A program made the translations under genes and the position numbers. A DNA stretch of 64,000 nucleotides. Source: Nostocales cyanobacterium LEGE 12452. Lineage in GTDB: Bacteria > Cyanobacteriota > Cyanobacteriia > Cyanobacteriales > Nostocaceae. This document shows positions 1-64,000 of this stretch, in pieces (the stretch's first letter is position 1; each line of letters begins with the position of its first letter). The stretch lies in NCBI GenBank assembly GCA_015206945.1, contig JADEXV010000011.1, positions 1 to 64,000 of the forward strand. The letters run 5' to 3'. Below the pieces are notes generated by a model. It was not told where the DNA came from. It saw only the letters and a program-made list of their open reading frames with translations, and ran no database searches.

Positions 1-219
1 ACCTTGGGTCGCCAAAAGCAATTCTATCCCAGCGTTGAGCATGAATTCTTATTGGATTTTCCACTCTCTCTTGCACCCTCAAATCCCTGACCCTAGTAGT
101 TTACTTCGACTTGTGTGTACACCGTAGCCTAAAAGGAGAGAGACTTTAAATTTTCTCCCTTTCGGTATCGGGAAGGGGGTTAGGTTTTTCCAGATGATGT
201 GAAAAGTCAGTATTTAATA
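1..219. other. Left-edge sequence, no gene assigned
   Basis: No gene can be assigned with confidence. A frame open from base 1 to a TGA at 88-90 could be the 3' end of a gene lying outside the window, but 29 codons are too few to judge. Around 153-178 there is a weak imperfect hairpin (CCCTT/AAGGG arms) that could end transcription of the minus-strand gene that stops at 220. Confidence 0.3.
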
Positions 220-1095
220 TCAATCCAAAGATTCCATTAACTCAATACACTTGTGCATCTGCTGGCGCATGGTTTCCCGATCGGCATGAAACCTTCGTCC
301 ATGACCTGGTAGTACCCACTCAAAAGAGTAATTAGCCAAGTTACGCATTGATTTAGTCTGTTCTGGCCAAGAATACCAGCAGACATCGTGGAATCCAATC
401 AGTTGGTGCAAGCTTTCTGACCAAGCGAGATGATCGCCAGTGAAGAGGAACTTATTTTTGTAGAGTAGGGCGGTTTGTCCTTTGGTGTGACCGGGAACTG
501 GAATAATTAATAAATCTGGTGTCAAAGTAAATGGTTCAGAACCAGTTAGCTGTATTTCTACATTGCGAGTATCCGCAGTAATATCATCAGCATGGAGGAT
601 GCGATCGCACTGAAAATGCTCGGCAAATTTTTGATGATCTGCCACATCATCCTTATGAGTTAGGTACATATAACGAATTGACCCCATTTCTTCTAAACGC
701 TTGACTAAAGGCGGCGTAAAACGGGGAGAATCCACCAAAATATTACCTTCTGGAAGTTGAATTAAATAGCTAGCAGCACCGTAAGATTTTTCAGAATGAT
801 AGCCACAGTGGTAAACATTTTCCGCTACTAATATTGGAAACTTTTCTTGAGCAAGTTTGATATCTTTTGGTTTTTCAACTGTGCCAATAGAACTAGTAGG
901 ACATGCCAAAAGTGCTTCCAGCGCTGCTAATCTTTCTGCCTCATTCGATGGTTGATGATAAACAGCCGATTGGTCATCAAGATCATAAAATACTTCAGGA
1001 GCCATCCAGCGACAGGTATCACAATCAATACAGGTACTATCTACATAAAAATCGCCGTTGACATTTTGGGGACGACGCTGATTTAAATGAGCCAT
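220..1095 (-). CDS. Ferredoxin-domain MBL-fold metallo-hydrolase
   Basis: The protein has 291 residues. The N-terminal 70 residues carry a single-cluster ferredoxin pattern, CIDCDTC (Cys22, 25, 28) plus a later Cys in LLACPTSS, so a 3Fe/4Fe cluster is expected. From about residue 85 onward it is a metallo-beta-lactamase fold: THKDDVADH near 146, PGHTKGQ near 204, a TGDH motif near 222 and LPGHG near 264. The first metal motif departs from the canonical HxHxDH because Asp sits where the second His is expected, so metal binding may differ. The family is widespread in cyanobacteria; the substrate is unknown and a soluble redox or hydrolase role is inferred. It is divergent from the kinase gene at 1286 with a 190-bp shared upstream region. 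Confidence 0.85.
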   Translation of the reverse strand: MAHLNQRRPQNVNGDFYVDSTCIDCDTCRWMAPEVFYDLDDQSAVYHQPSNEAERLAALEALLACPTSSIGTVEKPKDIKLAQEKFPILVAENVYHCGYHSEKSYGAASYLIQLPEGNILVDSPRFTPPLVKRLEEMGSIRYMYLTHKDDVADHQKFAEHFQCDRILHADDITADTRNVEIQLTGSEPFTLTPDLLIIPVPGHTKGQTALLYKNKFLFTGDHLAWSESLHQLIGFHDVCWYSWPEQTKSMRNLANYSFEWVLPGHGRRFHADRETMRQQMHKCIELMESLD

Positions 1096-1285
1096 ATTAA
1101 TCCTTTTGCTTCCAGGCGCTTACTGGGGAGCGATAAACCTTATATCCATACGCTAGCAAAAGTAACTTGAGACTGTAGGCACCACTAGAAGTAAATCTGC
1201 TCAAAAATATAAAAACTCGTGAAACCCAGTAAGCAGAAATTGGGAAAACTGAACATAGACACTATCTATTGATATATTCCCAAAT

Positions 1286-2974
1286 ATGCTTTACTGTTCT
1301 AATTCTAGTTGTCCAAATCCCTTTAACCCTGATGACAATAAGTTTTGCATTAAGTGTGGACAAACACTTACACCATTATTTAGAAACCGTTTCCGAGTAA
1401 TACGACTTTTGGGTGAGGGTGGATTTAGCAGAACTTATGAAGCTAGGGATACAGATAAGATAGACGAACCTTGCGTAATTAAGCAATTTGTTCCTCAATT
1501 AGAAGGATCGGCTGCACTTGAGAAAGCAACGGAATTATTTAAGCAAGAGGCGAAGCGTCTGTATGATTTGGGAGAACACCCACAAATTCCCCGTTTGATT
1601 GCTTATTTTGAACAGGATAAGCGGCTTTATTTGGTGCAAGAGTTAATTGAGGGGCAGAATTTATTACAAGAATTGCAGCAGCAGGGAGCCTTTAGCGAAG
1701 AAAAGATAAAACAGCTTTTAACTGATTTATTACCTATCCTGAAGTTTATCCATGAACGCGGTGTAATTCATCGAGATATCAAGCCAGAAAATATCATGCG
1801 TCGTCTGGATGGCAAGCTAGTATTAATTGATTTTGGTGTTTCTAAACAAGTAACACGAACTATTATCGGTCAAATAGGAACAACAGTTGGCACTCAGGGA
1901 TATGCACCAATCGAGCAAATGCGTGGTCAAGTTTTTCCTGCAAGTGATCTTTATAGTTTAGGTGTGACTTGCATACGCCTACATACTCAACATTTTTCTT
2001 GTGAAGGTTCTGATAATCTTTATGATGCAGTGAATAGTCGTTGGCTTTGGAAAGAAAATTTACCACAAAATACAAGTATTTGTTCTCACTTAGGGGAAGT
2101 TTTAGATAAGTTGATTCAGGATTATGTTAAAGATCGTTATCAATCTGCTGATGAGGTACTTGCAGATATCTGTAATATTTCAAAGCCAATACCAAATATA
2201 GACAATATTTCGATACTAGGAACTTGGTGTGGTAGCTTAGGCAACAAATATAAATTTGCTACCTTAATTGTCGATCATTACTCAAGTAAATCATCATTTA
2301 ATGGAACTTTGAGTGTTAGAGACTTGAGACATGGGACTTCTCATATTAAAATTCAGGGTGACTTTAACCATGAAATAAATCAGGTTACTTTAAACGAAAC
2401 TAAAGTAGTTTTAGAACCTTGGTTTGGGTACTGGTCACTTGGCAAAAATCAAGGAACTTTATCAAAAGATGGTTATAAAATGTCTGGTAAGGGTCAAGAT
2501 GGACGTGAAAGCTTATATTTGTGGTCATTCATTAAACTAGATTACACACATTTGATAGATTTGCTAGCAGCAAACAATTGGCAAGAAGCAGATAGAGAGA
2601 CTGGGACGATTATGCTCAAAATTGCTTGTAGAGAAGAAAAGAATTACCTCACTTCTTCAGCTATTAAGAATTTTCCTTGCCAAGACCTCCGCATGATTAA
2701 CAAATTATGGGTACAGTACAGCAACGGTCATTTTGGCTATACCGTCCAGAAACGCATTTGGGAAAATTTAACCTGCGATTGGAAAAAGGTAGGAAATCAC
2801 TTAGGTTGGCGTTTTAATAATAGCTGGAAAGAATATTCTGACCTTACTTCTAGTATTCATGCACCAGAAGGAGCATTTCCTACTTTTTGGGGTGGAGAAG
2901 GAAGAAAGTTGATATTTGGTTATTCGGGCGCTTGGGAGGATTTTTTCTCCCTTGTTAGGGCTTGTAAATTGTAA
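1286..2974 (+). CDS. Ser/Thr protein kinase fused to a GUN4 domain
   Basis: The protein has 562 residues in three parts. An N-terminal zinc ribbon has Cys pairs CSNSSC and CIKC within the first 25 residues. A Hanks-type kinase domain covers about 33-300, with the Gly-rich loop LGEGGFSRTYEA, Lys in CVIKQF, the catalytic loop VIHRDIKPENIM and LIDFGVSK. After a linker domain of about 100 residues the last 140 residues read as GUN4 (LLAANNWQEADRETGTIML, FPCQDLRMINKLW, YSNGHFGYTVQKRIW). GUN4 proteins bind porphyrins and stimulate Mg-chelatase, so a tetrapyrrole-sensing kinase is a reasonable inference. No membrane segment is seen. A HicB-like gene follows 26 bp downstream. Confidence 0.9.
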   Translation: MLYCSNSSCPNPFNPDDNKFCIKCGQTLTPLFRNRFRVIRLLGEGGFSRTYEARDTDKIDEPCVIKQFVPQLEGSAALEKATELFKQEAKRLYDLGEHPQIPRLIAYFEQDKRLYLVQELIEGQNLLQELQQQGAFSEEKIKQLLTDLLPILKFIHERGVIHRDIKPENIMRRLDGKLVLIDFGVSKQVTRTIIGQIGTTVGTQGYAPIEQMRGQVFPASDLYSLGVTCIRLHTQHFSCEGSDNLYDAVNSRWLWKENLPQNTSICSHLGEVLDKLIQDYVKDRYQSADEVLADICNISKPIPNIDNISILGTWCGSLGNKYKFATLIVDHYSSKSSFNGTLSVRDLRHGTSHIKIQGDFNHEINQVTLNETKVVLEPWFGYWSLGKNQGTLSKDGYKMSGKGQDGRESLYLWSFIKLDYTHLIDLLAANNWQEADRETGTIMLKIACREEKNYLTSSAIKNFPCQDLRMINKLWVQYSNGHFGYTVQKRIWENLTCDWKKVGNHLGWRFNNSWKEYSDLTSSIHAPEGAFPTFWGGEGRKLIFGYSGAWEDFFSLVRACKL

Positions 2975-3000
2975 AATTTAGTAGTTAAGCAAAACTGGCT

Positions 3001-3210
3001 ATGACTGAAATTGTATTTCTCGTTGAAGATGATCCAGATGGTGGTTATACAGCTAGAGCTTTAACCGAGTCAATTTTTACTCAGGCTGACGATATAGAAA
3101 CACTACGCGAAATGATCCGTGATGCGGTTCACTGTCATTTTCCTAATGAACAAAACCGTCCCAAAATTATTCGGTTACACATAGTTCGTGATGAGGTAAT
3201 AGCTTCTTGA
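3001..3210 (+). CDS. hicB: HicB-like antitoxin
   Basis: The protein has 69 residues with the short HicB fold pattern: an initial beta hairpin (IVFLVEDDPDGGYTARAL), an Asp/Glu-rich helix (DDIETLREMIRDAV) and a closing strand (IIRLHIVRDEV). It lacks the C-terminal DNA-binding domain of long HicB proteins, so self-repression would need another factor. Its stop codon overlaps the TTG start of the next gene (TTGA at 3207-3210), which implies translational coupling. The antitoxin-first order is the reverse of the E. coli hicAB operon but is common in cyanobacteria. Assignment is from pattern and neighbour; it is often annotated only as hypothetical. Confidence 0.75.
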   Translation: MTEIVFLVEDDPDGGYTARALTESIFTQADDIETLREMIRDAVHCHFPNEQNRPKIIRLHIVRDEVIAS

Positions 3211-3449
3211 AGCTCCCACGAGACTTATCTGGTTCAGAATTAGTTAACGCTCTTGCTCCTCTAGGATACGAGGTCAGTCATCAAAAGGGTAGCCACATTC
3301 GGTTAACTACTCAACAGAATGGTGAGCATCATATCACAGTTCCCGCCCATGACCCGATTAAAATTGGCACACTTAACGCCATACTGAGAGATGTTGCAGC
3401 TCATGCTGGTTTCACTCGTGACGAATTACTTGCGTTGCTTTTTCCATAG
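3207..3449 (+). CDS. hicA: HicA-like mRNA interferase toxin
   Basis: The protein has 80 residues with the double-stranded RNA-binding-like HicA fold: GYEVSHQKGSHIRLTT contains the conserved Gly-Ser-His, with the catalytic His in GSHIRL, followed by HHITVPAHDPIKIGTLNAILRDV. HicA toxins cleave mRNA and are neutralised by HicB. The start is TTG at 3207, chosen because the reading frame begins there and it overlaps the upstream stop in a TTGA arrangement. No transposase or other plasmid trait lies nearby, so this is probably a chromosomal stress or maintenance module. Confidence 0.85.
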   Translation: MKLPRDLSGSELVNALAPLGYEVSHQKGSHIRLTTQQNGEHHITVPAHDPIKIGTLNAILRDVAAHAGFTRDELLALLFP

Positions 3450-3644
3450 CTATTAAAAATGGATAAATAGGTAGGTGTAATTAATGCTTAATAAATTCAT
3501 TTATGACTGAAACTTTACTCGCGTAGTCATAGCCCATCGTAGACATCGCAAATCAGCAAAACTCAAATTATTATGTATATTTTTTAATTTCTGAAAATGC
3601 GATCGCGCCCCTTTACCAAACGCGATCGCTAAATTTTCCATCCC

Positions 3645-4598
3645 CTAAGCTATAAAATGCAACTGATTGATCGCTGCATTAATTAGATTATGGGTAACAG
3701 GAAGGCTATCCACGACCATCCCCAGACACAACAGCATCATGTAGGAGATGGAATACAAAAACAACTCTCTAGCGACAGTGCGATTCTCTGGATTTTGCAA
3801 CAAACGCCAAGATTTGTGGATAAATAATCCTCCCAGACTTAGGGCGATCGCAGCATAAAGAATTCCACTCGCGCCCAAGGGATAAACCAATAACACGGTT
3901 GCAAATACTGTTACCAGCGTATAGTACCAAATCTGCTTTACTGTTGCGGTATCACCTTCAATCACAGGTAGCATAGGTATCCCGACCTTTGCGTAATCGT
4001 CCCGAATCATCAGAGCTAAAGCCCAGAAATGGGGTGGTGTCCACAAAAAGACGATGGCAAAAATTAACCATGCTGACCAGCTTAATGTGCCTGTGACGGC
4101 AGCCCAACCCACTAACGCCGGAATTGCCCCAGCAGCCCCACCAACAACGATATTCTGGGTGGTGTGGCGTTTTAGCCAGTGGGTATAGACCAAAATATAA
4201 AAGACTATGCCAGAGAAAGCTAGCAGCGCGGCTAACAGGTTGGCAAATACTGCCAGGAGTGTAAAGGAAATCGTCGCCAGTGCGATCGCAAAAATTAGAG
4301 CATCGCGTGGCTGCACCTTACCCGAAGGTATGGGACGATGGCGCGTCCGCTCCATGTCATAATCAATATCCCGGTCATAGACACAATTAATCGTCTGGGC
4401 GCTTGCAGCAGCCAAAGTGCCACCAGTCAGAGTTACTAGCAACAGCAATGGGTCTACTTCTCCCTTAGCGGCAATCCACATACTCCCAGCTGTGGTGATC
4501 AAAAGCAACGGAATAATCCGAGGCTTGGTTAGCTGGTAGTAACTTTGAATTACCTGTAAAAATGTTTCGTGGTGGCGAGAGACATTAGTCTCAATCAT
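3645..4598 (-). CDS. ctaB: Protoheme IX farnesyltransferase (heme O synthase)
   Basis: CtaB is a polytopic UbiA-family prenyltransferase that adds a farnesyl group to heme B to make heme O for the aa3 oxidase. The 317-residue protein shows many hydrophobic segments and the substrate-binding motif [19 protein letters not shown] near residue 70-90, plus the second Asp-rich loop [16 protein letters not shown]. Length is normal for the family. It lies downstream of ctaA on the same strand with a 229-bp gap that contains a small palindromic repeat, so co-transcription is possible but not certain. It is divergent from the ctaC-D-E genes it serves. Confidence 0.95.
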
Positions 4599-4740
4599 TT
4601 TGGCTCTGATTCCTTATTTTTCAACAACTTATATGCAGCCCCCGCTCAAGGTGGCTCTTTCAGGCAAATGAAACACAGATTTTCTGCACCTGCGTGGGTC
4701 GCAATACTCGCCGTTGCGGCCATAATTTAGCACTGAGTTA

Positions 4741-4771
4741 GGAGAGACGCGATTAATTGCGTCTGTACAGG
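4741..4771. repeat. GACGCGAT-type palindromic repeat
   Basis: The text AGACGCGATTAATTGCGTCT forms a short stem between ctaA and ctaB. Relatives with the same GACGCGAT...CGCGTC core occur at 17810-17880 and 22584-22612, which suggests a dispersed palindromic repeat family. Confidence 0.6.
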
Positions 4772-4827
4772 AGTTAGAGGTTAGAAATTCTTCCTTCCGC
4801 TACTCCCGCTATTCCCTCACTCCATAC

Positions 4828-5769
4828 TCAGCAGTCATTGCTCAACACTGTGATGTCGCGGCTAGTAGCCCAGTCACGCAGTGCAAGAACTGTGAAAACC
4901 ACCAAAGTACCCAGCAAAGCAGCTCCTATAGCTTGATGAGAGACGGTGAGAGGCTCAACTTGGAGGTGTAATTTGAAAGTGGCGAATCCCAACAAGATTT
5001 GTAAGGTTAACAACCCACCAGCTATATTTGCCAATCGCCGTAAGGCTGGATGTAGTGCTGGTGTCCGCCAACAGATAAATACCATTGCCAAGGTTGCCAC
5101 TGTTGGCGGCACCAAACCAGCAATATGGCTGTACATTACCGTACAAAGTTGAGAACCGCCGAGGCATTGGTGTAGCGCCCAGCGAGAGCCTACCAAAGCA
5201 CCTAGCAAACTTTGCAGGTAAACCAGAACAGCAGCAGTTAAACCGACCCAAGGCAACTTACCAACGGTTCCAGTTCCCTGATAGGGAGTGAGTGCTGTGC
5301 CGATAATCAGGAGGGTGCTAAAAAATAACAGCGCCGTTCCTAAGTGGGCGGTAACGATATCAAACCGCAATAGTTCGGTGACGGTGAGTCCCCCCAAGAT
5401 GCCTTGGAAGACAATTAAAAACAAGGCGAATGTGGATGCCCAAGGCAGCCATCTGGGTAAGAAACGACGATGCCACCAGGACAAACCGAAGAGTGCGATC
5501 GCGCTTACACCAATTAAAGCTGCATCCAATCGGTGAAACCACTCCAGGAACACCTGAAGATTCATTTGCTTGGCTGGCACCAGTTCGCCATAGCATAAGG
5601 GCCAGTCTGGGCAAGCAAGTCCAGCATTCATCACGCGGGTGGCACTGCCTATTGCCATCAAAATTAAGGTGGCTATGCATATTTTCCACACCAAGCGACG
5701 AATCATTTCCTTGGGCTTTTGCTGCTGAAGAGCCGCTTCATTTTGTTGTTGTAGGACAAATTCGCTCAT
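4828..5769 (-). CDS. ctaA: Heme A synthase (CtaA/COX15 family)
   Basis: CtaA oxidises the C8 methyl of heme O to a formyl group, giving heme A. The 313-residue membrane protein has about eight hydrophobic segments. The conserved loop ACPDWPLCYG follows the first membrane segment, and HRLDAALIG carries a heme-ligand His; a second half repeats the pattern with HLGTALLFF and HQAIGAALLG. The N-terminus is Gln-rich and cytoplasmic. The gene is divergent from ctaC across a 404-bp region and ctaB follows it, so biosynthesis and oxidase genes are clustered. Confidence 0.93.
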   Translation of the reverse strand: MSEFVLQQQNEAALQQQKPKEMIRRLVWKICIATLILMAIGSATRVMNAGLACPDWPLCYGELVPAKQMNLQVFLEWFHRLDAALIGVSAIALFGLSWWHRRFLPRWLPWASTFALFLIVFQGILGGLTVTELLRFDIVTAHLGTALLFFSTLLIIGTALTPYQGTGTVGKLPWVGLTAAVLVYLQSLLGALVGSRWALHQCLGGSQLCTVMYSHIAGLVPPTVATLAMVFICWRTPALHPALRRLANIAGGLLTLQILLGFATFKLHLQVEPLTVSHQAIGAALLGTLVVFTVLALRDWATSRDITVLSNDC

Positions 5770-6173
5770 TAACGATACCTTCTGCCCGCTCTTGGTGGAT
5801 CTGTTAAAATTTTCAATTTTCTTTTAGCGTCCTATCTCCACCCTAGCGTATAGGCTAAGGGTTTATAGATTAGCACTCACTTATACTTTGAATCACTCCA
5901 GAAAGGTTTTACCTGAAGCTTTAGGTATTTTTCAAGATGTCAGAAATCGATTAGTCACAATTAATTTAAGCATTCTAAATTTTTCCTTAAACTTTTTCAC
6001 TGATTTGAATCTATTTTGGGCGTTGTATGATAGTAAACTCCTACTCAAAATTACTAAAATAGCTAAAAAAATTAATAAAAATTTCAGACCTTTGTCCCCC
6101 ATGTCTGACAGCCTAGACTACCTTAGTAAGTGAGTAGCTTCGAGATAACATAGTAAATTCAATTAAGTAAGCC
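5770..6173. promoter_or_regulatory. Divergent ctaA/ctaC upstream region
   Basis: This 404-bp AT-rich region separates ctaA (minus) from ctaC (plus) and must hold both promoters. A short plus-strand open frame at 5888-6133 lacks a ribosome site and family resemblance, and I treat it as non-coding. No clear NtcA-type GTA-N8-TAC site was found by eye. Confidence 0.5.
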
Positions 6174-7259
6174 GTGAAGATTCCAACTTCCATCTGGACA
6201 TTACTCATTGGCATCGTGCTAACGCTAGCCAGCCTTTGGTACGGTCAAAATCACGGTCTGTTGCCAGCAGCCGCCACTGATGAAGCCGTCTTGGTGGATG
6301 GTCTGTTCAACGCGATGATGATCGTTTCTACAGGGATATTTCTGCTCGTTGAAGGTATTTTAATTTACTCTGCATTTAGATATCGTCAACGTGCAGGTGA
6401 CAATAAAGACGGTCCACCAGTTGAAGGCAATATACCTCTAGAAATTCTCTGGACGGCGATCCCAGCAATTATCGTTATCGGTATTTCTGTTTACAGCTTT
6501 GATGTCTACAACGAAATCGGTGGCTTTGATCCCCATGCTATTCATGAAGCGCCGATGATGAATCAGGAGTCAATGGCAATGCCTGGAAGTGCGATGGCGG
6601 CAACTTTAAGCGATACTCCTCCCAGCACCGAACCCAACCTCAATCAAGAAAAATCTGATGAGGCAATGCAAGACCCAGCTACCGCAACAGTTCGTAATGC
6701 TGACCAAATTCCGCAAAAGCGGAATGCCCCAGGTGTAGGTAGTGTTGCTCCGACAATTGGGGGAACTCCTGATAAAGCAGGTAAACCAGCTGAATTACAA
6801 GTCAACGTCACTGGTCTACAATATGCCTGGATTTTCACCTATCCTGAAACTGGTATAACTTCAGGTGAAATGCACGTACCCATCGGGCGAGAAGTGCAAA
6901 TCAGTATGACCGCCAACGATGTCATTCATGCTTTCTGGGTGCCAGAGTTTCGCCTGAAACAAGATGCGATCCCCGGTAGGCAAAGCGAGATTCGCTTCAC
7001 CCCCCAAAAAGCAGGAGATTATGTCCTAATCTGTGCTGAACTTTGTGGCCCCTACCACGGTGCAATGAGAGCGCCAGTAGTTGTTGAGCCACAAGAAGCC
7101 TTTGATAAATGGATGCAAGAACAGCTAGTTGCCAGCAAAGAAACGCTAAATCAAGCCATTGCTGTTAACCCTGCCGATCTATCCCCAAATGAATTTCTTG
7201 CTCCTTACACCAAGGATATGGGAATTAAACCAGAAATTCTGCATCAAGTTCACCATTAA
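6174..7259 (+). CDS. ctaC: Cytochrome c oxidase subunit II
   Basis: Subunit II binds the CuA centre that receives electrons from cytochrome c6 or plastocyanin. The 361-residue protein starts with two membrane segments (about 7-27 and 42-65), then a periplasmic/lumenal cupredoxin domain. The CuA motif CAELCGPYHGAM lies near residue 286, with the upstream His in NDVIHAFWVP. A Met/Pro/Ala-rich insert of roughly 80 residues (about 120-200) between the second membrane segment and the cupredoxin domain makes it longer than many homologues. The start is GTG at 6174. It is the first gene of the ctaC-D-E operon. Confidence 0.95.
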   Translation: MKIPTSIWTLLIGIVLTLASLWYGQNHGLLPAAATDEAVLVDGLFNAMMIVSTGIFLLVEGILIYSAFRYRQRAGDNKDGPPVEGNIPLEILWTAIPAIIVIGISVYSFDVYNEIGGFDPHAIHEAPMMNQESMAMPGSAMAATLSDTPPSTEPNLNQEKSDEAMQDPATATVRNADQIPQKRNAPGVGSVAPTIGGTPDKAGKPAELQVNVTGLQYAWIFTYPETGITSGEMHVPIGREVQISMTANDVIHAFWVPEFRLKQDAIPGRQSEIRFTPQKAGDYVLICAELCGPYHGAMRAPVVVEPQEAFDKWMQEQLVASKETLNQAIAVNPADLSPNEFLAPYTKDMGIKPEILHQVHH

Positions 7260-7282
7260 TCAATATGTTATTTAGTCAAAAT

Positions 7283-7324
7283 CCAATGACTAATGACTAA
7301 TGACTAATGACCAATGACTAATGA
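7283..7324 (+). repeat. Heptamer array C(C/T)AATGA overlapping the ctaD start
   Basis: Six contiguous copies of a 7-bp unit, CCAATGA or CTAATGA, run up to and into the ctaD start codon: the ATG at 7321 is inside the last unit. Such heptameric short tandem repeats are known from heterocystous cyanobacteria. No Shine-Dalgarno sequence remains immediately upstream of ctaD. Confidence 0.85.
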
Positions 7325-9063
7325 CTATGACACAAGCTCAGTTGCAAGAAACTGCCAATATCCCCGCCGTTAGTGAGGAGCCGGGGATCAGAAAATGGCA
7401 AGACTACTTTGGCTTCAACACCGACCATAAGGTGATTGGGATTCAATACCTAGTCACTACGTTCATTTTCTACTGCATTGGTGGGGTGATGGCTGACTTG
7501 GTTCGTACAGAACTGCGAACCCCAGAAGTCGATTTTGTCACCCCTGAAGTCTACAACAGCTTATTTACGCTGCACGCCACGATCATGATTTTCTTGTGGA
7601 TCGTGCCAGCTGGTGCGGGTTTTGCTAACTTCCTCATTCCCTTGATGATTGGGGCAAAGGATATGGCATTTCCGCGCTTGAATGCTGTTGCCTTTTGGAT
7701 GATTCCCCCTGCGGGTTTATTGTTGATCGCTAGTTTAGTGGTAGGCGATGCACCAGATGCGGGTTGGACTTCCTACCCTCCCCTGAGCTTGGTAACAGGT
7801 CAAGTCGGTGAGGGAATTTGGATTATGAGCGTCCTCCTACTAGGTACGTCATCGATTTTAGGGGCAATCAATTTCCTCGTCACATTGCTCAAGATGCGTA
7901 TCCCTGGTATGGGAGTTCATCAAATGCCCTTGTTCTGCTGGGCGATGTTTGCTACCTCGGCGCTGACTTTGGTATCTACGCCAGTCTTAGCAGCAGGTCT
8001 GATTCTGCTGGCCTTTGACTTAATTGCCGGGACAACATTTTTTAACCCAACTGGCGGTGGCGACCCTGTAGTTTACCAGCACATGTTCTGGTTTTACTCC
8101 CACCCAGCGGTTTACATCATGATTTTGCCCTTTTTTGGGGCAATTTCGGAAATTATCCCCATTCATTCCCGTAAGCCGATTTTTGGCTATAAAGCGATCG
8201 CTTATTCGTCTCTTGCCATTAGCTTTTTGGGGCTAATTGTTTGGGCGCACCACATGTTTACCAGCGGCATCCCCGGTTGGTTGCGGATGTTCTTTATGAT
8301 CACCACCATGATCATTGCCGTACCCACAGGAATTAAAATTTTCAGCTGGTTAGCAACCATGTGGGGTGGAAAAATCCGGCTTAATAGTGCCATGCTGTTT
8401 GCTATCGGCTTTGTTGGCACATTTGTGATTGGTGGGATCAGTGGCGTGATGTTGGCAGCAGTGCCCTTTGATATTCACGTTCACGACACCTATTTTGTAG
8501 TAGCACACTTGCACTACGTGCTATTTGGTGGTAGCGTTCTTGGCATTTATGCGGCGATTTACCACTGGTTCCCGAAAATGACGGGACGGATGGTAAACGA
8601 ATTTTGGGGTAAGGTTCACTTTGCCTTAACAATAGTTGGTCTAAACATGGCCTTCTTACCAATGCACAAGCTGGGATTAATGGGCATGAACCGCCGTATT
8701 GCCCAGTATGACCCCAAATTTACCTTTCTCAACGAAATTTGCACTTATGGCGCTTACATACTAGCAGTTTCGACATTCCCCTTCATCATCAATGCAATTT
8801 GGAGTTGGTTATACGGCGAGAAAGCTGGTAATAATCCTTGGAGGGCACTGACCTTAGAGTGGATGACAACCTCACCGCCAGCGATCGAGAATTTTGATCA
8901 AACTCCAGTACTGGCTACAGGTCCCTACGACTACGGTTTGGAAAATGCTAATGAAGGTGTACCCTTATCCGATCCCAATCCCGTCTTATCTGGTGGGCCA
9001 AACTCAGTATTAAGAGCAGAACCTGATCCAGCGGTTGCCGCCAATCCCGAAGACCGGAAATAG
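7321..9063 (+). CDS. ctaD: Cytochrome c oxidase subunit I
   Basis: This is the catalytic heme-copper subunit that reduces O2 and pumps protons. The 580-residue protein has twelve expected membrane segments; heme and CuB ligands are visible in HATIMIFLW, FYSHPAVYIMILP, the WAHHMFTSG pair and HVHDTYFVVAHLHYVLFGG. The helix-VI motif is YSHPAVY, with Ala instead of the Glu of mitochondrial-type A1 enzymes, so it belongs to the A2 (YS-motif) class. The C-terminal 50 residues are polar and Pro/Asn-rich. Two ATGs are possible (7321 and 7327); both abut a heptamer repeat and neither has a good ribosome site. Confidence 0.96.
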   Translation: MTMTQAQLQETANIPAVSEEPGIRKWQDYFGFNTDHKVIGIQYLVTTFIFYCIGGVMADLVRTELRTPEVDFVTPEVYNSLFTLHATIMIFLWIVPAGAGFANFLIPLMIGAKDMAFPRLNAVAFWMIPPAGLLLIASLVVGDAPDAGWTSYPPLSLVTGQVGEGIWIMSVLLLGTSSILGAINFLVTLLKMRIPGMGVHQMPLFCWAMFATSALTLVSTPVLAAGLILLAFDLIAGTTFFNPTGGGDPVVYQHMFWFYSHPAVYIMILPFFGAISEIIPIHSRKPIFGYKAIAYSSLAISFLGLIVWAHHMFTSGIPGWLRMFFMITTMIIAVPTGIKIFSWLATMWGGKIRLNSAMLFAIGFVGTFVIGGISGVMLAAVPFDIHVHDTYFVVAHLHYVLFGGSVLGIYAAIYHWFPKMTGRMVNEFWGKVHFALTIVGLNMAFLPMHKLGLMGMNRRIAQYDPKFTFLNEICTYGAYILAVSTFPFIINAIWSWLYGEKAGNNPWRALTLEWMTTSPPAIENFDQTPVLATGPYDYGLENANEGVPLSDPNPVLSGGPNSVLRAEPDPAVAANPEDRK

Positions 9064-9180
9064 AGTTAGGAGTTATGAGTTATGAATGATGAGTTATGAC
9101 TTTAATAAAGTTGTTAGTTCAAAATTTTTAACTCCTAACTTTTAACTCCTAACTTTTAACTCCCCATCCCCCACTTATCA
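9063..9180 (+). repeat. Short tandem repeats between ctaD and ctaE
   Basis: The spacer contains AGTTATG heptamers (around 9069-9100) and then a 14-bp unit TTTTAACTCCTAAC repeated between about 9125 and 9163. It looks like the same class of low-complexity intergenic arrays found elsewhere in the window. Confidence 0.7.
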
Positions 9181-9186
9181 AAATTC

Positions 9187-9813
9187 ATGCAAAGTCAAAC
9201 TATTGACCCAGCTAAAACGGAACTGAACCATCACCATGCGGCGGAAGCGTCCGTCGGTCATCATGAAGAACATCCAGACCATCGCCTGTTTGGGCTAATA
9301 GTCTTCCTGATTGCTGAAGGGATGATTTTTTTGGGACTGTTCGGAGCCTACTTGGCTTTCCGTGCTACCTTACCTGCATGGCCCCCAGCCGGTACCCCAG
9401 AATTAGAACTATTGCTACCTGGAGTTAACACCATCAATCTGATTTCTAGTAGTTTTGTCATGCACAATGCCGACACAGCTATTAAAAAGAACGATACACG
9501 GGGTGCGCAAATCTGGTTAGCAATTACCGCTGCAATGGGTGCTATTTTCTTGGTGGGTCAAGTATATGAATATACCCATTTAGAATTTGGTTTAACTACC
9601 AATTTATTTGCCAGTGCATTTTACGTTTTGACTGGTTTCCACGGATTGCACGTTACTCTCGGCGTTTTGGCAATTGTTGCTGTGTTGTGGCGATCGCGCG
9701 TTCCGGGTCACTATAGTAACGAAAAGCACTTTGGTATTGAAGCAGCCGAAATCTACTGGCACTTCGTTGACGTAATTTGGATTATTTTGTTCGGATTACT
9801 GTATCTACTGTGA
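9187..9813 (+). CDS. ctaE: Cytochrome c oxidase subunit III
   Basis: CtaE is the third core subunit of the aa3 oxidase, in the plasma or thylakoid membrane. The 208-residue protein begins with a His-rich soluble N-terminus (about 35 residues, including HHHAAEAS), then five hydrophobic segments. The typical end is present: GIEAAEIYWHFVDVIWIILF. Length fits the short five-helix bacterial type. It closes the ctaC-D-E operon and is followed 43 bp later by a strong rho-independent terminator. Confidence 0.95.
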   Translation: MQSQTIDPAKTELNHHHAAEASVGHHEEHPDHRLFGLIVFLIAEGMIFLGLFGAYLAFRATLPAWPPAGTPELELLLPGVNTINLISSSFVMHNADTAIKKNDTRGAQIWLAITAAMGAIFLVGQVYEYTHLEFGLTTNLFASAFYVLTGFHGLHVTLGVLAIVAVLWRSRVPGHYSNEKHFGIEAAEIYWHFVDVIWIILFGLLYLL

Positions 9814-9855
9814 GTATTAATTAACTAGTTGTTCAATCCACGCTGACAACTTAAT

Positions 9856-9880
9856 AAGCCCCCAATAGGGGGCTTTTTTA
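9856..9880 (+). terminator. Rho-independent terminator of ctaC-D-E
   Basis: A perfect 8-bp stem AAGCCCCC/GGGGGCTT with loop AATA (9856-9875) is followed by a T run. It sits 43 bp after the ctaE stop codon. Confidence 0.92.
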
Positions 9881-11005
9881 ATTAACAGAATAAAAATATG
9901 AGTCAAAAAGATTGTAGAGGCGTAGGTTACGTATAATACATATTTATCCTTTAACCAGAAAAGTTAAATAAAAAATATATGAAAATAAGCGTAGACCATT
10001 CCCACTATTACTTTTGCTAGATGCAACTAAGTTATTGCAAGTGATAAAAATACGAGTAAATTAAAAGGTGGGAAAGGTCGGAAAAGTAGGATGTTTTGGA
10101 GGAAGTATTGAACAACCAGTTAATCTACTGTAGATTGATATTCTAAGGACTCAGTAAACCAATAAATAAAGAAAGTTCGCAAAAATATGCGGATTTAATT
10201 TAAGGAAATGCAGTCCTAATATTTTTTCTAGCCATAAAATTGGAAACTTGAAGTTCTTCGAGAGATTGCAATCATTGTAAGTAATTCGCCATTTTGCTTT
10301 CTCATTTAAATAGCTCATACCAATTCAAAAAATGTTTACTACAGATAACCCAACGCGCGCTCTCACCTTGCTAAGAGTAGGGTAAGGGTGGATTGTTTTT
10401 AACAATTGGTATCACGTATTAATTGTGGTGTTTAGTGGCAGCGAATACGCATTACAGATTTGCCAGAATTATGAGTAGACCGAGATCGTAAAATGTGTGA
10501 GTGATTGAAAAGTTACACTTTATCTAACTCAAAAATCATAACTCGATATTTCCCTCAAAAACTTACCCGATCTTTTTTAGTTTTGTCGTTGAACTCACAT
10601 TGATCTGACAACGCGATCGCAGTTGATAATGACTAAAATCTGGTAACAAAATTGTGGCGAATATTGTAAGGGTATTTGTGCCTTGAAATTTTTCCTGTTC
10701 CGGCTTTTGTCAGTAATCAAACTTAAAAGTTAAAATAAATTAAATAAATATCCTAACTCCTGAGTATCGTTTTCCACCCACACTTTCAAGACTGTGGGCT
10801 AGTGTTAAATTTACTTAAGTGATAAAATTACAGAAGTATTTCATAAATTAATTTTCTATTAAAATACCTATAAAAGTATTAAATAAAGCCACTAAGTATC
10901 TAAGTATCTAATTTCTCCAAAGCATAGGTTGTCCGATGGCTAACTGCTGCAAATAACAGCCAATCTAGCAGCAAGCAGTTATTCATAACCTCACCCAAGC
11001 TCTGA
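9881..11005. other. Long intergenic region without a recognised gene
   Basis: About 1.1 kb between ctaE and a kinase gene. I see no credible coding frame, tRNA or known small RNA. The only structured item noticed is a 96-bp segment bounded by 9-bp inverted repeats (10317-10412). It also has a HIP1 site near 10613. Confidence 0.5.
10317..10412. repeat. MITE-like 96-bp inverted-repeat element
   Basis: ATACCAATT at 10317-10325 is matched by AATTGGTAT at 10404-10412. The interior has a GC-rich centre (ACGCGCGCTC). The ATACCAATTCAAAA arm recurs near 60312, which suggests a dispersed element. No transposase is encoded. Confidence 0.5.
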
Positions 11006-12193
11006 ATGGTCAGTAAATTAAGAAGTAGTATACGCCACATGAGCCATAACCCTCTAGTTAGAAAAACACTCCGAAGTCGCTTTGAAACTGTCAAAGTGGC
11101 GGGAACCGGAGAATCTGATAATACTCACTTATTAGGGGGGGCTATACGTAACAGACATCGATACTCTTTCAATAGAAAAACACTTCGGAATCGCTTTGAG
11201 ATTATCAAACAGTTAGGAAGTGGAGGTTCTGGTGATACCTACTTGGCCATTGACTTGGATTTACCAGGACAACCCCATTGTGTCGTCAAACATTTCCACC
11301 CGAAAGATTCCAATCCTGCTGTTCTACCCATCGCTAAAAAGCTATTCGATCGGGAAGCGGAAGTTTTATACCAGCTAGGCAACGACCACGACCAAATTCC
11401 GAGACTGTTTGCCCATTTTAATGAAGATGGGGATTTTTATTTAGTCCAGGAATTTATTGACGGTCATGCCTTGACTCAAGAAATTTTACCAGGTCAACGT
11501 CTTAACGAGAATACAGTTGTAAATTTATTAAAAGACATCTTAGAAGTACTGGCTTTCGTCCACCAACACGATATTATTCACCGAGATATTAAGCCTCAAA
11601 ACTTAATGCGGCGGTACTTTGATCAGAAGATTGTGCTAATTGACTTTGGCAGTATTAAGAAAATTGGGGCTTTGGGAGCAGGCTTAACAATTGCTGTTGG
11701 GACTCCTGGCTATATGCCAAGCGAACAGGGTAAGGGAAAGCCAAAACTTTGCAGCGATATTTATGCAGTCGGGATGATTGGCATTCAAGCTTTAACAGGT
11801 TTAATGCCTGAGCAATTACCAGAAGATCCCAGTACTGGAGAAGTTATCTGGCGCGACAAGGCAGAGGTAAGTGATGCTCTGGCAAATATTTTAGATACAA
11901 TGGTTCGCGATCGCTACAACCAGCGTTATCAGTCTGCCACAGAAGCTTTACAAGCACTTAATTCTGATGTAGCGTTACCACAGTCTTCACAATCTGCTGA
12001 CATCAACCACAAGGCTGATGATACCTATTTGCTAAATTATAGAAACTTTATTTTGCTACTGGGAATTGGTCTTGGTGCGACTACGAGTTTGATAGTAATA
12101 GTTTTAATCTATACATTCATGAATACGGGGACATCGCTTCCAAACCAACCTACTCCACTAAAGAGCTTTATAGAAAGGTTGAGTTCCCGTTAA
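11006..12193 (+). CDS. Membrane-anchored Ser/Thr protein kinase
   Basis: The 395-residue protein has a Hanks-type kinase domain from about residue 65 to 330: Gly-rich loop LGSGGSGDTYLA, Lys in CVVKHF, catalytic loop IIHRDIKPQNLM and LIDFGSIKK. One membrane helix follows (about 348-371) with a short tail of about 24 residues, so the kinase is cytoplasmic and anchored by its C-terminus. Residues 16-41 (RKTLRSRFETVKVAGTGES) resemble the true domain start (RKTLRNRFEIIKQLGSGGS), a partial tandem duplication of the Gly-loop region. The start could be Met1 at 11006 or Met12. A PstS-like gene follows on the same strand. Confidence 0.9.
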   Translation: MVSKLRSSIRHMSHNPLVRKTLRSRFETVKVAGTGESDNTHLLGGAIRNRHRYSFNRKTLRNRFEIIKQLGSGGSGDTYLAIDLDLPGQPHCVVKHFHPKDSNPAVLPIAKKLFDREAEVLYQLGNDHDQIPRLFAHFNEDGDFYLVQEFIDGHALTQEILPGQRLNENTVVNLLKDILEVLAFVHQHDIIHRDIKPQNLMRRYFDQKIVLIDFGSIKKIGALGAGLTIAVGTPGYMPSEQGKGKPKLCSDIYAVGMIGIQALTGLMPEQLPEDPSTGEVIWRDKAEVSDALANILDTMVRDRYNQRYQSATEALQALNSDVALPQSSQSADINHKADDTYLLNYRNFILLLGIGLGATTSLIVIVLIYTFMNTGTSLPNQPTPLKSFIERLSSR

Positions 12194-12384
12194 CTAATAT
12201 AAGTAGTCTACTAGCTAAAATCAGCACTTAACAGAAGAATGGGCCAAAGCAATTGCACCATTGCAAAAATTACCAAAGAGTAAATTTAATTTCACTACAT
12301 TAGAAAAGTTAATTATCTAGCAGCAATCATCAGACTGTCTATTAACTAGCTATTACAGATTTAGTTAAATTTAAATATTTCATG

Positions 12385-12428
12385 ATTCCTGTAGGATAAA
12401 TACTTAGATATTCCTGTAAGATAAATAC
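12385..12428 (+). repeat. Two 19-bp direct repeats before the PstS-like gene
   Basis: ATTCCTGTAGGATAAATAC (12385-12403) recurs as ATTCCTGTAAGATAAATAC (12410-12428), one mismatch, with a 25-bp period. The pair ends 21 bp before the start codon at 12450, so it may be an operator or a duplicated promoter element. Confidence 0.6.
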
Positions 12429-12449
12429 AATGAAACAATATTTAAAAAT

Positions 12450-13523
12450 ATGGACAATACAAATCAAAGAAAAGCTTTAATTAACAGCGAAATCTCTCTC
12501 TTTCTCAGAGGTTTGATTATTGGTAAAGTTCTCACACTTATGGTTATTGGCGGATTACTTTGGTGGTTATTGAAGCCAAATTTATTGTCCGGCAACAGTG
12601 TTAATTCCTCTAATCAAAATTTCAATCGCGTCTCTAAGAATGAATCAACTTTTCAGACAGTTGCTGATGTTCCCCCTGCATCATTCAACTACGGAGGTAG
12701 TACCGCTTGGGCATCTATTCGGCAATTGGTAGATTCTCAGATCCAGAGCGATCGCCCGGAATTACAATTACGCTATGTAAACCCTGTTAATGGTAGTCCT
12801 GGTTCTAGCTCCGGCATTCGGATGTTGCTTGATGAGAAACTAGACTTTGCTCAGTCTTCCCGTCCCCTCACAGATGAAGAACAAGCTACGGCAAAAGAGC
12901 GAGGCTTCACCCTTGAGCAACGTCAAGTGGGTATGGATGGGATAGCAGTGGTAGTCAACCCATCACTCAATGTGCCTGGTTTAACTGTTGACCAATTGCA
13001 GCAAATTTATTTAGGGAAAATTACTAACTGGAATCAAGTCGGCGGGCCAAATCTACCCATCACAGCTTTTTCTCAACGACCAGAGGACGCAGATACAGTA
13101 ATATTTTCTAGCAATAGCGACTTAAAGGGGCAAGCATTTGGCTCTAATGTAAAATATGTCTACTCTGCTACAGAAGCAGTGCGCCAACTCAGTAAAACCC
13201 CTGGTGGTGTGTATTATGCTTCTGCCCGTTCAGTAGTCTTTCAATGTAGCGTCAAGGCTTTGCCATTGGGTCAGACTTCCGATCGGCTAATTACCCCCTA
13301 TCAGGAGCCGATAGTTTCGCCTGAACAGTGTCCACGTCAGCGCAACCAGCTAAATACTCAGGCGATCAAAAATGGCAGCTATCCGATGATTGCTAATTTG
13401 TTTGTGATTATTAAGCAGAATAAAGGTCCAGAACAGCAGATTGGAAATGCTTATGCCAATCTTTTATTAACTGACCAAGGGCAAAGAGCAATTGAGCAAG
13501 CTGGTTTCGTTGGCGTTCGCTAG
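12450..13523 (+). CDS. PstS-like phosphate-type substrate-binding protein
   Basis: The 357-residue protein has an N-terminal hydrophobic segment (about 23-43) that works as a membrane anchor or uncleaved signal, a short linker, then a periplasmic binding fold of the PBP-like/PstS class from about 75 onward. Characteristic text includes FNYGGSTAWASIR, GSSSGIRMLLDEKLDFAQSSRPL, VNPSLNVPGLTVDQLQQIYLGKITNW and the end LLTDQGQRAIEQAGF. No PstA/B/C transport genes lie nearby, so it may be an orphan sensor or binding protein. It follows a membrane kinase gene on the same strand (256 bp apart), which hints at a ligand-signalling partnership; that is inference. Confidence 0.85.
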   Translation: MDNTNQRKALINSEISLFLRGLIIGKVLTLMVIGGLLWWLLKPNLLSGNSVNSSNQNFNRVSKNESTFQTVADVPPASFNYGGSTAWASIRQLVDSQIQSDRPELQLRYVNPVNGSPGSSSGIRMLLDEKLDFAQSSRPLTDEEQATAKERGFTLEQRQVGMDGIAVVVNPSLNVPGLTVDQLQQIYLGKITNWNQVGGPNLPITAFSQRPEDADTVIFSSNSDLKGQAFGSNVKYVYSATEAVRQLSKTPGGVYYASARSVVFQCSVKALPLGQTSDRLITPYQEPIVSPEQCPRQRNQLNTQAIKNGSYPMIANLFVIIKQNKGPEQQIGNAYANLLLTDQGQRAIEQAGFVGVR

Positions 13524-13621
13524 TAGATTTATTTGAAGGACAATTGAGCAAGTTTTCCAGAGATACCCGACTTGTTTAACAGGTCGGGTATCTATAAGTA
13601 TAGACTTGTGTGCGATCGCGG

Positions 13622-14242
13622 CTATAACTGGGAACTACCAGCTTGAAGAATCTGTTGAGCAATCAGGTTTAGTTCGGGAAAAATAGGTGATACGATGCGG
13701 TCATCACCTCTAAATTGAGTAACTCGGTATTCACCGTCAACTAATTGGTAGATAGAGATAGTAGGTTGTTTAGGATTACCGATAAACTTTTTACCACCGA
13801 TAGCTAAATAATCAACAATCCAATATTCTTTTATCCCTATTTGTTCATATTCACCTAGCTTTTTATAATAATCATCTCGCCAGTTAGTACTAATAACTTC
13901 AATCACTAAAAGAATAGAATCGGCAAACTCAACTGTAGAATATTTCTGCCAAAGTGGCTCTAATTTTAAAGCAGGACGGTTGAGTAATAGCAAGTCTGGA
14001 GAATAGCAAGACTGACTAATAGCAGATTTAACTAATGCTGTTTTTGGGATGAAATAAGGTAGACCATTGCGAACGTACTCAACGGCAATTTTTTCAACCA
14101 AAAACCCGACAATATCTTCATGGTCTCCTACTGGTTGTGCCATTTCAACAATCACGCCATCATGTAATTCATACCTTCCACCTTCAGGACGCCAGGCTGC
14201 AAAATCTTCAAAAGTTACTAATTTGGGTATAGCTTGAGCCAT
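13622..14242 (-). CDS. Uma2-family (DUF820) putative endonuclease
   Basis: The 206-residue protein fits the Uma2/DUF820 family, a PD-(D/E)XK nuclease-like fold that is hugely expanded in cyanobacteria. Visible are the start FEDFAAWRPEGGRYELHDGVIVEMA, the core SPDLLLLN with the catalytic-type Asp, ILLVIEVIS with the Glu, and KLGEYEQIGIKEYWIVD. Biological role is unknown. It lies on the minus strand, 90 bp downstream of the NTPase/TPR pair. Confidence 0.9.
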   Translation of the reverse strand: MAQAIPKLVTFEDFAAWRPEGGRYELHDGVIVEMAQPVGDHEDIVGFLVEKIAVEYVRNGLPYFIPKTALVKSAISQSCYSPDLLLLNRPALKLEPLWQKYSTVEFADSILLVIEVISTNWRDDYYKKLGEYEQIGIKEYWIVDYLAIGGKKFIGNPKQPTISIYQLVDGEYRVTQFRGDDRIVSPIFPELNLIAQQILQAGSSQL

Positions 14243-14332
14243 AAATTGCCTACCTTAGCTTATATATTGCGAATATTTTTAGTCATTATCATTAGGTTTT
14301 TCATCACAGATTGTTTAAATCGTTACTTCCTT

Positions 14333-16093
14333 TTAATTATTCTGCATTGCTGCGGCAAGCTTCTCTAAATTTTGACGAACAGTAACACTACGCTGATGAT
14401 TTACACCCCAGACTTGCTCACAAATATCTAAAGCTTGCAAATAAAGCGCTTCGGCTTCACCGTAACGCCCCGTTGCACGATAAATTTCTGCCAGATTATT
14501 CAGACTTTCGGCAACATTGGGATGATTTTCTCCCAATAGGTGCTTATCAAGTTCTAAGGCTTTTATACATAAAGGTTCTGCTTCATTGTAACGTCCCTGC
14601 TCTCTGTACATATAACCAAGAGCATAGATCGTATCTGCTAATAGCGGATGCGCTTTTTGTAATACACGCTGCTTGAGTTCTAATGATTCCAAAAACAAAG
14701 ATTCCGCTTCACTGTAGCGTCCTTGAGCGCGGTATATTAAACCTAAATTGTGCAAATCTGTGGCAACATCAGGATTTTCTTCACCCAAAAATCGCTTATC
14801 TAATTCTATTGCTTGTTGCGACAAAGGTTCAGCTTCACTGTAACGTCCTTGATGATAATAAAGTAGCGCTAAATTATTCAGTATAAGAGCAAAAGAAAGA
14901 TGATTTTCACCCAGCAGACGTTTTTCGAGTTCTAATGATTGCAAATACAGAGGTTCTGCTTCGTCATAACGCCCTTGTTCATCATATAGTAATGCCAAAT
15001 TGTTCAGACTGGCAGCGACATCGGCATGGTGTTCTCCTAACAATCCTTTCCTCAGTTCTAAAGCTTGTTGATATAGGAGTTCTGCTTTATTATATTGTCC
15101 AGTAGATTTGTAAAGTCCTGCCAAATTATTCAGGCTAGTAGCAAAAGCAGGATGATTTTCTCCTAACAGGCGTTTTCTCAGTTCTAAAGCTTGTTTATAT
15201 AAGGGTTCGGCTTCGCTGTAGTGTCCCGTTGCACGATATATTCCTGCTAAATTGTTGAGGCTATTAGCTAAGTCTATCTGCAAACCCAATTCATTTTGTA
15301 ACTCACTCGCCTGACGCCAATATTTAATTGCTAATTCCTGTTCTTCTTGATAATTTTGAGATTCACCCCGATCTAATCTGCTGTGGTAAATATCGCCCAA
15401 TCTTGAGTACAAAGTAGCCAAGGTGGGGTCTTTAGTTCCCCGTTCTTGTTCTACTTTCTCGATTAACCTTTGTAAATCTTGAATGGGTAAAGAAAAGCGA
15501 TTAGTTTCATTAGTATCTGTGCTGGCTAATTCTGTATCTCGAAAAACAAAGCGGATATTTTCTAATTCTTTACCAGGAATAGCATTTGTCTTTTGAGATT
15601 CAAACCGAAATACACCATTGCGCCAACTCCAAAAATCAGGAGCTTTTTTAATCAGATTGACTAAAATTTGGTTAGTTACCCAAAGCACGATCGCAAATGG
15701 AAATTCGCGCAATCCTTCCCTTGTCCACTGTAAGTAACCAAAAAACTTTTCCTGTTCCGATTGCTCATTTCCTAACCTGAGAAAATACAATTGTTCAGCA
15801 CCCGTCACAGTGATTACCGCCGGGTTTTGCTGACGGAGATATTCTTCTTGTTGTACCAGTTGATTAAGAGCAGCTTTGAGACTAGGTTCTTGACGTGCTA
15901 AAGTTACTCGATATGCACCGAAGGCGGATTGTAGTTCAGCTTCATATTGAGCAATAATCTCATCGCGAAAGCTAGCATCATCGCAAACCGCAATCAGTAA
16001 ATTTAATCCCCGCTTTTGAGCTTCAATAGAAACAATTAAATCATCATACGCATCTTGATTTTCTCCTTCATCAAATAATTCTTCATTTAACAT
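14333..16093 (-). CDS. TPR (kinesin-light-chain type) repeat protein
   Basis: The 586-residue protein has two parts. The first 200 residues form an alpha/beta domain that I do not recognise with certainty (LNLLIAVCDDASFRDEI, AVITVTGAEQLYFLRLG, FAIVLWVTNQI); it resembles a degenerate P-loop or STAND-like module without a Walker A sequence. From about 275 to the end there are seven TPR units of 42 residues, each containing a YxxxGxYxEAE-like core, the pattern called TPR_10/12. The start overlaps the end of the upstream NTPase gene by 11 bp, so the two are translationally coupled and probably interact. A split sensor/NTPase pair of conflict-system type is an inference. Confidence 0.85.
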   Translation of the reverse strand: MLNEELFDEGENQDAYDDLIVSIEAQKRGLNLLIAVCDDASFRDEIIAQYEAELQSAFGAYRVTLARQEPSLKAALNQLVQQEEYLRQQNPAVITVTGAEQLYFLRLGNEQSEQEKFFGYLQWTREGLREFPFAIVLWVTNQILVNLIKKAPDFWSWRNGVFRFESQKTNAIPGKELENIRFVFRDTELASTDTNETNRFSLPIQDLQRLIEKVEQERGTKDPTLATLYSRLGDIYHSRLDRGESQNYQEEQELAIKYWRQASELQNELGLQIDLANSLNNLAGIYRATGHYSEAEPLYKQALELRKRLLGENHPAFATSLNNLAGLYKSTGQYNKAELLYQQALELRKGLLGEHHADVAASLNNLALLYDEQGRYDEAEPLYLQSLELEKRLLGENHLSFALILNNLALLYYHQGRYSEAEPLSQQAIELDKRFLGEENPDVATDLHNLGLIYRAQGRYSEAESLFLESLELKQRVLQKAHPLLADTIYALGYMYREQGRYNEAEPLCIKALELDKHLLGENHPNVAESLNNLAEIYRATGRYGEAEALYLQALDICEQVWGVNHQRSVTVRQNLEKLAAAMQNN

Positions 16094-17375
16094 TAATTGC
16101 CCCCTGCCTTTTCAAGCTTTCGATAATAATTGGATGAACATCATACCAAGTTTCATCGGTGCGATATTCTAGAACATACAGTCCATGTAATAAATCTAAA
16201 AACTCTGCTTGTTTCGGGTCATTGGGCATAAATTGTTCATACACACTCTGCAAAATATCGATATCAGTTTTTCCTAAGCGTATGGAAAAATCATTGCGTA
16301 TTTTATTGATTGCTTGCAGGAGAATTTTATCATCAATAATAACTTCGGCTGAAGGGTTTCGCCGGATAGTTCGCAAACATATACGGCAACATTCTTTAGA
16401 AATCCGAATTAACTCTCGCAATACGCCACCACTGTAAATTACAATTTTTTCAGCAGTTTCTGCCGCAATTAATTCACTGGAAATTCGCTTTTGTAAAACT
16501 TCACCGAGAATCTTTGTTGCTTCTGGGCGAGGTTGAGCATTAGGAAAACGATTTTTACCTTTATCAAATATTTTTAAGACAGGCATTGCCACTACTTGAT
16601 CGTTAGTTTCAGTGGCAATTATTGTGCTAATAAATGTTTCTCGAAGGACTGCGATCGGGATGGTGTAAATAATTTGAAAGTTAGGTTGGCAAAGAGCTTT
16701 AATGTTATCTCGATAAATCTCGTTAACTCTGCCTAAGTCAAGCTTATCTAAATCATCAATAATTACTAAAACATTTTGTTTCGTTGCAGCTTGAATTAAA
16801 GCAGCTATTTCGTTAATTCTGGCAACTAAATCTGATAACTTGCGTTCAAATTCTTGCTTAATTTCATCCCGAACGCTAGCATCAGCTTTTAATTTAGAGC
16901 TAATCAATTTTAAAAGGTCAAAACCTATACTAACTTCTGCTTGCAAATTGGATTCTTCAGTGCGAGTACGGGTAGCAAACCACTTATAAAGAGCGTCTTT
17001 AGTAGATTGCGGAATATCAACTTTGCGTGCTTCTGCCTCTGTCATTAAATTAACTGCGATCGCAAACAGTATATTAATATGATTAACAGCCGACATTTCG
17101 ATTTTGTCAGCAATAGAAAAGAGAACTACAAAATATTTATCTTGAATTTGTCGGCTAAATTCAGCTAACAAAGTAGACTTACCACATCCTCGATGTCCTG
17201 TAAAGACAATTTTGCCATCTCCATTAGGACTATCTTCTACTAATTGGTTCAGGTCTGCAATCAAATCATCACCATATTCGACTCGAAATCTTTCCATTTC
17301 GTTCCGTTCCATCAACGGAAACAGTTCGAGATTGCTGTATGCTTCTTGAAAGGAGTTTAATAAGTCTTGAGACAT
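16083..17375 (-). CDS. P-loop NTPase (AAA/STAND-like ATPase)
   Basis: The 430-residue protein has a Walker A motif FTGHRGCGKSTLL near residue 60 and a Walker B VLVIIDDLDKLD near 205, followed by a sensor-like arginine region and a C-terminal helical, winged-helix-like part ending YEQFMPNDPKQAEFLDLL...WYDVHPIIIESLKRQG. This is the layout of AAA/STAND ATPases that act as molecular switches. No membrane segment is present. It is the first gene of a two-gene unit with the TPR protein (11-bp overlap). The combination is reminiscent of bacterial NLR-like signalling ATPases, but no effector domain was identified. Confidence 0.85.
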   Translation of the reverse strand: MSQDLLNSFQEAYSNLELFPLMERNEMERFRVEYGDDLIADLNQLVEDSPNGDGKIVFTGHRGCGKSTLLAEFSRQIQDKYFVVLFSIADKIEMSAVNHINILFAIAVNLMTEAEARKVDIPQSTKDALYKWFATRTRTEESNLQAEVSIGFDLLKLISSKLKADASVRDEIKQEFERKLSDLVARINEIAALIQAATKQNVLVIIDDLDKLDLGRVNEIYRDNIKALCQPNFQIIYTIPIAVLRETFISTIIATETNDQVVAMPVLKIFDKGKNRFPNAQPRPEATKILGEVLQKRISSELIAAETAEKIVIYSGGVLRELIRISKECCRICLRTIRRNPSAEVIIDDKILLQAINKIRNDFSIRLGKTDIDILQSVYEQFMPNDPKQAEFLDLLHGLYVLEYRTDETWYDVHPIIIESLKRQGAINVK

Positions 17376-17593
17376 TGGATAGTGCTGTAAACGTGCTAAC
17401 TATTCATATAATGGCTCATGATTTTTGAAGCACAAGTTTAGGTCATGTCTAGGATAGAGGATGCCTACATAACTTCTGAAATTCCGTTAATAAATAACTA
17501 CTAGGTGAGTGGTATGTTATGTCTTAAAAAGAGATACCCTAATTCCCAAATTTTAACCTATCAATAAGTAACAGAGGTCAATAATCAATCAGA

Positions 17594-17645
17594 CTGAATG
17601 ATAGATTATACATTCGATAATTTAAACTGAATGATAGATTATACA
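17594..17645. repeat. 19-bp direct repeat upstream of the NTPase gene
   Basis: CTGAATGATAGATTATACA occurs at 17594-17612 and again at 17627-17645 (33-bp period). Position is 220-270 bp upstream of the minus-strand NTPase start, so a regulatory role is possible. Confidence 0.6.
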
Positions 17646-17809
17646 GATAACATCCTGAAAGCTACTTAACACATAAATAAAATAAAATTTTCAGTTATAA
17701 AAATAAATTTTTAGTGTGCTTCTTCTCATCCCCCTCTAGCCGATGCAATGGTAGCTGTTGTTACTATTAGTTAGTAGTCTGTCAAAGAATAATTGACGAG
17801 TACATTCAT

Positions 17810-17880
17810 TGTAGAGACGACGATTTATCGCGTCTTTCTAACGTGTCAGTCTTTTAGACGCGATAAATCGCGTCTCTACA
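17810..17880. repeat. Long palindromic repeat (GACGCGATAAATCGCGTC core)
   Basis: The left arm TGTAGAGACGACGATTTATC... (17810-17835) pairs with the right arm ending CGCGTCTCTACA at 17880, with one inserted base and a spacer of about 20 bp. Each arm itself contains a GACGCGAT/ATCGCGTC palindrome. It resembles the mobile REP/MITE-like palindromes of Nostoc. Confidence 0.75.
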
Positions 17881-18115
17881 TGAGATAAAGCTCCGCGACA
17901 TAACCAGCTTTTGTGACATCAAAACCAGCTTTTCTCAACAAATTTCAGCAAATATACCCGCATCTATCTAGTTGGCTAATGCCATCCAATGCTTTTATAA
18001 TTCTGTAACTTCACTGTGGCTAGTGCATCTGCTTGTTGCGGATCTTGATGATATATAAATAACTCAGTGTATAAAGTTAGGGTTATTTATAAATAAATCC
18101 AAATAGGAAAACTAT

Positions 18116-18481
18116 ATGCAACGGAAACGAAACTCCATTTCACTGACTAAAGCTGAACGACGGATTGAAGGAATGCAGACAATTAACCCTGAGTTAGACT
18201 TTAGTAATGGGTTTTCAATTGCTACTTACAACACTAAAGTAATTAAGTTACGAGAAAAGTTAGCCGCTTATAATCAAGCACAAATAATAGTAGATAAGAC
18301 ACACAATGCATTAATAGAAGCAGAACGAGAGTTGAATACTTATTCTGAGCAAATGCTGTTAAATGTTGCATCTCACTATGGCAAAAATAGTGATGAGTAT
18401 GAGATGGCTGGTGGAACGCGCAGGTCAGACCGCAAGAAACCACGCCCAGTAGTAAAGCAAACAGTCTTAAATCAGTCGTGA
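18116..18481 (+). CDS. Conserved helical hypothetical protein
   Basis: The 121-residue basic protein is predicted mostly helical. It opens with KRNSISLTKAERRIEGMQTI, contains a coiled-coil-like centre (VDKTHNALIEAERELNTYSEQML) and ends with a Lys/Arg/Pro-rich tail after EYEMAGGTRRSDRKKPRP. I recall similar small proteins as a cyanobacterial family without known function. It could not be matched to Avd, the DGR accessory protein of similar size, although a DGR-like TR/VR pair lies 0.7 kb away. A palindrome follows the stop codon. Confidence 0.75.
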   Translation: MQRKRNSISLTKAERRIEGMQTINPELDFSNGFSIATYNTKVIKLREKLAAYNQAQIIVDKTHNALIEAERELNTYSEQMLLNVASHYGKNSDEYEMAGGTRRSDRKKPRPVVKQTVLNQS

Positions 18482-18487
18482 ACAATA

Positions 18488-18520
18488 AGATCCCCGACTT
18501 CTTTGAGAAATCGGGGATCT
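18488..18520. repeat. Palindrome AGATCCCCGA/TCGGGGATCT
   Basis: Perfect 10-bp arms (18488-18497 and 18511-18520) with a 13-base spacer lie just after the stop of the preceding gene. There is no T tract, so it may be a dispersed palindromic repeat used as a weak terminator. Confidence 0.55.
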
Positions 18521-18628
18521 GAGTCTCTCGATTTTCACAACTCATTTAGGATTGCTATAGATGGTTTGATATTTTCCGCTTACCTGCTATCCTGATTCCA
18601 AGCTATGCGGTTATGAGGTCTACAAATC

Positions 18629-18790
18629 TTGCCAACTGCTGAACAAGGCATCAGGTGTGTCATACTATGTCAATCTTTGACCAATACATTCACTCCTATT
18701 TACATTGTCCGCCTCGATGAACAAACAGGTAATGTGTTTATTTTGGCAGGAGATAACATAGAGGTAGAAATCTATCGCAATGGTTTTTAG
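18629..18790 (+). CDS. DUF6888-like small protein
   Basis: A short frame of 53 codons starts at TTG 18629 with GAGG about 10 bp upstream. Its central text FTPIYIVRLDEQTGNVFILAG and the end IEVEIYRNGF resemble the small cyanobacterial DUF6888 family, usually about 55-60 residues. The frame ends early after NGF, where the family usually continues with a few more residues (such as EWRF), so the C-terminus may be slightly truncated. It is followed 8 bp later by a DUF6887-like gene, the usual partner. The paired small genes look like a toxin-antitoxin-type module, but this function is not established. Confidence 0.65.
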   Translation: MPTAEQGIRCVILCQSLTNTFTPIYIVRLDEQTGNVFILAGDNIEVEIYRNGF

Positions 18791-18798
18791 AGGTTCTT

Positions 18799-19011
18799 GT
18801 GATTGAGCCAGAATTTAGCAGCATGAGCAAAACCGAGTTAAGAGCCTTCGTCATTGCTCAACCCGACAACAAAGCAGCGTTTCGTGCTTTTGTTGACCGC
18901 TTTACATCTGAAGCGTCTCCAGAGACTTTTGACATCCCAAAATCGAATGCTGAGATTGAAGAAGTGGAAATTTTGATTAGACAAAAATTAGAACAATTAA
19001 AAATGAGCTAG
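18799..19011 (+). CDS. DUF6887-like small protein
   Basis: The 70-residue protein starts at GTG 18799 and matches the DUF6887 pattern: MSKTELRAFVIAQPDNKAAFRAFVDRF, followed by a spacer and an acidic helical tail (NAEIEEVEILIRQKLEQLK). Function is unknown. It lies 8 bp after the DUF6888-like gene on the same strand, the common arrangement in Nostoc genomes, so the two probably form an operon. Confidence 0.75.
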   Translation: MIEPEFSSMSKTELRAFVIAQPDNKAAFRAFVDRFTSEASPETFDIPKSNAEIEEVEILIRQKLEQLKMS

Positions 19012-19199
19012 ATTTTAGAAGTTTCTTTTAAATGTCGCAAAATTAATTGAGTCGAACAACTGTTCGGTTTTGCAACCTACCAAGCTATCCGACTCGGTTT
19101 TATATTCGGAGGTTGTCGCCTTCCTCGCTGGTTCAGGTCTGGACTCCCTGGTGTACGCTCGATAAATTCCCACTTATCAACTCTGACTTTGGGGAGTAC
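19012..19199. other. Spacer next to the template-like repeat, no RT gene
   Basis: This is where a DGR reverse transcriptase would be expected (downstream of the template repeat on the minus strand), but only non-coding sequence is present. It includes a palindrome CGAACA-AC-TGTTCG at 19053-19066, itself flanked by GCAAAA (19037-19042) and TTTTGC (19068-19073). Confidence 0.55.
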
Positions 19200-19323
19200 T
19201 CACGCCACAGCCACAGCCACCATGCGAAAACCAACATTGTTGTTACAATTCGCGCGCGTTCCTATTGCGATTGGCAGAATGGCAATTCTTGGCATTGTTG
19301 ATCCAACTACCGCCACGCAGTAG
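19200..19323 (-). repeat. Template-repeat-like copy of the FGE gene 3' end
   Basis: This 124-bp non-coding segment is homologous to the last 120 bp of the caspase-FGE gene (19525-19644), in the same orientation and 201 bp downstream. Translation of the minus strand gives LLRGGSWINNAKNCHSANRN, then after a 2-base deletion NNNVGFRMVAVAVA. By hand alignment, 18 of 23 substitutions relative to the gene copy fall at adenines of this copy (coding strand), although only about 23 percent of its bases are adenine. That is the pattern of a DGR template repeat. An alternative is a decayed FGE-gene fragment. Five non-adenine differences and two indels (6 bp and 2 bp) argue that it is not an exact active template. 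Confidence 0.7.
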
Positions 19324-19524
19324 CTAAAATCGACCTGCCCCATCCTCAAACTCTCAAACTAAGTGAGAAATTTGATTAAATGTAGTGTATAATATTTTTC
19401 ATATCAAGACACCGCTTTTTGAAAAAAAATTTTTGACCCGCCTGTTGGCAGTGAGAGAAGAAGAAGGGAAAAGAGAAAGAAGTGTAGAGGGCAAAAGGGG
19501 AAGAGGATAAAGAGCAAGGAATCC

Positions 19525-19644
19525 TCACGCCACAGCCACCACGCGAAAACCAGCAATGAGGTCGCGATACGCGCGCGTGAAGCTAAAGCGACTGGCAGAA
19601 CGGCAATCCGAGGCATCGGCGATCCAATTACCGCCACGCAGCAG
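19525..19644 (-). repeat. Candidate DGR variable repeat
   Basis: The 3' 120 bp of the caspase-FGE gene, including the stop codon, encode residues 649-687. Relative to the downstream copy at 19200-19323, codons for Asn, Lys and His have become Ala, Asp, Ser, Arg and Phe through changes at A. The 3' end GFRVVAVA is conserved between the copies, as expected for the homing-initiation side of a variable repeat. Confidence 0.68.
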
Positions 19645-21588
19645 CCTTGTGTCATTATCGCTACCAATCAACAACGGTCTACCATCTGTTGGTGCATCTA
19701 TGTAATTACCATTATACACATCTTTACACCATTCCCATACATTACCATGCATATCGTATAAACCAAAAGAGTTAGGCGGAAATTTTCCTACATCTATTGT
19801 TTGTTCAAGATCTTCGCCCTTTGGTGCAGAGCCGTAAGGAGAGTCACCGAAGTAGTTAACTAAATCTGTGGTAATCGTTTCACCAAAATAAAACGGTGTA
19901 GTTGTTCCGGCACGACAAGCATATTCCCATTCGGCTTCACTGGGTAGCCTGTAGGTTTTTCCTATCCTTTGGCTCAATTTTTTACAAAATTCTACTGCAT
20001 CATCCCAACTCACCTGTTCTACAGGTCGTTTCTCACCTTTGAACTTAGAAGGATTATTACCCATAATTGCTTGATACTGTGCCTGGGTGATTTCATATTT
20101 ACCCATGAAGAACCCAGGTACTTTTACCTGATGCTGTGGACTTTCATCTTTATCCCTCTGTGCTTCTCCTTCAGCTGAACCCATCATAAAAGTTCCCCTT
20201 GGTATCTGCACCATTTCCAGGGTGACACCATTCCCTAAATCTTCAACAAAGTGTTTTGCCTCACTATTGCTACGGTTGGTAATATTTCCCCGTGCATCGA
20301 CCGTGACAATTTCAAATTGAAAGCTTTTTAGGCTAATTGCTTCATTGGTGGGGGGGGTACTAGTTTCTCCTGAATCAGATGGCCAAAAACGTGGTACTGC
20401 AATTGTCAAACCCAACCCAGCAACTGCAAACCCAGCAGTTTGAATTACACGTCGTCGTGACCAGTTAGGTAATATGATTTTTGATGGCGAAACAGGTGTT
20501 GAAGGTGTTGAAATTGTAGATTTTGTAAATTGTCCCGCACCAGAAGCCTGAGTATTATTAATCGGGGATGGTGAAGTTGCCTTGGGGGTTTGAATCTGAG
20601 GAGGTTTACTTATAGGTGTATTTGTGGCTGACTTAGATTGTTGTGGAATTGTTTGCTGAGGTAAATCAGGATTTGCAGAACTATTTCGCAACCGAGCAAT
20701 TTCTTCCAAGGCTTCTATAGCTTCCATATCTTGATCTGATGCAGCAGCTAGTACCCTAATCCAGAGTTGTTTTGCTAAATCAAAGTCTCTCTTACTCTGA
20801 GCGCGATAAGCATCATTTTTCAACGTAGCGATATCCGCTAGAGTTGCATATCTTGGCACAAGTATTAGGTGGGATTTATTAACAGGTTCAGCAATCACAT
20901 AAGGCGTTTGCCTTGTATTCTTATGCTGGCGAACCAGTTCAGGCACACGAAATTTGAGATATTGCTCCAATCGTTCAACAGTAGCGCATCGACCTTGAAT
21001 TCCTAAGCCTTCTAATAATGCAGTGGTAAAAGCACCTTGTTGTAAAGCCTCAATTTCATAAGAAAACTCTTGGGGAATACAAGAAAAAAAGCTGATAACT
21101 CCTTGTTGACGTGCTTCTTCTGCGGTTTGTCGCCCAATTCCTTCACCTGTTTTTTTGCCTTCATTGCGACAAGCATCCAGAATCAAGACAACATTATCAG
21201 CACCGCAGCGACGCAGACGTTCAGTGACAAAGTTAATGGCAATTGCCGTGTTTTCAATATCTTCTGGATCGCCATCACAGGGCATGAGATAATCACGGTC
21301 AGCGTATCTTATCCCATGACCACTGAAGAAAAACCAGAAATTATCTCCTGCTCCCATAAAGGGATTGTCAAATAACTGCCGCAAGACTCGCAGCAAGTTA
21401 GTGCGAGTTGGGCGAGTCGATTTTCCGTCAACATGAGGAGAGTCATCAGAGAAGAAGAATATCCGCTCAAATCCGGCTTCATTGCTCAGAAACTCCTGCA
21501 TTAACAGTGCATCCCGCTTGGCATAGTTTAGCGGTTGCAGATAATCATACTGGTTAATTCCGATCGCGATCGCCCAATTTTTTGCCAT
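19525..21588 (-). CDS. Caspase-like peptidase fused to FGE-sulfatase domain
   Basis: The 687-residue protein has an N-terminal caspase-family (C14, orthocaspase) domain (1-240) with catalytic His91 in FFFSGHG and Cys140 in LILDACRN. A Pro/Ser/Thr/Gln-rich linker covers 303-370, and a hydrophobic segment (383-399) preceded by SRRR may anchor it in the membrane. The C-terminal 455-687 is a formylglycine-generating-enzyme/C-type-lectin fold: IPRGTFMMGS, ITQAQYQAIMG, RLPSEAEWEYACRAG, LYDMHGNVWEW. The last 40 residues (LLRGGNWIADAS...GFRVVAVA) form the surface that DGRs diversify, and a template-like copy lies downstream. It starts 1 bp after the stop of a Trypco1-like gene, so both are coupled. 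Confidence 0.93.
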   Translation of the reverse strand: MAKNWAIAIGINQYDYLQPLNYAKRDALLMQEFLSNEAGFERIFFFSDDSPHVDGKSTRPTRTNLLRVLRQLFDNPFMGAGDNFWFFFSGHGIRYADRDYLMPCDGDPEDIENTAIAINFVTERLRRCGADNVVLILDACRNEGKKTGEGIGRQTAEEARQQGVISFFSCIPQEFSYEIEALQQGAFTTALLEGLGIQGRCATVERLEQYLKFRVPELVRQHKNTRQTPYVIAEPVNKSHLILVPRYATLADIATLKNDAYRAQSKRDFDLAKQLWIRVLAAASDQDMEAIEALEEIARLRNSSANPDLPQQTIPQQSKSATNTPISKPPQIQTPKATSPSPINNTQASGAGQFTKSTISTPSTPVSPSKIILPNWSRRRVIQTAGFAVAGLGLTIAVPRFWPSDSGETSTPPTNEAISLKSFQFEIVTVDARGNITNRSNSEAKHFVEDLGNGVTLEMVQIPRGTFMMGSAEGEAQRDKDESPQHQVKVPGFFMGKYEITQAQYQAIMGNNPSKFKGEKRPVEQVSWDDAVEFCKKLSQRIGKTYRLPSEAEWEYACRAGTTTPFYFGETITTDLVNYFGDSPYGSAPKGEDLEQTIDVGKFPPNSFGLYDMHGNVWEWCKDVYNGNYIDAPTDGRPLLIGSDNDTRLLRGGNWIADASDCRSASRFSFTRAYRDLIAGFRVVAVA

Positions 21589-21589
21589 C

Positions 21590-21985
21590 TCACTGTGATT
21601 CTTGGCGCTTGAACTTCAGCTTAATAGCTCCTTTACTCCAAGCTTTGACACCACTGCCAATTAATTTAACTTCCCCATCTGCACTAATTTCTACTGATAG
21701 CTCAATTTCATCTAGCTGCATCTTGGAGTTGACTTTTGCTTGCTGTTCAGCTTGACTAAACAAACTTCCCACGAGTTTGAGAAAGTGAGTCATATTTTGC
21801 TCTAATTTTTGAGCGCTAACTTTAACGGCATCTTCTACCCCTTCGCTAGCAGTATTATCCCTGGTAGTTTCGTCTTTCCAACTGCCTCTATTAATACTCC
21901 TGCCTTTAGCACCGTCAGGAATCGATATTTGAGGGGTATCATCCGTCACAATCCAAATGCGATCGTCTTGGGGTGTTTTTGACAT
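21590..21985 (-). CDS. Trypco1-like effector-associated protein
   Basis: The 131-residue protein has a disordered start, a helix (VEDAVKVSAQKLEQNMTHFLKLVGSLFSQ) and a C-terminal beta-rich stretch, DEIELSVEISADGEVKLIGSGVKAWSKGAIKLKFKR, that resembles the trypsin-co-occurring domain 1 (Trypco1/CU044_2847) of bacterial conflict systems. That domain is found next to trypsin- or caspase-like effectors. The stop codon is 1 bp before the start of the caspase-FGE gene, so translational coupling is likely. Assignment is by pattern and neighbour, not by search. Confidence 0.65.
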   Translation of the reverse strand: MSKTPQDDRIWIVTDDTPQISIPDGAKGRSINRGSWKDETTRDNTASEGVEDAVKVSAQKLEQNMTHFLKLVGSLFSQAEQQAKVNSKMQLDEIELSVEISADGEVKLIGSGVKAWSKGAIKLKFKRQESQ

Positions 21986-22237
21986 ATTACTTTAAATATT
22001 TACATTAAATCTTCCCACAAATTATAGATACAACCGTAGAGATTGCGATTCCGATTACCAGGAAATCTCACTGAACATTTTAGCGATCGCACCAATTATG
22101 ATAAAGATTCTGGGAGCAATCGCATAGTCTCAAATTATCTCAGACTGGGTGCGATGTCTACGACGGGCTTTGCCTACGCTTTCTATAACTAGTCCAATCA
22201 AAAAAGTGCAATAGTTCAACAAATTTTGAGGTGGGAT

Positions 22238-22513
22238 ATGGCACTTTTAGAGCAGTCGCCTTGGTATCAAGAAATTTTTAGCAAAGGGGAACAACGAGGA
22301 GAAGCACGCGGAGAACTGCGAGGAAGAAAGGAGGAGCTGTATTCAGGGATTGAATTAGCATTAGAAATTAAGTTTGGCAATCAAGGTTTAGAATTGATGC
22401 CGATAATTTCTCAAATTACGGATTTGCAAAAATTAAAAGCAATTCAGCAGGCAATTAAAACTGTAAATACAGTCAATGAATTACAGCAAATTTTGTCAAC
22501 CAACTTTATATAA
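22238..22513 (+). CDS. C-terminal fragment of a Rpn/DUF4351-type nuclease-like protein
   Basis: The 91-residue product MALLEQSPWYQEIFSKGEQR begins with the linker typical of the C-terminal region of Rpn/PDDEXK-family (DUF4351-like) proteins, including a Glu/Arg/Gly-rich repeat (EQRGEARGELRGRKEE), and ends with a helical tail. The N-terminal nuclease domain is absent, so it is either a stand-alone tail or a truncated remnant. ATG 22238 has AGGTGGG just upstream; a TTG at 22226 is an alternative. Function unknown. Confidence 0.55.
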   Translation: MALLEQSPWYQEIFSKGEQRGEARGELRGRKEELYSGIELALEIKFGNQGLELMPIISQITDLQKLKAIQQAIKTVNTVNELQQILSTNFI

Positions 22514-22583
22514 AAACACCAAAAACATAACCCCTCTCCGCCACCGGAAAGGGGTTAATCATTGCCGAAACTCAGCACTATAT

Positions 22584-22612
22584 TGTACAGACGCGATTCC
22601 TCGCGTCTCTAT
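22584..22612. repeat. GACGCGATTCCTCGCGTC palindrome
   Basis: Text GTACAGACGCGATTCCTCGC... between the Rpn-like gene and ndhJ forms a short stem of the same family as 4741-4771 and 17810-17880. Confidence 0.6.
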
Positions 22613-22622
22613 TCAGCACTAT

Positions 22623-23153
22623 CTAATAAGCATCTTGCAACTCGTAGAAATCAGGCGAGATGTAATCCTTCCGCAAAGGCCAACCTACCCAATCTTCCGG
22701 CATCAAAATCCGCTTGAGATTTGGGTGTCCTTCGTAGATAATACCGTACATATCGTAAGACTCGCGCTCTTGCCAATCTGCGGTCTTCCAAATCCAGTAC
22801 AGAGAAGGCACTACGGGGTTTTCCCGTGGTAAGAATACCTTAACTCGAACTTCTTCGGGGCGATCGCTATTATCACCGACTTTAATCAAGTGATACACAC
22901 TTACCAATTCCTGTCCTGGCCCAAGGTCAACACCACCTTGAAACTGGAGATAATTAAACCCATAAGCATAAAGGGCTGTAGCGGTAGGAAGCAAAAAATC
23001 TGCCGCCACCTTAATTATCTCTACACCATTTTTGTCTGGTGCTAAAAACTCATGGTCAAAACCATTTTCCGTCAACCATTGGGAAACTTTACCCGCTTGT
23101 ACCAATGCCTCTTCTTTCGCTGCTGGTACTGGTTTAGATTCTTCTTCAGCCAC
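22623..23153 (-). CDS. ndhJ: NAD(P)H-quinone oxidoreductase subunit J
   Basis: NdhJ belongs to the peripheral arm of the cyanobacterial NDH-1 complex, which moves electrons from ferredoxin to plastoquinone for respiration and cyclic flow. The 176-residue protein shows the 30-kDa subunit signature in its C-terminal half: [17 protein letters not shown] and [19 protein letters not shown]. The N-terminus is acidic and variable. It overlaps the end of ndhK by 8 bp and is the last gene of ndhC-K-J. Confidence 0.95.
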
Positions 23154-23883
23154 GGGTTTGTTCCTCCTTTTGCGCCTTTTCTGTCAGCAGTGCAGGTGGT
23201 ATTGGCATACCGATTGCTTCCGCCAATTCCTTCGGTGGTGCAGAGCGAGTTGCTGACTGCAAATACTTACCAGTTAAGATTTCCTCTACCGGCTTCAGGT
23301 TATGAGTCGTGCTGTAATAGCGGTGGGTTTGCTTAATTTTATCCCGCTCTTGCATCGATTCATTGGAGATTTTCTTCCGCAGCTTAATGATTGCGTCGAT
23401 AATTGCTTCGGGACGGGGAGGACAACCAGGTAAGTACACATCCACAGGAATCAGTTTATCGACTCCGCGCACTGCTGTAGGAGAATCAACGCTGAACATC
23501 CCGCCGGTAATTGTGCAAGCACCCATCGCAATTACATACTTTGGCTCTGGCATTTGTTCATAAAGACGAACCAGTTGGGGAGCCATCTTCATCGTAATAG
23601 TCCCTGCCGTAATAATTAAATCGGCTTGGCGGGGGCTAGAACGGGGAATTAGTCCAAAACGGTCAAAGTCAAATCGGGAACCAATTAAAGCTGCAAACTC
23701 AATAAAGCAGCAAGCAGTACCAAACAACAACGGCCACAAACTAGAAAGCCGCGCCCAGTCGTAGAGGTCATCAACCGTCGTCAAAATGACGTTTTCTGAA
23801 AGGTCTTGAGTGACATTGGTACGCTCAATGGGGTTGATGATTCGTTCTTTACCCTGGGTTGTTAAGTTAGAATTCAAGACCAT
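23146..23883 (-). CDS. ndhK: NAD(P)H-quinone oxidoreductase subunit K
   Basis: NdhK (PSST-type) carries the terminal 4Fe-4S cluster N2 that hands electrons to plastoquinone. The 245-residue protein has the cluster Cys pair in [12 protein letters not shown] and further Cys in ACTITGG and [11 protein letters not shown]. The C-terminal 60 residues are a polar extension seen in cyanobacterial homologues. It overlaps ndhC by 10 bp and ndhJ by 8 bp, so the three are translated in a coupled operon. Confidence 0.96.
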
Positions 23884-24236
23884 TCCAAAGCTCCTTTACG
23901 CCATGCGTAAACTAAAGCGACTACAAGAATTGCAATAAAGACTAGCGCTTCAATAAAAGCCAATAGCCCCAAACGGTGGAAAGCTACCGCCCAAGGATAC
24001 AAGAAAACAGTCTCCACATCAAAGACGACGAAGACCAGAGCAAACATGTAGTAGCGGATGTTGAACTGAATCCAGGCTCCCCCGATGGGTTCCATACCAG
24101 ATTCATAAGTGGTGCGACGTTCTGGGCTGTAACCACTGGGTCGTAGGAGCTTGGAAGCTGAGAGCGCTAAGGCAGGTACTAGGCTACAGATGATGAAGAA
24201 ACCTAGAAGGTACTCGTAACCGCTGAGGACAAACAC
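23874..24236 (-). CDS. ndhC: NAD(P)H-quinone oxidoreductase subunit C (subunit 3)
   Basis: NdhC is a small membrane-arm subunit at the quinone-site junction of NDH-1. The 120-residue protein has three hydrophobic segments and the conserved loop [20 protein letters not shown], with [12 protein letters not shown] in the second helix. Length is normal. It is the first gene of ndhC-K-J. Its upstream region holds a heptamer repeat array. Confidence 0.96.
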
Positions 24237-24280
24237 AATGAGTATCTACCGCTTATGGACTATTTTAAGTAGTGAGTTTT

Positions 24281-24327
24281 GAGTGCTGAGTGCTGAGTGC
24301 TGAGTGCTGAGTGCTGAATGCTGAGTA
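24281..24327. repeat. Heptamer array (GAGTGCT)n upstream of ndhC
   Basis: Five exact copies of GAGTGCT, a GAATGCT variant and a partial copy run from 24281 to 24327, 45 bp before the ndhC start. It sits between ndhC (minus) and the rubredoxin gene (plus) in a 324-bp intergenic region with no other feature recognised. Confidence 0.85.
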
Positions 24328-24560
24328 GGGAATCTCACTTCTTTACTCAGAACTTTCGGAACTCGGAACTGTTTTACCCAACGCCCAATCCCTTAACTGC
24401 GTAACTTTCTTTTACATTATATCTGTTTGGTTTTTCTGAAATCTGGGAAACAGACGCACTTCAAGTATTTGATTCACTTTTGCTAGTGATAGAAAAGTCT
24501 AACAATTATGTCATAATTTTTAACGTATATTTAAGATTTCTCCTTTGCGAGGCCTTAGCC

Positions 24561-24896
24561 ATGAGCGAACCAGCTGTTGAGACTACGGTGTTAGACCGCT
24601 ACGAGTGTCGCGCCTGCGGTTATGTTTACGAACCCGAAAAGGGAGACGACAAAGATGATATTCCTTCAGGGACAAGCTTTGCAGAACTGCCCATAAATTG
24701 GCGCTGTCCAGTTTGTTCTGCTAAAAAGACCGCTTTTGCCAACATCGGCCCTGCCGGTACTGCATCCGGCTTTAAAGAAAATCTCGGTTATGGTTTGGGT
24801 GTTAACAACCTAACGCCAACCCAAAAGAATATCCTAATTTTTGGTGCTTTGGCTCTTGGCTTCCTGTTTTTTATCAGTCTTTACGGCTTACAATGA
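24561..24896 (+). CDS. rubA: Membrane-anchored rubredoxin
   Basis: The protein has 111 residues from ATG 24561. The rubredoxin fold has two Cys pairs, YECRACGYVYEPEKGD and WRCPVCSAKK, that bind one iron. A Gly-rich linker and a C-terminal hydrophobic segment (NILIFGALALGFLFFISLYG) anchor it in the thylakoid membrane. Homologues (RubA) are needed for photosystem assembly in cyanobacteria. The order rubA-ycf48-psbE-F-L-J is the conserved cyanobacterial arrangement. I preferred ATG 24561 over an upstream in-frame start at 24480 because the intervening 27 residues are not rubredoxin-like. Confidence 0.92.
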   Translation: MSEPAVETTVLDRYECRACGYVYEPEKGDDKDDIPSGTSFAELPINWRCPVCSAKKTAFANIGPAGTASGFKENLGYGLGVNNLTPTQKNILIFGALALGFLFFISLYGLQ

Positions 24897-25037
24897 CAGC
24901 CTTTAAGCAATTCCAAATAACGCTCTCTACCAGAGGCTTTACACTGCGCTAACAAAATTCAAAATGAAAAAGCCAGGACTTTACAGCATCCTGGCTGCCA
25001 ACTCCTACAAAAATTTAGAAATAACTAAGAAATACTG

Positions 25038-26057
25038 ATGCATTCAATTGTGAAAGGTTGGCAACGAATATTTGCCTTGTTAATAGTAGTCGTGATGTGC
25101 ATAGGGTGTGGCCAAGTTCCTTCTGTTAGCTACAACCCTTGGAAAGTCATTTCTGTGCCAACAGACTCGAATTTATTGGATATTGCTTTTACTGATAACC
25201 TTGAGCATGGCTATTTAGTCGGTAGCAATGCCACCCTATTGGAAACCAATGACGGTGGTAATACCTGGAAACCAATAACACTGCAACTGGATGAGCAAAA
25301 GTATCGGTTTGACTCAGTAAGTTTTGCAGGCAAAGAAGGCTGGATTGCTGGAGAGCCAGGACTGTTATTACACACTACCGATGAAGGTGCTTCTTGGTCG
25401 CGTATCCCCCTGAGCGAAAAGCTACCTGGTAGCCCGATCGCAGTTAAGGCACTAGCAGACAATACAGCTGAAATGGCTACTAATGTTGGAGCCATATATA
25501 AGACCACAGACGGCGGCAAAAACTGGAAAGCCCAGGTGGAATCAGCAGTGGGCGTGGTGCGTAACTTAGAGCGTTCTCCTGATGGTAAATATATTGCTGT
25601 TTCTGCTAAGGGTAGCTTCTACTCGACTTGGGAACCAGGGCAAGATGCTTGGGTTCCCCATAACCGCAATAGTTCTCGGCGAGTAGAAAACATGGGCTTT
25701 GGTGACAATGGGCAATTGTGGTTGTTAGCTAGAGGAGGTCAAGTTCAGTTTAGTGACCCAACTAAACCTGAAGAATGGCAAGAGGCAAAATATCCAGAGT
25801 TATCCACCAGTTGGGGTTTGCTGGATTTGGCATATCGCACACCCGATGAAATTTGGGTAGGTGGCGGTAGCGGTAATTTGTTACGCAGCGGCGACGGTGG
25901 CAAAACTTGGGAAAAAGACCGTGACATCGAAGAAGTTGCGGCTAATTTGTACAAGATTGTGTTCTTAGAGCCAGAGCGGGGATTTATAATTGGCGATCGC
26001 GGCGTTTTGCTCAAATATCTACCAAACCCTGAAGCAACTTCCCCAGAGGCGGCTTAG
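25038..26057 (+). CDS. ycf48: Photosystem II assembly factor Ycf48 (HCF136)
   Basis: Ycf48 is a lumenal beta-propeller that binds newly made D1 and helps form the PSII reaction centre. The 339-residue protein has a lipoprotein-type signal (hydrophobic 11-22, lipobox ending CIGCG) and then several BNR-like blades recognised by DGG(K/N)xW motifs: DGGNTWKPI, DEGASWSRI, DGGKNWKAQ and DGGKTWEKD. Length matches the family. It lies between rubA and psbE, as in other cyanobacteria. Confidence 0.96.
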   Translation: MHSIVKGWQRIFALLIVVVMCIGCGQVPSVSYNPWKVISVPTDSNLLDIAFTDNLEHGYLVGSNATLLETNDGGNTWKPITLQLDEQKYRFDSVSFAGKEGWIAGEPGLLLHTTDEGASWSRIPLSEKLPGSPIAVKALADNTAEMATNVGAIYKTTDGGKNWKAQVESAVGVVRNLERSPDGKYIAVSAKGSFYSTWEPGQDAWVPHNRNSSRRVENMGFGDNGQLWLLARGGQVQFSDPTKPEEWQEAKYPELSTSWGLLDLAYRTPDEIWVGGGSGNLLRSGDGGKTWEKDRDIEEVAANLYKIVFLEPERGFIIGDRGVLLKYLPNPEATSPEAA

Positions 26058-26110
26058 TGAGCAGGGAACAGGGGAGCAAGGGAGCAGGGGAGCAGGGGAG
26101 CAGAGAAGAA
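26058..26110. repeat. Short G-rich tandem repeat after ycf48
   Basis: Units close to GGGGAGCA (AGCAGGGG in phase) follow the ycf48 stop codon; a related GGGGAGCAGGGGAGC stretch is at 27485-27515. They belong to the low-complexity intergenic repeats of this genome. Confidence 0.6.
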
Positions 26111-26266
26111 GTTGCAGTAGGTTATTTTCCCCTCTGCCCCTCTGCCTCTTCCAATGCCCCATTCCCAACGTACAATTTCTGAGAAGAACGTTGCAACTTG
26201 TAACTCTTTCTTATCTTTGTAGGATAATAAACTCAATAACACTCTATGTATAAGGTAGGGATCTAA

Positions 26267-26515
26267 ATGTCAGGTACCACTGGAGAACGTCCGTTTTCGG
26301 ACATCATTACTAGCGTTCGTTACTGGGTAATCCACAGCATCACCATCCCGGCATTATTTATTGCTGGTTGGCTATTTGTCCAAACTGGACTGGCTTATGA
26401 TGCTTTTGGTACACCCCGTCCCAACGAGTATTTCACACCAGCACGCCAAGAAGTGCCCATTGTGAAGAACCGTTTTGAAGCTAAAAAACAAGTTGAAGAA
26501 TTTATTGGAAAGTAG
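26267..26515 (+). CDS. psbE: Cytochrome b559 alpha subunit
   Basis: PsbE and PsbF together bind the heme of cytochrome b559 next to the PSII reaction centre. The 82-residue protein has the heme-ligand His in [18 protein letters not shown], one membrane helix and a lumenal tail ([15 protein letters not shown]). Length is normal. It begins the psbE-F-L-J operon, with psbF starting 9 bp after its stop. Confidence 0.97.
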
Positions 26516-26524
26516 TTTGCGATC

Positions 26525-26662
26525 ATGACTAGCGGAAACAACATCAATCAACCAGTTACCTATCCAATTTTTACCGTTAGATGGCTGGCAGTACACACCT
26601 TAGGTGTACCAACTGTATTCTTTTTGGGCGCGATCGCCGCAATGCAATTTATTCAACGTTAG
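26525..26662 (+). CDS. psbF: Cytochrome b559 beta subunit
   Basis: The 45-residue product was found by direct translation between psbE and psbL. It reads [16 protein letters not shown]... with [19 protein letters not shown], where the His is the second heme ligand of cytochrome b559, and ends QFIQR. Spacing is 9 bp to psbE and 8 bp to psbL. Length and sequence are typical of cyanobacterial PsbF. Confidence 0.97.
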
Positions 26663-26670
26663 GAGCAACT

Positions 26671-26793
26671 ATGGCAGAAAGATCGCCCAATCCCAATAAT
26701 CAGCCGGTTGAACTAAACCGGACTTCGCTATACCTGGGACTACTACTAGTTTTCGTTCTGGGGATTCTGTTTTCCAGTTACTTCTTTAACTAA
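26671..26793 (+). CDS. psbL: Photosystem II protein L
   Basis: PsbL is a 40-residue single-helix PSII subunit needed for quinone function and dimer stability. The product starts [20 protein letters not shown] and ends [14 protein letters not shown] 26671 follows an AGGAG sequence in the psbF end. Third gene of psbE-F-L-J. Confidence 0.97.
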
Positions 26794-26863
26794 CTGGAAG
26801 TATTGTTGTTAATCTTTGTTTATTCAACGTGTGTTGATTTGTTGTTAAGGGAGGAGAGAAGCT

Positions 26864-26983
26864 GTGTCTGGAAGTGGGAGAATTCCCCTGTGGGTCGTCG
26901 CTACGATCGCAGGTTTAGGTATAATTACAGTCTTGGGCATTTTCTTTTATGGTGCCTACGCCGGACTCGGTTCTTCGATTTAA
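26864..26983 (+). CDS. psbJ: Photosystem II protein J
   Basis: The 39-residue product of a GTG start at 26864 reads [19 protein letters not shown] and ends [13 protein letters not shown], a standard PsbJ with one membrane helix. An AGGGAGGAGAG sequence 7-15 bp upstream is a strong ribosome site. Last gene of psbE-F-L-J, followed by a terminator hairpin at 27056-27082. Confidence 0.96.
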
Positions 26984-27055
26984 CATCAGTTAGTTTGAAC
27001 CGAATACTATAAGTTAGAATTTTCTAGCATTTGTTGAGAAATCAACGTTAAAAAA

Positions 27056-27090
27056 ACCGCCTGTCTCTATGAGATGGGCGGTATTAATTT
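27056..27090 (+). terminator. Probable terminator after psbJ
   Basis: A stem of 12 pairs (two G-T wobbles) ACCGCCTGTCTC/GAGATGGGCGGT spans 27056-27082 with loop TAT. The following ATTAATTTT is T-rich. It separates psbE-F-L-J from psaI on the opposite strand. Confidence 0.75.
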
Positions 27091-27099
27091 TGGTCATTT

Positions 27100-27225
27100 G
27101 TACTTTGTCCTTTGTCATTTGTCCTTTGTTTTTTGCAAATGACTAATACTTCGGCTTCTCTTCGAGACGCTACGCGTAGCTTGCTTCCCCAAAGGGGTAC
27201 GCTCAGTACAAGTGACTAATGACTA
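27100..27225. repeat. Dispersed TTTGTC/ACTAATGAC repeats
   Basis: Alternating TCATTTGTCCTTTG-type and GACTAATGAC-type units flank a segment GAGACGCTACGCGTAGC. The same modules recur at 44255-44330, 46835-46898, 52843-52885 and 53945-54058. These are Nostoc-type short repeats. Confidence 0.65.
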
Positions 27226-27233
27226 CATCAGTA

Positions 27234-27383
27234 TCAGTTGATATCGCTAATATCATCGCTTTCAATGTATAAAAACAGAAACGCGAAGACCGCTCCTGGC
27301 AAAACCCAACCAATTATGGGCACGAAGATAGCAGACAAGTACGAAGTACTAGCCAAGACAGTAGGCAAAAAAGAAACTGCCAT
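27234..27383 (-). CDS. psaI: Photosystem I subunit VIII
   Basis: A 49-residue product of the minus strand reads MAVSFLPTVLASTSYLSAIF then VPIIGWVLPGAVFAFLFLYI and ends ESDDISDIN. The conserved FxPxxxGWxxPxxxFxxLFLYIE pattern identifies PsaI, a single-helix subunit of the PSI trimer interface that supports PsaL binding. AGGAACC upstream of the ATG (27383) gives a ribosome site. It faces psbE-F-L-J tail to tail. Confidence 0.9.
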   Translation of the reverse strand: MAVSFLPTVLASTSYLSAIFVPIIGWVLPGAVFAFLFLYIESDDISDIN

Positions 27384-27595
27384 AGTAAAGGTTCCTATGA
27401 AATCACACTACAATTCAAAATGAGCTTACTGCAAATTCTGCCAAATTTTTGAAATTCTTTCATATTTTTAACACAGAGGAGATGGGGAGATGGGGAGCAG
27501 GGGAGCAGAGGAGAGTTCTTGTACAGGTTCTTTCCCCTCTGCCCCTCTGCCCCTCTGCCTCTTGTGCCCAATGCCCAATGCCTCTCATACCTGAG

Positions 27596-30500
27596 TTACA
27601 TACCCAGGAGTTCATCTAGTTGCAAGCTTGGCAAGTCTGGAGGAATCACGGTTCGCACTATTGTGACTTTATGACTTTCCTGTTGGGTTGTAAGATCGAG
27701 TGCGATCGCTCCTAAGCGAATTTCCAAACAGCCAAAGGGAATGTTTAATTGTGTCATCACTTCCAAATCTCCCGATGCATTAGGAAGTAAATTTGTCAAT
27801 AAATGGGGGCCATCTAGTAAGTAGCGAGTTTGATAATCTTCAAGCCATAACTTGACAACAACTTGCAGAGGTACTTCCGGCAGTACTACGCGCACTATGA
27901 CAGACTTGCCAGCAATTAATTCGCCTTCTGGTACATACAAATGTGGAGTTGGCAAAGGTTCAGTGGCTGCCGCAATTAGAGGTAAGGAAGAAGATGAATA
28001 TAACAGTGGTTGCTCCTTTTCTTCAAAGGTGTCACTCTCTTTTGCATCGCCTTCCAGTTCGCTATCCGTATCATCTACAACGATTTCTTGCGCCAACCAA
28101 GCTGACGCTATGTTTATTTTTATCGGCGGAGGAGGGGGCGGTACTTGTGTTAACAGAGCCGATGAGATTGTTGGTTCTTCTAGTAATTTTTCTATTTCCG
28201 TATTTTCTCCAATCCCCAGTTCCATTTCCTGCGATGTGTCTATATCTTCCCCAAAATTCTCCAGTTCAGGAGCCAATCCTTCGACTTCTTCCCATGTCTC
28301 TTGTCCCTTGGGCGTTTCAGCCAAGAGAAGTTGTGAACTGCTCCAATCTTCGTTCAGATTATTCTCCGTGTTGGCATCTAGGTCTAACAGCAAATTAACA
28401 TCAACATTCGCATTATTCGCATTTTCTGCACTAGGAGGAAGGGGTATCTGCTGTGGTGGAACATAGTTATTGTAATCTTGAGGTTGCAGATCGTTGATAG
28501 ATTCAGGCAAAGAGTATCCTTGGCTCTGCATCCACTTCCTGAGCAGGGGAGATGAATAAAGGTTTCCGGTTGGAATTAATTGTGCATTTTGGGGAGCTAC
28601 TACTTCAGCAACAGATTCTTCCTGGAATTGTACGTTTTGGAAGGCTTCGACTTCAGAAACAGATTCTTCCTGAAATTGTTCATTTTGCGGGGCTATTAGT
28701 TCAGAAACAGATTCTTCCTGAAACTGTGTATTTTGTGGGACTACGACTTCAGCAACCGATTCGTCCTGAAATTGTGCATCATCTACTACTAATTTAGATG
28801 TATTTTCATCTTCAGCCACACCTGCGTCCAACTTTGGCAATTCTTCAGCCGCTTTAACTTCTAATGCATCTGGAAGAACATTGTTTCTTACTTTTTCTTC
28901 AGCATCATCTGGCGAAGCTTGTAGCCGTTTCAAGTATGGCAAAGTAGTCTCAAGTATTGGCATTCGACGTTGCTTGATGACCAACTGCTCTAAGTTGATG
29001 GTAGTTATAGTAGCATCCTTTTCTACAAGCTCCTCCGGTGTCTGTGGTTCTGCAACAACATCTGTGGGAATGTTGACATCACTTTGAATAGGGGGCAGTT
29101 TCGGTAATTGAGGCAACGAAATGCTTGAATTCTTGAGCTTAGATGTCCGCACGTTGGCTTCTCGCAGAACTTGCAAGTTAATTTGTGCTGGTATAGGTGT
29201 GTTTGGAGATGGATGAACTATCTGAGACTGGTCTGTTTTTGGAGTCTTGACTAGATTTAATAGTTTCAAATCGAGCCTAACAGGTGTCTCTGTTTCTGTG
29301 AAAGCAGCAGATGAGTCCGATGTTGCTATGAGGTTATTTAAATATGTACTGGATTTTGCTGCGGCTGTGATTGCCAGTAATTCTGTTACATCTGCTGTAA
29401 TGGTGAAGGACTGGGTGGCTAACGGCATGACTTCACCGGCATCGGCAAATTTACCATACAAACTGATATCTGCCAAAATTAGCTTGGATTCACAATCAGC
29501 AGGAATATCAATTGAGGTATTGATATCAAAGGGCAACTCCTTATCTGATAAGGGTTGGCGTATTTTGGTCAAGATTTTTAAGTTTTTAGGCGATCGCAGT
29601 TCAATTTCTACTTCAAGCGCCCGCAAGCTTTTTGGAGATAATGTTTCATCCCAATCTAGATTTGTCTTTTCTTGGAATTCTATGTACCCGTTGATTATAA
29701 GAGCTTGTCCCCAACGAGCAATATAATTATCCTGACTTAAAGTTAGCAGTAATGGTGGCGGTAGTTGTGTTGCCGAAGAATCTGTAACCTTTTCATCTTT
29801 GGGTAGCAGTTCAGAGGTGGGTAAAGCTAAATCTATTAAATTTTGTAAAATCTGCTCTGCCGTCTCTCCTTTGAGCCATACAGGACTTACAGGCTGATCG
29901 ATAACTATATCTTCATCTTTTTCCGTTTCATCTGACGCAACAGTGAGGTTGCCATCTGTAGTAATTGCCAGTTCTTCAGAAACTGCGATCGCTTTATCTA
30001 GCTCAATTGCAGTTTCTGCTGGGGCATTAGATTCCAAGTTCTCTTCATCTGGCGCAACAGTGAGGTTGTCATCTGTAGTAATTGCCAGTTCTTCAGAAAC
30101 TGCGATCGCTTGATCTAGCTCAATTGCAGTTTCTGCTGGGGCATTAGATTCCAAGTTCTCTTCATCTGGCGCAACAGTGAGGTTGTCATCTGTAGTAATT
30201 GCCAGTTTTTCAGAAACTGCGATCGCTTTCTCAAACGTAAATAACGTAATTGCAGTTTCTGCTGGGGCATTAGATACCAAGTTTTCAGAAACAGTATCTA
30301 GGCGATCGTCGGGTGAACTCGATCCTAAATTTTTCCTCGGCTCTCTCTCTGCTAACAGTGAGAAGACTTGCACTTGCACGCTGTATTGCCAAGATTTACC
30401 GAGCAGATCCGACATCAAATCGCCGGAACAACGTAACTCCCAAACTCCCGGTTGGAAGTAGGTAAAAGGAATTACCGCCATTATGCCTTCTGAATTAGTG

Positions 30501-30703
30501 CGACGCGATCGCTTGAAAATTCGCCGCGTTGGTTGAACTTCCTCGGTTGAAGAGTGAGTTACGCGCACTTCCACGTCTGTATTAAGAAGGTTAGAACGAG
30601 CCAAAACTCTATACTGTCCTTCCAAGATTTCCAAATTTGGCGATTCTAGGATATGCCACGAGCGAGCGCCTTGTTTCTGTATCAGAAATTGCCAGTGTTC
30701 CAT
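27596..30703 (-). CDS. Large repetitive acidic protein, function unknown
   Basis: The 1035-residue protein begins with a beta-rich domain (about 1-115: WQFLIQKQGARSWHIL, FQPGVWELRCSGDLMSD). A 39-residue repeat (NxxSNAPAETAIELDxAIAV) occurs three times at 141-260, and a 16-residue repeat (FQEESVxEVxAPQNxQ) four times near 640-710. The middle is Glu/Pro-rich. A last beta-sandwich-like domain (about 915-1035) resembles the N-terminal strands (YVPEGELIAGKSVIVRV). No signal peptide or membrane helix is seen. I recall similar long proteins as a cyanobacterial family without known function. Confidence 0.8.
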   Translation of the reverse strand: MEHWQFLIQKQGARSWHILESPNLEILEGQYRVLARSNLLNTDVEVRVTHSSTEEVQPTRRIFKRSRRTNSEGIMAVIPFTYFQPGVWELRCSGDLMSDLLGKSWQYSVQVQVFSLLAEREPRKNLGSSSPDDRLDTVSENLVSNAPAETAITLFTFEKAIAVSEKLAITTDDNLTVAPDEENLESNAPAETAIELDQAIAVSEELAITTDDNLTVAPDEENLESNAPAETAIELDKAIAVSEELAITTDGNLTVASDETEKDEDIVIDQPVSPVWLKGETAEQILQNLIDLALPTSELLPKDEKVTDSSATQLPPPLLLTLSQDNYIARWGQALIINGYIEFQEKTNLDWDETLSPKSLRALEVEIELRSPKNLKILTKIRQPLSDKELPFDINTSIDIPADCESKLILADISLYGKFADAGEVMPLATQSFTITADVTELLAITAAAKSSTYLNNLIATSDSSAAFTETETPVRLDLKLLNLVKTPKTDQSQIVHPSPNTPIPAQINLQVLREANVRTSKLKNSSISLPQLPKLPPIQSDVNIPTDVVAEPQTPEELVEKDATITTINLEQLVIKQRRMPILETTLPYLKRLQASPDDAEEKVRNNVLPDALEVKAAEELPKLDAGVAEDENTSKLVVDDAQFQDESVAEVVVPQNTQFQEESVSELIAPQNEQFQEESVSEVEAFQNVQFQEESVAEVVAPQNAQLIPTGNLYSSPLLRKWMQSQGYSLPESINDLQPQDYNNYVPPQQIPLPPSAENANNANVDVNLLLDLDANTENNLNEDWSSSQLLLAETPKGQETWEEVEGLAPELENFGEDIDTSQEMELGIGENTEIEKLLEEPTISSALLTQVPPPPPPIKINIASAWLAQEIVVDDTDSELEGDAKESDTFEEKEQPLLYSSSSLPLIAAATEPLPTPHLYVPEGELIAGKSVIVRVVLPEVPLQVVVKLWLEDYQTRYLLDGPHLLTNLLPNASGDLEVMTQLNIPFGCLEIRLGAIALDLTTQQESHKVTIVRTVIPPDLPSLQLDELLGM
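28577..28780 (-). repeat. 48-bp coding repeats (16-residue units)
   Basis: Four near-identical 48-bp units encode FQ(E/D)ESV(A/S)E...PQN-type repeats in the large protein. In-frame expansion or contraction is possible here. Confidence 0.8.
29924..30283 (-). repeat. 117-bp coding repeats (39-residue units)
   Basis: Three units encode APAETAI...AIAVSEELAITTDDNLTVA; the first has a small insertion (TLFTFEKA for ELDQA). Near identity of units 2 and 3 points to recent duplication. Confidence 0.82.
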
Positions 30704-31305
30704 TGTAAGTGATGCCCAGACCGACGAGCCGCTGAGTAATATTGTGTATTAACTTGCTTGCAAGTTTACCTCAGTATTTTAGAAATGCCTCACTTAAATG
30801 GCTATCAAGTTAACTCAGTTTTACTGACTTGATTTCTCACCCTTTAACTACTCACCTCAAGGGAATTTCAATAAGTCGCCGTGTTGCTTGTGTGTAAAGC
30901 TTTTGTTGTTTTCTGAATATTAAGTTTGACATATCCTAGTGCTAAATTAACAGAGATGCAATGGATACCGTTAGTTGTCTTTGCTCAACTTAGTGCAAAA
31001 ATTTTTGTATTATTTTTTACTAAAATTCCCATTTTGCAATAGACACAACGTACAATAAATTTAAATTCACTTGAGAATTGTTATTGAATCGTAATTACCC
31101 ACATTTTTGCTGCAAAGAGGTAGGATGTGGTTCTTAAGTGTCCTCTGCGATCGCCCAAGTTAGGCGCAAAGCCCATCGCAAATCACAACACTTAACCACG
31201 CAAAACGCATCCAATCTATCTGAAGTGGCTCTTTGAAGCGCTACAAAACACGTCTTCCCCTGAGTGAAATGTGGGTTGACAATGAGAATTTACAGGAGGG
31301 ATTCG
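30704..31305. other. 600-bp intergenic region, nothing recognised
   Basis: AT-rich spacer between divergent genes; it holds the promoters of both. A HIP1 site lies near 31147. No RNA gene or element was recognised. Confidence 0.5.
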
Positions 31306-31503
31306 ATGCTAGTCATTTTAATGGACGAGCAAATCCTTGCCCCTGAGCAAGTTTGCCAGTCTTGTTTACTCGCTGACGGGAGCGGTCAACCCCGTTGGCG
31401 TGGGGGTCAACTGCGCTGTGGTCAAGCGATTCGCAAACTTACTCAACAGCAGCCAGACCAGTATGAGTGCATGATGGGCTTTCGCATTGCCCATATAGAA
31501 TAG
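31306..31503 (+). CDS. Conserved cyanobacterial small protein
   Basis: From ATG 31306 the protein has 65 residues, MLVILMDEQILAPEQVCQSC, then RWRGGQLRCGQAIRKL and the end YECMMGFRIAHIE. A perfect AGGAGG (31294-31299) lies 6 bp upstream, which decides this start over in-frame upstream Met codons. It contains several Cys (CQSC, LRCG, YEC) that could bind a metal. It appears to be a conserved cyanobacterial protein of unknown function. Confidence 0.8.
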   Translation: MLVILMDEQILAPEQVCQSCLLADGSGQPRWRGGQLRCGQAIRKLTQQQPDQYECMMGFRIAHIE

Positions 31504-31585
31504 TTGAATTTCTCAGCAAGACCTAGCAACTGCGTTATCCTAAGCTCAAGTAACTATTAAAAATTTAACCACAGGAGAACGCATA

Positions 31586-32062
31586 ATGTCTTGGCGCGGG
31601 TCTACAACAGTTTCAGATCGGATTTTTGCTTCCTTGCCTTATTTGCTTCCTTTAATTGAAGTTTTTGTATTTGGTAGATATTTGCTCTCAGAGTTTCCAC
31701 CATTACAACTACTGTTTCTGCCGCTTCTGCCATTGTTGAGAATTTACTACGGCGTGCGTTATGCAGGAATGATTATTTTCTTTGCTTTATTTTTGCTGGT
31801 AGTAAGAAACGAAAAAATTAGTCACTTTATTCGTTTCAACACCATGCAAGCAATCCTTTTGGATATTATTATCTTTTTGTTTAGCATCCTAACTGATGTT
31901 GTAGGACTAGTTCCCTCTGGTGGTTTTGCAATCCAAACCCTATCCACAACCATTTTTATTGGCATAGTGGGAGTAGTCGCATATTCAGTCATCCAGTCTG
32001 TGAGCGGACGTTATGCAGAAATTCCAGCGATTTCCGATGCAGTGTATATGCAAGTACGTTAG
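31586..32062 (+). CDS. Tic20 family membrane protein
   Basis: The 158-residue protein has four hydrophobic segments and the Tic20 pattern: DRIFASLPYLLPLIEVFVFGRYLL at the start, RNEKISHFIRFNTMQAILLDI in the centre and GRYAEIPAISDAVYMQV at the end. Tic20 is the channel-like subunit of the chloroplast inner-envelope import complex; the role of the cyanobacterial homologue is not firmly known. An AGGAGA ribosome site precedes ATG 31586. Its stop abuts the FAH-family gene on the other strand. Confidence 0.93.
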   Translation: MSWRGSTTVSDRIFASLPYLLPLIEVFVFGRYLLSEFPPLQLLFLPLLPLLRIYYGVRYAGMIIFFALFLLVVRNEKISHFIRFNTMQAILLDIIIFLFSILTDVVGLVPSGGFAIQTLSTTIFIGIVGVVAYSVIQSVSGRYAEIPAISDAVYMQVR

Positions 32063-32836
32063 TTAACGGGCCGCTACGGTGTTTTCCAGGCGACCGATAC
32101 CTTCAATTTCTACGCGGACGCGATCGCCTGGATGCAAAGCGCTTACACCCTCCGGCGTACCTGTAAGCACCAAATCACCAGGGAGTAGCGTCATCACCTG
32201 ACTGATGTAGGAAACTAAAACATCGGGGGAAAATACCATCTGATCGATACAGGCAGATTGGGCTGGATTAGCGTCGTCATTCACAAAAGTCTGCAATCTC
32301 GCTCCTGGATTTAATTCCCGCACAATCCAAGGCCCCAAAGGACAGAAAGTATCAAAACCCTTGGCTCGCGTCCACTGACCGTCCTGTTTTTGTAAATCCC
32401 GCGCTGTTACATCATTGGCGATGGTGTAGCCCCAAATTTTGGTTTGGGCGACCTCTGGCGTACATTCAAAGGCATAATCGCCAATCACTAAAGCTAACTC
32501 TCCTTCATAGTCAACTCTATGTGACTGGGGAGGATACTTAATTTCCCTCTCAGATGGAATAATCGACGTAGGTGGCTTAAGAAAGATTAATGGCTCAGAA
32601 GGTACTGGAGTTCCCATTTCGGCTGCATGATCTGCATAATTCTTACCCACCGCCACAATTTTTGAGGGAGCGCAGGGAGCCAGAATTTGGTAATTTTCTG
32701 GTGTCAAAGTTAAATCAGTAGGTTGTCCATGTAACCAGGGTGGAGCATCTAGCACCTGCACATTCAGGGATAGCTGTAGTAACCCATAGTAAATCTGTCC
32801 TTCTGGATTTTGAATTCGCACGTAGCGCTGCGCCAT
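32063..32836 (-). CDS. Fumarylacetoacetate hydrolase family protein
   Basis: The 257-residue protein belongs to the FAH/2-hydroxyhepta-2,4-diene-1,7-dioate isomerase superfamily. The core shows VGKNYADHAAEMG, FLKPPTSIIP, RVDYEGELALVIG with the metal-binding Glu, GYTIANDVTARDLQ, KGFDTFCPLGPWIV and GDLVLTGTPEGVS. These enzymes hydrolyse or decarboxylate acylpyruvate-type compounds with Mg or Mn. The specific substrate here cannot be read. It converges on the Tic20 gene with no gap. Confidence 0.93.
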   Translation of the reverse strand: MAQRYVRIQNPEGQIYYGLLQLSLNVQVLDAPPWLHGQPTDLTLTPENYQILAPCAPSKIVAVGKNYADHAAEMGTPVPSEPLIFLKPPTSIIPSEREIKYPPQSHRVDYEGELALVIGDYAFECTPEVAQTKIWGYTIANDVTARDLQKQDGQWTRAKGFDTFCPLGPWIVRELNPGARLQTFVNDDANPAQSACIDQMVFSPDVLVSYISQVMTLLPGDLVLTGTPEGVSALHPGDRVRVEIEGIGRLENTVAAR

Positions 32837-33216
32837 AATCTTGATGAATATCCTTTTTTCTGCGATTAGAAGCTGTGAGCAGGTAGCAATCCTCAGTTAG
32901 CTGTTTAGCGAACCGATTGAGCCTTGAGCAAAAAAGCGATCGCTATAAGATGCCCTTAAAGAAAGATACCCCTTAGCGAAGCTGATAGCTCGATCGATCT
33001 TGTTAAATAAATATCGGGGTTGCCTCCCAACCTAGTTTTCATTAGGGACATCCAAAAAATCCAAACTTAGGCGATTTGGCTAATGATTCAAATTGAAAAC
33101 TGGTAAGATTATAGTTCCTTGTTGCTTCAGATGTTGATTAGTACTGGAATTTTGAATAAAAGTCAGGTATAAATTAATATCGGCAGCCACTTTTGTCCAT
33201 GAGGAAACTGAAAAAT

Positions 33217-33585
33217 ATGACTACAAATTACGAAACAATGTACATCCTCCGTCCTGACCTCGGAGAGGAACAGGTAGAGCAAGCAGTTACTAAATATCAA
33301 ACTTTGCTTCGCGATCAAGGCGCTGAGGAGATCCAAATTCAAAATCGTGGGAAGCGCCGTCTGGCTTACGAAATCAAAAAACACCGGGATGGCATCTACA
33401 TCCAGTTAAACTACAGTGCGCCTGCAACTGCGATCGCTCCCTTTGAACGCGCCATGCGTTTGAGTGAAGAAGTGATTCGCTATTTAACAATTAAGCAGGA
33501 CATTGAAGAAGAAAAACCCCCTAAAGAGGAAAAAGAAAAGCCCACTAAAGTAGCTGCAACACCTGCAACACCTGTAACAGTCTAA
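33217..33585 (+). CDS. rpsF: 30S ribosomal protein S6
   Basis: S6 binds 16S rRNA with S18. The 122-residue product starts [20 protein letters not shown] and has the S6 core ([33 protein letters not shown]), then a Lys/Glu/Pro/Thr-rich tail. I chose ATG 33217 because it begins the conserved S6 sequence and GAGGAAA lies about 10 bp upstream; TTG 33193 and ATG 33199 are in frame and upstream. It is a single-gene unit here, without rpsR nearby. Confidence 0.95.
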
Positions 33586-33792
33586 GAGACTGAGGATTGG
33601 GGACTAACTAGTAACTAGAGACTAGGGAAGAAACTGAATGTCCAATCCCCACTCCCATTCAATAAAATTTTGTTTTTTTCTTTTTTCGTGACTTGTTTGG
33701 GAATGCTAAATTAACAAATACTTGCCAAAGGTAGTACTCCCGCAGTTATACCTAAAAGTGGACAAGATTCTGAATGGGAGCTTTAAGCTACT

Positions 33793-34353
33793 GTGAGCCA
33801 ATCTGATACACCCAATATTCAAGTTCTCTCGACGGAAGTATCGCAGCTACGCCAGGAGTTGCAACTTCGCGATCAGTTAGTGCAACAACTATCTCAAGAA
33901 CTCTTCCGGCTGGTAAAGGGTAACACTAGTTTTATGCCTCAGCAGCCGGAGTTTGAGCGCGATCTAACCCAGTTACACGCTTTACAAGAACAACTCCAAG
34001 CTGTAGAACAGCAGGTGGCGTTCTATCAAGAGCAAATTACAACTCGTGACTCCGAAATTTACCAATTGCGACAGTCAGTTCAAGAACTTACCGATCGCAC
34101 TCGGATGTTAGAGCAAGTAGTACAAGAGTTGCCTCAAATTTACCGTCGGAAGTTTGAGGAGCGGATGACGCCAGTGAGAGAAAAGGTAGCAACGCTACAA
34201 CGAGAAAACCGCCAGCTGCAAGCAGAACTGCAAAGTGTGAGTTACCGTTTAGCACTCAAAACTCGCAATGCTAGTCACAGCGGTATTGATTTACCAAATT
34301 TTCCCCGCCCAGCATCCGAACAAACTAATATTTCGACTCCCCAGAATGCCTAA
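33793..34353 (+). CDS. Coiled-coil protein of unknown function
   Basis: The 186-residue protein starts at GTG 33793 and is dominated by heptad-patterned helices (LRQELQLRDQLVQQLSQELF, LHALQEQLQAVEQQVAFYQE, QRENRQLQAELQSVSYRLAL), so a long coiled coil is expected. The C-terminal 25 residues are polar and disordered. It looks like a conserved cyanobacterial protein; no enzymatic motif is seen. A cytoskeletal or scaffold role would be a guess. Confidence 0.8.
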   Translation: MSQSDTPNIQVLSTEVSQLRQELQLRDQLVQQLSQELFRLVKGNTSFMPQQPEFERDLTQLHALQEQLQAVEQQVAFYQEQITTRDSEIYQLRQSVQELTDRTRMLEQVVQELPQIYRRKFEERMTPVREKVATLQRENRQLQAELQSVSYRLALKTRNASHSGIDLPNFPRPASEQTNISTPQNA

Positions 34354-34833
34354 AATCACCATTATGGTGGAATCTAAGAGGTAAGAAATTGGTGCATCAA
34401 AGCATCTTGGAGGCATCCAAGTAGTAGATCGAGGCAAAAATAACTATAGAGTTAGAAATAACGTCATAAGCTCATATTCTAACCTTGCTTACCTCCTGCT
34501 TCCTTTCACTAGTTACGCCGTATATAAAACAATTAACTTAGAGTAATTTGAAAAACCCTGTCTTTAAAAGGCTGGGGAGTATCACAAACAGTTGCATTTG
34601 CTTTGACCAATTTTAGTCATTTCTGAAATTTACTGCTTTAGGTAGATGACTTCCAATAAGCAGATTCATCTGCAATTTATACTGCCTAGCTCAAAGCCAT
34701 GAGTTTCCCTCAACATTCTTTTTTAGACAAAAAAGAAGATCAGCCTGCTAGCACCAGACTGTTATCTTAAGAGAATGTGAAAAAATGCAAATATTGCTTG
34801 ACTCCGCCATCCTTCTATAGGTAGATTTATTAG
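34354..34833. other. 480-bp spacer with a direct repeat
   Basis: Contains an AT hairpin (TTCTTTTTT/AAAAAAGAA, 34716-34737) and a 24-bp sequence (34745-34768) identical to the 3' end of the following STAS gene. No gene was recognised. Confidence 0.55.
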
Positions 34834-34862
34834 TTAGTCTGCTAGCACCAGACTGTTATCTT
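34745..34862. repeat. 24-bp direct repeat at the STAS gene 3' end
   Basis: The 24 bases beginning CTGCTAGCACCAGACTGTTA are present at 34745-34768 and at 34839-34862; the second copy is the coding end of the STAS gene. The copies are identical and start 94 bp apart. Confidence 0.85.
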
Positions 34863-35187
34863 TGACGGTGGTAAAAATATCTTGGTAAGTGTGAAAAATT
34901 TCAAACACTGTATCGAGTTGGGTAAGCTCCAAAATCAACCGTACAGGAGCTTGTACGTTGCATAGAACCAAACGGCAACCACTCTGACGTGCAGCTTTTA
35001 AGCCTTTTACTAAAGGAACTAACCCAGAGCTGTCCATGAAGTTAACTTCTGCTAGGTCGATAACCCAGAGTTGATAAGCTTGAGGGACGACTCCAGCCAT
35101 CTGTTCGCTTAAAGCCTTACCACCTTCCAAGTCTATGCTTCCTTGGGGTTTAAACAAAATCACTTGAAGTTCTTGTGTGAAAGCCAT
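34834..35187 (-). CDS. STAS-domain anti-sigma-factor antagonist
   Basis: The 117-residue protein is a single STAS domain: VILFKPQGSIDLEGGKAL, then LWVIDLAEVNFMDSSGLVPL with the phosphorylatable Ser of the DSSG loop (53/54), and LVLCNVQAPVRLILELTQLD. Such proteins are switched by a kinase and a PP2C phosphatase and control sigma factors or other partners. No partner kinase lies adjacent; PP2C and kinases occur elsewhere in the window. The 3' end is duplicated downstream (24-bp repeat). Confidence 0.92.
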   Translation of the reverse strand: MAFTQELQVILFKPQGSIDLEGGKALSEQMAGVVPQAYQLWVIDLAEVNFMDSSGLVPLVKGLKAARQSGCRLVLCNVQAPVRLILELTQLDTVFEIFHTYQDIFTTVKDNSLVLAD

Positions 35188-35660
35188 GAATTTAACAGGG
35201 TAATTGGAACACTTGACAAAAAATTGAAAAAGACATCAATACTTCTTCTCTTTCAACGGTGAAATGACCTTTTACCCAGATATTTGGGCAATTGCAGTCA
35301 TACAGTTGAGAGAGATTATTTCAGTATTCATGTCGTATAATTTGTGATAACTTTCATCAATATAGGCATAAGCGCCTAACAATTTCGGTATCAACCGTAT
35401 CTTTTACAAGATTTTCACAATTTAAACGGATATTTATAAATTTTCTATAAATTTTTTAATCTTTTTTCGATAAATTATGAACATGTGGTAGAAATTCCAA
35501 AAATATTCAAAAGTTAATAGCTACCATAGAATAAAAGCTATGGATTATTCAGTATTAAACTAATGACTTAATGACTCTATGTATTAATTTGATTGACACC
35601 CCACCCAAAAAAAAGCAAAGATATAGTAAAAGTAAAAATTTGTAAAGACGGCGGTGCGGA
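35188..35660. other. 470-bp divergent spacer, nothing recognised
   Basis: AT-rich region between the STAS gene (minus) and the dedA-like gene (plus). It should hold both promoters; no element could be named. Confidence 0.5.
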
Positions 35661-36290
35661 ATGTCTTTAGAGCTGATTTCACTAGAAAATATCCAGGAAG
35701 TTGCTCATAATTACGGGTATTGGGCAATTTTTTTCGGAATTTTGCTAGAAAATTTAGGCATTCCCCTTCCTGGTGAAACCGTGACCTTAGTGGGCGGGTT
35801 TTTAGCTGGCAGCGATGAACTAAATTTCTGGCTGGTTCTCGGTGACGCAATCATGGGTGCTGTCATTGGTGGCACTTGTGGCTATTGGATTGGTAGAGTT
35901 AGCGGTTGGGCTTTTCTGGTAAAAGTTGGCAGCATATTTCGGATTTCTGAAGTGCGTCTGCTGAGTATTAAAGACCAATTTAGTAAAAATGCTGCTAAAG
36001 AGGTGTTTTTTGGGCGTTTTTTGGCATTGTTACGAGTTTTTGCTGCACCACTAGCTTGTATAGCTGAAATGCCCTTTGGAAAATTCTTTTTATACAACTT
36101 GTTAGGAGCAGTTGCTTGGGCTAGTTTGATGGTGACATTAGCTTTTTTTGCTGGCAAAATTGTCTCTTTAGAACAATTGGTTGCTTGGGTGGGTCAATTT
36201 GCGATCGCAGCGTTACTAATCCTCGCTGCCTTAATTATTGTCCCCCTGTGGCTGGAATCTCGCCAGGTTAAAGGTGCAGCAGAAGAGTAG
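35661..36290 (+). CDS. DedA family membrane protein
   Basis: The 209-residue protein is a DedA/VTT-domain protein. It shows ENLGIPLPGETVTLVGGFLA with the conserved acidic residue, GGTCGYWIGRVSGW and FFGRFLALLRVFAAPLACIAEM with the essential Arg residues, and four hydrophobic regions. DedA proteins act as lipid flippases or influence membrane potential and undecaprenyl-phosphate recycling. It is monocistronic. The family name is certain, the substrate is not. Confidence 0.94.
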   Translation: MSLELISLENIQEVAHNYGYWAIFFGILLENLGIPLPGETVTLVGGFLAGSDELNFWLVLGDAIMGAVIGGTCGYWIGRVSGWAFLVKVGSIFRISEVRLLSIKDQFSKNAAKEVFFGRFLALLRVFAAPLACIAEMPFGKFFLYNLLGAVAWASLMVTLAFFAGKIVSLEQLVAWVGQFAIAALLILAALIIVPLWLESRQVKGAAEE

Positions 36291-36305
36291 TCAAGCATAA
36301 ACTAA

Positions 36306-36340
36306 GTGAGGAGTGAGGAGTGAGGAGTGAGGAGTAAAGA
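36306..36340. repeat. Heptamer array (GTGAGGA)n
   Basis: Four exact GTGAGGA copies (36306-36333) and a GTAAAGA-like remnant follow the dedA-like gene. TTAACTCCTAACTCC-type repeats follow at about 36398-36430. It is another 7-bp-period array in a spacer. Confidence 0.85.
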
Positions 36341-36425
36341 CTAAAGACTAAAGTAAAAAGTGAATTTTTTTAACTTTTACTTTTGTATTTTGCTTTTTTA
36401 ACTCCTAACTCCTAACTCTTAACTT

Positions 36426-37628
36426 TTAACCTCTAATCTGCTTTGACCAAATGCGAGTCGGTAGTCCCCAAACGTAGATAAATCCTTCAGCGGCTTTGTG
36501 GTCAAATTTATCTTCGGCTCCGTAGGTTGCCAAATCGGGAGTGTAGAGGGAATTATCACTCGAACGCCCAACTATCGTAGAGTTGCCCTTGAACAACTTG
36601 ACTCGTACAGTTCCAGAGACTCGCTCTTGTGTCTTTTGAATAAAGGCATCAAGTGCAACTTTGAGTGGACTGTACCACAAACCGTTGTAAACTATTTGGC
36701 TGTAAGTTTCTTCAATCCCACGCTTGTAATGGGTGACATCTGCCGTTATGGTCAAGCTTTCTAAATCCCTATGTGCCTGAATTAGCACCAACATTGCGGG
36801 TGATTCGTAGATTTCCCGCGATTTGATCCCCACTAGACGGTTTTCAATCATATCGATCCGTCCGATGCCATGATTTCCTACCGCCTGATTGAGTTCTTCA
36901 ATTAGCTCAACTGGATTTTTGGATATGCCGTTGAGGGTTGTAGGAATACCACCCTGGAAACCAATTTCGATGTACTCTGGCTCGTTGGGAGTGTGAGCGA
37001 TCGCTTTGGTCATCTCATAAATTTCTTCTGGTGGCTCAAATGACGGATCTTCGAGTAAACCAGCTTCAATACTACGACCAAGCAAATTCTTGTCAATACT
37101 ATAGGGGGAAGATTTTTTGACTGGTGAAGGAATACCAAACTTTTCCCCATAAGCGATCGTTTCCTCACGACTCATTCCCCATTCTCTGGCTGGTGCGAGA
37201 ATCTTCAGATTGGGGTTTAAGGCAGTGACAGAGACATCAAAGCGAACCTGATCGTTGCCTTTGCCGGTGCAACCGTGAGCGATCGCATCAGCACCATATT
37301 TTTCGGCTGTTTCTACTAATACCTTGGCAATCAGTGGACGAGCCAGCGCAGTTCCTAGAGGATAACGATTTTCATAAAGGGCGTTGGCTTGAATCGCTCC
37401 AAAGGCGTAATCTTTAACGAAGCTGTCTTTGACATCCGCCACTAGGGATTCACTTGCACCCGATTTCAAAGCTTTTTCTCTGATTGGCTCTAATTCATCT
37501 CCCTGACCTAAATCTGCTGCTAGGGTAATCACCTCTTCCACACCCCACTCCTGTTTGAGGTAGGGGATGCAAACTGAGGTATCCACTCCCCCAGAATATG
37601 CCAGGACAACCTTTTTGGCGCGACCCAT
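36426..37628 (-). CDS. argG: Argininosuccinate synthase
   Basis: ArgG joins citrulline and aspartate with ATP to make argininosuccinate in arginine synthesis, relevant also to cyanophycin. The 400-residue protein has the PP-loop [13 protein letters not shown] at residues 8-20, [14 protein letters not shown] near 117, [15 protein letters not shown] and the C-terminal domain [11 protein letters not shown]. Length is typical. It is monocistronic. Confidence 0.97.
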
Positions 37629-37699
37629 TAATTTCTCCAGTTAGGACAACAAAGAATGAGTCATTATTATATCTAAACTAATCCATGTATATTTTATGG

Positions 37700-37987
37700 C
37701 GTTGCATAATTGAAGTATGAATTAGAGCAATCGCTATGCAATGTCCAAGGTGTGCATCAACTCATATCCACAAGAATGGGAAAAAAGGTAGTAAAGTTAA
37801 CTCTTATATATCAAGAATTTGTATCTTCAGATGTTGTCCTGATTAAGGGTCAATCAAGATAACAAACAAAACTGTTTGAAATTCTTTGTTTGCTGATAAA
37901 AAGAAATAGACTTTTGGTCATTAATATTGGTTTGGATATTCTTCCCTCGCTCTATTTACTTTTACTTTTATAGTCAATTATGCAACC
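37700..37987 (+). mobile_element. Internally deleted IS element (MITE-like)
   Basis: A 288-bp segment is bounded by perfect 13-bp inverted repeats, GTTGCATAATTGA (37701-37713) and TCAATTATGCAAC (37974-37986). Inside is the start of an IS1-like transposase (37736-37846). The rest of the element is missing, so it is a non-autonomous derivative. No target-site duplication was evident. Confidence 0.75.
37736..37846 (+). pseudogene. Truncated IS1-family transposase (InsA-like)
   Basis: The 36-residue frame reads MQCPRCASTHIHKNGKKGSK, a zinc-ribbon start of IS1-type transposases (CPRC plus KNGKK), then loses similarity and ends at 37846. It lacks the catalytic DDE domain, so it cannot be functional. 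Confidence 0.75.
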
Positions 37988-38057
37988 TGAGTGTTTTGAC
38001 ATAGCTAGTAACATGAATTAAACTAAACTCTTGCAATCAACAAAAGAATCTCGATCG

Positions 38058-39257
38058 ATGCATCCAACTGAAAAAGCTGTTGTCCCTACTCGCGTTATTG
38101 GTTTAATTAGTGGCACATCTGTAGATGGTATAGACGCTGCGTTGGTAGAGATTTCCGGCACAGAATTGGATCTCAAAGTTGAGTTGGTAGCTGGGGCAAC
38201 ATATCCCTATCCAGCCAAACTCAGAGAAAGAATATTAGCAGTTGGTGCAGGCGTTGCCATCTCAATGGCAGAATTAGCAGAAATAGATGATGCGATCGCT
38301 CAAGTCTTTGCCCAAGCTGCCCAAAATATTCAAATTGGTCATCAGCCAGCCACTCTCATTGGCTCCCACGGTCAGACGGTTTATCATCGGCCACCTGCGG
38401 ATAGGGGAATAGGGAAGAAAAGCACTGCCAACTCCCCACTAGGCTACAGTCTTCAACTAGGGCGCGGTGCATTAATTGCGCATCTTACTAACATTGCAAC
38501 TGTGAGCAATTTCCGCGTTGCTGATATTGCTATTGGTGGTCATGGTGCGCCTCTCGTGCCCAGAGTCGATGCTTATTTACTCAGTCATCCCCAGGAGGGG
38601 CGTTGTATTCAAAACATTGGTGGTATTAGCAATGTTGCCTATATTCCGCCTCGGTATGGTGACTGGCTCTCAAAAATTCGTGGTTGGGATACTGGTCCAG
38701 GAAATAGTCTGTTGGATCTAGCGGTGGAGCATTTAAGCGGTGGTGCTAAGACTTATGATGAAGATGGCAATTGGGCAGCAAGTGGTACTCCTTGCCATCA
38801 ATTAGTAGAACAATGGCTCAACCAAGACTACTTTCATCTACCGCCACCCAAATCCACTGGACGCGAATTATTTGGTGTGACTTACTTGCATCAGTGCTTA
38901 AAAGATGCTCAAGCATACCAACTCAATTCTGCTGACGTACTGGCAACTCTCACAGAACTTACAGCTGCTTCAATTTTTCATAGTTACCGAACTTTTTTGC
39001 CAGAAATGCCACAACGAGTACTATTATGTGGTGGTGGTAGTCGCAATCTCTATTTGAAACAAAGGTTACAGTTATTGTTGCGATCAATACCAGTTTCGAC
39101 AACAGATGAAGTCGGCTTGAGTGCAGATTTTAAAGAAGCGATCGCCTTCGCGGTTTTAGCCTACTGGCGACATCTGGGTATTCCTGGCAACCTACCTACT
39201 GCCACAGGTGCACCTCAAGAAGTACTTTTGGGAGAAATTCACCAAGGTCAATTCTGA
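38058..39257 (+). CDS. anmK: Anhydro-N-acetylmuramic acid kinase
   Basis: AnmK cleaves and phosphorylates 1,6-anhydro-MurNAc released from peptidoglycan, giving MurNAc-6-phosphate. From ATG 38058 the protein has 399 residues. Visible motifs are [80 protein letters not shown] and [14 protein letters not shown] at 38031 would add nine unusual residues; the ATG is preferred. It lies downstream of the IS remnant and may share no operon. Confidence 0.95.
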
Positions 39258-39351
39258 ATGCTGAGTCAGGAACAATAGACAAGATAAAAAATTTCTTCAT
39301 TCTTTACTCGCAACTCAGCACTCGTAACTTAGCACTGCTATAACTATAGTC

Positions 39352-39831
39352 TTGGCAGCACTCGAGCAAGACAGGGAACAAAAGGTGGCTCATACTTTTT
39401 TATTGGAACCAGGACGCTGGGCAATGGAAGGAAATTGGCTGGAACGTAATGGTATGCCAATTAGCGTCAAGGGTATGACCTTGGTCGCTTGGAATCGAGA
39501 TAACTGGTTCACTATGGCCACAAAACTGATATTTCCAGGTAGCGATCGCTCTGAAATCTCTCTGCAATATAAGGGGCGGTTGCATGATGGAGAACGTCAG
39601 TATACTTTTTTACTACAACATAATATTTTGGGGCAGGTTGAAGGCGAAGGCTGGATTGGTTTGGATACGATCGTACAGCGTTACTGGGTACTAGGCGATC
39701 GTCAGCGTCGTAGTGGCTTTGAAACCCTACACCGGATTTCGCAAGATACATATTACCTCAGTAGTGGTATCTTAGCTGGTCATTTTTTAACTAACACAAT
39801 GGAAGCTAGCCTAGAGCGTCAGTCAACTTAA
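39352..39831 (+). CDS. Conserved hypothetical protein
   Basis: The 159-residue protein is beta-rich (FLLEPGRWAMEGNWLERNG, NWFTMATKLIFPGS, YTFLLQHNILGQVEGEGWIG, YWVLGDRQRRSGFETLHRIS) and lacks a signal peptide. It looks like a conserved cyanobacterial protein with no known function. The TTG start at 39352 has no clear ribosome site, so the true start may be slightly downstream, for example GTG 39385. It follows anmK by 94 bp on the same strand. Confidence 0.75.
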   Translation: MAALEQDREQKVAHTFLLEPGRWAMEGNWLERNGMPISVKGMTLVAWNRDNWFTMATKLIFPGSDRSEISLQYKGRLHDGERQYTFLLQHNILGQVEGEGWIGLDTIVQRYWVLGDRQRRSGFETLHRISQDTYYLSSGILAGHFLTNTMEASLERQST

Positions 39832-40057
39832 AAGCAGCGCTGTCTCAGCGCTTTGCTGTTCTTCTAAGCCAAAAACCGCCGTTCAAAAAACTCTAGCAAC
39901 GCACTGGTTTACCAACGCCTAATATCTCCTGCCCAACTTTAAACCATTCCTCGTTTATTCTCACCGACCTACTGAGTTGTATAGTAAAAAAGAAATGATC
40001 AAATTATGGTCAGGATTTTAGTATTTTACCTAACCATGTAGTCAGGAGTTCAGTTTC

Positions 40058-41071
40058 GTGAATCCTAAAGTCTCCGTTATTATCCCTGCTTACAATACTG
40101 AAACTTATATTGGGAAGGCAATAGAGTCAGCCTTAAAGCAAACACTCACTGACATTGAAGTTATCATGGTTGATGATGGCTCAAGTGATAAAACAGTAGA
40201 AGTCGCTAAAAGTTTCACCGATCAACGTCTCAAAGTAATAGTTAATCAGCAAAATCTTGGAGCGGCGGCGGCACGTAATCGCGCCTTCAGAGCAGCCCAA
40301 GGAGAATGGATTGCTGTACTTGATTCAGATGATTGGTATGCTCCCGAAAGATTGGAAAAGCTGGTGTCTCTGGCAAATAAAACAAATGCAGACATGATTG
40401 CTGATGATGTTTATTTGATCAAAGACGGTACAACATTTCCTTGGAGTACATTGATTCAAGAAAGTGGAGAACGTATAGATCAAATTCTCCAAATTGATAT
40501 CGTTTATTTTGTAGAAACTGATGTCTTCGGGGAACCAGGATTACATCTTGGTCTAAGCAAGCCTTTATTCAAACGAGAATTCCTGATTAAGAACAGCATC
40601 GAGTACGATGAAGAAATTCGAATGGGTCAAGATTTTTGGATTGACATGAAATGCTTAATCAAAGGAGCTAGGTTTTTTATTGAGCCAAAACCCTATTATT
40701 TCTACCGTTCGCGCCCTGGTTCTCTTGTATATCAAAGCAAATTACCGCGTCTAAATCAATACTGCAAAGCTACTAATTCTTTCATGCAACAAGACATTGT
40801 GAAAAAGAATCCTGCTCTAATGCGTGCTCTTTCTTATAATCTTTCAGTCTATAAGAAAAATCTAGCATATCTTCAAGTTGTAGAACCTATAAAACAAGGA
40901 AAATGGTTATCGGCATTCACAGAAATCAGAAAATACCCGGGTTTCTTTTATGATTTTATGTCCCGATTTAATAGTATTGTCGAGCGTCGAATTCAATACT
41001 ATGTGATGAATAATAAATCAAGTTTTGATATATATCCTAATCAACATAAAAAACGAAAAATTAACACTTAG
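40058..41071 (+). CDS. Family 2 glycosyltransferase
   Basis: The 337-residue protein begins with a GT2 (GT-A) domain: VSVIIPAYNTETYIGKAIES, VEVIMVDDGSSDKT-type text (MVDDGSSDKTVEVAKSF) and VLDSDDWYAPERL with the DxD motif, while WIDMK and YRSRPGSL lie in the acceptor half. It transfers a sugar from a nucleotide donor to a polysaccharide or lipid acceptor that cannot be named. The start is GTG 40058 with AGGAG upstream. It stands alone with no other glycan genes nearby. Confidence 0.93.
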   Translation: MNPKVSVIIPAYNTETYIGKAIESALKQTLTDIEVIMVDDGSSDKTVEVAKSFTDQRLKVIVNQQNLGAAAARNRAFRAAQGEWIAVLDSDDWYAPERLEKLVSLANKTNADMIADDVYLIKDGTTFPWSTLIQESGERIDQILQIDIVYFVETDVFGEPGLHLGLSKPLFKREFLIKNSIEYDEEIRMGQDFWIDMKCLIKGARFFIEPKPYYFYRSRPGSLVYQSKLPRLNQYCKATNSFMQQDIVKKNPALMRALSYNLSVYKKNLAYLQVVEPIKQGKWLSAFTEIRKYPGFFYDFMSRFNSIVERRIQYYVMNNKSSFDIYPNQHKKRKINT

Positions 41072-41168
41072 AATATTACAGTTTTATCAATAAACAATGC
41101 ATACTCACATAGTAATAATTAGCTTGAAGGTTAAAAATATTGTTAGGTAATCAGAAAATGTTTTAACA

Positions 41169-41303
41169 GTATTGGGCGAATATAATTCGCTATGATACAA
41201 ACAAAGCTTACCTGCCTGGACTAATGCGAATTTAAGGGTTTGTTAACCTACAAAAGCAGGTAAGGTTTATTGTAGCTAAACTAATGCTGTCTTCTCCCAA
41301 TAC
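41169..41303. repeat. Nested inverted repeats upstream of a kinase gene
   Basis: Outer arms GTATTGGG (41169-41176) and CCCAATAC (41296-41303) enclose inner arms CTTACCTGC (41207-41215) and GCAGGTAAG (41256-41264). The 135-bp segment could be a MITE or a structured leader; it ends 142 bp before the kinase start. Confidence 0.55.
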
Positions 41304-41445
41304 AAAGCAACGTTTTGTACAGAAGAGGAGATGCCAAGAGTGATAGCCCATTAGTCAAAATTGGGCAAACTAAAACTACACCACAATTTTTGAATGCACT
41401 TGTCCTCCCAAACATTTACAACCTGCTTTTGGAGTCGAATTTTCT

Positions 41446-42999
41446 ATGTCAGACCCCAACATTGGTCGCTTACTCAGCAAACGCTACCAACTCCAAGAGT
41501 TAATCGGTACTGGAGCAATGGGCCGGGTTTATCGTGCTAAAGATACATTGTTGGGAGGTGTACCTGTTGCGGTTAAGTTTCTGGCTCTCTCAATCCAAAA
41601 TGAAAAGATGCGATTGCAAGACCGCTTTGAGCGAGAAGCCAAAACCTGTGCTTTACTAGGGCAAAAAAGTATTCATATTGTCCGAGTTATGGACTATGGC
41701 GTAGATGACAATAACACCCCGTTCTACGTCATGGAATACTTACAAGGACAAAGCCTGAACAATATTATTCGCAAGCAACGATTACCTTTAGCAAGATTCC
41801 TCAGTATGGCGCGTCAACTCAGCCTGGGGTTACAGTGCGCCCATGATGGCATCCCAGTTGATGGCACTATTTGCCCAATTATTCATCGCGATGTTAAGCC
41901 AAGCAATATGCTGGTGATTCAAGATCCCAGTTTTGGAGAATTGGTCAAAGTTCTAGATTTTGGTATTGCTAAGTTATTACAGTCAGATGGCGACCATACA
42001 AAATTTTATTTGGGTACATTGGCTTATTCTTCTCCCGAACAGATGGAAGGTAAGGAATTAGACAACCGTGCTGATATTTATAGTTTGGGCGTCATGATGT
42101 TTGAGATGCTCACAGGCAAAATGCCATTGGTGGCACCAACTCACTCTTTTGGTGCGTGGTATAAAACACATCACTATCAAAAACCACGTTCTTTTGCTGA
42201 GGCTGCGCCTGGATTAGAGCTACCAAAAGAAATTGAAAATTTGGTGATGAGTTGTCTAGCTAAAAGAGCATGTGATCGCCCCCAAAGTATTACTGAAATC
42301 CTCAGAGTTTTAGCATCTTTAGAAAAGCCTGAGCATACACGCAAAATTCAGCAAGCCAGCCATGCCCTAGTTCCTACTATTACAGCTAGCACCGAGCTTG
42401 AACAAAAGACCAAAGGCGATTTGCGGGTATCATGGTCAAACGATGAAATCGCTCGTGCCATTTCCTGGCCAAAAAATAAACCAATTGCCGATATTGTGTT
42501 TCCCCAGCCCATTCATACCAATGGGGAGGTTTTACCAGCTTTGTGGGTGATGCTACCGCAAGAGGAAATTCAAAAACGTTTACTTTGTACACGCTATAAC
42601 CAATTTCTTTTCATCTCTATCCCCCATCCCATGCTGCTATGGATTACTGTCATCTACAATCGCAAGCATGGCGCTAAATGGTTGCCTTATTACCTCGATC
42701 TCAAAACTAGCCTTGGTCAAGAAATTGCTCGGTTACTACAGCACACAGGTTACTACCGCCTCTTATTCTTTGCACGAGAAGCACCAAATCGCTGTACCCA
42801 CATTTTACTTTCTAGCGTTGCTTCTGCGCAGGGGCAACGACTGCAAGAGTGGGTCGCAATGAGCAATACGTTGATGTCCTCTGCTGACCCGCAAATTAGT
42901 AAAAGTTTACTCAAAAACGAGTACGAAAAGATTAAGCCTCAGATTATAACAAAACTGGAAAGTATTGATACAGATTCTCCATACGATCTTTCCAGCTAG
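41446..42999 (+). CDS. Ser/Thr protein kinase with unknown C-terminal domain
   Basis: The 517-residue protein has a Hanks-type kinase domain (about 12-290): RYQLQELIGTGAMGRVYRAKD, VAVKFLA, IIHRDVKPSNML, VLDFGIAK and YSLGVMMFEMLTGK. The last 180 residues form an unrecognised alpha/beta domain (LRVSWSNDEIARAISWPKNK, FLFISIPHPMLLWITV, THILLSSVASAQGQRLQEW). No membrane helix is seen, so it is likely cytoplasmic. The start ATG 41446 begins the conserved kinase N-terminus. It is monocistronic with an unusual repeat-rich upstream region. Confidence 0.92.
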   Translation: MSDPNIGRLLSKRYQLQELIGTGAMGRVYRAKDTLLGGVPVAVKFLALSIQNEKMRLQDRFEREAKTCALLGQKSIHIVRVMDYGVDDNNTPFYVMEYLQGQSLNNIIRKQRLPLARFLSMARQLSLGLQCAHDGIPVDGTICPIIHRDVKPSNMLVIQDPSFGELVKVLDFGIAKLLQSDGDHTKFYLGTLAYSSPEQMEGKELDNRADIYSLGVMMFEMLTGKMPLVAPTHSFGAWYKTHHYQKPRSFAEAAPGLELPKEIENLVMSCLAKRACDRPQSITEILRVLASLEKPEHTRKIQQASHALVPTITASTELEQKTKGDLRVSWSNDEIARAISWPKNKPIADIVFPQPIHTNGEVLPALWVMLPQEEIQKRLLCTRYNQFLFISIPHPMLLWITVIYNRKHGAKWLPYYLDLKTSLGQEIARLLQHTGYYRLLFFAREAPNRCTHILLSSVASAQGQRLQEWVAMSNTLMSSADPQISKSLLKNEYEKIKPQIITKLESIDTDSPYDLSS

Positions 43000-43457
43000 G
43001 TATAATTTCTTTATGTTACGTATTTTACAGGTAGTCGCTCCAATAATGTAACGTTTTATAAACAAAAGATATATAAATATGTAACTTCTAGTTATATGTA
43101 TAAAGAGTGAAATCACTAGCTGCTAAAGCAGTGGTATCTAAATTATCTCTAAATCTTCCTGTGCAAATATTTCAGTGGATTGTCAATTTATGCAGGTGTG
43201 ATTCCCCCGCTAGACGAAACAACAAGAAGTTTGGCTAAAGCAAACAACGGGTTTAGCGTGCAATGCTAAAGTTAGTCTAGACTCCACCAGATATGGCGTA
43301 GAGAATGTTTACTCATTCTTAGTGAATTTCGTGAATTCAACTTTTGCCCAATCTTGTAGAATTACTTATCGAAGTTGACGCCCCGGCATCCCCAGCTCTT
43401 TTCCTCCTTGGAACCAAGCAAGAGAAGGAGGTCGCCCACTGCGACATTAGAACGACT
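43000..43457. other. 460-bp spacer between kinase and nblA
   Basis: Mostly AT-rich. A hairpin CCTCCTT/AAGGAGG (43403-43431) lies 27-55 bp downstream of nblA on its transcribed strand; it lacks a T tract on either side. No gene was recognised. Confidence 0.5.
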
Positions 43458-43655
43458 CTATGCCATAGTGGAACCTGAATCTAAGCCCCACTGGTGCTTA
43501 AGAAGCTCTTGATAAGTTGCCTCGCGCACGACCATTTGCTCATAAAGCTTGACTAAAAAGTCTTTAGCTTGATCGTGGCTCATATTCTGCACCTGAGTAG
43601 CAAATGAGCAGATGCTAAATTGCTGTTCCAAGGATAGTTTCATTGGTTGATTCAT
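43458..43655 (-). CDS. nblA: Phycobilisome degradation protein NblA
   Basis: NblA is a small adaptor that binds phycobiliproteins and guides them to Clp protease during nitrogen or sulfur starvation. The 65-residue product MNQPMKLSLEQQFSICSFAT is followed by QVQNMSHDQAKDFLVKLYEQ and LKHQWGLDSGS, which matches the NblA pattern over its full length. CGGAG lies about 9 bp before the ATG (43655). The leader contains a small overlapping ORF and a hairpin, which suggests post-transcriptional control. Confidence 0.93.
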   Translation of the reverse strand: MNQPMKLSLEQQFSICSFATQVQNMSHDQAKDFLVKLYEQMVVREATYQELLKHQWGLDSGSTMA

Positions 43656-43743
43656 AATTAACTCCGAAAAAACAACGCGTAATGGTGATATCGCTCACAG
43701 AAGTCCAAATGGGATAATATTTGGACTCATATCTGTCCAACAT
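43615..43743 (-). CDS. Possible upstream ORF overlapping the nblA start
   Basis: A 42-codon frame with ATG 43743 has a strong GGAGGAA ribosome site (43747-43753) and ends with TAG 41 bases inside nblA in another frame. The predicted peptide MLDRYESKYYPIWTSVSDIT matches no family I know. Its ribosome site is stronger than that of nblA, so translation could tune nblA expression. It could also be a chance frame. Confidence 0.35.
   Translation of the reverse strand: MLDRYESKYYPIWTSVSDITITRCFFGVNYESTNETILGTAI
43702..43727. promoter_or_regulatory. Perfect inverted repeat in the nblA leader
   Basis: AGTCCAAAT (43702-43710) pairs with ATTTGGACT (43719-43727), spacer 8 bases. It lies 47-72 bp upstream of the nblA ATG and inside the possible upstream ORF. 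It could be a protein-binding site or an RNA hairpin. Confidence 0.6.
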
Positions 43744-44316
43744 TTGTTCCTCCGTATTACGAAAGATAACAATTGTTTGACAGATTGCCCACATCCAAAG
43801 TGTGGACTTTTTCTGCTCTGATATCTTGCACCTAATCCTACTGATATACCACCCAAGTCAGCTGAACCATATTCCGGAAAATAAGCTCTATTTGGTCTTA
43901 GATAGGTATAACTACCCCCTCATTCCTTCCTGCTTTGCACGAATATCCTTTAAAGAAAATATTGGGTGCTATGCAAAACCCGTCTTAGTCTTTGTGTTTA
44001 AAAAGCCTAAGATGGTGTCTCCCCAAGCGTGGAAGAAGCTTCGGAGGATAGAAATTTTAAGGAGGTTGGGGAATTAATGGTAATAAGCGTGAATTATAGT
44101 CGCTTTACCTTATTACGTGCAAGATGTCAATTTACCAATTTATACAAATTTAGCCTCTCTGGGTCATTTTAGAGGCTAAAAATATTTGTATCAAATTGTA
44201 AAAAGGAAAAATGCTCACGTTGAACAAATTACTGAGTATATTTACCAGATTAGTTATTTGTCCTTTGTCCTTTGTCATTTGTCATTTGTTTAAAGTTACT
44301 AAGCATCGACTAATGA
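43744..44316. other. nblA upstream region
   Basis: This region lies between the nblA leader and the PP2C gene and holds the nblA promoter. A plus-strand open frame (43802-44077) has no ribosome site or recognisable family and is treated as non-coding. Dispersed TTTGTC repeats run from 44255 to 44330. Confidence 0.45.
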
Positions 44317-45054
44317 CTAATGACAATTTTCTTCAAGCGAGACGATGACAACTGTGATGTTATCGTGCCCTCCATGCTCTTTGGCAGCCTCAACAAGAGA
44401 GATGGCGGCTTTATCAAGCCAAGGACTATCTTGGAGGCAGTTAGCAATCTTCTGCTCGACAAGTTCTTCTGTAAGACCATCACTACATAACAGCAAGCGA
44501 TCGCCAACTTTTACATCTAGTGGTTGCACATCAATTTGATGCAAGTCTTCGCGCCCCAAACAACGCGATAATACATGGCGAAAAGGATGTAATCGTGCTT
44601 CATCTAAGGTGATGTCACCGATTTTGATTGCTCGTGCTACCCAAGTGTGGTCTTCCGTTACCTGTTCTAAGTGTGATTCTCGGAAGCGATACAGCCGCGA
44701 ATCGCCAACATGAGCGCACCAGGGCGACTCTGGGGAGCGAAAAATCACTGCTACAACCGTTGTCCCCATATCGGCGCGTTCGGGATGATTTTGCTGATCC
44801 TGCAAAATCGCTTCATTGGCACCCCACAAAGCTTGCTCTAGCAATTCTTGAGAAGACTTAGAAGTTTCCCAATTTGCTACCAAATACGCCTGAATTTCTC
44901 CAGTGGCAATCCGGCTTGCCTCCTCACCTCCGGCATGACCACCCATACCATCGGCAACAACGAAAAATCGCCCTTCTGGGTCTATATAGTAAGCATCCTG
45001 ATTATTAGAACGAATAAGTCCCGGATCGCTAAAACCCGTGAAATTAAGTTTCAT
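44317..45054 (-). CDS. PP2C-type protein phosphatase
   Basis: The 245-residue protein is a Stp/PrpC-type PP2C phosphatase: GLIRSNNQDAYYIDPEGRFF, VVADGMGGHAGGEEAS with the metal-binding Asp, MGTTVVAVIF, AHVGDSRLYRF, VTEDHTW, LLLCSDGLTE and HGGHDNITVVIV. It removes phosphate from Ser/Thr proteins and may oppose the kinases in this window. It starts 16 bp after the ABC1-kinase gene stop, so they form an operon. Its last codons and stop (CH-stop) fall within a dispersed TGTCATTAG repeat. Confidence 0.96.
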   Translation of the reverse strand: MKLNFTGFSDPGLIRSNNQDAYYIDPEGRFFVVADGMGGHAGGEEASRIATGEIQAYLVANWETSKSSQELLEQALWGANEAILQDQQNHPERADMGTTVVAVIFRSPESPWCAHVGDSRLYRFRESHLEQVTEDHTWVARAIKIGDITLDEARLHPFRHVLSRCLGREDLHQIDVQPLDVKVGDRLLLCSDGLTEELVEQKIANCLQDSPWLDKAAISLVEAAKEHGGHDNITVVIVSLEENCH

Positions 45055-45070
45055 AATTTTTTTGCAACAA

Positions 45071-46756
45071 TTAATACATACGATCGTAACGGTCGAGGCG
45101 TAAAAGTAATCGGATCATGATCGCTGAAAGCGCCGCTGCAATTAAACCAGGTAGCAGTGCTAACCATACATAATCCTTAACCACTAAAATAGTAGCTGAA
45201 AGCGTGAAACCGCTGATTAACAGAGCATAGCTTATTGAGAGCTGAATACTGCTCTGTCGTCGCAGCAGGCGTTCGGTTTCGATAGACCGAACGCGCAAGC
45301 GCATATCTCCCTGCTCTAGCTTCTCTAATGTATCCTCTAATCTACGTGGTAGACCAAAGGCGGTACTACTTACCTGAGCTGCTTGGCGACTTAATTCGTT
45401 AAGAAAGCTATTCCCCTCTGAACCATTCATATCGGTCATAAGTTGCATTGCATACGGTTTGGCAACTTCCATAAAGTTAAATTCGGGATCTAAGCCTTTG
45501 CCTACCCCTTCTAGGGTAGAAAAGGCTCGCATCACGAAAGTGAAAGTTGCTGGAAATCTAAATGGCTGATTATAAGCTATTTCGTAAAGGTCGTCACTGA
45601 TTGCCGCGACTGATTGATTTTCAAAGGGCTTATCCATGAAATGATCGAGCATGTACTGCACGGAACGCCGTACTGGGCCCATATCATCCGTTGGGGCGAT
45701 CGCACCTAAATCGATTAGAGATTGCACAACGCGATCGCCATCTTTTTGGGCAATACCAAATAGTGTTTGCATCAATCCTTCGCGGATGTTGGACTTAATC
45801 TGCCCCATCATACCGAAATCGTAGAATATCAAAGCACCATTTGCACTAACGGCAATATTGCCTGGGTGAGGATCGGCGTGGAAAAAGCCATTATTGAGTA
45901 ATTGTAGTAAGTAGGCTTGAGCGCCTTGACGAGCGATCGCTTTTCGATCCAAACCTGCTGCTTCTAAAGCTTCGTATTGGCTAATTTTAATTCCAGGGAG
46001 ATATTCCAAAGTCAGCACTCTGGAAGTGGCATAACGCCAGTATACTCTTGGGACATTCACCCAATCATAGGCACGAAAGTTACGGCGAAAAGTATCGGCG
46101 TTACGGCCTTCGTTGAGATAATCAATTTCTTCCCAAAGAATGCGGCAACATTCTTCGTAAATACCCAACCAATCTCTTCCCCGTCCCCATTTGGGATGGC
46201 TTTGAAAGTAGCGGGTAATTCCTTTGAGAATTTGTAAATCTATTTCAAATAACTTCTTTAGTCCAGGACGTTGCACTTTGACAACAACCAATTCCCCTGT
46301 ATGTAGTACAGCTTTGTGTACTTGCCCCAAGCTAGCAGCAGCTAAGGGAATAGGTTCAAAATTATGGAAGAGTTCAGGAATTTTCTTGCCTAGTTCTTTC
46401 TCAACGATCGCTTCTACTTGCTCATAACTAAATGCGGGTACTTTGTCTTGTAACTTGGCTAGTTCTTCTACATATTCACCAGGGAATATATCAGCACGGG
46501 TAGAAAATAGTTGCCCAACTTTGATGAAGGTTGGTCCTAAATCCAATAGAGTATTGCGAATCCAGACTGCTTGGGTTTTGCGTCTTGCAGCTTGCTTTAC
46601 ATCAGTCACACCTCCCGGATAACTCCAAGATTTGTTGTATAGCCAAAGTTTGAACAGTAAGGTCAAGACAAAAGACCAAATGTCCACAAAACGCCGTTTG
46701 CTAGAGTATTTTTCCCGATTCCAACGGTATGCCTTCTCTGAATAACCTTGTTCCAT
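45071..46756 (-). CDS. ABC1/UbiB (ADCK) family protein kinase-like protein
   Basis: The 561-residue protein is an ABC1-family atypical kinase: LGPTFIKVGQLFSTRADIFP, PLAAASLGQVHKAVL (the family's Ala-rich loop), VVVKVQRPGL, GFFHADPHPGNIAV and LIFYDFGMMGQ. Two hydrophobic segments at the C-terminus (about 505-550) make it membrane-bound. Homologues in cyanobacteria and plastids affect quinone and tocopherol metabolism and stress tolerance. It precedes the PP2C gene by 16 bp. Confidence 0.94.
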   Translation of the reverse strand: MEQGYSEKAYRWNREKYSSKRRFVDIWSFVLTLLFKLWLYNKSWSYPGGVTDVKQAARRKTQAVWIRNTLLDLGPTFIKVGQLFSTRADIFPGEYVEELAKLQDKVPAFSYEQVEAIVEKELGKKIPELFHNFEPIPLAAASLGQVHKAVLHTGELVVVKVQRPGLKKLFEIDLQILKGITRYFQSHPKWGRGRDWLGIYEECCRILWEEIDYLNEGRNADTFRRNFRAYDWVNVPRVYWRYATSRVLTLEYLPGIKISQYEALEAAGLDRKAIARQGAQAYLLQLLNNGFFHADPHPGNIAVSANGALIFYDFGMMGQIKSNIREGLMQTLFGIAQKDGDRVVQSLIDLGAIAPTDDMGPVRRSVQYMLDHFMDKPFENQSVAAISDDLYEIAYNQPFRFPATFTFVMRAFSTLEGVGKGLDPEFNFMEVAKPYAMQLMTDMNGSEGNSFLNELSRQAAQVSSTAFGLPRRLEDTLEKLEQGDMRLRVRSIETERLLRRQSSIQLSISYALLISGFTLSATILVVKDYVWLALLPGLIAAALSAIMIRLLLRLDRYDRMY

Positions 46757-46834
46757 ATACTTTGTTTACCGTTGGTTTGCGACCGAATCACTTGGAAGAA
46801 AAGACACTCTGATTCCTAAACTATTTTTTTCTTA

Positions 46835-46898
46835 AATGTCCTTTGTCATTTGTCATTCGTGCATAATTTTTGACTAATGACCAATGACTAATGACTAA
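46835..46898. repeat. Dispersed CTTTGTC and GACTAATGAC repeats
   Basis: The spacer between the ABC1 gene and the next gene holds CCTTTGTCATTTGTCATT and GACTAATGACCAATGACTAA modules, which are inverted relative to each other. Confidence 0.7.
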
Positions 46899-46901
46899 AA
46901 T

Positions 46902-47228
46902 TTATGCAGAAGTTCGGCGATAATGTTGCAATTCTGTTCGTAACAGGGCAATTTCTGCTCGTAATTCGTCAATATCTGCTTGCAAGTCACCGGAATCAGA
47001 ATTGGCTTGCCCAGTACTTGCGGTAGCTTGACCAGCATTAGCTGATTCTGCTGCCCGATTTGCCCGCTCTAGGACTTCTTCTGTAAACTGGCGTAACTGC
47101 TCTCTAGCTTCTGCATCAAATTTGCCCAGATCGCTCAAAGCATCGGTCAAGGCGACCTCTAAACGCTCATTAACTACTTCTGCTACCGCTCTGCCTACGA
47201 AAAAGGCTTGCACAAGGGGATTACTCAT
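46902..47228 (-). CDS. Conserved thylakoid-associated-type small protein (DUF6825-like)
   Basis: The 108-residue protein begins [20 protein letters not shown], continues as a helical region ([20 protein letters not shown]) and, after an Ala/Ser/Gly linker, ends with a coiled coil ([20 protein letters not shown]). I recall this start from a conserved cyanobacterial family annotated as DUF6825, but the name is from memory. No catalytic motif is seen. It lies upstream of the ABC1-PP2C pair, 145 bp apart. Confidence 0.75.
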
Positions 47229-47324
47229 AAATTTTTGTTACGTTGCACCGCAAGAGAATTATAACTTGCCTGTATGCTTTGCGGCTTCTGTTGTTGAGGT
47301 AGAAATTTACATCAGGCGATCGCT

Positions 47325-48947
47325 TTACTGATCGCATTCCAGCAACTCTCGATAATATTGCTCTGGTGTACTTGGTAAATAATTTGTCATTTGCAAAGTT
47401 TGTTCCCTCAACTTGAAACCTTGGGTAATGTTAATCCGGCTGAGGAAATCGATATCATGGGAAATTACCCAAAGCGCTCCTTGGTAATCATTGATACCTG
47501 CTACCATCTGTTCAACAGTTTCAATATCCAGGTTATTAGTTGGTTCATCGAGAATCAGCAGATCGATTTCTGAGATACTAATCATAGCGATCGCTAATCT
47601 TGCCAACTCACCTCCACTCAATACAGAAGCGCTTTTGTGAACGTCATCATATTTAAAGAGAAAGTGTCCTAATTGTTGACGCAAAAGCTGATAGCTGAGA
47701 TCGGGATTGGCAGCTTGCATATTTTCCAGAACTGTGTATTGGCGATTTATCAATTCATAGGTTTGATCGAGATATACAGCTTTCATCGTTGGTGTGAGCA
47801 AAACTTCACCTGATTCTAAAACCGCTGTTTGGTTTTCCATTCCCAAAACTGCCTTTACCAAACTCGATTTCCCAGAACCATTTGCGCCGATAATGGCTAT
47901 GCGATCGCCAGATGATATATGCAGTTGAATATTTTGAATTAACAGACGTTCTGATACTTTAAGATTTGCACCCTGGATATTGATTAGATTTCGGTGCTTG
48001 TGATTTTTTTCTTCTAGCTGAATACTTGTTACTTTCGTAGTTTTGACTTTCGTCTCTGCAACCTTTTGATTAGCCTTTGCTACTGCTACTTCATGTTTCT
48101 TTTTCGCAGTTCCACTAGATACCTCAGCTTTGGTTTTAATTAGTCCTGCTGCCATTTTATCAATACTACCATTCAGAAACTTGGCTCGACCGTTGCGACT
48201 AGATTGGGCTGCGCGTTGCTGTTCTTGCATAGCTGTGGCTTGAGTACGTTTGAGTTCTTTTCTGGCGGCTTCGTGCGATCGCATAGCTACCTCTAACTCG
48301 ATTTCTTTTTGTTCTCGATACAAAGAAAAATTGCCTCCATATACTTTCAAACCAACAGGTGTAAGTTCCCAGGTAACTTCTGTCACTTGATCTAAGAAAA
48401 AAGGCTTATGAGAGACAATTATATACGCGCCGCTGAAATTAAAAAGAAACTGTCTTAAGCTTTCTAATGTTTGCAAATCCATGTGATTTGTTGGCTCATC
48501 AAGTAACAGCAAGTTTGGTTCTTGAGCCAAACCGATCGCCAAAAATAGTTTAGTAATTTCTCCGCCACTCAAGTTAGCGATTGGTAAAGATAAGTCAAGT
48601 TTTGTGTGAAATTGTGTTTGCAAAATATCTTCAATCTTCCACCAGTCATCAGACATGGAAATCAAAAAATTAAGTACTGTATCTGCTGTAATTTTTTGTC
48701 TGATAGTGCTGACTTGTGGCAAATAATAGACCATGCCATGACGCAAAACTGAGCCTGTATTGGGGCTGATTTGACTTGCAATTATCTTGAGTAGGGTTGA
48801 TTTTCCTATTCCGTTGCGACCAACCAAAGCAATGCGATCGCCTGCTTCAATATTCACATGAACTTCTTGAAACAAAATTCTATCTATGCTGAGGTTATAG
48901 GCTAAATTATCAGCTAACAATATTGATTTTTTCGGCATTCTTATCAA
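47325..48947 (-). CDS. ABC-F family ATPase
   Basis: The 540-residue protein has two ABC nucleotide-binding domains and no membrane part. The first has VGRNGIGKSTLLKII, LSGGEITKLFLA and LLLLDEPTNHMDL; the second has IGANGSGKSSLVKAV, LSGGELARLAIA and LLILDEPTNNLDI. A Lys-rich linker of about 100 residues joins them. ABC-F proteins act on the ribosome, some in antibiotic resistance, others in relieving stalls. The subtype cannot be fixed here. Confidence 0.93.
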   Translation of the reverse strand: MIRMPKKSILLADNLAYNLSIDRILFQEVHVNIEAGDRIALVGRNGIGKSTLLKIIASQISPNTGSVLRHGMVYYLPQVSTIRQKITADTVLNFLISMSDDWWKIEDILQTQFHTKLDLSLPIANLSGGEITKLFLAIGLAQEPNLLLLDEPTNHMDLQTLESLRQFLFNFSGAYIIVSHKPFFLDQVTEVTWELTPVGLKVYGGNFSLYREQKEIELEVAMRSHEAARKELKRTQATAMQEQQRAAQSSRNGRAKFLNGSIDKMAAGLIKTKAEVSSGTAKKKHEVAVAKANQKVAETKVKTTKVTSIQLEEKNHKHRNLINIQGANLKVSERLLIQNIQLHISSGDRIAIIGANGSGKSSLVKAVLGMENQTAVLESGEVLLTPTMKAVYLDQTYELINRQYTVLENMQAANPDLSYQLLRQQLGHFLFKYDDVHKSASVLSGGELARLAIAMISISEIDLLILDEPTNNLDIETVEQMVAGINDYQGALWVISHDIDFLSRINITQGFKLREQTLQMTNYLPSTPEQYYRELLECDQ

Positions 48948-49384
48948 ACCTCAATTCGCAAACTTTTACCCGCGTTTTCCCAAAGCTGCGGGTAGATTAG
49001 ACACAAAAAAACTCAGCCGCAGACACTCGTCAAACGGTTCTATGTAGATAGGAGTAATGACAATATTTTTAGTGCATGACTATGTGAAGTAACCCTGTCA
49101 AACTAGTTGCGTTTATTCTTCGTTGACATTTGTTGCTTTGGCGCAACAGGTGTTTGGTACTACTTCATTTGTGCTATCTCGTTGGAGTTGTGATGAGGTT
49201 TGATATTAACTACAGTGTAGCACCAAGGGATTTCGGAAATCGAGGATGTGATGTCTGACGACAAGCTGCAAAGCGTCTACGCTTTTTTCTTCTCTGTGCC
49301 TTCTTTGCCTCTGCGGTAGAATGCGATCGCCAACCATAACACTGCTAAAATCAATCCATAACTACTTGATGCCGTATCCATTCT
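48948..49384. other. 440-bp divergent spacer, nothing recognised
   Basis: Contains promoters for the ABC-F gene (minus) and the Uma2 gene (plus). A HIP1 site lies near 49323. No RNA gene or repeat array was recognised. Confidence 0.45.
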
Positions 49385-50107
49385 ATGACTATTGCTCAAG
49401 AATTAGATTCTCAAGAAGGCATCTGCCAAGATGTTATATTTCCCCCTGGTGATTTATATAGTGACGAACCTCCCTTGGAAAGCGAACTGCATTTACGGCA
49501 AATAATCCTACTATTAACATGTCTGGAATGGTTATGGCGAGATAGAAATGATTTCTATGCGGCGGGGAATCTAACTATCTACTACAGTCCGCGCCAACGC
49601 AAATCAGAACACTTCCGGGGGCCAGACTTTTTTGTAGTGCTGGGATGTGAACGTAAAACCCGTAAAAGTTGGGTAGTCTGGGAAGAAGATGGCAAATATC
49701 CGCATGTAATTTTGGAAATTTTGTCTGACTCAACAGCTAATACTGACAAAGATTTAAAGAAAAAAATCTATCAAGATACCTTCCGCACACCCGATTATTT
49801 TTGGTTCGACCCTTACACACAAGAATTTGCGGGATTTCATTTAGTAGATGGAGAATATCAACCTCTACAAGCAAGTGAACAAGGATATTTGTGGAGTCAT
49901 CAGCTAGGATTATATTTGGGAGTTTATGAAGGTTTATTGCGGTTTTTTACACGCGATGGGCAACTAGTACCAACACCGGAAGAAACGGCAGTTCAGATAC
50001 AACAACAAGCTAAACAAGCCGAACAAAAGGCAGAACAAGCTGAACAAAAAGCTGAACGTTTAGCAGCAAAACTACGGGAGTTAAATATCGATCCAGATAC
50101 AATTTAG
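49385..50107 (+). CDS. Uma2-family (DUF820) protein with coiled-coil tail
   Basis: The 240-residue protein is Uma2/DUF820: DLYSDEPPLESELHLRQIIL, GPDFFVVLGCER with the catalytic-type Asp, PHVILEILSDSTAN with the Glu and KKIYQDTFRTPDYFWFDP. The C-terminal 40 residues repeat (A/E)EQKAEQA, typical of this subfamily and likely coiled coil. It converges on the large DHH-CBS-CCA gene with a 12-bp gap. Role unknown. Confidence 0.92.
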   Translation: MTIAQELDSQEGICQDVIFPPGDLYSDEPPLESELHLRQIILLLTCLEWLWRDRNDFYAAGNLTIYYSPRQRKSEHFRGPDFFVVLGCERKTRKSWVVWEEDGKYPHVILEILSDSTANTDKDLKKKIYQDTFRTPDYFWFDPYTQEFAGFHLVDGEYQPLQASEQGYLWSHQLGLYLGVYEGLLRFFTRDGQLVPTPEETAVQIQQQAKQAEQKAEQAEQKAERLAAKLRELNIDPDTI

Positions 50108-50119
50108 ACCAGAGCTATT

Positions 50120-52831
50120 TCATTTAGGATAGTGTTGTGCTAAAAACTCCTCAGCTTCAGTCTTATCTTTAATTACTCTATCCAAAGTAGCAGCAAGCAT
50201 ATCATCTAATATTTGCCGATATTGGGGTCCTGGTTTGTAACCAAGTTTCTTTAAATCATTGCCATTCAGTAGTGGCTGCACATTAGCCCAAACAGTTAAA
50301 TATTCCCAAATTTGATGTCTAAGCGATCGCGGACTTTGCACAGCAATTAAAATCAGCATTGGTAAATCATACTGTCGCAATAACTGTACTACTTGACTAG
50401 GACTTTGACACTCAGGCAAAGATTGCATTACCTCATCTTGGGCAAAAGCCAAGCTTTGCAAGCGTTTAATGCCATCTTCTTGCAGTTGTAGATTCTTTGC
50501 AACTTTCGCCCGATATTGTGGTGTCAGATGGGCGATTAACGTTTCTAAACGCATTTCCCAATGGATGAGGGTTGTTTGCGGGTCAAATCGCTGCAAACAG
50601 CGTTCTAGCAAACGCAATTGTCGTAGGACTTCCACATCTAGCTTCAGGGTAGGATGGATGCATTGCAATGCCCCTAAGTTATCTAGCAACTGCAAAGCCG
50701 ATTTCCAGTAGGGGGCTTCTAAGATGTGTTTTAGTTCTGTTTTCAGTCGCGTTTGCAGGGCTGGAGTTCTGCTATTCTCTTGAGCAGTGCGATCGTAAAC
50801 ACCACTGTTGATGGCATAACGGATAAACTCTTCAGTTTGCGGTTCTATCTGAAATCCGAAGCGCACGGCAAAGCGCACACCACGAAAAATGCGGGTGGGG
50901 TCTTCGATAAAGCTATTAGCGTGCAAAACCCGAATTTGTTTAGCTTGTAAATCTAGTAAACCGCCAAAGAAATCAAGTAACTCACCAGCACGAGGAGAAG
51001 TCAGACGCAAGGCAAGGGCGTTGATGGTAAAATCTCGGCGATACAAATCTTGACGAATGGAACTCGCTTCAACTTCTGGATTTGCGGCTGGATAAGGATA
51101 GAATTCTGTTCTAGCGGTGGCAATATCTACCCACAGAGAATCTAATTCCGGGTCTTTGTGCCACAACAAAGCCGCAGTTTGAAAAGCCCCGTGGATTTCT
51201 AAGCGAGCCGTAGGGTAAAGTTGTTGGAGTGCCTTTGCTAATTCCACACCAGCACCGACATCTGCTGATTTATGAAAGCCATCAACCACAAGATCGATAT
51301 CTTTAATCATCAAAGTGCCTGATGCTACTTCTGTTAATAGCAAATCCCGCACCCCACCACCTACTAGATAAAGATGCCAACCCCGTTTCTCTGCCTCTTG
51401 CGATGCTGTGGTGAGTAATTGCCATAATTGTGGAGCAAGGCGATTTTGCAACTCAGTGCTAAGAGGAATTTTGAATTTTGAATTTTGGATTTTGAATTTT
51501 TGCTCTCCTTCCTCATCTTCATCCCTTTCTTGATGTAATTCCCGTAAGACATCAGTACGGGTAACAATGCCCAGTAACTGCCCATTTTCCAATACTGGTA
51601 AGCGTCCGATATCATAAGTCACCATCACCGATTCAATTTCTGGCAATGTCGTATCTGGTGTAATTGTTTTGAGATTCTTGGTCATATAGCCCTTGACTGG
51701 CGCATGACTAAATCCGTGGTGTAAGGCGATATCAATATCCCGCCGCGAAATAATACCTACTAGTTGCCCTTGAGTATCGACTACAGATAAACCAGAGTGT
51801 CTATAGCGTAATAAAATGCGCTGGGCTTCGGCAATTGTGGTTTCAGGCAGAATTGTGCGGACAGGAGAAGACATCAAATCCCTAGCAGTGGGGGGATGGG
51901 GAATTTGTGCTTTTACCCCGTCAACGAGTTGTTTTAATATTGCTTGTGAATCAACTCCCCTTAGATTTAGCGATGCGGCTTGCGAATGACCGCCGCCGCC
52001 CAAGAGTTGGAATAATAGGTTAAGATTCGTTTTGGGAATTTGCGATCGCCCAATTACAGTTAACCGTGAATCCTCTTCACTTAAATGATACTCATTAGCC
52101 AGTAGTAGAGCATCAATTTCAGTTAATTCTACAAGTTCCGAAGCTAGACTCGACAGCCCCGGCACAAAACCATCTGTTTTCAGAGTTACCCAAGCAACCG
52201 TATATCCATGTAGACAGAGATATTCTAAACTTTCCAGAGATTCAGTTAATAGCTGCTGCAATTGCGGAGATAATCCGGGGTCACGGTATGTGGAAATTAC
52301 TGATAAACTAGCCCCTTGTTGCATCAACCAAGCCAAAGCTAGGGCATCCCGTGCTGTGGACTGGTCATATGTCAAAGAGCCAGTGTCAACGTGGATACCC
52401 AAAGCCATCACAGTTGCTTCGGCAGAAGTCAAGGAAATTTCCTGTTGTTGCAATTGCTCCACAATGAGAGTTGTGGTAGCTCCTACTGAGTCAATATGCG
52501 AGCGCGTGGCGGGAATATCTGATTCTTGTCCTAAGTGATGGTCATAAACTATAATCTCTTTTAGATTAGGTAAATCTAACCACTCAGCAGCTTTACCCAA
52601 GCGATCGCGGTGTTGTGTATCCACCACATTCAGAGAGCGAATTTTTTCTGGATTCACCGAACGGCGTTCAATCAGTGGATATTCATCCCGATGCAATGCT
52701 AAAAAATCCCGTACAGGAGGATGAGAGCCGCCAGTTAGCACAATCTTGCTTCCCGATAGTAGGCGCGTCAACCCTACTGCTGCTCCTAATGCGTCAAAAT
52801 CTGCTGTTGTGTGGCAAAGAATTAAATCCAT
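50120..52831 (-). CDS. DHH-CBS-CCA tRNA nucleotidyltransferase fusion
   Basis: The 903-residue protein has three parts. A DHH/DHHA1 phosphoesterase (1-315) shows [16 protein letters not shown] and [14 protein letters not shown] pair (about 320-440) has [14 protein letters not shown] and [15 protein letters not shown] polynucleotide adenylyltransferase-type head follows (about 490 onward): [22 protein letters not shown] with the catalytic Dx[13 protein letters not shown] and [17 protein letters not shown]. The enzyme should add CCA to tRNA or process RNA ends. A repeat-derived Lys/Phe-rich stretch ([12 protein letters not shown]) sits between the CBS and CCA parts. Confidence 0.92.
51467..51502. 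repeat. AATTTTGAATTTTG repeat inside a coding region
   Basis: A dispersed repeat (TTTTGAATTTTGAATTTTGG) is embedded in frame in the DHH-CBS-CCA gene and encodes about 12 residues of a Lys/Phe-rich linker. Relatives occur in spacers at about 60316 and 62308-62335. Confidence 0.75.
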
Positions 52832-52842
52832 AGTTAAGAGTC

Positions 52843-52885
52843 ATTAGTCACTTGTATTTAGACAAAGGACAAATGACAAAAATGT
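52843..52885. repeat. Dispersed ACAAAGGACAAATGAC repeat
   Basis: The spacer before psbZ carries GTCATTAGTCACTTG and ACAAAGGACAAATGACA modules of the same family as 44255-44330. Confidence 0.6.
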
Positions 52886-52981
52886 TGCAATTTCTGCTAG
52901 CTTAAAAATAATAAGAAAGTGTCAGTGTCGCCCTTTAGGATATTCTATCCTTAGTATTTCGCTGTATTGGGAGAAGTAAAA

Positions 52982-53170
52982 ATGACCATAATATTCCAAT
53001 TTGCCTTGATAGGTCTAGTACTGTTGTCTTTTGTCCTTGTTGTAGGCGTTCCGGTTGCTTACGCCACTCCCCAAAACTGGAATGAATCTAAAAAACTGCT
53101 CTGGGTTGGTTCTGGGGTCTGGATTGGTTTGGTGTTTTTAGTTGGTTTGTTAAACTTTTTTGTCGTTTAG
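52982..53170 (+). CDS. psbZ: Photosystem II protein Z
   Basis: PsbZ (Ycf9) is a two-helix subunit at the edge of PSII. From ATG 52982 the 62-residue protein reads [20 protein letters not shown], then [20 protein letters not shown] and [23 protein letters not shown] 52982 is the usual PsbZ start; an in-frame upstream frame from 52967 is unlikely. ribH follows, a common cyanobacterial neighbour. Confidence 0.96.
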
Positions 53171-53362
53171 GCGACGGCTTTGCTCTGGCGCAGGCACATA
53201 ATATAAGAACTAGAGGGGCAGAAAAGTCAAGGTCAAAGGTTAAGGGAAACAAAAGATTTTTTCTTTTTCCTACTAACTTTATTTTGACCGCGCTTTCCTG
53301 CTCCTCTACATTTAAATAAGAAATGTATATTGGCCAGAACTATAGTTGATTAAGAGGCAGTC

Positions 53363-53941
53363 ATGGCAGTTTTCGAGGGAACTTTTACCCAAACGGAGCC
53401 TTTGCGGTTTGCAGTGGTGATTGGTCGATTCAATGACCTTGTTACCGGAAAGCTGCTAGAGGGATGTCAAGATTGCTTGAAACGCCACGGTGTAGATCCT
53501 AACCCCCAAGGTAATCAGGTGGACTATGTTTGGGTTCCGGGAAGTTTTGAGGTACCTTTAGTAGCTCGCCAACTAGCACTTTCCCATCGTTATGATGCTG
53601 TAATTTGTCTTGGCGCAGTCATTCGGGGGCAAACACCCCATTTTGATTACGTATCCGCCGAAGTTTCTAAAGGCATTGCCGCCGCTAGTTTTCAAACTGG
53701 AGTGCCAGTAATTTTTGGCATTTTGACAGTAGATACTATGCAGCAAGCCTTAGAACGGGCAGGTATCAAAGGTAATCATGGCTGGGATTATGCTCTAAAC
53801 GCCCTAGAAATGGCAAGCCTGATGCGGCAATTGCGTTCTAACCTAGCAGAGCCATATTCTCGTAATAGCCAGTCTTTGCCAGCCGCTTTTCCAAGTGCCA
53901 GCGTTGGCAATTTAACTTTGGAATCAGAAGAACTCGGCTAG
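53363..53941 (+). CDS. ribH: 6,7-dimethyl-8-ribityllumazine synthase
   Basis: RibH condenses dihydroxybutanone phosphate with the ribitylamino-uracil in riboflavin synthesis. The 192-residue protein shows [71 protein letters not shown] and [17 protein letters not shown]. The C-terminal 30 residues are a polar extension. Length is slightly longer than the minimal enzyme. ATG 53363 follows a GAGG sequence. A heptamer array follows the stop. Confidence 0.96.
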
Positions 53942-53973
53942 TCCGTCATTAGTCATTTGTCCTTTGTTATTCA

Positions 53974-54057
53974 CCAATGACCAATGACCAATGACTAATG
54001 ACCAATGACCAATGACCAATGACTAATGACCAATGACTAATGACCAATGACCAATGA
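53974..54057. repeat. Twelve-copy heptamer array C(C/T)AATGA
   Basis: Twelve contiguous 7-bp units, CCAATGA or CTAATGA, run from 53974 to 54057 with no interruption, preceded by TCATTTGTCCTTTG-type modules. The array lies between ribH and tRNA-Gly. Confidence 0.92.
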
Positions 54058-54117
54058 CAAAATAAAGGGGTTGACAATAAGTGATAAATCTGAGATATTG
54101 ATATATGGCAATTGATT

Positions 54118-54189
54118 GCGGGTGTAGCTCAGTGGTAGAGCGTCACCTTGCCAAGGTGAATGTCGCGCGTTCGAATCGCGTCACCCGCT
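54118..54189 (+). tRNA. tRNA-Gly (anticodon GCC)
   Basis: The 72-base gene folds as a cloverleaf: acceptor GCGGGTG/CACCCGC, D arm GCTCAGTGGTAGAGC, anticodon stem TCACC/GGTGA with loop TTGCCAA (anticodon GCC) and T arm with TTCGAAT. CCA is not encoded. A strong hairpin follows (54198-54230). Confidence 0.96.
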
Positions 54190-54197
54190 TCCAAATA

Positions 54198-54240
54198 AAA
54201 CCTCTTGAAGTTAAAAATCTCAAGAGGTTTAGTATTTTTA
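54198..54240 (+). terminator. Terminator after tRNA-Gly
   Basis: An 11-bp perfect stem AAACCTCTTGA/TCAAGAGGTTT (54198-54208 and 54220-54230) is followed by AGTATTTTTA. It lies 9 bp after the tRNA. Confidence 0.82.
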
Positions 54241-54871
54241 GGGTGCGTTAAAGCGTTTGTAGATTAGCTCTGCACCCTTGTAAAGCCCTTCAAGTGTTTA
54301 CAGGTGAATAAAAACTAGCACAATCTATATATTTGAACAAAGAGTTACACACTACAATAGATATTTTAGTAATTCCTGCTCTGTAAACACTTGTAAACTC
54401 GAAGGAATAGATATTGGACATAATGCCGATCTAACCTTGAGAACTGATAGTAATATATAGTTACAGTGACCCAAAGAAAAATTAGCGGGTTTGTTGATGT
54501 GTGTTGTTTACGAGCGTAGCCTTCCCAAAGGATTTGCTTTAGGAGTGGTCGCCCCTATGCTTAAGATTGTAACAGGTGTGTCAGCATAATAAATCCCCTA
54601 AAACGCAACCACATTACCTTGAAAGCGACAGATGAAGAGAAGGAAATTTTTAAACAAGATCGCCAGCTACGGGGAAAGATTACAAATAGATAACTCCGTA
54701 CTTATTTGGCAATTAGTAGAATACTTAAAGTTAGCTGCATCTACTGTTGGTAATCAGGGCAATGTTTGCATCACCTTTTTATGTATATAAAGACAGAAGC
54801 TTTTAAGGTGTTTACCAAGGCATTATATTCTCGTAGTTCGTGTAAAACACGCTCAAGTTATTAGAACGCTT
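54241..54871. other. 630-bp intergenic region with a 13-bp inverted repeat
   Basis: Apart from the CAAGTGTTTACAG/CTGTAAACACTTG pair at 54291-54393, I see no gene or RNA. Confidence 0.5.
54291..54393. repeat. Perfect 13-bp inverted repeat spanning 103 bp
   Basis: CAAGTGTTTACAG (54291-54303) and CTGTAAACACTTG (54381-54393) are exact inverted copies. The element encodes nothing. It could be a small MITE near tRNA-Gly. Confidence 0.6.
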
Positions 54872-55279
54872 GTGCAATCTCAAAAACCCGAAAAAATCGA
54901 TTTCAATACCGAATACCCCTGTCCCTGTCGTCGCCGGGGTCAGCTAATTCCGATTACGTTGACAGAAGCATTTGGTTGCGATCGCTGTCAGCAAATCTTT
55001 GTTGTAGAAGATAATGGTCATGTCCTAGAACAGCTTTCCACCACCTATCCCTATAAACGGGCTTGGCGTTGGATGGGAAATAGTTGGCATGTTGTCCATC
55101 CCCGCTTGGGAGAAAGCTATTTGCCTATAGCGCTGGGCATTATTTTCGTGCTAGTGATTATATGGCTGCCATTAGCACTGCGATTGGCAAATGGTTCCAG
55201 CATTATTGCTTGGGCAATGGTGGCGGTGCTATTGGCTATCTTACCAGCACTAATGGTCTGGCTTACCTACAGACGTTAA
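54872..55279 (+). CDS. Conserved zinc-ribbon membrane protein, unknown function
   Basis: The 135-residue protein starts at GTG 54872. The first 50 residues hold two Cys pairs (YPCPCRRRG and GCDRCQQIFVV), which suggests a zinc ribbon. Two hydrophobic segments (85-105 and 112-130) follow. It is a conserved cyanobacterial membrane protein of unknown function. It ends 4 bp before the ProA-like gene, so the two are co-transcribed. Confidence 0.75.
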   Translation: MQSQKPEKIDFNTEYPCPCRRRGQLIPITLTEAFGCDRCQQIFVVEDNGHVLEQLSTTYPYKRAWRWMGNSWHVVHPRLGESYLPIALGIIFVLVIIWLPLALRLANGSSIIAWAMVAVLLAILPALMVWLTYRR

Positions 55280-55283
55280 CTCA

Positions 55284-56546
55284 ATGACTGTTGAATTGGA
55301 TGACCACCCCGAACCGATTACTAGTGCCCAACGAGCCTATCAAGCTTCCCTAAAGTTGGCGCTCACAAAGGGAGCAGACCGGAGTCGTGCAGTATTGGCA
55401 ATGGCAAAGGCGATTGAGCGCTCATTTGACGACATTCTAGAAGCCAATACCTTGGATTTAGAAGCCAGTCGGGAAATGGCAGTGCCTGAGTTGATATTGG
55501 ACTGGCTGAAGCTGACTCCCACAAGGCTAGAGATGACAGTGGACATTTTACAACGGTTGGGGGAATTATCAGATCCGCTGCGACGCGTTAGAACCGCTGA
55601 TTATCAACTGGAAGATTCTCAAAGTTACACCCAGTTAATGCCTTTGGGAGTGATTGGATTTATTTATGAGGCGTTTCCCGATTTAGGAGCGATCGCAGCG
55701 GGTTTTTGTATCAAAACTGGCAATTGTATAATTCTCAAAGGCAGCACCGAAGCCAGCCATACCAACGCCGCTATCGCTGAGGCATTGCAAAATGCGATCG
55801 CAGAAGTTGGTCTAGCTCCCGGCTGTCTAGAACTGATCACAGCAGAACATGGGGCTTCAGTTCGGGATCTAGTTACCCAAGACCAGTACGTGAATTTAGT
55901 GATTCCCTACGGACGTTCTAGCTTAGTGCAGCAAGTAGTCCGACAGTCAACTTGCCCAGTTTTAAAGTCGGCGATGGGTAACTGTTACCTTTATTGGTCG
56001 CTGAATAGCAGCTTAGAAATGGTGCGCTTGATGATTCTTAATAGTCATCAAAGTGAACCCGATCAAGTTAACGCCATTGAAAAAGTACTAATTCATCGTC
56101 AAGCCTTGCCATCATCTTTAGCAGTTCTGTGGAACAGCTTGACGGAAAAAGGCTTTGAAATTAAAGGGGATGCAGAACTAGTACAAGCCTTTCCCCAGTT
56201 GCAGCTGGTAAAAGAAGGCGAATGGGGAAACCCTTATTTAACGAGGACAGTAGCTTTTAAACTGGTGGATAGTTTAGAGGCTGCGATTGCCTGGATTAAT
56301 GAATACAGCAGTGGTCATGCTGACTCCATCGTTACTGAATCCTACCAGGAAAGTCGGCAGTTTGCCTTGGGAGTTAACAGTGCCTCTACCTACATCAACA
56401 CTTCTCCGCGTTTTTCCCGCAACCCTTCGCGGGGAGATTCAGTATTTCTCGGTATGTCTAATCAAAAAGGTCATCGCCGGGGATTTATCAGCCTGGAAAC
56501 TTTGACCACCGTTAAGCACATTGTTCAGGGGAATGGCAGATTTTAA
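55284..56546 (+). CDS. proA: ProA-like glutamate-5-semialdehyde dehydrogenase paralogue
   Basis: The 420-residue protein has the overall ProA fold: LMPLGVIGFIYEAFPDLGAI, FCIKTGNCIILKGSTEASHT, VIPYGRSSLVQQVV, PVLKSAMGNCYLYWS and ALGVNSASTYINTSPRFS. ProA reduces gamma-glutamyl phosphate in proline synthesis. The catalytic Cys of the family, normally in a RPSxCNAxE-type motif, appears replaced by Val262 in EPDQVNAIEKVLIH, so reductase activity is doubtful. A second, canonical proA elsewhere would be expected. The gene forms a unit with the preceding membrane protein. Confidence 0.85.
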   Translation: MTVELDDHPEPITSAQRAYQASLKLALTKGADRSRAVLAMAKAIERSFDDILEANTLDLEASREMAVPELILDWLKLTPTRLEMTVDILQRLGELSDPLRRVRTADYQLEDSQSYTQLMPLGVIGFIYEAFPDLGAIAAGFCIKTGNCIILKGSTEASHTNAAIAEALQNAIAEVGLAPGCLELITAEHGASVRDLVTQDQYVNLVIPYGRSSLVQQVVRQSTCPVLKSAMGNCYLYWSLNSSLEMVRLMILNSHQSEPDQVNAIEKVLIHRQALPSSLAVLWNSLTEKGFEIKGDAELVQAFPQLQLVKEGEWGNPYLTRTVAFKLVDSLEAAIAWINEYSSGHADSIVTESYQESRQFALGVNSASTYINTSPRFSRNPSRGDSVFLGMSNQKGHRRGFISLETLTTVKHIVQGNGRF

Positions 56547-56937
56547 ATAATTCGTAATTCGTAATTCGTAATTAGAAAAGGGTTTGTCAAAATTGCCTGT
56601 AGCGGCAGCTATGTTTCGTTTGGGGTCTAAATGTCCCAATCGAAATTTTAAACTTAACACAATCTTAATTTCTGCTTGATCCTGGATTGGTAAGTTTCTT
56701 GTGTTAAGTTGAGCAGCTATTGGGAGACAAGTCAAATCAACATAATTAGTAATTCATAATTATTAGACCGATTAACATCTGCTGTTTCTATAAAAAGCAG
56801 CGATATTTGATTTAGGGTCTAAATCTCCATACAAAACGCAATTACGAATTACGAATTATTTAAACCACTATTTGTGATTTTCACAACTGACCCTCCTAAA
56901 GTTTGCCAACTGTATTTACATCTGGGAAGGGGTGAAT
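56547..56937. promoter_or_regulatory. phoD upstream region with repeats
   Basis: Contains a (TAATTCG)n heptamer array (about 56548-56573), a 12-bp inverted repeat AACTTAACACAA/TTGTGTTAAGTT (56651-56662 and 56699-56710), a Pho-box-like array (56653-56682) and a diverged duplicate of a GGGTCTAAAT-containing segment (about 56600-56635 and 56794-56829). No gene was recognised. Confidence 0.6.
56653..56682 (+). promoter_or_regulatory. Pho-box-like array upstream of phoD
   Basis: Three 8-bp units, CTTAACAC, CTTAATTT and CTTGATCC, are spaced by 3 bp (11-bp period). This matches the published cyanobacterial Pho box of PyTTAAPyPy(T/A) repeats bound by SphR/PhoB. It lies 256 bp before the phoD ATG. 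The third unit deviates (TTGA for TTAA). Confidence 0.6.
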
Positions 56938-58509
56938 ATGGAACTTATGGATGGTACACGCCTACTAGCAAATCGGTGCAGACGGCGGAATTTCTTGTTG
57001 GGTGCAGGATTCTTAACAGGGTTAACAATCGCTAGCCAATGGCATCCGGTATTGGCTAAATCAAGGTTTTCTAGCTATCCGTTCAGTCTTGGTGTTGCCT
57101 CTGGCGATCCTTTGCCGGATGGTGTTGTTATCTGGACACGACTGGCTCCCAATCCACTCTCTGGAGGTGGAATGCCACTGGTAAATGTTCCAGTGCGGTG
57201 GCAAGTCGCCCTTGATGAAAACATGAAACAGGTTGTGCGACGAGGAACAGTACTAGCAACACCAGAGTTAGCGCACTCAGTCCACATTGATGTCCGTGGG
57301 CTAAACCCTGAGCGTTGGTATTGGTATCAATTTCAAGCAGGTAAGGAAGTTAGCCCCATTGGACGGACTCGTACAGCACCAGCATTTTATAGCTATACTC
57401 AACAACTGAACTTTGCTTTTGTCTCCTGTCAAGACTGGCAAAATGGCTACTATACAGCTTATCGGCATTTAGCTGAGGAAAATCTTGACCTTGTGGTTCA
57501 TCTAGGTGATTACATCTACGAATACGGGCCACAATCTGGTGGGCCGCGCCAGCATAATAGTCCAGAAATTATCACTCTTAAAGACTACCGCGATCGCCAC
57601 GCCCTCTACAAAACTGACCCGAATCTTCAAGCTGCTCATGCGGCTTTTCCCTGGATTGTCACTTGGGACGATCATGAAGTTGACAACAACTATGCCAACT
57701 TAATCCCCGAAGATAACCAAACCCAAGAGGCTTTTAGAAAACGGCGAGCTAATGCCTACCAAGCTTACTACGAACACATGCCTTTACGTCGGTCTTCATT
57801 GCCCAATGGCCCAGATATGCTGCTTTATCGGCGATTGACTTTCGGTAATTTAGCTGAGTTCAATGTGCTAGACACGAGGCAGTATCGCACTAATCAACCT
57901 TGTGATGATGGAATTAAACCTCGCTGTCCCCAAGCTTTTGATCCAAATGCTACGATGACAGGCTCAGAACAAGAGCAATGGCTACGAAAAGGGTTAGACC
58001 AATCGCGATCGCGCTGGAATGTGATTGCTCAACAGACCATGCTAGCCGAGTACAATTTCAATAGTAGTCCAGGTGCCAATGTCTTCAATGTAGATCAGTG
58101 GGACGGTTACGTGGCTGCACGTAATCAGCTTTTGAGTTTTCTCAACCAGCGCCAACCCTCTAATCCAGTGGTAATTACTGGAGACATTCATTCTAGTTGG
58201 GTACACAACCTCAAGCTTGACTTTAATAACCCAAACTCGCCGACTGTAGGCACTGAATTCGTAGGAACTTCAATCACCTCTGACTTTCCCACCTCATTTA
58301 TCGCTCCAGTTCAAGCTTCCCTAAGCAACAATCCCCATACTAAGTTCTTTGACGGTGCTTACCGAGGATACGTCCGCTGCAACCTGACTCCAAAACGCTG
58401 GCAAACTGATTATCGTGTTGTATCAAGCATCGTTGACTTGAATGCCTCAGTCAAAACCCTAGCTTCCTTTGTAGTCCAAAATGGACAACCAGGGGCACAT
58501 CTAAGTTAA
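56938..58509 (+). CDS. phoD: Alkaline phosphatase PhoD
   Basis: PhoD is a secreted Ca/Fe-dependent phosphodiesterase/alkaline phosphatase. From ATG 56938 it has 523 residues with a twin-arginine signal (RCRRRNFLLGAGFLTGLTIA). The catalytic part shows FAFVSCQDWQNGYYTAYRH, VHLGDYIYEYG, WDDHEVDNN, NVIAQQTML, VVITGDIHSSWVHNL and GTEFVGTSITS. AAGGGG lies upstream of the ATG; GTG 56932 is an alternative start. A Pho-box-like array upstream suggests phosphate-starvation control. Confidence 0.95.
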   Translation: MELMDGTRLLANRCRRRNFLLGAGFLTGLTIASQWHPVLAKSRFSSYPFSLGVASGDPLPDGVVIWTRLAPNPLSGGGMPLVNVPVRWQVALDENMKQVVRRGTVLATPELAHSVHIDVRGLNPERWYWYQFQAGKEVSPIGRTRTAPAFYSYTQQLNFAFVSCQDWQNGYYTAYRHLAEENLDLVVHLGDYIYEYGPQSGGPRQHNSPEIITLKDYRDRHALYKTDPNLQAAHAAFPWIVTWDDHEVDNNYANLIPEDNQTQEAFRKRRANAYQAYYEHMPLRRSSLPNGPDMLLYRRLTFGNLAEFNVLDTRQYRTNQPCDDGIKPRCPQAFDPNATMTGSEQEQWLRKGLDQSRSRWNVIAQQTMLAEYNFNSSPGANVFNVDQWDGYVAARNQLLSFLNQRQPSNPVVITGDIHSSWVHNLKLDFNNPNSPTVGTEFVGTSITSDFPTSFIAPVQASLSNNPHTKFFDGAYRGYVRCNLTPKRWQTDYRVVSSIVDLNASVKTLASFVVQNGQPGAHLS

Positions 58510-59128
58510 GCAAATCTCACAAGCAATCAAACAAACCCTCCAAATAGAATCTGGGGGGTTTTAATATAGTATTAAATATAATTTCGACTATCAAAATATC
58601 CAAATTTGAACCATCTTATCCCAGATTTTGCGGATGTTCGGATATAGCAATCCTATCTGATTTACCAAAACTGTAAAAGACTTAAAAAGCTAGATGATAC
58701 GGTAAATTGAGAAGGAGTGTAAACTATTCAAATCGTAAGCGATCGCCTGTTGAAGGCGATACTAAATCAATCTTCCTATAGAGTTATTTTGGCATTTATT
58801 TGCAATACTTAACTAACTTCTAATTAATAAAAGTAAACATAGATTAAAAATAATAACTAACATCATAATTTATTAAATTCATCAGTCTAAATTGAGAGTA
58901 TGCTGAATAGTTGAAGTCTAGTTGAAAATTTAAGTAACTAAGTGCAAACAAACTTTAACATTTGTTTAGTTTTTTATCCTTTGCCATTTGTTTGAGTGTT
59001 AAATACTAAAAAACAAAGTTTATTTATGGCAACTTACTAATTAGATTGTCAAGCAAGGTGGTGAAAATCCGACCAGAGCCAAGTACCAACAGCGAAAACA
59101 AAAGTAAACTTCACAAAAATTACGTAAG
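58510..59128. other. 620-bp spacer with phoD terminator
   Basis: A hairpin AACCCTCC...GGGGGGTT (about 58533-58560) followed by TTAATAT probably ends phoD transcription. The remaining AT-rich sequence up to 59128 holds the promoter of the stress-protein gene, and nothing else was recognised. Confidence 0.6.
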
Positions 59129-59980
59129 ATGATCAGAAGAATTTTGCTGGCTGTATCGGGATTGGGACACGCAGAGGAAATGCTCAAAACTCTGAAAGAA
59201 ATCCCTTCTGTTCAATCTGCAAAAGTTACGATTTTGCATGTTGTTCAAGCACAAAATGCTGCTACTACCATGACAACTAAATGGGAAAATGGTGGCAAAA
59301 TTCTGGCGAATGCCATTCAAACTTTGAACTTAGATCCTAGCCAAGTTTCTTCAATTTTGCGTGAAGGCGATCCCAAAGATGTGGTTTGCCAAGTAGCTGA
59401 TGAAATCGACGCTGACTTGATTATTATGGGTTCACGCGGACTGAAGCGGCTGCAATCGATTTTATCGAACTCAGTCAGTCAGTATGTTTTCCAGCTATCT
59501 TCTCGCCCGATGTTGCTGGTAAAAGATGACATTTATGTTAAAAGAATTAAGCGCATTATGGTGGCAATAGACAATTCTGATTCAGCAAAAAATTGCTTGA
59601 AATTGGCATTGTTTTTACTGCGAGATATTCCAGGTGGCGAGTTAATTTTGGCAAATATTAGTACAGATTTCGGCGGTAAAAAATCGGAAATAACCAAGGT
59701 TAACCCGGATCAAAATCCAGTTTTAGCAGCCGCTGTTGCAGAAGCTGAAAAACTAGGGATTCAATCTCGTTCTTATATCAGCAGTGGCAAACCTGGTGAA
59801 GAAATTTGTCGATTGGCAGAAGAGTTGAATATAGACTTATTATTGCTCGGCTCTCCAGATCGTCGTCCATCGATCGCTAAGAGCTTTGTTGATATAGATC
59901 GGCTCATCGGATCTTCCTTGTCTGACTATGTTCGAGTCAATGCTACTTGTCCGGTATTGTTGGCGCGGACAATCGCTTAA
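59129..59980 (+). CDS. Tandem universal stress protein
   Basis: The 283-residue protein has two UspA domains. The first (1-140) ends with LIIMGSRGLKRLQSILSNSV and the second (147-283) with LLLLGSPDRRPSIAKSF, the nucleotide-binding GxxG-type ends typical of Usp. Both begin with strands RRILLAVSG and KRIMVAIDN. Usp proteins respond to starvation and redox stress. ATG 59129 has a weak ribosome site. A terminator hairpin follows at 60081-60107. Confidence 0.94.
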   Translation: MIRRILLAVSGLGHAEEMLKTLKEIPSVQSAKVTILHVVQAQNAATTMTTKWENGGKILANAIQTLNLDPSQVSSILREGDPKDVVCQVADEIDADLIIMGSRGLKRLQSILSNSVSQYVFQLSSRPMLLVKDDIYVKRIKRIMVAIDNSDSAKNCLKLALFLLRDIPGGELILANISTDFGGKKSEITKVNPDQNPVLAAAVAEAEKLGIQSRSYISSGKPGEEICRLAEELNIDLLLLGSPDRRPSIAKSFVDIDRLIGSSLSDYVRVNATCPVLLARTIA

Positions 59981-60080
59981 AGTCAACGGTGCTGAGTATA
60001 ACAATTGTTGTCATAGAATAGTAAAGTAAGACTTATGTTGTCTTTACTATTCAGCGTTAAGTTGCTGGTTGATAAATAAA

Positions 60081-60115
60081 AACCCCTACACTATTGGTGC
60101 AGGGGTTATTTATTT
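60081..60115. terminator. Bidirectional terminator hairpin
   Basis: AACCCCTACAC pairs with GTGCAGGGGTT (60081-60091 and 60097-60107, one mismatch), followed by ATTTATTTTA on the plus strand and preceded by AATAAAAA. It probably serves the stress-protein gene and psbM. Confidence 0.8.
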
Positions 60116-60128
60116 TATGCACAAACTC

Positions 60129-60245
60129 TTAACTATCTTTTCCACCTTCGCGGCTAGCAGTTTGGATGTAAAGAATTAGTAAAAACACGGCGGGGACTAG
60201 TACGAACAAAATGCTCGCTATGAACCCCAGGTCATTAACTTGCAT
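60129..60245 (-). CDS. psbM: Photosystem II protein M
   Basis: The 38-residue product [20 protein letters not shown], then [18 protein letters not shown], is PsbM, a single-helix subunit at the PSII dimer interface. It was found by direct translation of the minus strand. AGAGAGG upstream of the ATG (60245) is a likely ribosome site. Confidence 0.95.
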
Positions 60246-60451
60246 GGCAAGAAAACCTCTCTTTAATTTCCAGTCAACAACATTAGGATAGCATCATCGA
60301 TGACACAGTTATACCAATTCAAAATTCAAAACTTGTACTGAGCTTGTCGAAGTATTCAAAATGTCCGTATATCATCTCGTAGAGAGGAAACTTAATTTTG
60401 GTAAGTATTTTGACTACTGAGTGGATAAAAATTGAATGGCAGATTTGAGAA

Positions 60452-60748
60452 CTAAGGTTTCGTGACTACGCTAACTGAGCCATTGACTAAAGTTTGACAG
60501 GCAAGGCGGTAATTTTCCGGCTTTTTTTTGAATTTCCGGTTTTCTACGTCTGTGCGAGGGGAAAGATTTTCTAGTCCTTCGACTATCTCGACAATACAAG
60601 TACCACACTGACCATTACCACCGCAATTGGTCATCTTGCCAATCAATGTATATATATCAATGCCATTTTGTATAGCTTTGAGCCGGAGATTAGCACCATC
60701 TGCCGCTATTACTTCTTTATTTTCTTTAACGAATTTAATATTACCCAT
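60452..60748 (-). CDS. [2Fe-2S] ferredoxin
   Basis: From ATG 60748 the protein has 98 residues, [20 protein letters not shown] onward. The cluster site is [10 protein letters not shown] (Cys-x5-Cys-x2-Cys) with the last ligand in [10 protein letters not shown], more like the adrenodoxin/bacterial spacing than the plant-type C-x4-C-x2-C. GGAGGA at 60756-60761 decides this start over an upstream in-frame ATG. It may serve in Fe-S assembly or as a special electron carrier; the partner is unknown. Confidence 0.9.
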
Positions 60749-60883
60749 AACTGATTCCTCCTTGACTATAACCTTGGGTTTCAAGGCTTTATATTGACAT
60801 GGCTTGATTAACATCTTATTTATTATATTAATTCATTACAAAATATTAATAAATATTAACTTTATCAAATATGGCGCTACAAA

Positions 60884-60913
60884 AAAATAGGACAGGTACT
60901 CTACCTGTCCTAT
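60884..60913 (-). terminator. Terminator of psbK
   Basis: ATAGGACAGGTA/TACCTGTCCTAT forms a perfect 12-bp stem with loop CTC (60887-60913). On the minus strand it is followed by a run of seven T, so it terminates psbK. Confidence 0.9.
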
Positions 60914-60933
60914 AAATTGAAAAATAGATTAAC

Positions 60934-61071
60934 TTATCTGAATCCCACAGCTGCTTGCCAAACGAAAGCAAGCAACAAGAAGAATACGGGGATGACTGGG
61001 AGAACGTCTACCAAAGGATCAAAGATTTGGTAAGCTTCAGGCAGTTTTGCTAATAAAAGTGCTGCTTCCAT
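60934..61071 (-). CDS. psbK: Photosystem II protein K
   Basis: The 45-residue product [20 protein letters not shown], then [20 protein letters not shown] and AVGFR, is PsbK; the mature subunit starts at Lys9. It is a single-helix PSII core subunit. It was found by direct translation of the minus strand and follows tgt, a common order in Nostoc. A perfect terminator follows. Confidence 0.96.
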
Positions 61072-61149
61072 GTTTGTTTAAATCCACCTATCCAACACAG
61101 CTTTCATAATTGAGAAGTATCTTAACATGGTTTGAGTCTCGATCATTGG

Positions 61150-62626
<1,477 letters not shown>

Positions 62627-63079
62627 TTAGAAAGAATCAGAACAGTCATCGTCAATTTCTGCATCCCACCTGGCTGAGAGTACTTGTTCCATCATCGCTT
62701 CTATGGCGCTGACATTGAAGCCTCGCTCTCGTCGCTCTTGTAAAGGGGTCGATCGGGGAATCAACCGCAGACACAATCCTTCTTGCATCAAATCGAAGTA
62801 GGTTTCTTGTTGCGATGACTGTTTTAGTTCCAAGTAATCAAAACTACAAACATTCAAATATAGCGCGCGGTTAGCCACTAAGGTAGACCTTTGCGGATTG
62901 GCAAAAACTTCCATCACATCCCCTTCACCCTCGCTCAGTACCTTATCTTCTTGGGTGTAGATGTAGTGGACTCGACCTAAATCTGCTAGCAATCGCCGGA
63001 TGTCGAGCTTATTCACAATGATGCCCGTGTTAATAATGCACGGAGCTGGTATCCTGGTGTCGGGTAGATGGTGACTCAT
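62627..63079 (-). CDS. Conserved cyanobacterial hypothetical protein
   Basis: The 150-residue protein shows TGIIVNKLDIRRLLADLGRV, VMEVFANPQRSTLVANRALY, LNVCSFDYLELKQ and SAIEAMMEQVLSARWDAEID. It has no signal, membrane helix or catalytic motif that I recognise and seems to be a conserved cyanobacterial family. It is monocistronic and divergent from cobS. Confidence 0.75.
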   Translation of the reverse strand: MSHHLPDTRIPAPCIINTGIIVNKLDIRRLLADLGRVHYIYTQEDKVLSEGEGDVMEVFANPQRSTLVANRALYLNVCSFDYLELKQSSQQETYFDLMQEGLCLRLIPRSTPLQERRERGFNVSAIEAMMEQVLSARWDAEIDDDCSDSF

Positions 63080-63455
63080 AGGAAAATTGCGATTGAGCTA
63101 AGGAGAGCAACAACATAGCTAAACTGTCATAATTGAATAGCTTGTTTACTCCCTACATTTAAAAAAATATCAATTTTATGGGGCAATCGTCTAATAATTT
63201 GGAGTAAGTTTTTAGTTAACGAATACAAAACACAAATTTTGCTTCTTAATGGAATTTTAACTTCCTAAGTTAATCGTTTTTGTATAAAAAAATACTCAAA
63301 ACTATTTATTTACCACTTAGACCAGCATAACAAAATTTTCAACGACAATGTTTAATGGAAGTAAATCTTATTTAAAGTTTTAAAGTCTACTGATGTCGGT
63401 CGTACCGAAATTATGACTATTATCCAGCAACTTACCAAAAATTAATGTAATTCAG

Positions 63456-64000
63456 ATGACGAAACAGCAACAGTGGTGGAAAAAGCTGCTGTTAAAGCTG
63501 GCAGCTAGTATCATATTTTACACAGCAATTCCACTGCCGTATTTAAACGGATTGGACTTTCGGGGAGTGGCACTTCTTGCTTCGCTTGTCGGGGTTATGA
63601 TTGGGGGAATTTTAGGATTGCTAGATACGGGGATGGGTTATATTGGTATGCCCGTGTTAACTCGTAGTGCTTTGGTAGTAAGTGTTTGGATTGCCATAAC
63701 TGGAGGATTACACTTAGATGGGGCAATGGATACTGCCGATGGTTTAGCAGTAGGCGACCCAGATCGGCGACTGGAGGTGATGGCAGATAGTGCTACAGGA
63801 GCCTTTGGAGCAATGGCTGCGATCGCCTTGGTGCTACTGAAAATAACAGCTTTGACGGATATGCCAGAAAACCGTTGGTTATTGCTGATGGCTGCTTGTG
63901 GCTGGGGACGTTGGGGACAACAACTAGCGATCGCGCGATATCCTTATTTGAAAGCAACTGGTAAAGGCGCATTTCACAAACAAGCCATTCGTTCTTACAA
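63456..64000 (+). CDS. cobS: Adenosylcobinamide-GDP ribazoletransferase (partial)
   Basis: CobS joins adenosylcobinamide-GDP and alpha-ribazole to make cobalamin. The frame is open from ATG 63456 to the window edge (181 codons). It shows [40 protein letters not shown] with the DGxxDxxD metal motif, [20 protein letters not shown] and membrane segments. The end lies outside the window. No cobalamin riboswitch was recognised in the 376 bp upstream. Confidence 0.93.

Follow-up and report, generated by a model that had tools for sequence, protein, structure and literature searches.

The 64,000-nucleotide stretch analysed here (the window), taken from contig JADEXV010000011.1 of Nostocales cyanobacterium LEGE 12452, carries a true target/template pair of a diversity-generating retroelement (DGR). 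Its locus lacks genes for a reverse transcriptase (RT) and for the accessory protein Avd, both of which are found on another contig of the same genome. Our verdict is that the locus represents a DGR cassette of the non-autonomous kind, which is undergoing decay in this strain. We consider it likely that the cassette, made of a target gene with its variable repeat (VR) and of its own template RNA gene, was copied in its lineage by an RT-Avd pair encoded elsewhere. The initial annotation, made from the letters alone, had proposed a VR/template pair on a caspase-FGE gene without local RT, the enzyme being either lost or acting in trans. The evidence supports the pair, and both options for the RT prove relevant, given the intact RT and Avd elsewhere in the genome and the RT remnants and absences in the genus.

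The target/template pair of the window

The product of the target gene (Table 1) has a caspase domain at residues 4-233 (Peptidase_C14, PF00656, E 2.7e-27) and a C-terminal FGE-sulfatase domain at residues 458-684 (PF03781, E 1.5e-53). By this Pfam match, hence by sequence family, the VR lies at the 3' end of a gene of the C-type lectin/FGE fold. The FGE/C-lectin face of the protein is presumed to bind ligands and the caspase may be a defence effector. Genes with Pepco-like matches, as found next to the target gene, occur in 12 of the 67 RT-unlinked loci examined in the family (see below), many of which span just 1.5 kb upstream. Downstream of the cassette, inspection by eye of positions 14333-17375 suggests one gene with TPR repeats and one resembling P-loop ATPases, which may form a further signalling or conflict module.

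Table 1. Features of the DGR cassette in the window
Feature	Position	Strand	Description
Structured 3' element of the DGR template RNA	19039..19208	-	194.8 bits to covariance model R1; shares a few bases with the TR end
Template repeat (TR), non-coding, degenerate	19200..19323	-	2-nt deletion, 5 substitutions from consensus, premature stop if copied
Conserved leader upstream of the TR	19324..19415	-	TATTATAC box, predicted hairpin TCAAATTTCTCA/TGAGAGTTTGA, then GGGGCAGG
Variable repeat (VR)	19525..19644	-	Final 120 bp of the target gene; substitutions mostly at TR adenines
Target gene, 687 aa, caspase + FGE	19525..21588	-	ORF; Pfam matches
Pepco-domain gene directly upstream of the target gene	21590..21985	-	PF24393, E 3.2e-36

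Program alignment of VR and TR covers 115 bases with 23 substitutions, 18 of them at adenines of the downstream copy, where A accounts for only 28 of the 115 positions (hypergeometric p = 5.5e-10). An excess of substitutions is seen for no other base in the two copies; the five remaining changes are three T>C, one G>A and one G>T. The adenine bias counted by hand in the initial annotation is thus borne out, as is the spacing of 201 bp between the repeats, and its two indels reduce to a single 2-nt gap. Other copies of the TR of useful length are not found in the genome at E up to 1.

Comparison with the consensus of 12 orthologous templates, the window template included, separates the history of the template from that of the gene. 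The five substitutions of the window TR are four G>A and one C>T, and three of the five occur in no other template. The four G>A differences create four adenines of the window TR, three absent from the other templates and one common to two others; they stem from the template and not from changes in the target. The adenine excess is therefore due in part to the template, yet 15 of the 21 differences between the window VR and the consensus TR are still at A (p = 3e-8). The 2-nt deletion is private to the window template among the 12 compared. Since a copy of it would give a truncated protein, homing from the present window template has probably stopped, in agreement with the earlier suggestion that the template is old. 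The window also offers the case of a template that is dying while an RT elsewhere in the same genome remains intact.

Reverse transcriptases and orthologous cassettes in the genus

The 8.38-Mb genome of the window gives 13 RVT_1 matches, 12 above the cut-off, among them one intact DGR-type RT of 352 amino acids with motifs IGNLTSQ and YVDD, located on contig C32. Its gene is preceded by one coding for a 115-residue Avd (NF033474, 139 bits versus a cut-off of 80) and followed by its own template. The C32 VR and TR differ at 10 sites, all 10 at a template A, a sign of recent activity of this RT. The C32 template is distantly related to the window template (74% identity over 102 bases) and its 3' element is only ~73% identical to that of the cassette, so that C32 is no more than a candidate helper. 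The C32 target itself (positions 39-2500 of its locus) is pseudogene-like: the FGE reading frame is broken, and the same frameshift, ending in a stop, is present in both VR and TR, as if the template had passed its own defect to the target.

An FGE gene end, a spacer and a template are found together at 12 loci in 11 of the 53 genus genomes, the window's included; one of the 12, in G014, is counted by partial match. The caspase domain is matched in eight of these loci, the others being L056, L061 and L063, which have no caspase match, and L058, which starts at a contig end. When the 12 templates are set against 20 VRs of related genes, the TR adenines prove largely conserved among the templates, and it is these same columns that vary most in the genes. 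Differences between a VR and its own TR fall at A in 15 of 15 cases in G028, 13 of 14 in G010 and 10 of 12 in G024, down to 14 of 27 in G018, 10 of 26 in G022 and 13 of 40 in G014, with 0 to 27 non-A differences over the 12 cassettes. The template of G052 (L054, 9114-9239) departs from the consensus at four close-set places, three of them adenines, as if it had itself been hit by mutagenic copying.

No RT match was obtained in the window nor in 20 fetched relatives, most of them with several kb of flanks. Every RVT_1 match of the 11 genus genomes carrying the cassette was read. An intact DGR RT is present in only two, the window's genome (G000) and G041, so close genomes do hold such enzymes, and two more, G010 and G052, have RT fragments. 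The idea of another RT class as partner was rejected, the motif IGxxxSQ being restricted in these 11 genomes to the C32 RT and to two RTs of G041. RVT_1 matches in G052 and G022 have IGxxxS without the Q, and several fragments are devoid of the motif, those outside G000 resembling mostly a group II ORF by BLAST; the other RTs may be of classes such as retron or Abi. Among 11 further genomes, 30 of 58 RVT_1 matches were read (all those of G101, G143, G162 and G167, four of six in G200, and a minor part of those in G076 and G073) and IGxxxSQ was seen in G204 only.

DGR modules can occur on plasmids: avd, RT and a similar TR are found together on plasmid pn2 of Nostoc sp. UHCC 0926 and on p1FD4 of Microcystis aeruginosa FD4, the latter with an IS5-like element between avd and RT. 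The phage records searched gave no match.

RT-less cassettes and their template RNA across the family

A segment of ~170 nt located 3' of the template is similar between RT-less and RT-linked loci. RNAalifold run on 20 sequences, 10 RT-less and 10 RT-linked, gives 33 pairs, 12 of them with two-sided changes. In this structure 98.8% of the cells are paired versus 30-52% in slid controls, and there are 61 two-sided cells versus 20 in shuffles. The 12 two-sided pairs compare with 9.0 in shuffles and are reached by 5 of 500, whereas further pair types show no excess (28 versus 31.4). The window TR, non-coding, is followed by this covarying element (Table 1). The covariance model R1, built from 20 element copies including the window's, detects elements in 121 of the 217 genomes of the window's family (threshold E 1e-4) and in 103 of the 388 of its class (threshold E 1e-5).

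The leader upstream of the TR aligns in 14 cassettes with a mean column identity of 90%. The leader is a candidate promoter region, and its predicted hairpin has two-sided changes in none of 24 pairs. The pair-mean divergence of the TR (0.09) and of the leader (0.10) is about one third of that of fourfold sites (0.29); that of the 3' element is 0.195, raised by two disrupted copies (L058 and L060). In the first of these (about 919-1375, G041:C38) an insertion of ~300 bp separates the element into two parts; the genome concerned encodes two intact DGR RTs.

Rfam family RT-14 (RF02921) occupies a like position. It spans its whole model in three of four RT-linked loci scanned, starting within ~20 nt of the TR end, with scores of 42.4 (L010), 44.5 (L074) and 37.6 (L075), all below the gathering score of 48.1. 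It has no match in the fourth RT-linked locus (L079) nor in the six RT-less loci scanned (L023 with the window element, L053, L061, L129, L147 and L195). The matches at the same place in RT-linked copies hint that RT-14 may be part of a DGR template RNA.

At least 150 elements are listed in the window's family, 65 of them just after a DGR RT match (58 intact) and 85 not. Examination of 67 of these 85 yielded 30 target/template pairs without RT, spread over 15 genera, 21 elements fused to the VR of an ORF, 2 loci with RT scraps and 14 unclear cases; the other 18, G041:C38 among them, are the lowest-scoring of the 85. Assignment to the target/template class required just a second copy, and the A-bias has p of 0.01 or less in all 30. 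Among named records, the RT-less pattern is seen in 13 Nostoc stretches and in one each of Nodularia, Goleter, Fortiea and Desmonostoc. Listed elements occur in 96 genomes (47 with an intact RT, 9 with only a broken RT and 40 without RT match), and many RT-less cassettes reside in genomes where no DGR RT was found. In G053 the cassette has 14 of 17 changes at A and the genome gives no RVT_1 match. Listed RT-unlinked elements are somewhat more frequent in genomes with an intact RT (23 of 49) than in others (46 of 168; p = 0.014, relatedness uncontrolled).

The RT-less cassettes have a common arrangement. From VR end to element the distance is 307-329 bp in those sharing the leader and is alike across RT-less cassettes, whereas in the RT-linked loci read the RT sits between target and TR. 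Mismatches fall at a TR adenine in 383 of 538 cases (71%) in 29 RT-less cassettes, versus 114 of 121 changes in nine RT-linked loci with intact RT; the tenth pair of the RT-linked listing, L081, has a broken RT (14 of 16 at A) and is outside this count. The 29 leave aside L191, a partial copy of 39 nt with 2 of 2 changes at A. Non-coding as they are, 27 of 30 TRs can be read through in an open frame; of the three others, L157 failed just the motif used. These 30, like those of the VR-to-own-TR counts below, include L143, classed as 'other' at first, and omit L191.

In the fused form (21 loci, including L134, L136, L141, L142, L147, L150, L153-L155 and L158) the element sits immediately 3' of the VR in a long ORF, and a separate TR is lacking. 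The ORFs of L147 and L158 carry unmutated Asn-rich template sequence. Self-templating by such VRs was considered and rejected: they have lost 9-14 of 24 adenines (seven fused loci) versus 10-18 of 24 in 12 cassettes (p = 0.21). In view of this lack of excess loss, the fused form probably arose by recombination between VR and TR.

Proposed homing in trans, alternative readings and known systems

The VRs of RT-less orthologues follow their own TR. At non-A sites that differ among the TRs of 13 leader-sharing cassettes (L143 not in this set), the VR agrees with its own TR in 1217 of 1478 comparisons, with another TR in 143 and with neither in 118; for 30 cassettes, agreement is with the own TR in 17574 and with another in 1618 of 21021. 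Comparisons within each set are not independent of each other, and the observed score is reached by none of 10,000 permutations in both sets. Since the RT-less layout comes with the same leader in 14 cassettes, it probably predates their split, and VRs that follow their own TR within this lineage indicate that homing went on after the layout arose. The RT-less layout appears in this way older than the last homing, with independent RT losses as a less likely history. Ordinary gene conversion alone would reset adenines; here the gene still shows them mutated, and the template has preserved them. The simplest reading of these sequences is that the local template was copied by an RT encoded elsewhere.

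In the mechanism that we favour, the template RNA gene would consist of the leader, the TR and the structured 3' element, at a locus without RT or Avd. Its RNA would be copied by a DGR RT-Avd encoded elsewhere, possibly through recognition of the 3' element, with randomisation of adenines during copying. The cDNA would replace the VR of the adjacent gene to vary the FGE/C-lectin face of the caspase protein. In the genome of the window the helper could be the C32 RT-Avd. This action in trans is deduced from sequence patterns and not from observed events. Cassettes accompanied by an intact RT at another place in their genome show no clear advantage in freshness over unaccompanied ones (10 versus 15 loci, L191 again left aside, one-sided p = 0.14; p = 0.09 when four broken-RT loci join the RT-free group). 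The nearly pure A changes of RT-linked loci, compared with the lower share in RT-less ones, and the few RTs of the genus suggest that homing in trans is rare, intermittent or over in many strains.

The cassettes could also be plain relics of ordinary DGRs whose RT, once in cis, was lost independently in each lineage and never acted in trans. The broken window template, the spread of non-A differences in the genus and the frequent lack of an RT speak for this, be it the fragments of G010 and G052, the 40 of 96 genomes without RT match or the one cassette genome without RVT_1. However, RT-less cassettes resemble one another in leader and spacing, whereas in the RT-linked loci read the RT is placed between target and TR; several lineages would have had to lose it independently at one breakpoint, which is unlikely. 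After the split, moreover, VRs went on tracking their own TR. We hold this history to be unlikely, while giving it more weight than the two readings that follow. The template RNA might have been kept since RT loss for another job, as a regulatory or 3'-UTR RNA. This would explain its conservation in genomes where no DGR RT was found, and the 21 of 67 loci with the element fused directly to the VR of an ORF place it in a 3' UTR position. The template part keeps, however, adenines and an open frame that are relevant just for homing, and the fused form is more simply a VR-TR recombinant, as L147 and L158 illustrate. We judge such a role quite improbable.

A last possibility, raised by the initial annotation itself, is that the downstream copy at 19200-19323 represents what remains of the end of a paralogous FGE gene after decay, its likeness to a DGR being accidental. 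The copy is FGE-like in one frame, interrupted by a frameshift. Most cassettes (27 of 30) have this repeat open throughout, yet in the 30 pairs no stop-free stretch leading into a TR is longer than 159 codons. Moreover, the copy keeps its adenines in the relatives, is less variable than the coding VR, follows a conserved leader and runs into the covarying element found also at RT-linked templates. We reject a paralogue tail on these grounds as very unlikely.

Returning to the non-autonomous cassette, a broader proposal is that cyanobacteria host a stable class of such DGRs, in which target and template cassettes outlive RT loci and are driven through the 3' element by itinerant RT-Avd modules, some plasmid-borne. 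We put this forward tentatively, as a possibility that we would not yet bet on. It would imply a division of labour like that of SINEs and LINEs, with diversification of death effectors on in the presence of a helper RT and frozen at its loss. Surveys starting from the RT miss these cassettes, as they would the 85 listed family elements away from a found RT; if the RT acts in trans, hypermutable immune-type genes are underestimated. The 3' RNA element is now at hand as a tag to find them.

Isolated examples of DGR loci without RT are already on record (PMC7517822, PMC10907252), and the literature searched yielded no description of RT-less TR cassettes as a class. As far as that literature shows, the novelty lies in how many there are, in the template RNA that each carries with a shared structured element, and in the evidence of continued homing. 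In the report on Thiohalocapsa PB-PSB1 (Dore et al. 2024, PMC10907252), DGRs 4 and 5 likewise have the RT replaced at the locus and targets in conflict systems, and their diversification is best explained by components in trans. Their VRs match, however, the TR of DGR 2, another locus, whereas the VRs studied here have their matching TR within the same cassette, so that RT-Avd alone would act in trans. The work on cyanobacterial DGRs (Vallota-Eastman et al. 2020, PMC7517822) describes C-terminal C-lectin targets with VR, some targets with orthocaspase domains at the N-terminus, and remote targets, as well as all3226 of PCC 7120, a remnant of TR-VR homology with no RT nearby. The remote targets are tied there to the TR of the RT-bearing DGR of the genome; here, in contrast, each cassette has its own TR and 3' element, 14 are alike in their leader, and the same arrangement is seen in 15 genera.
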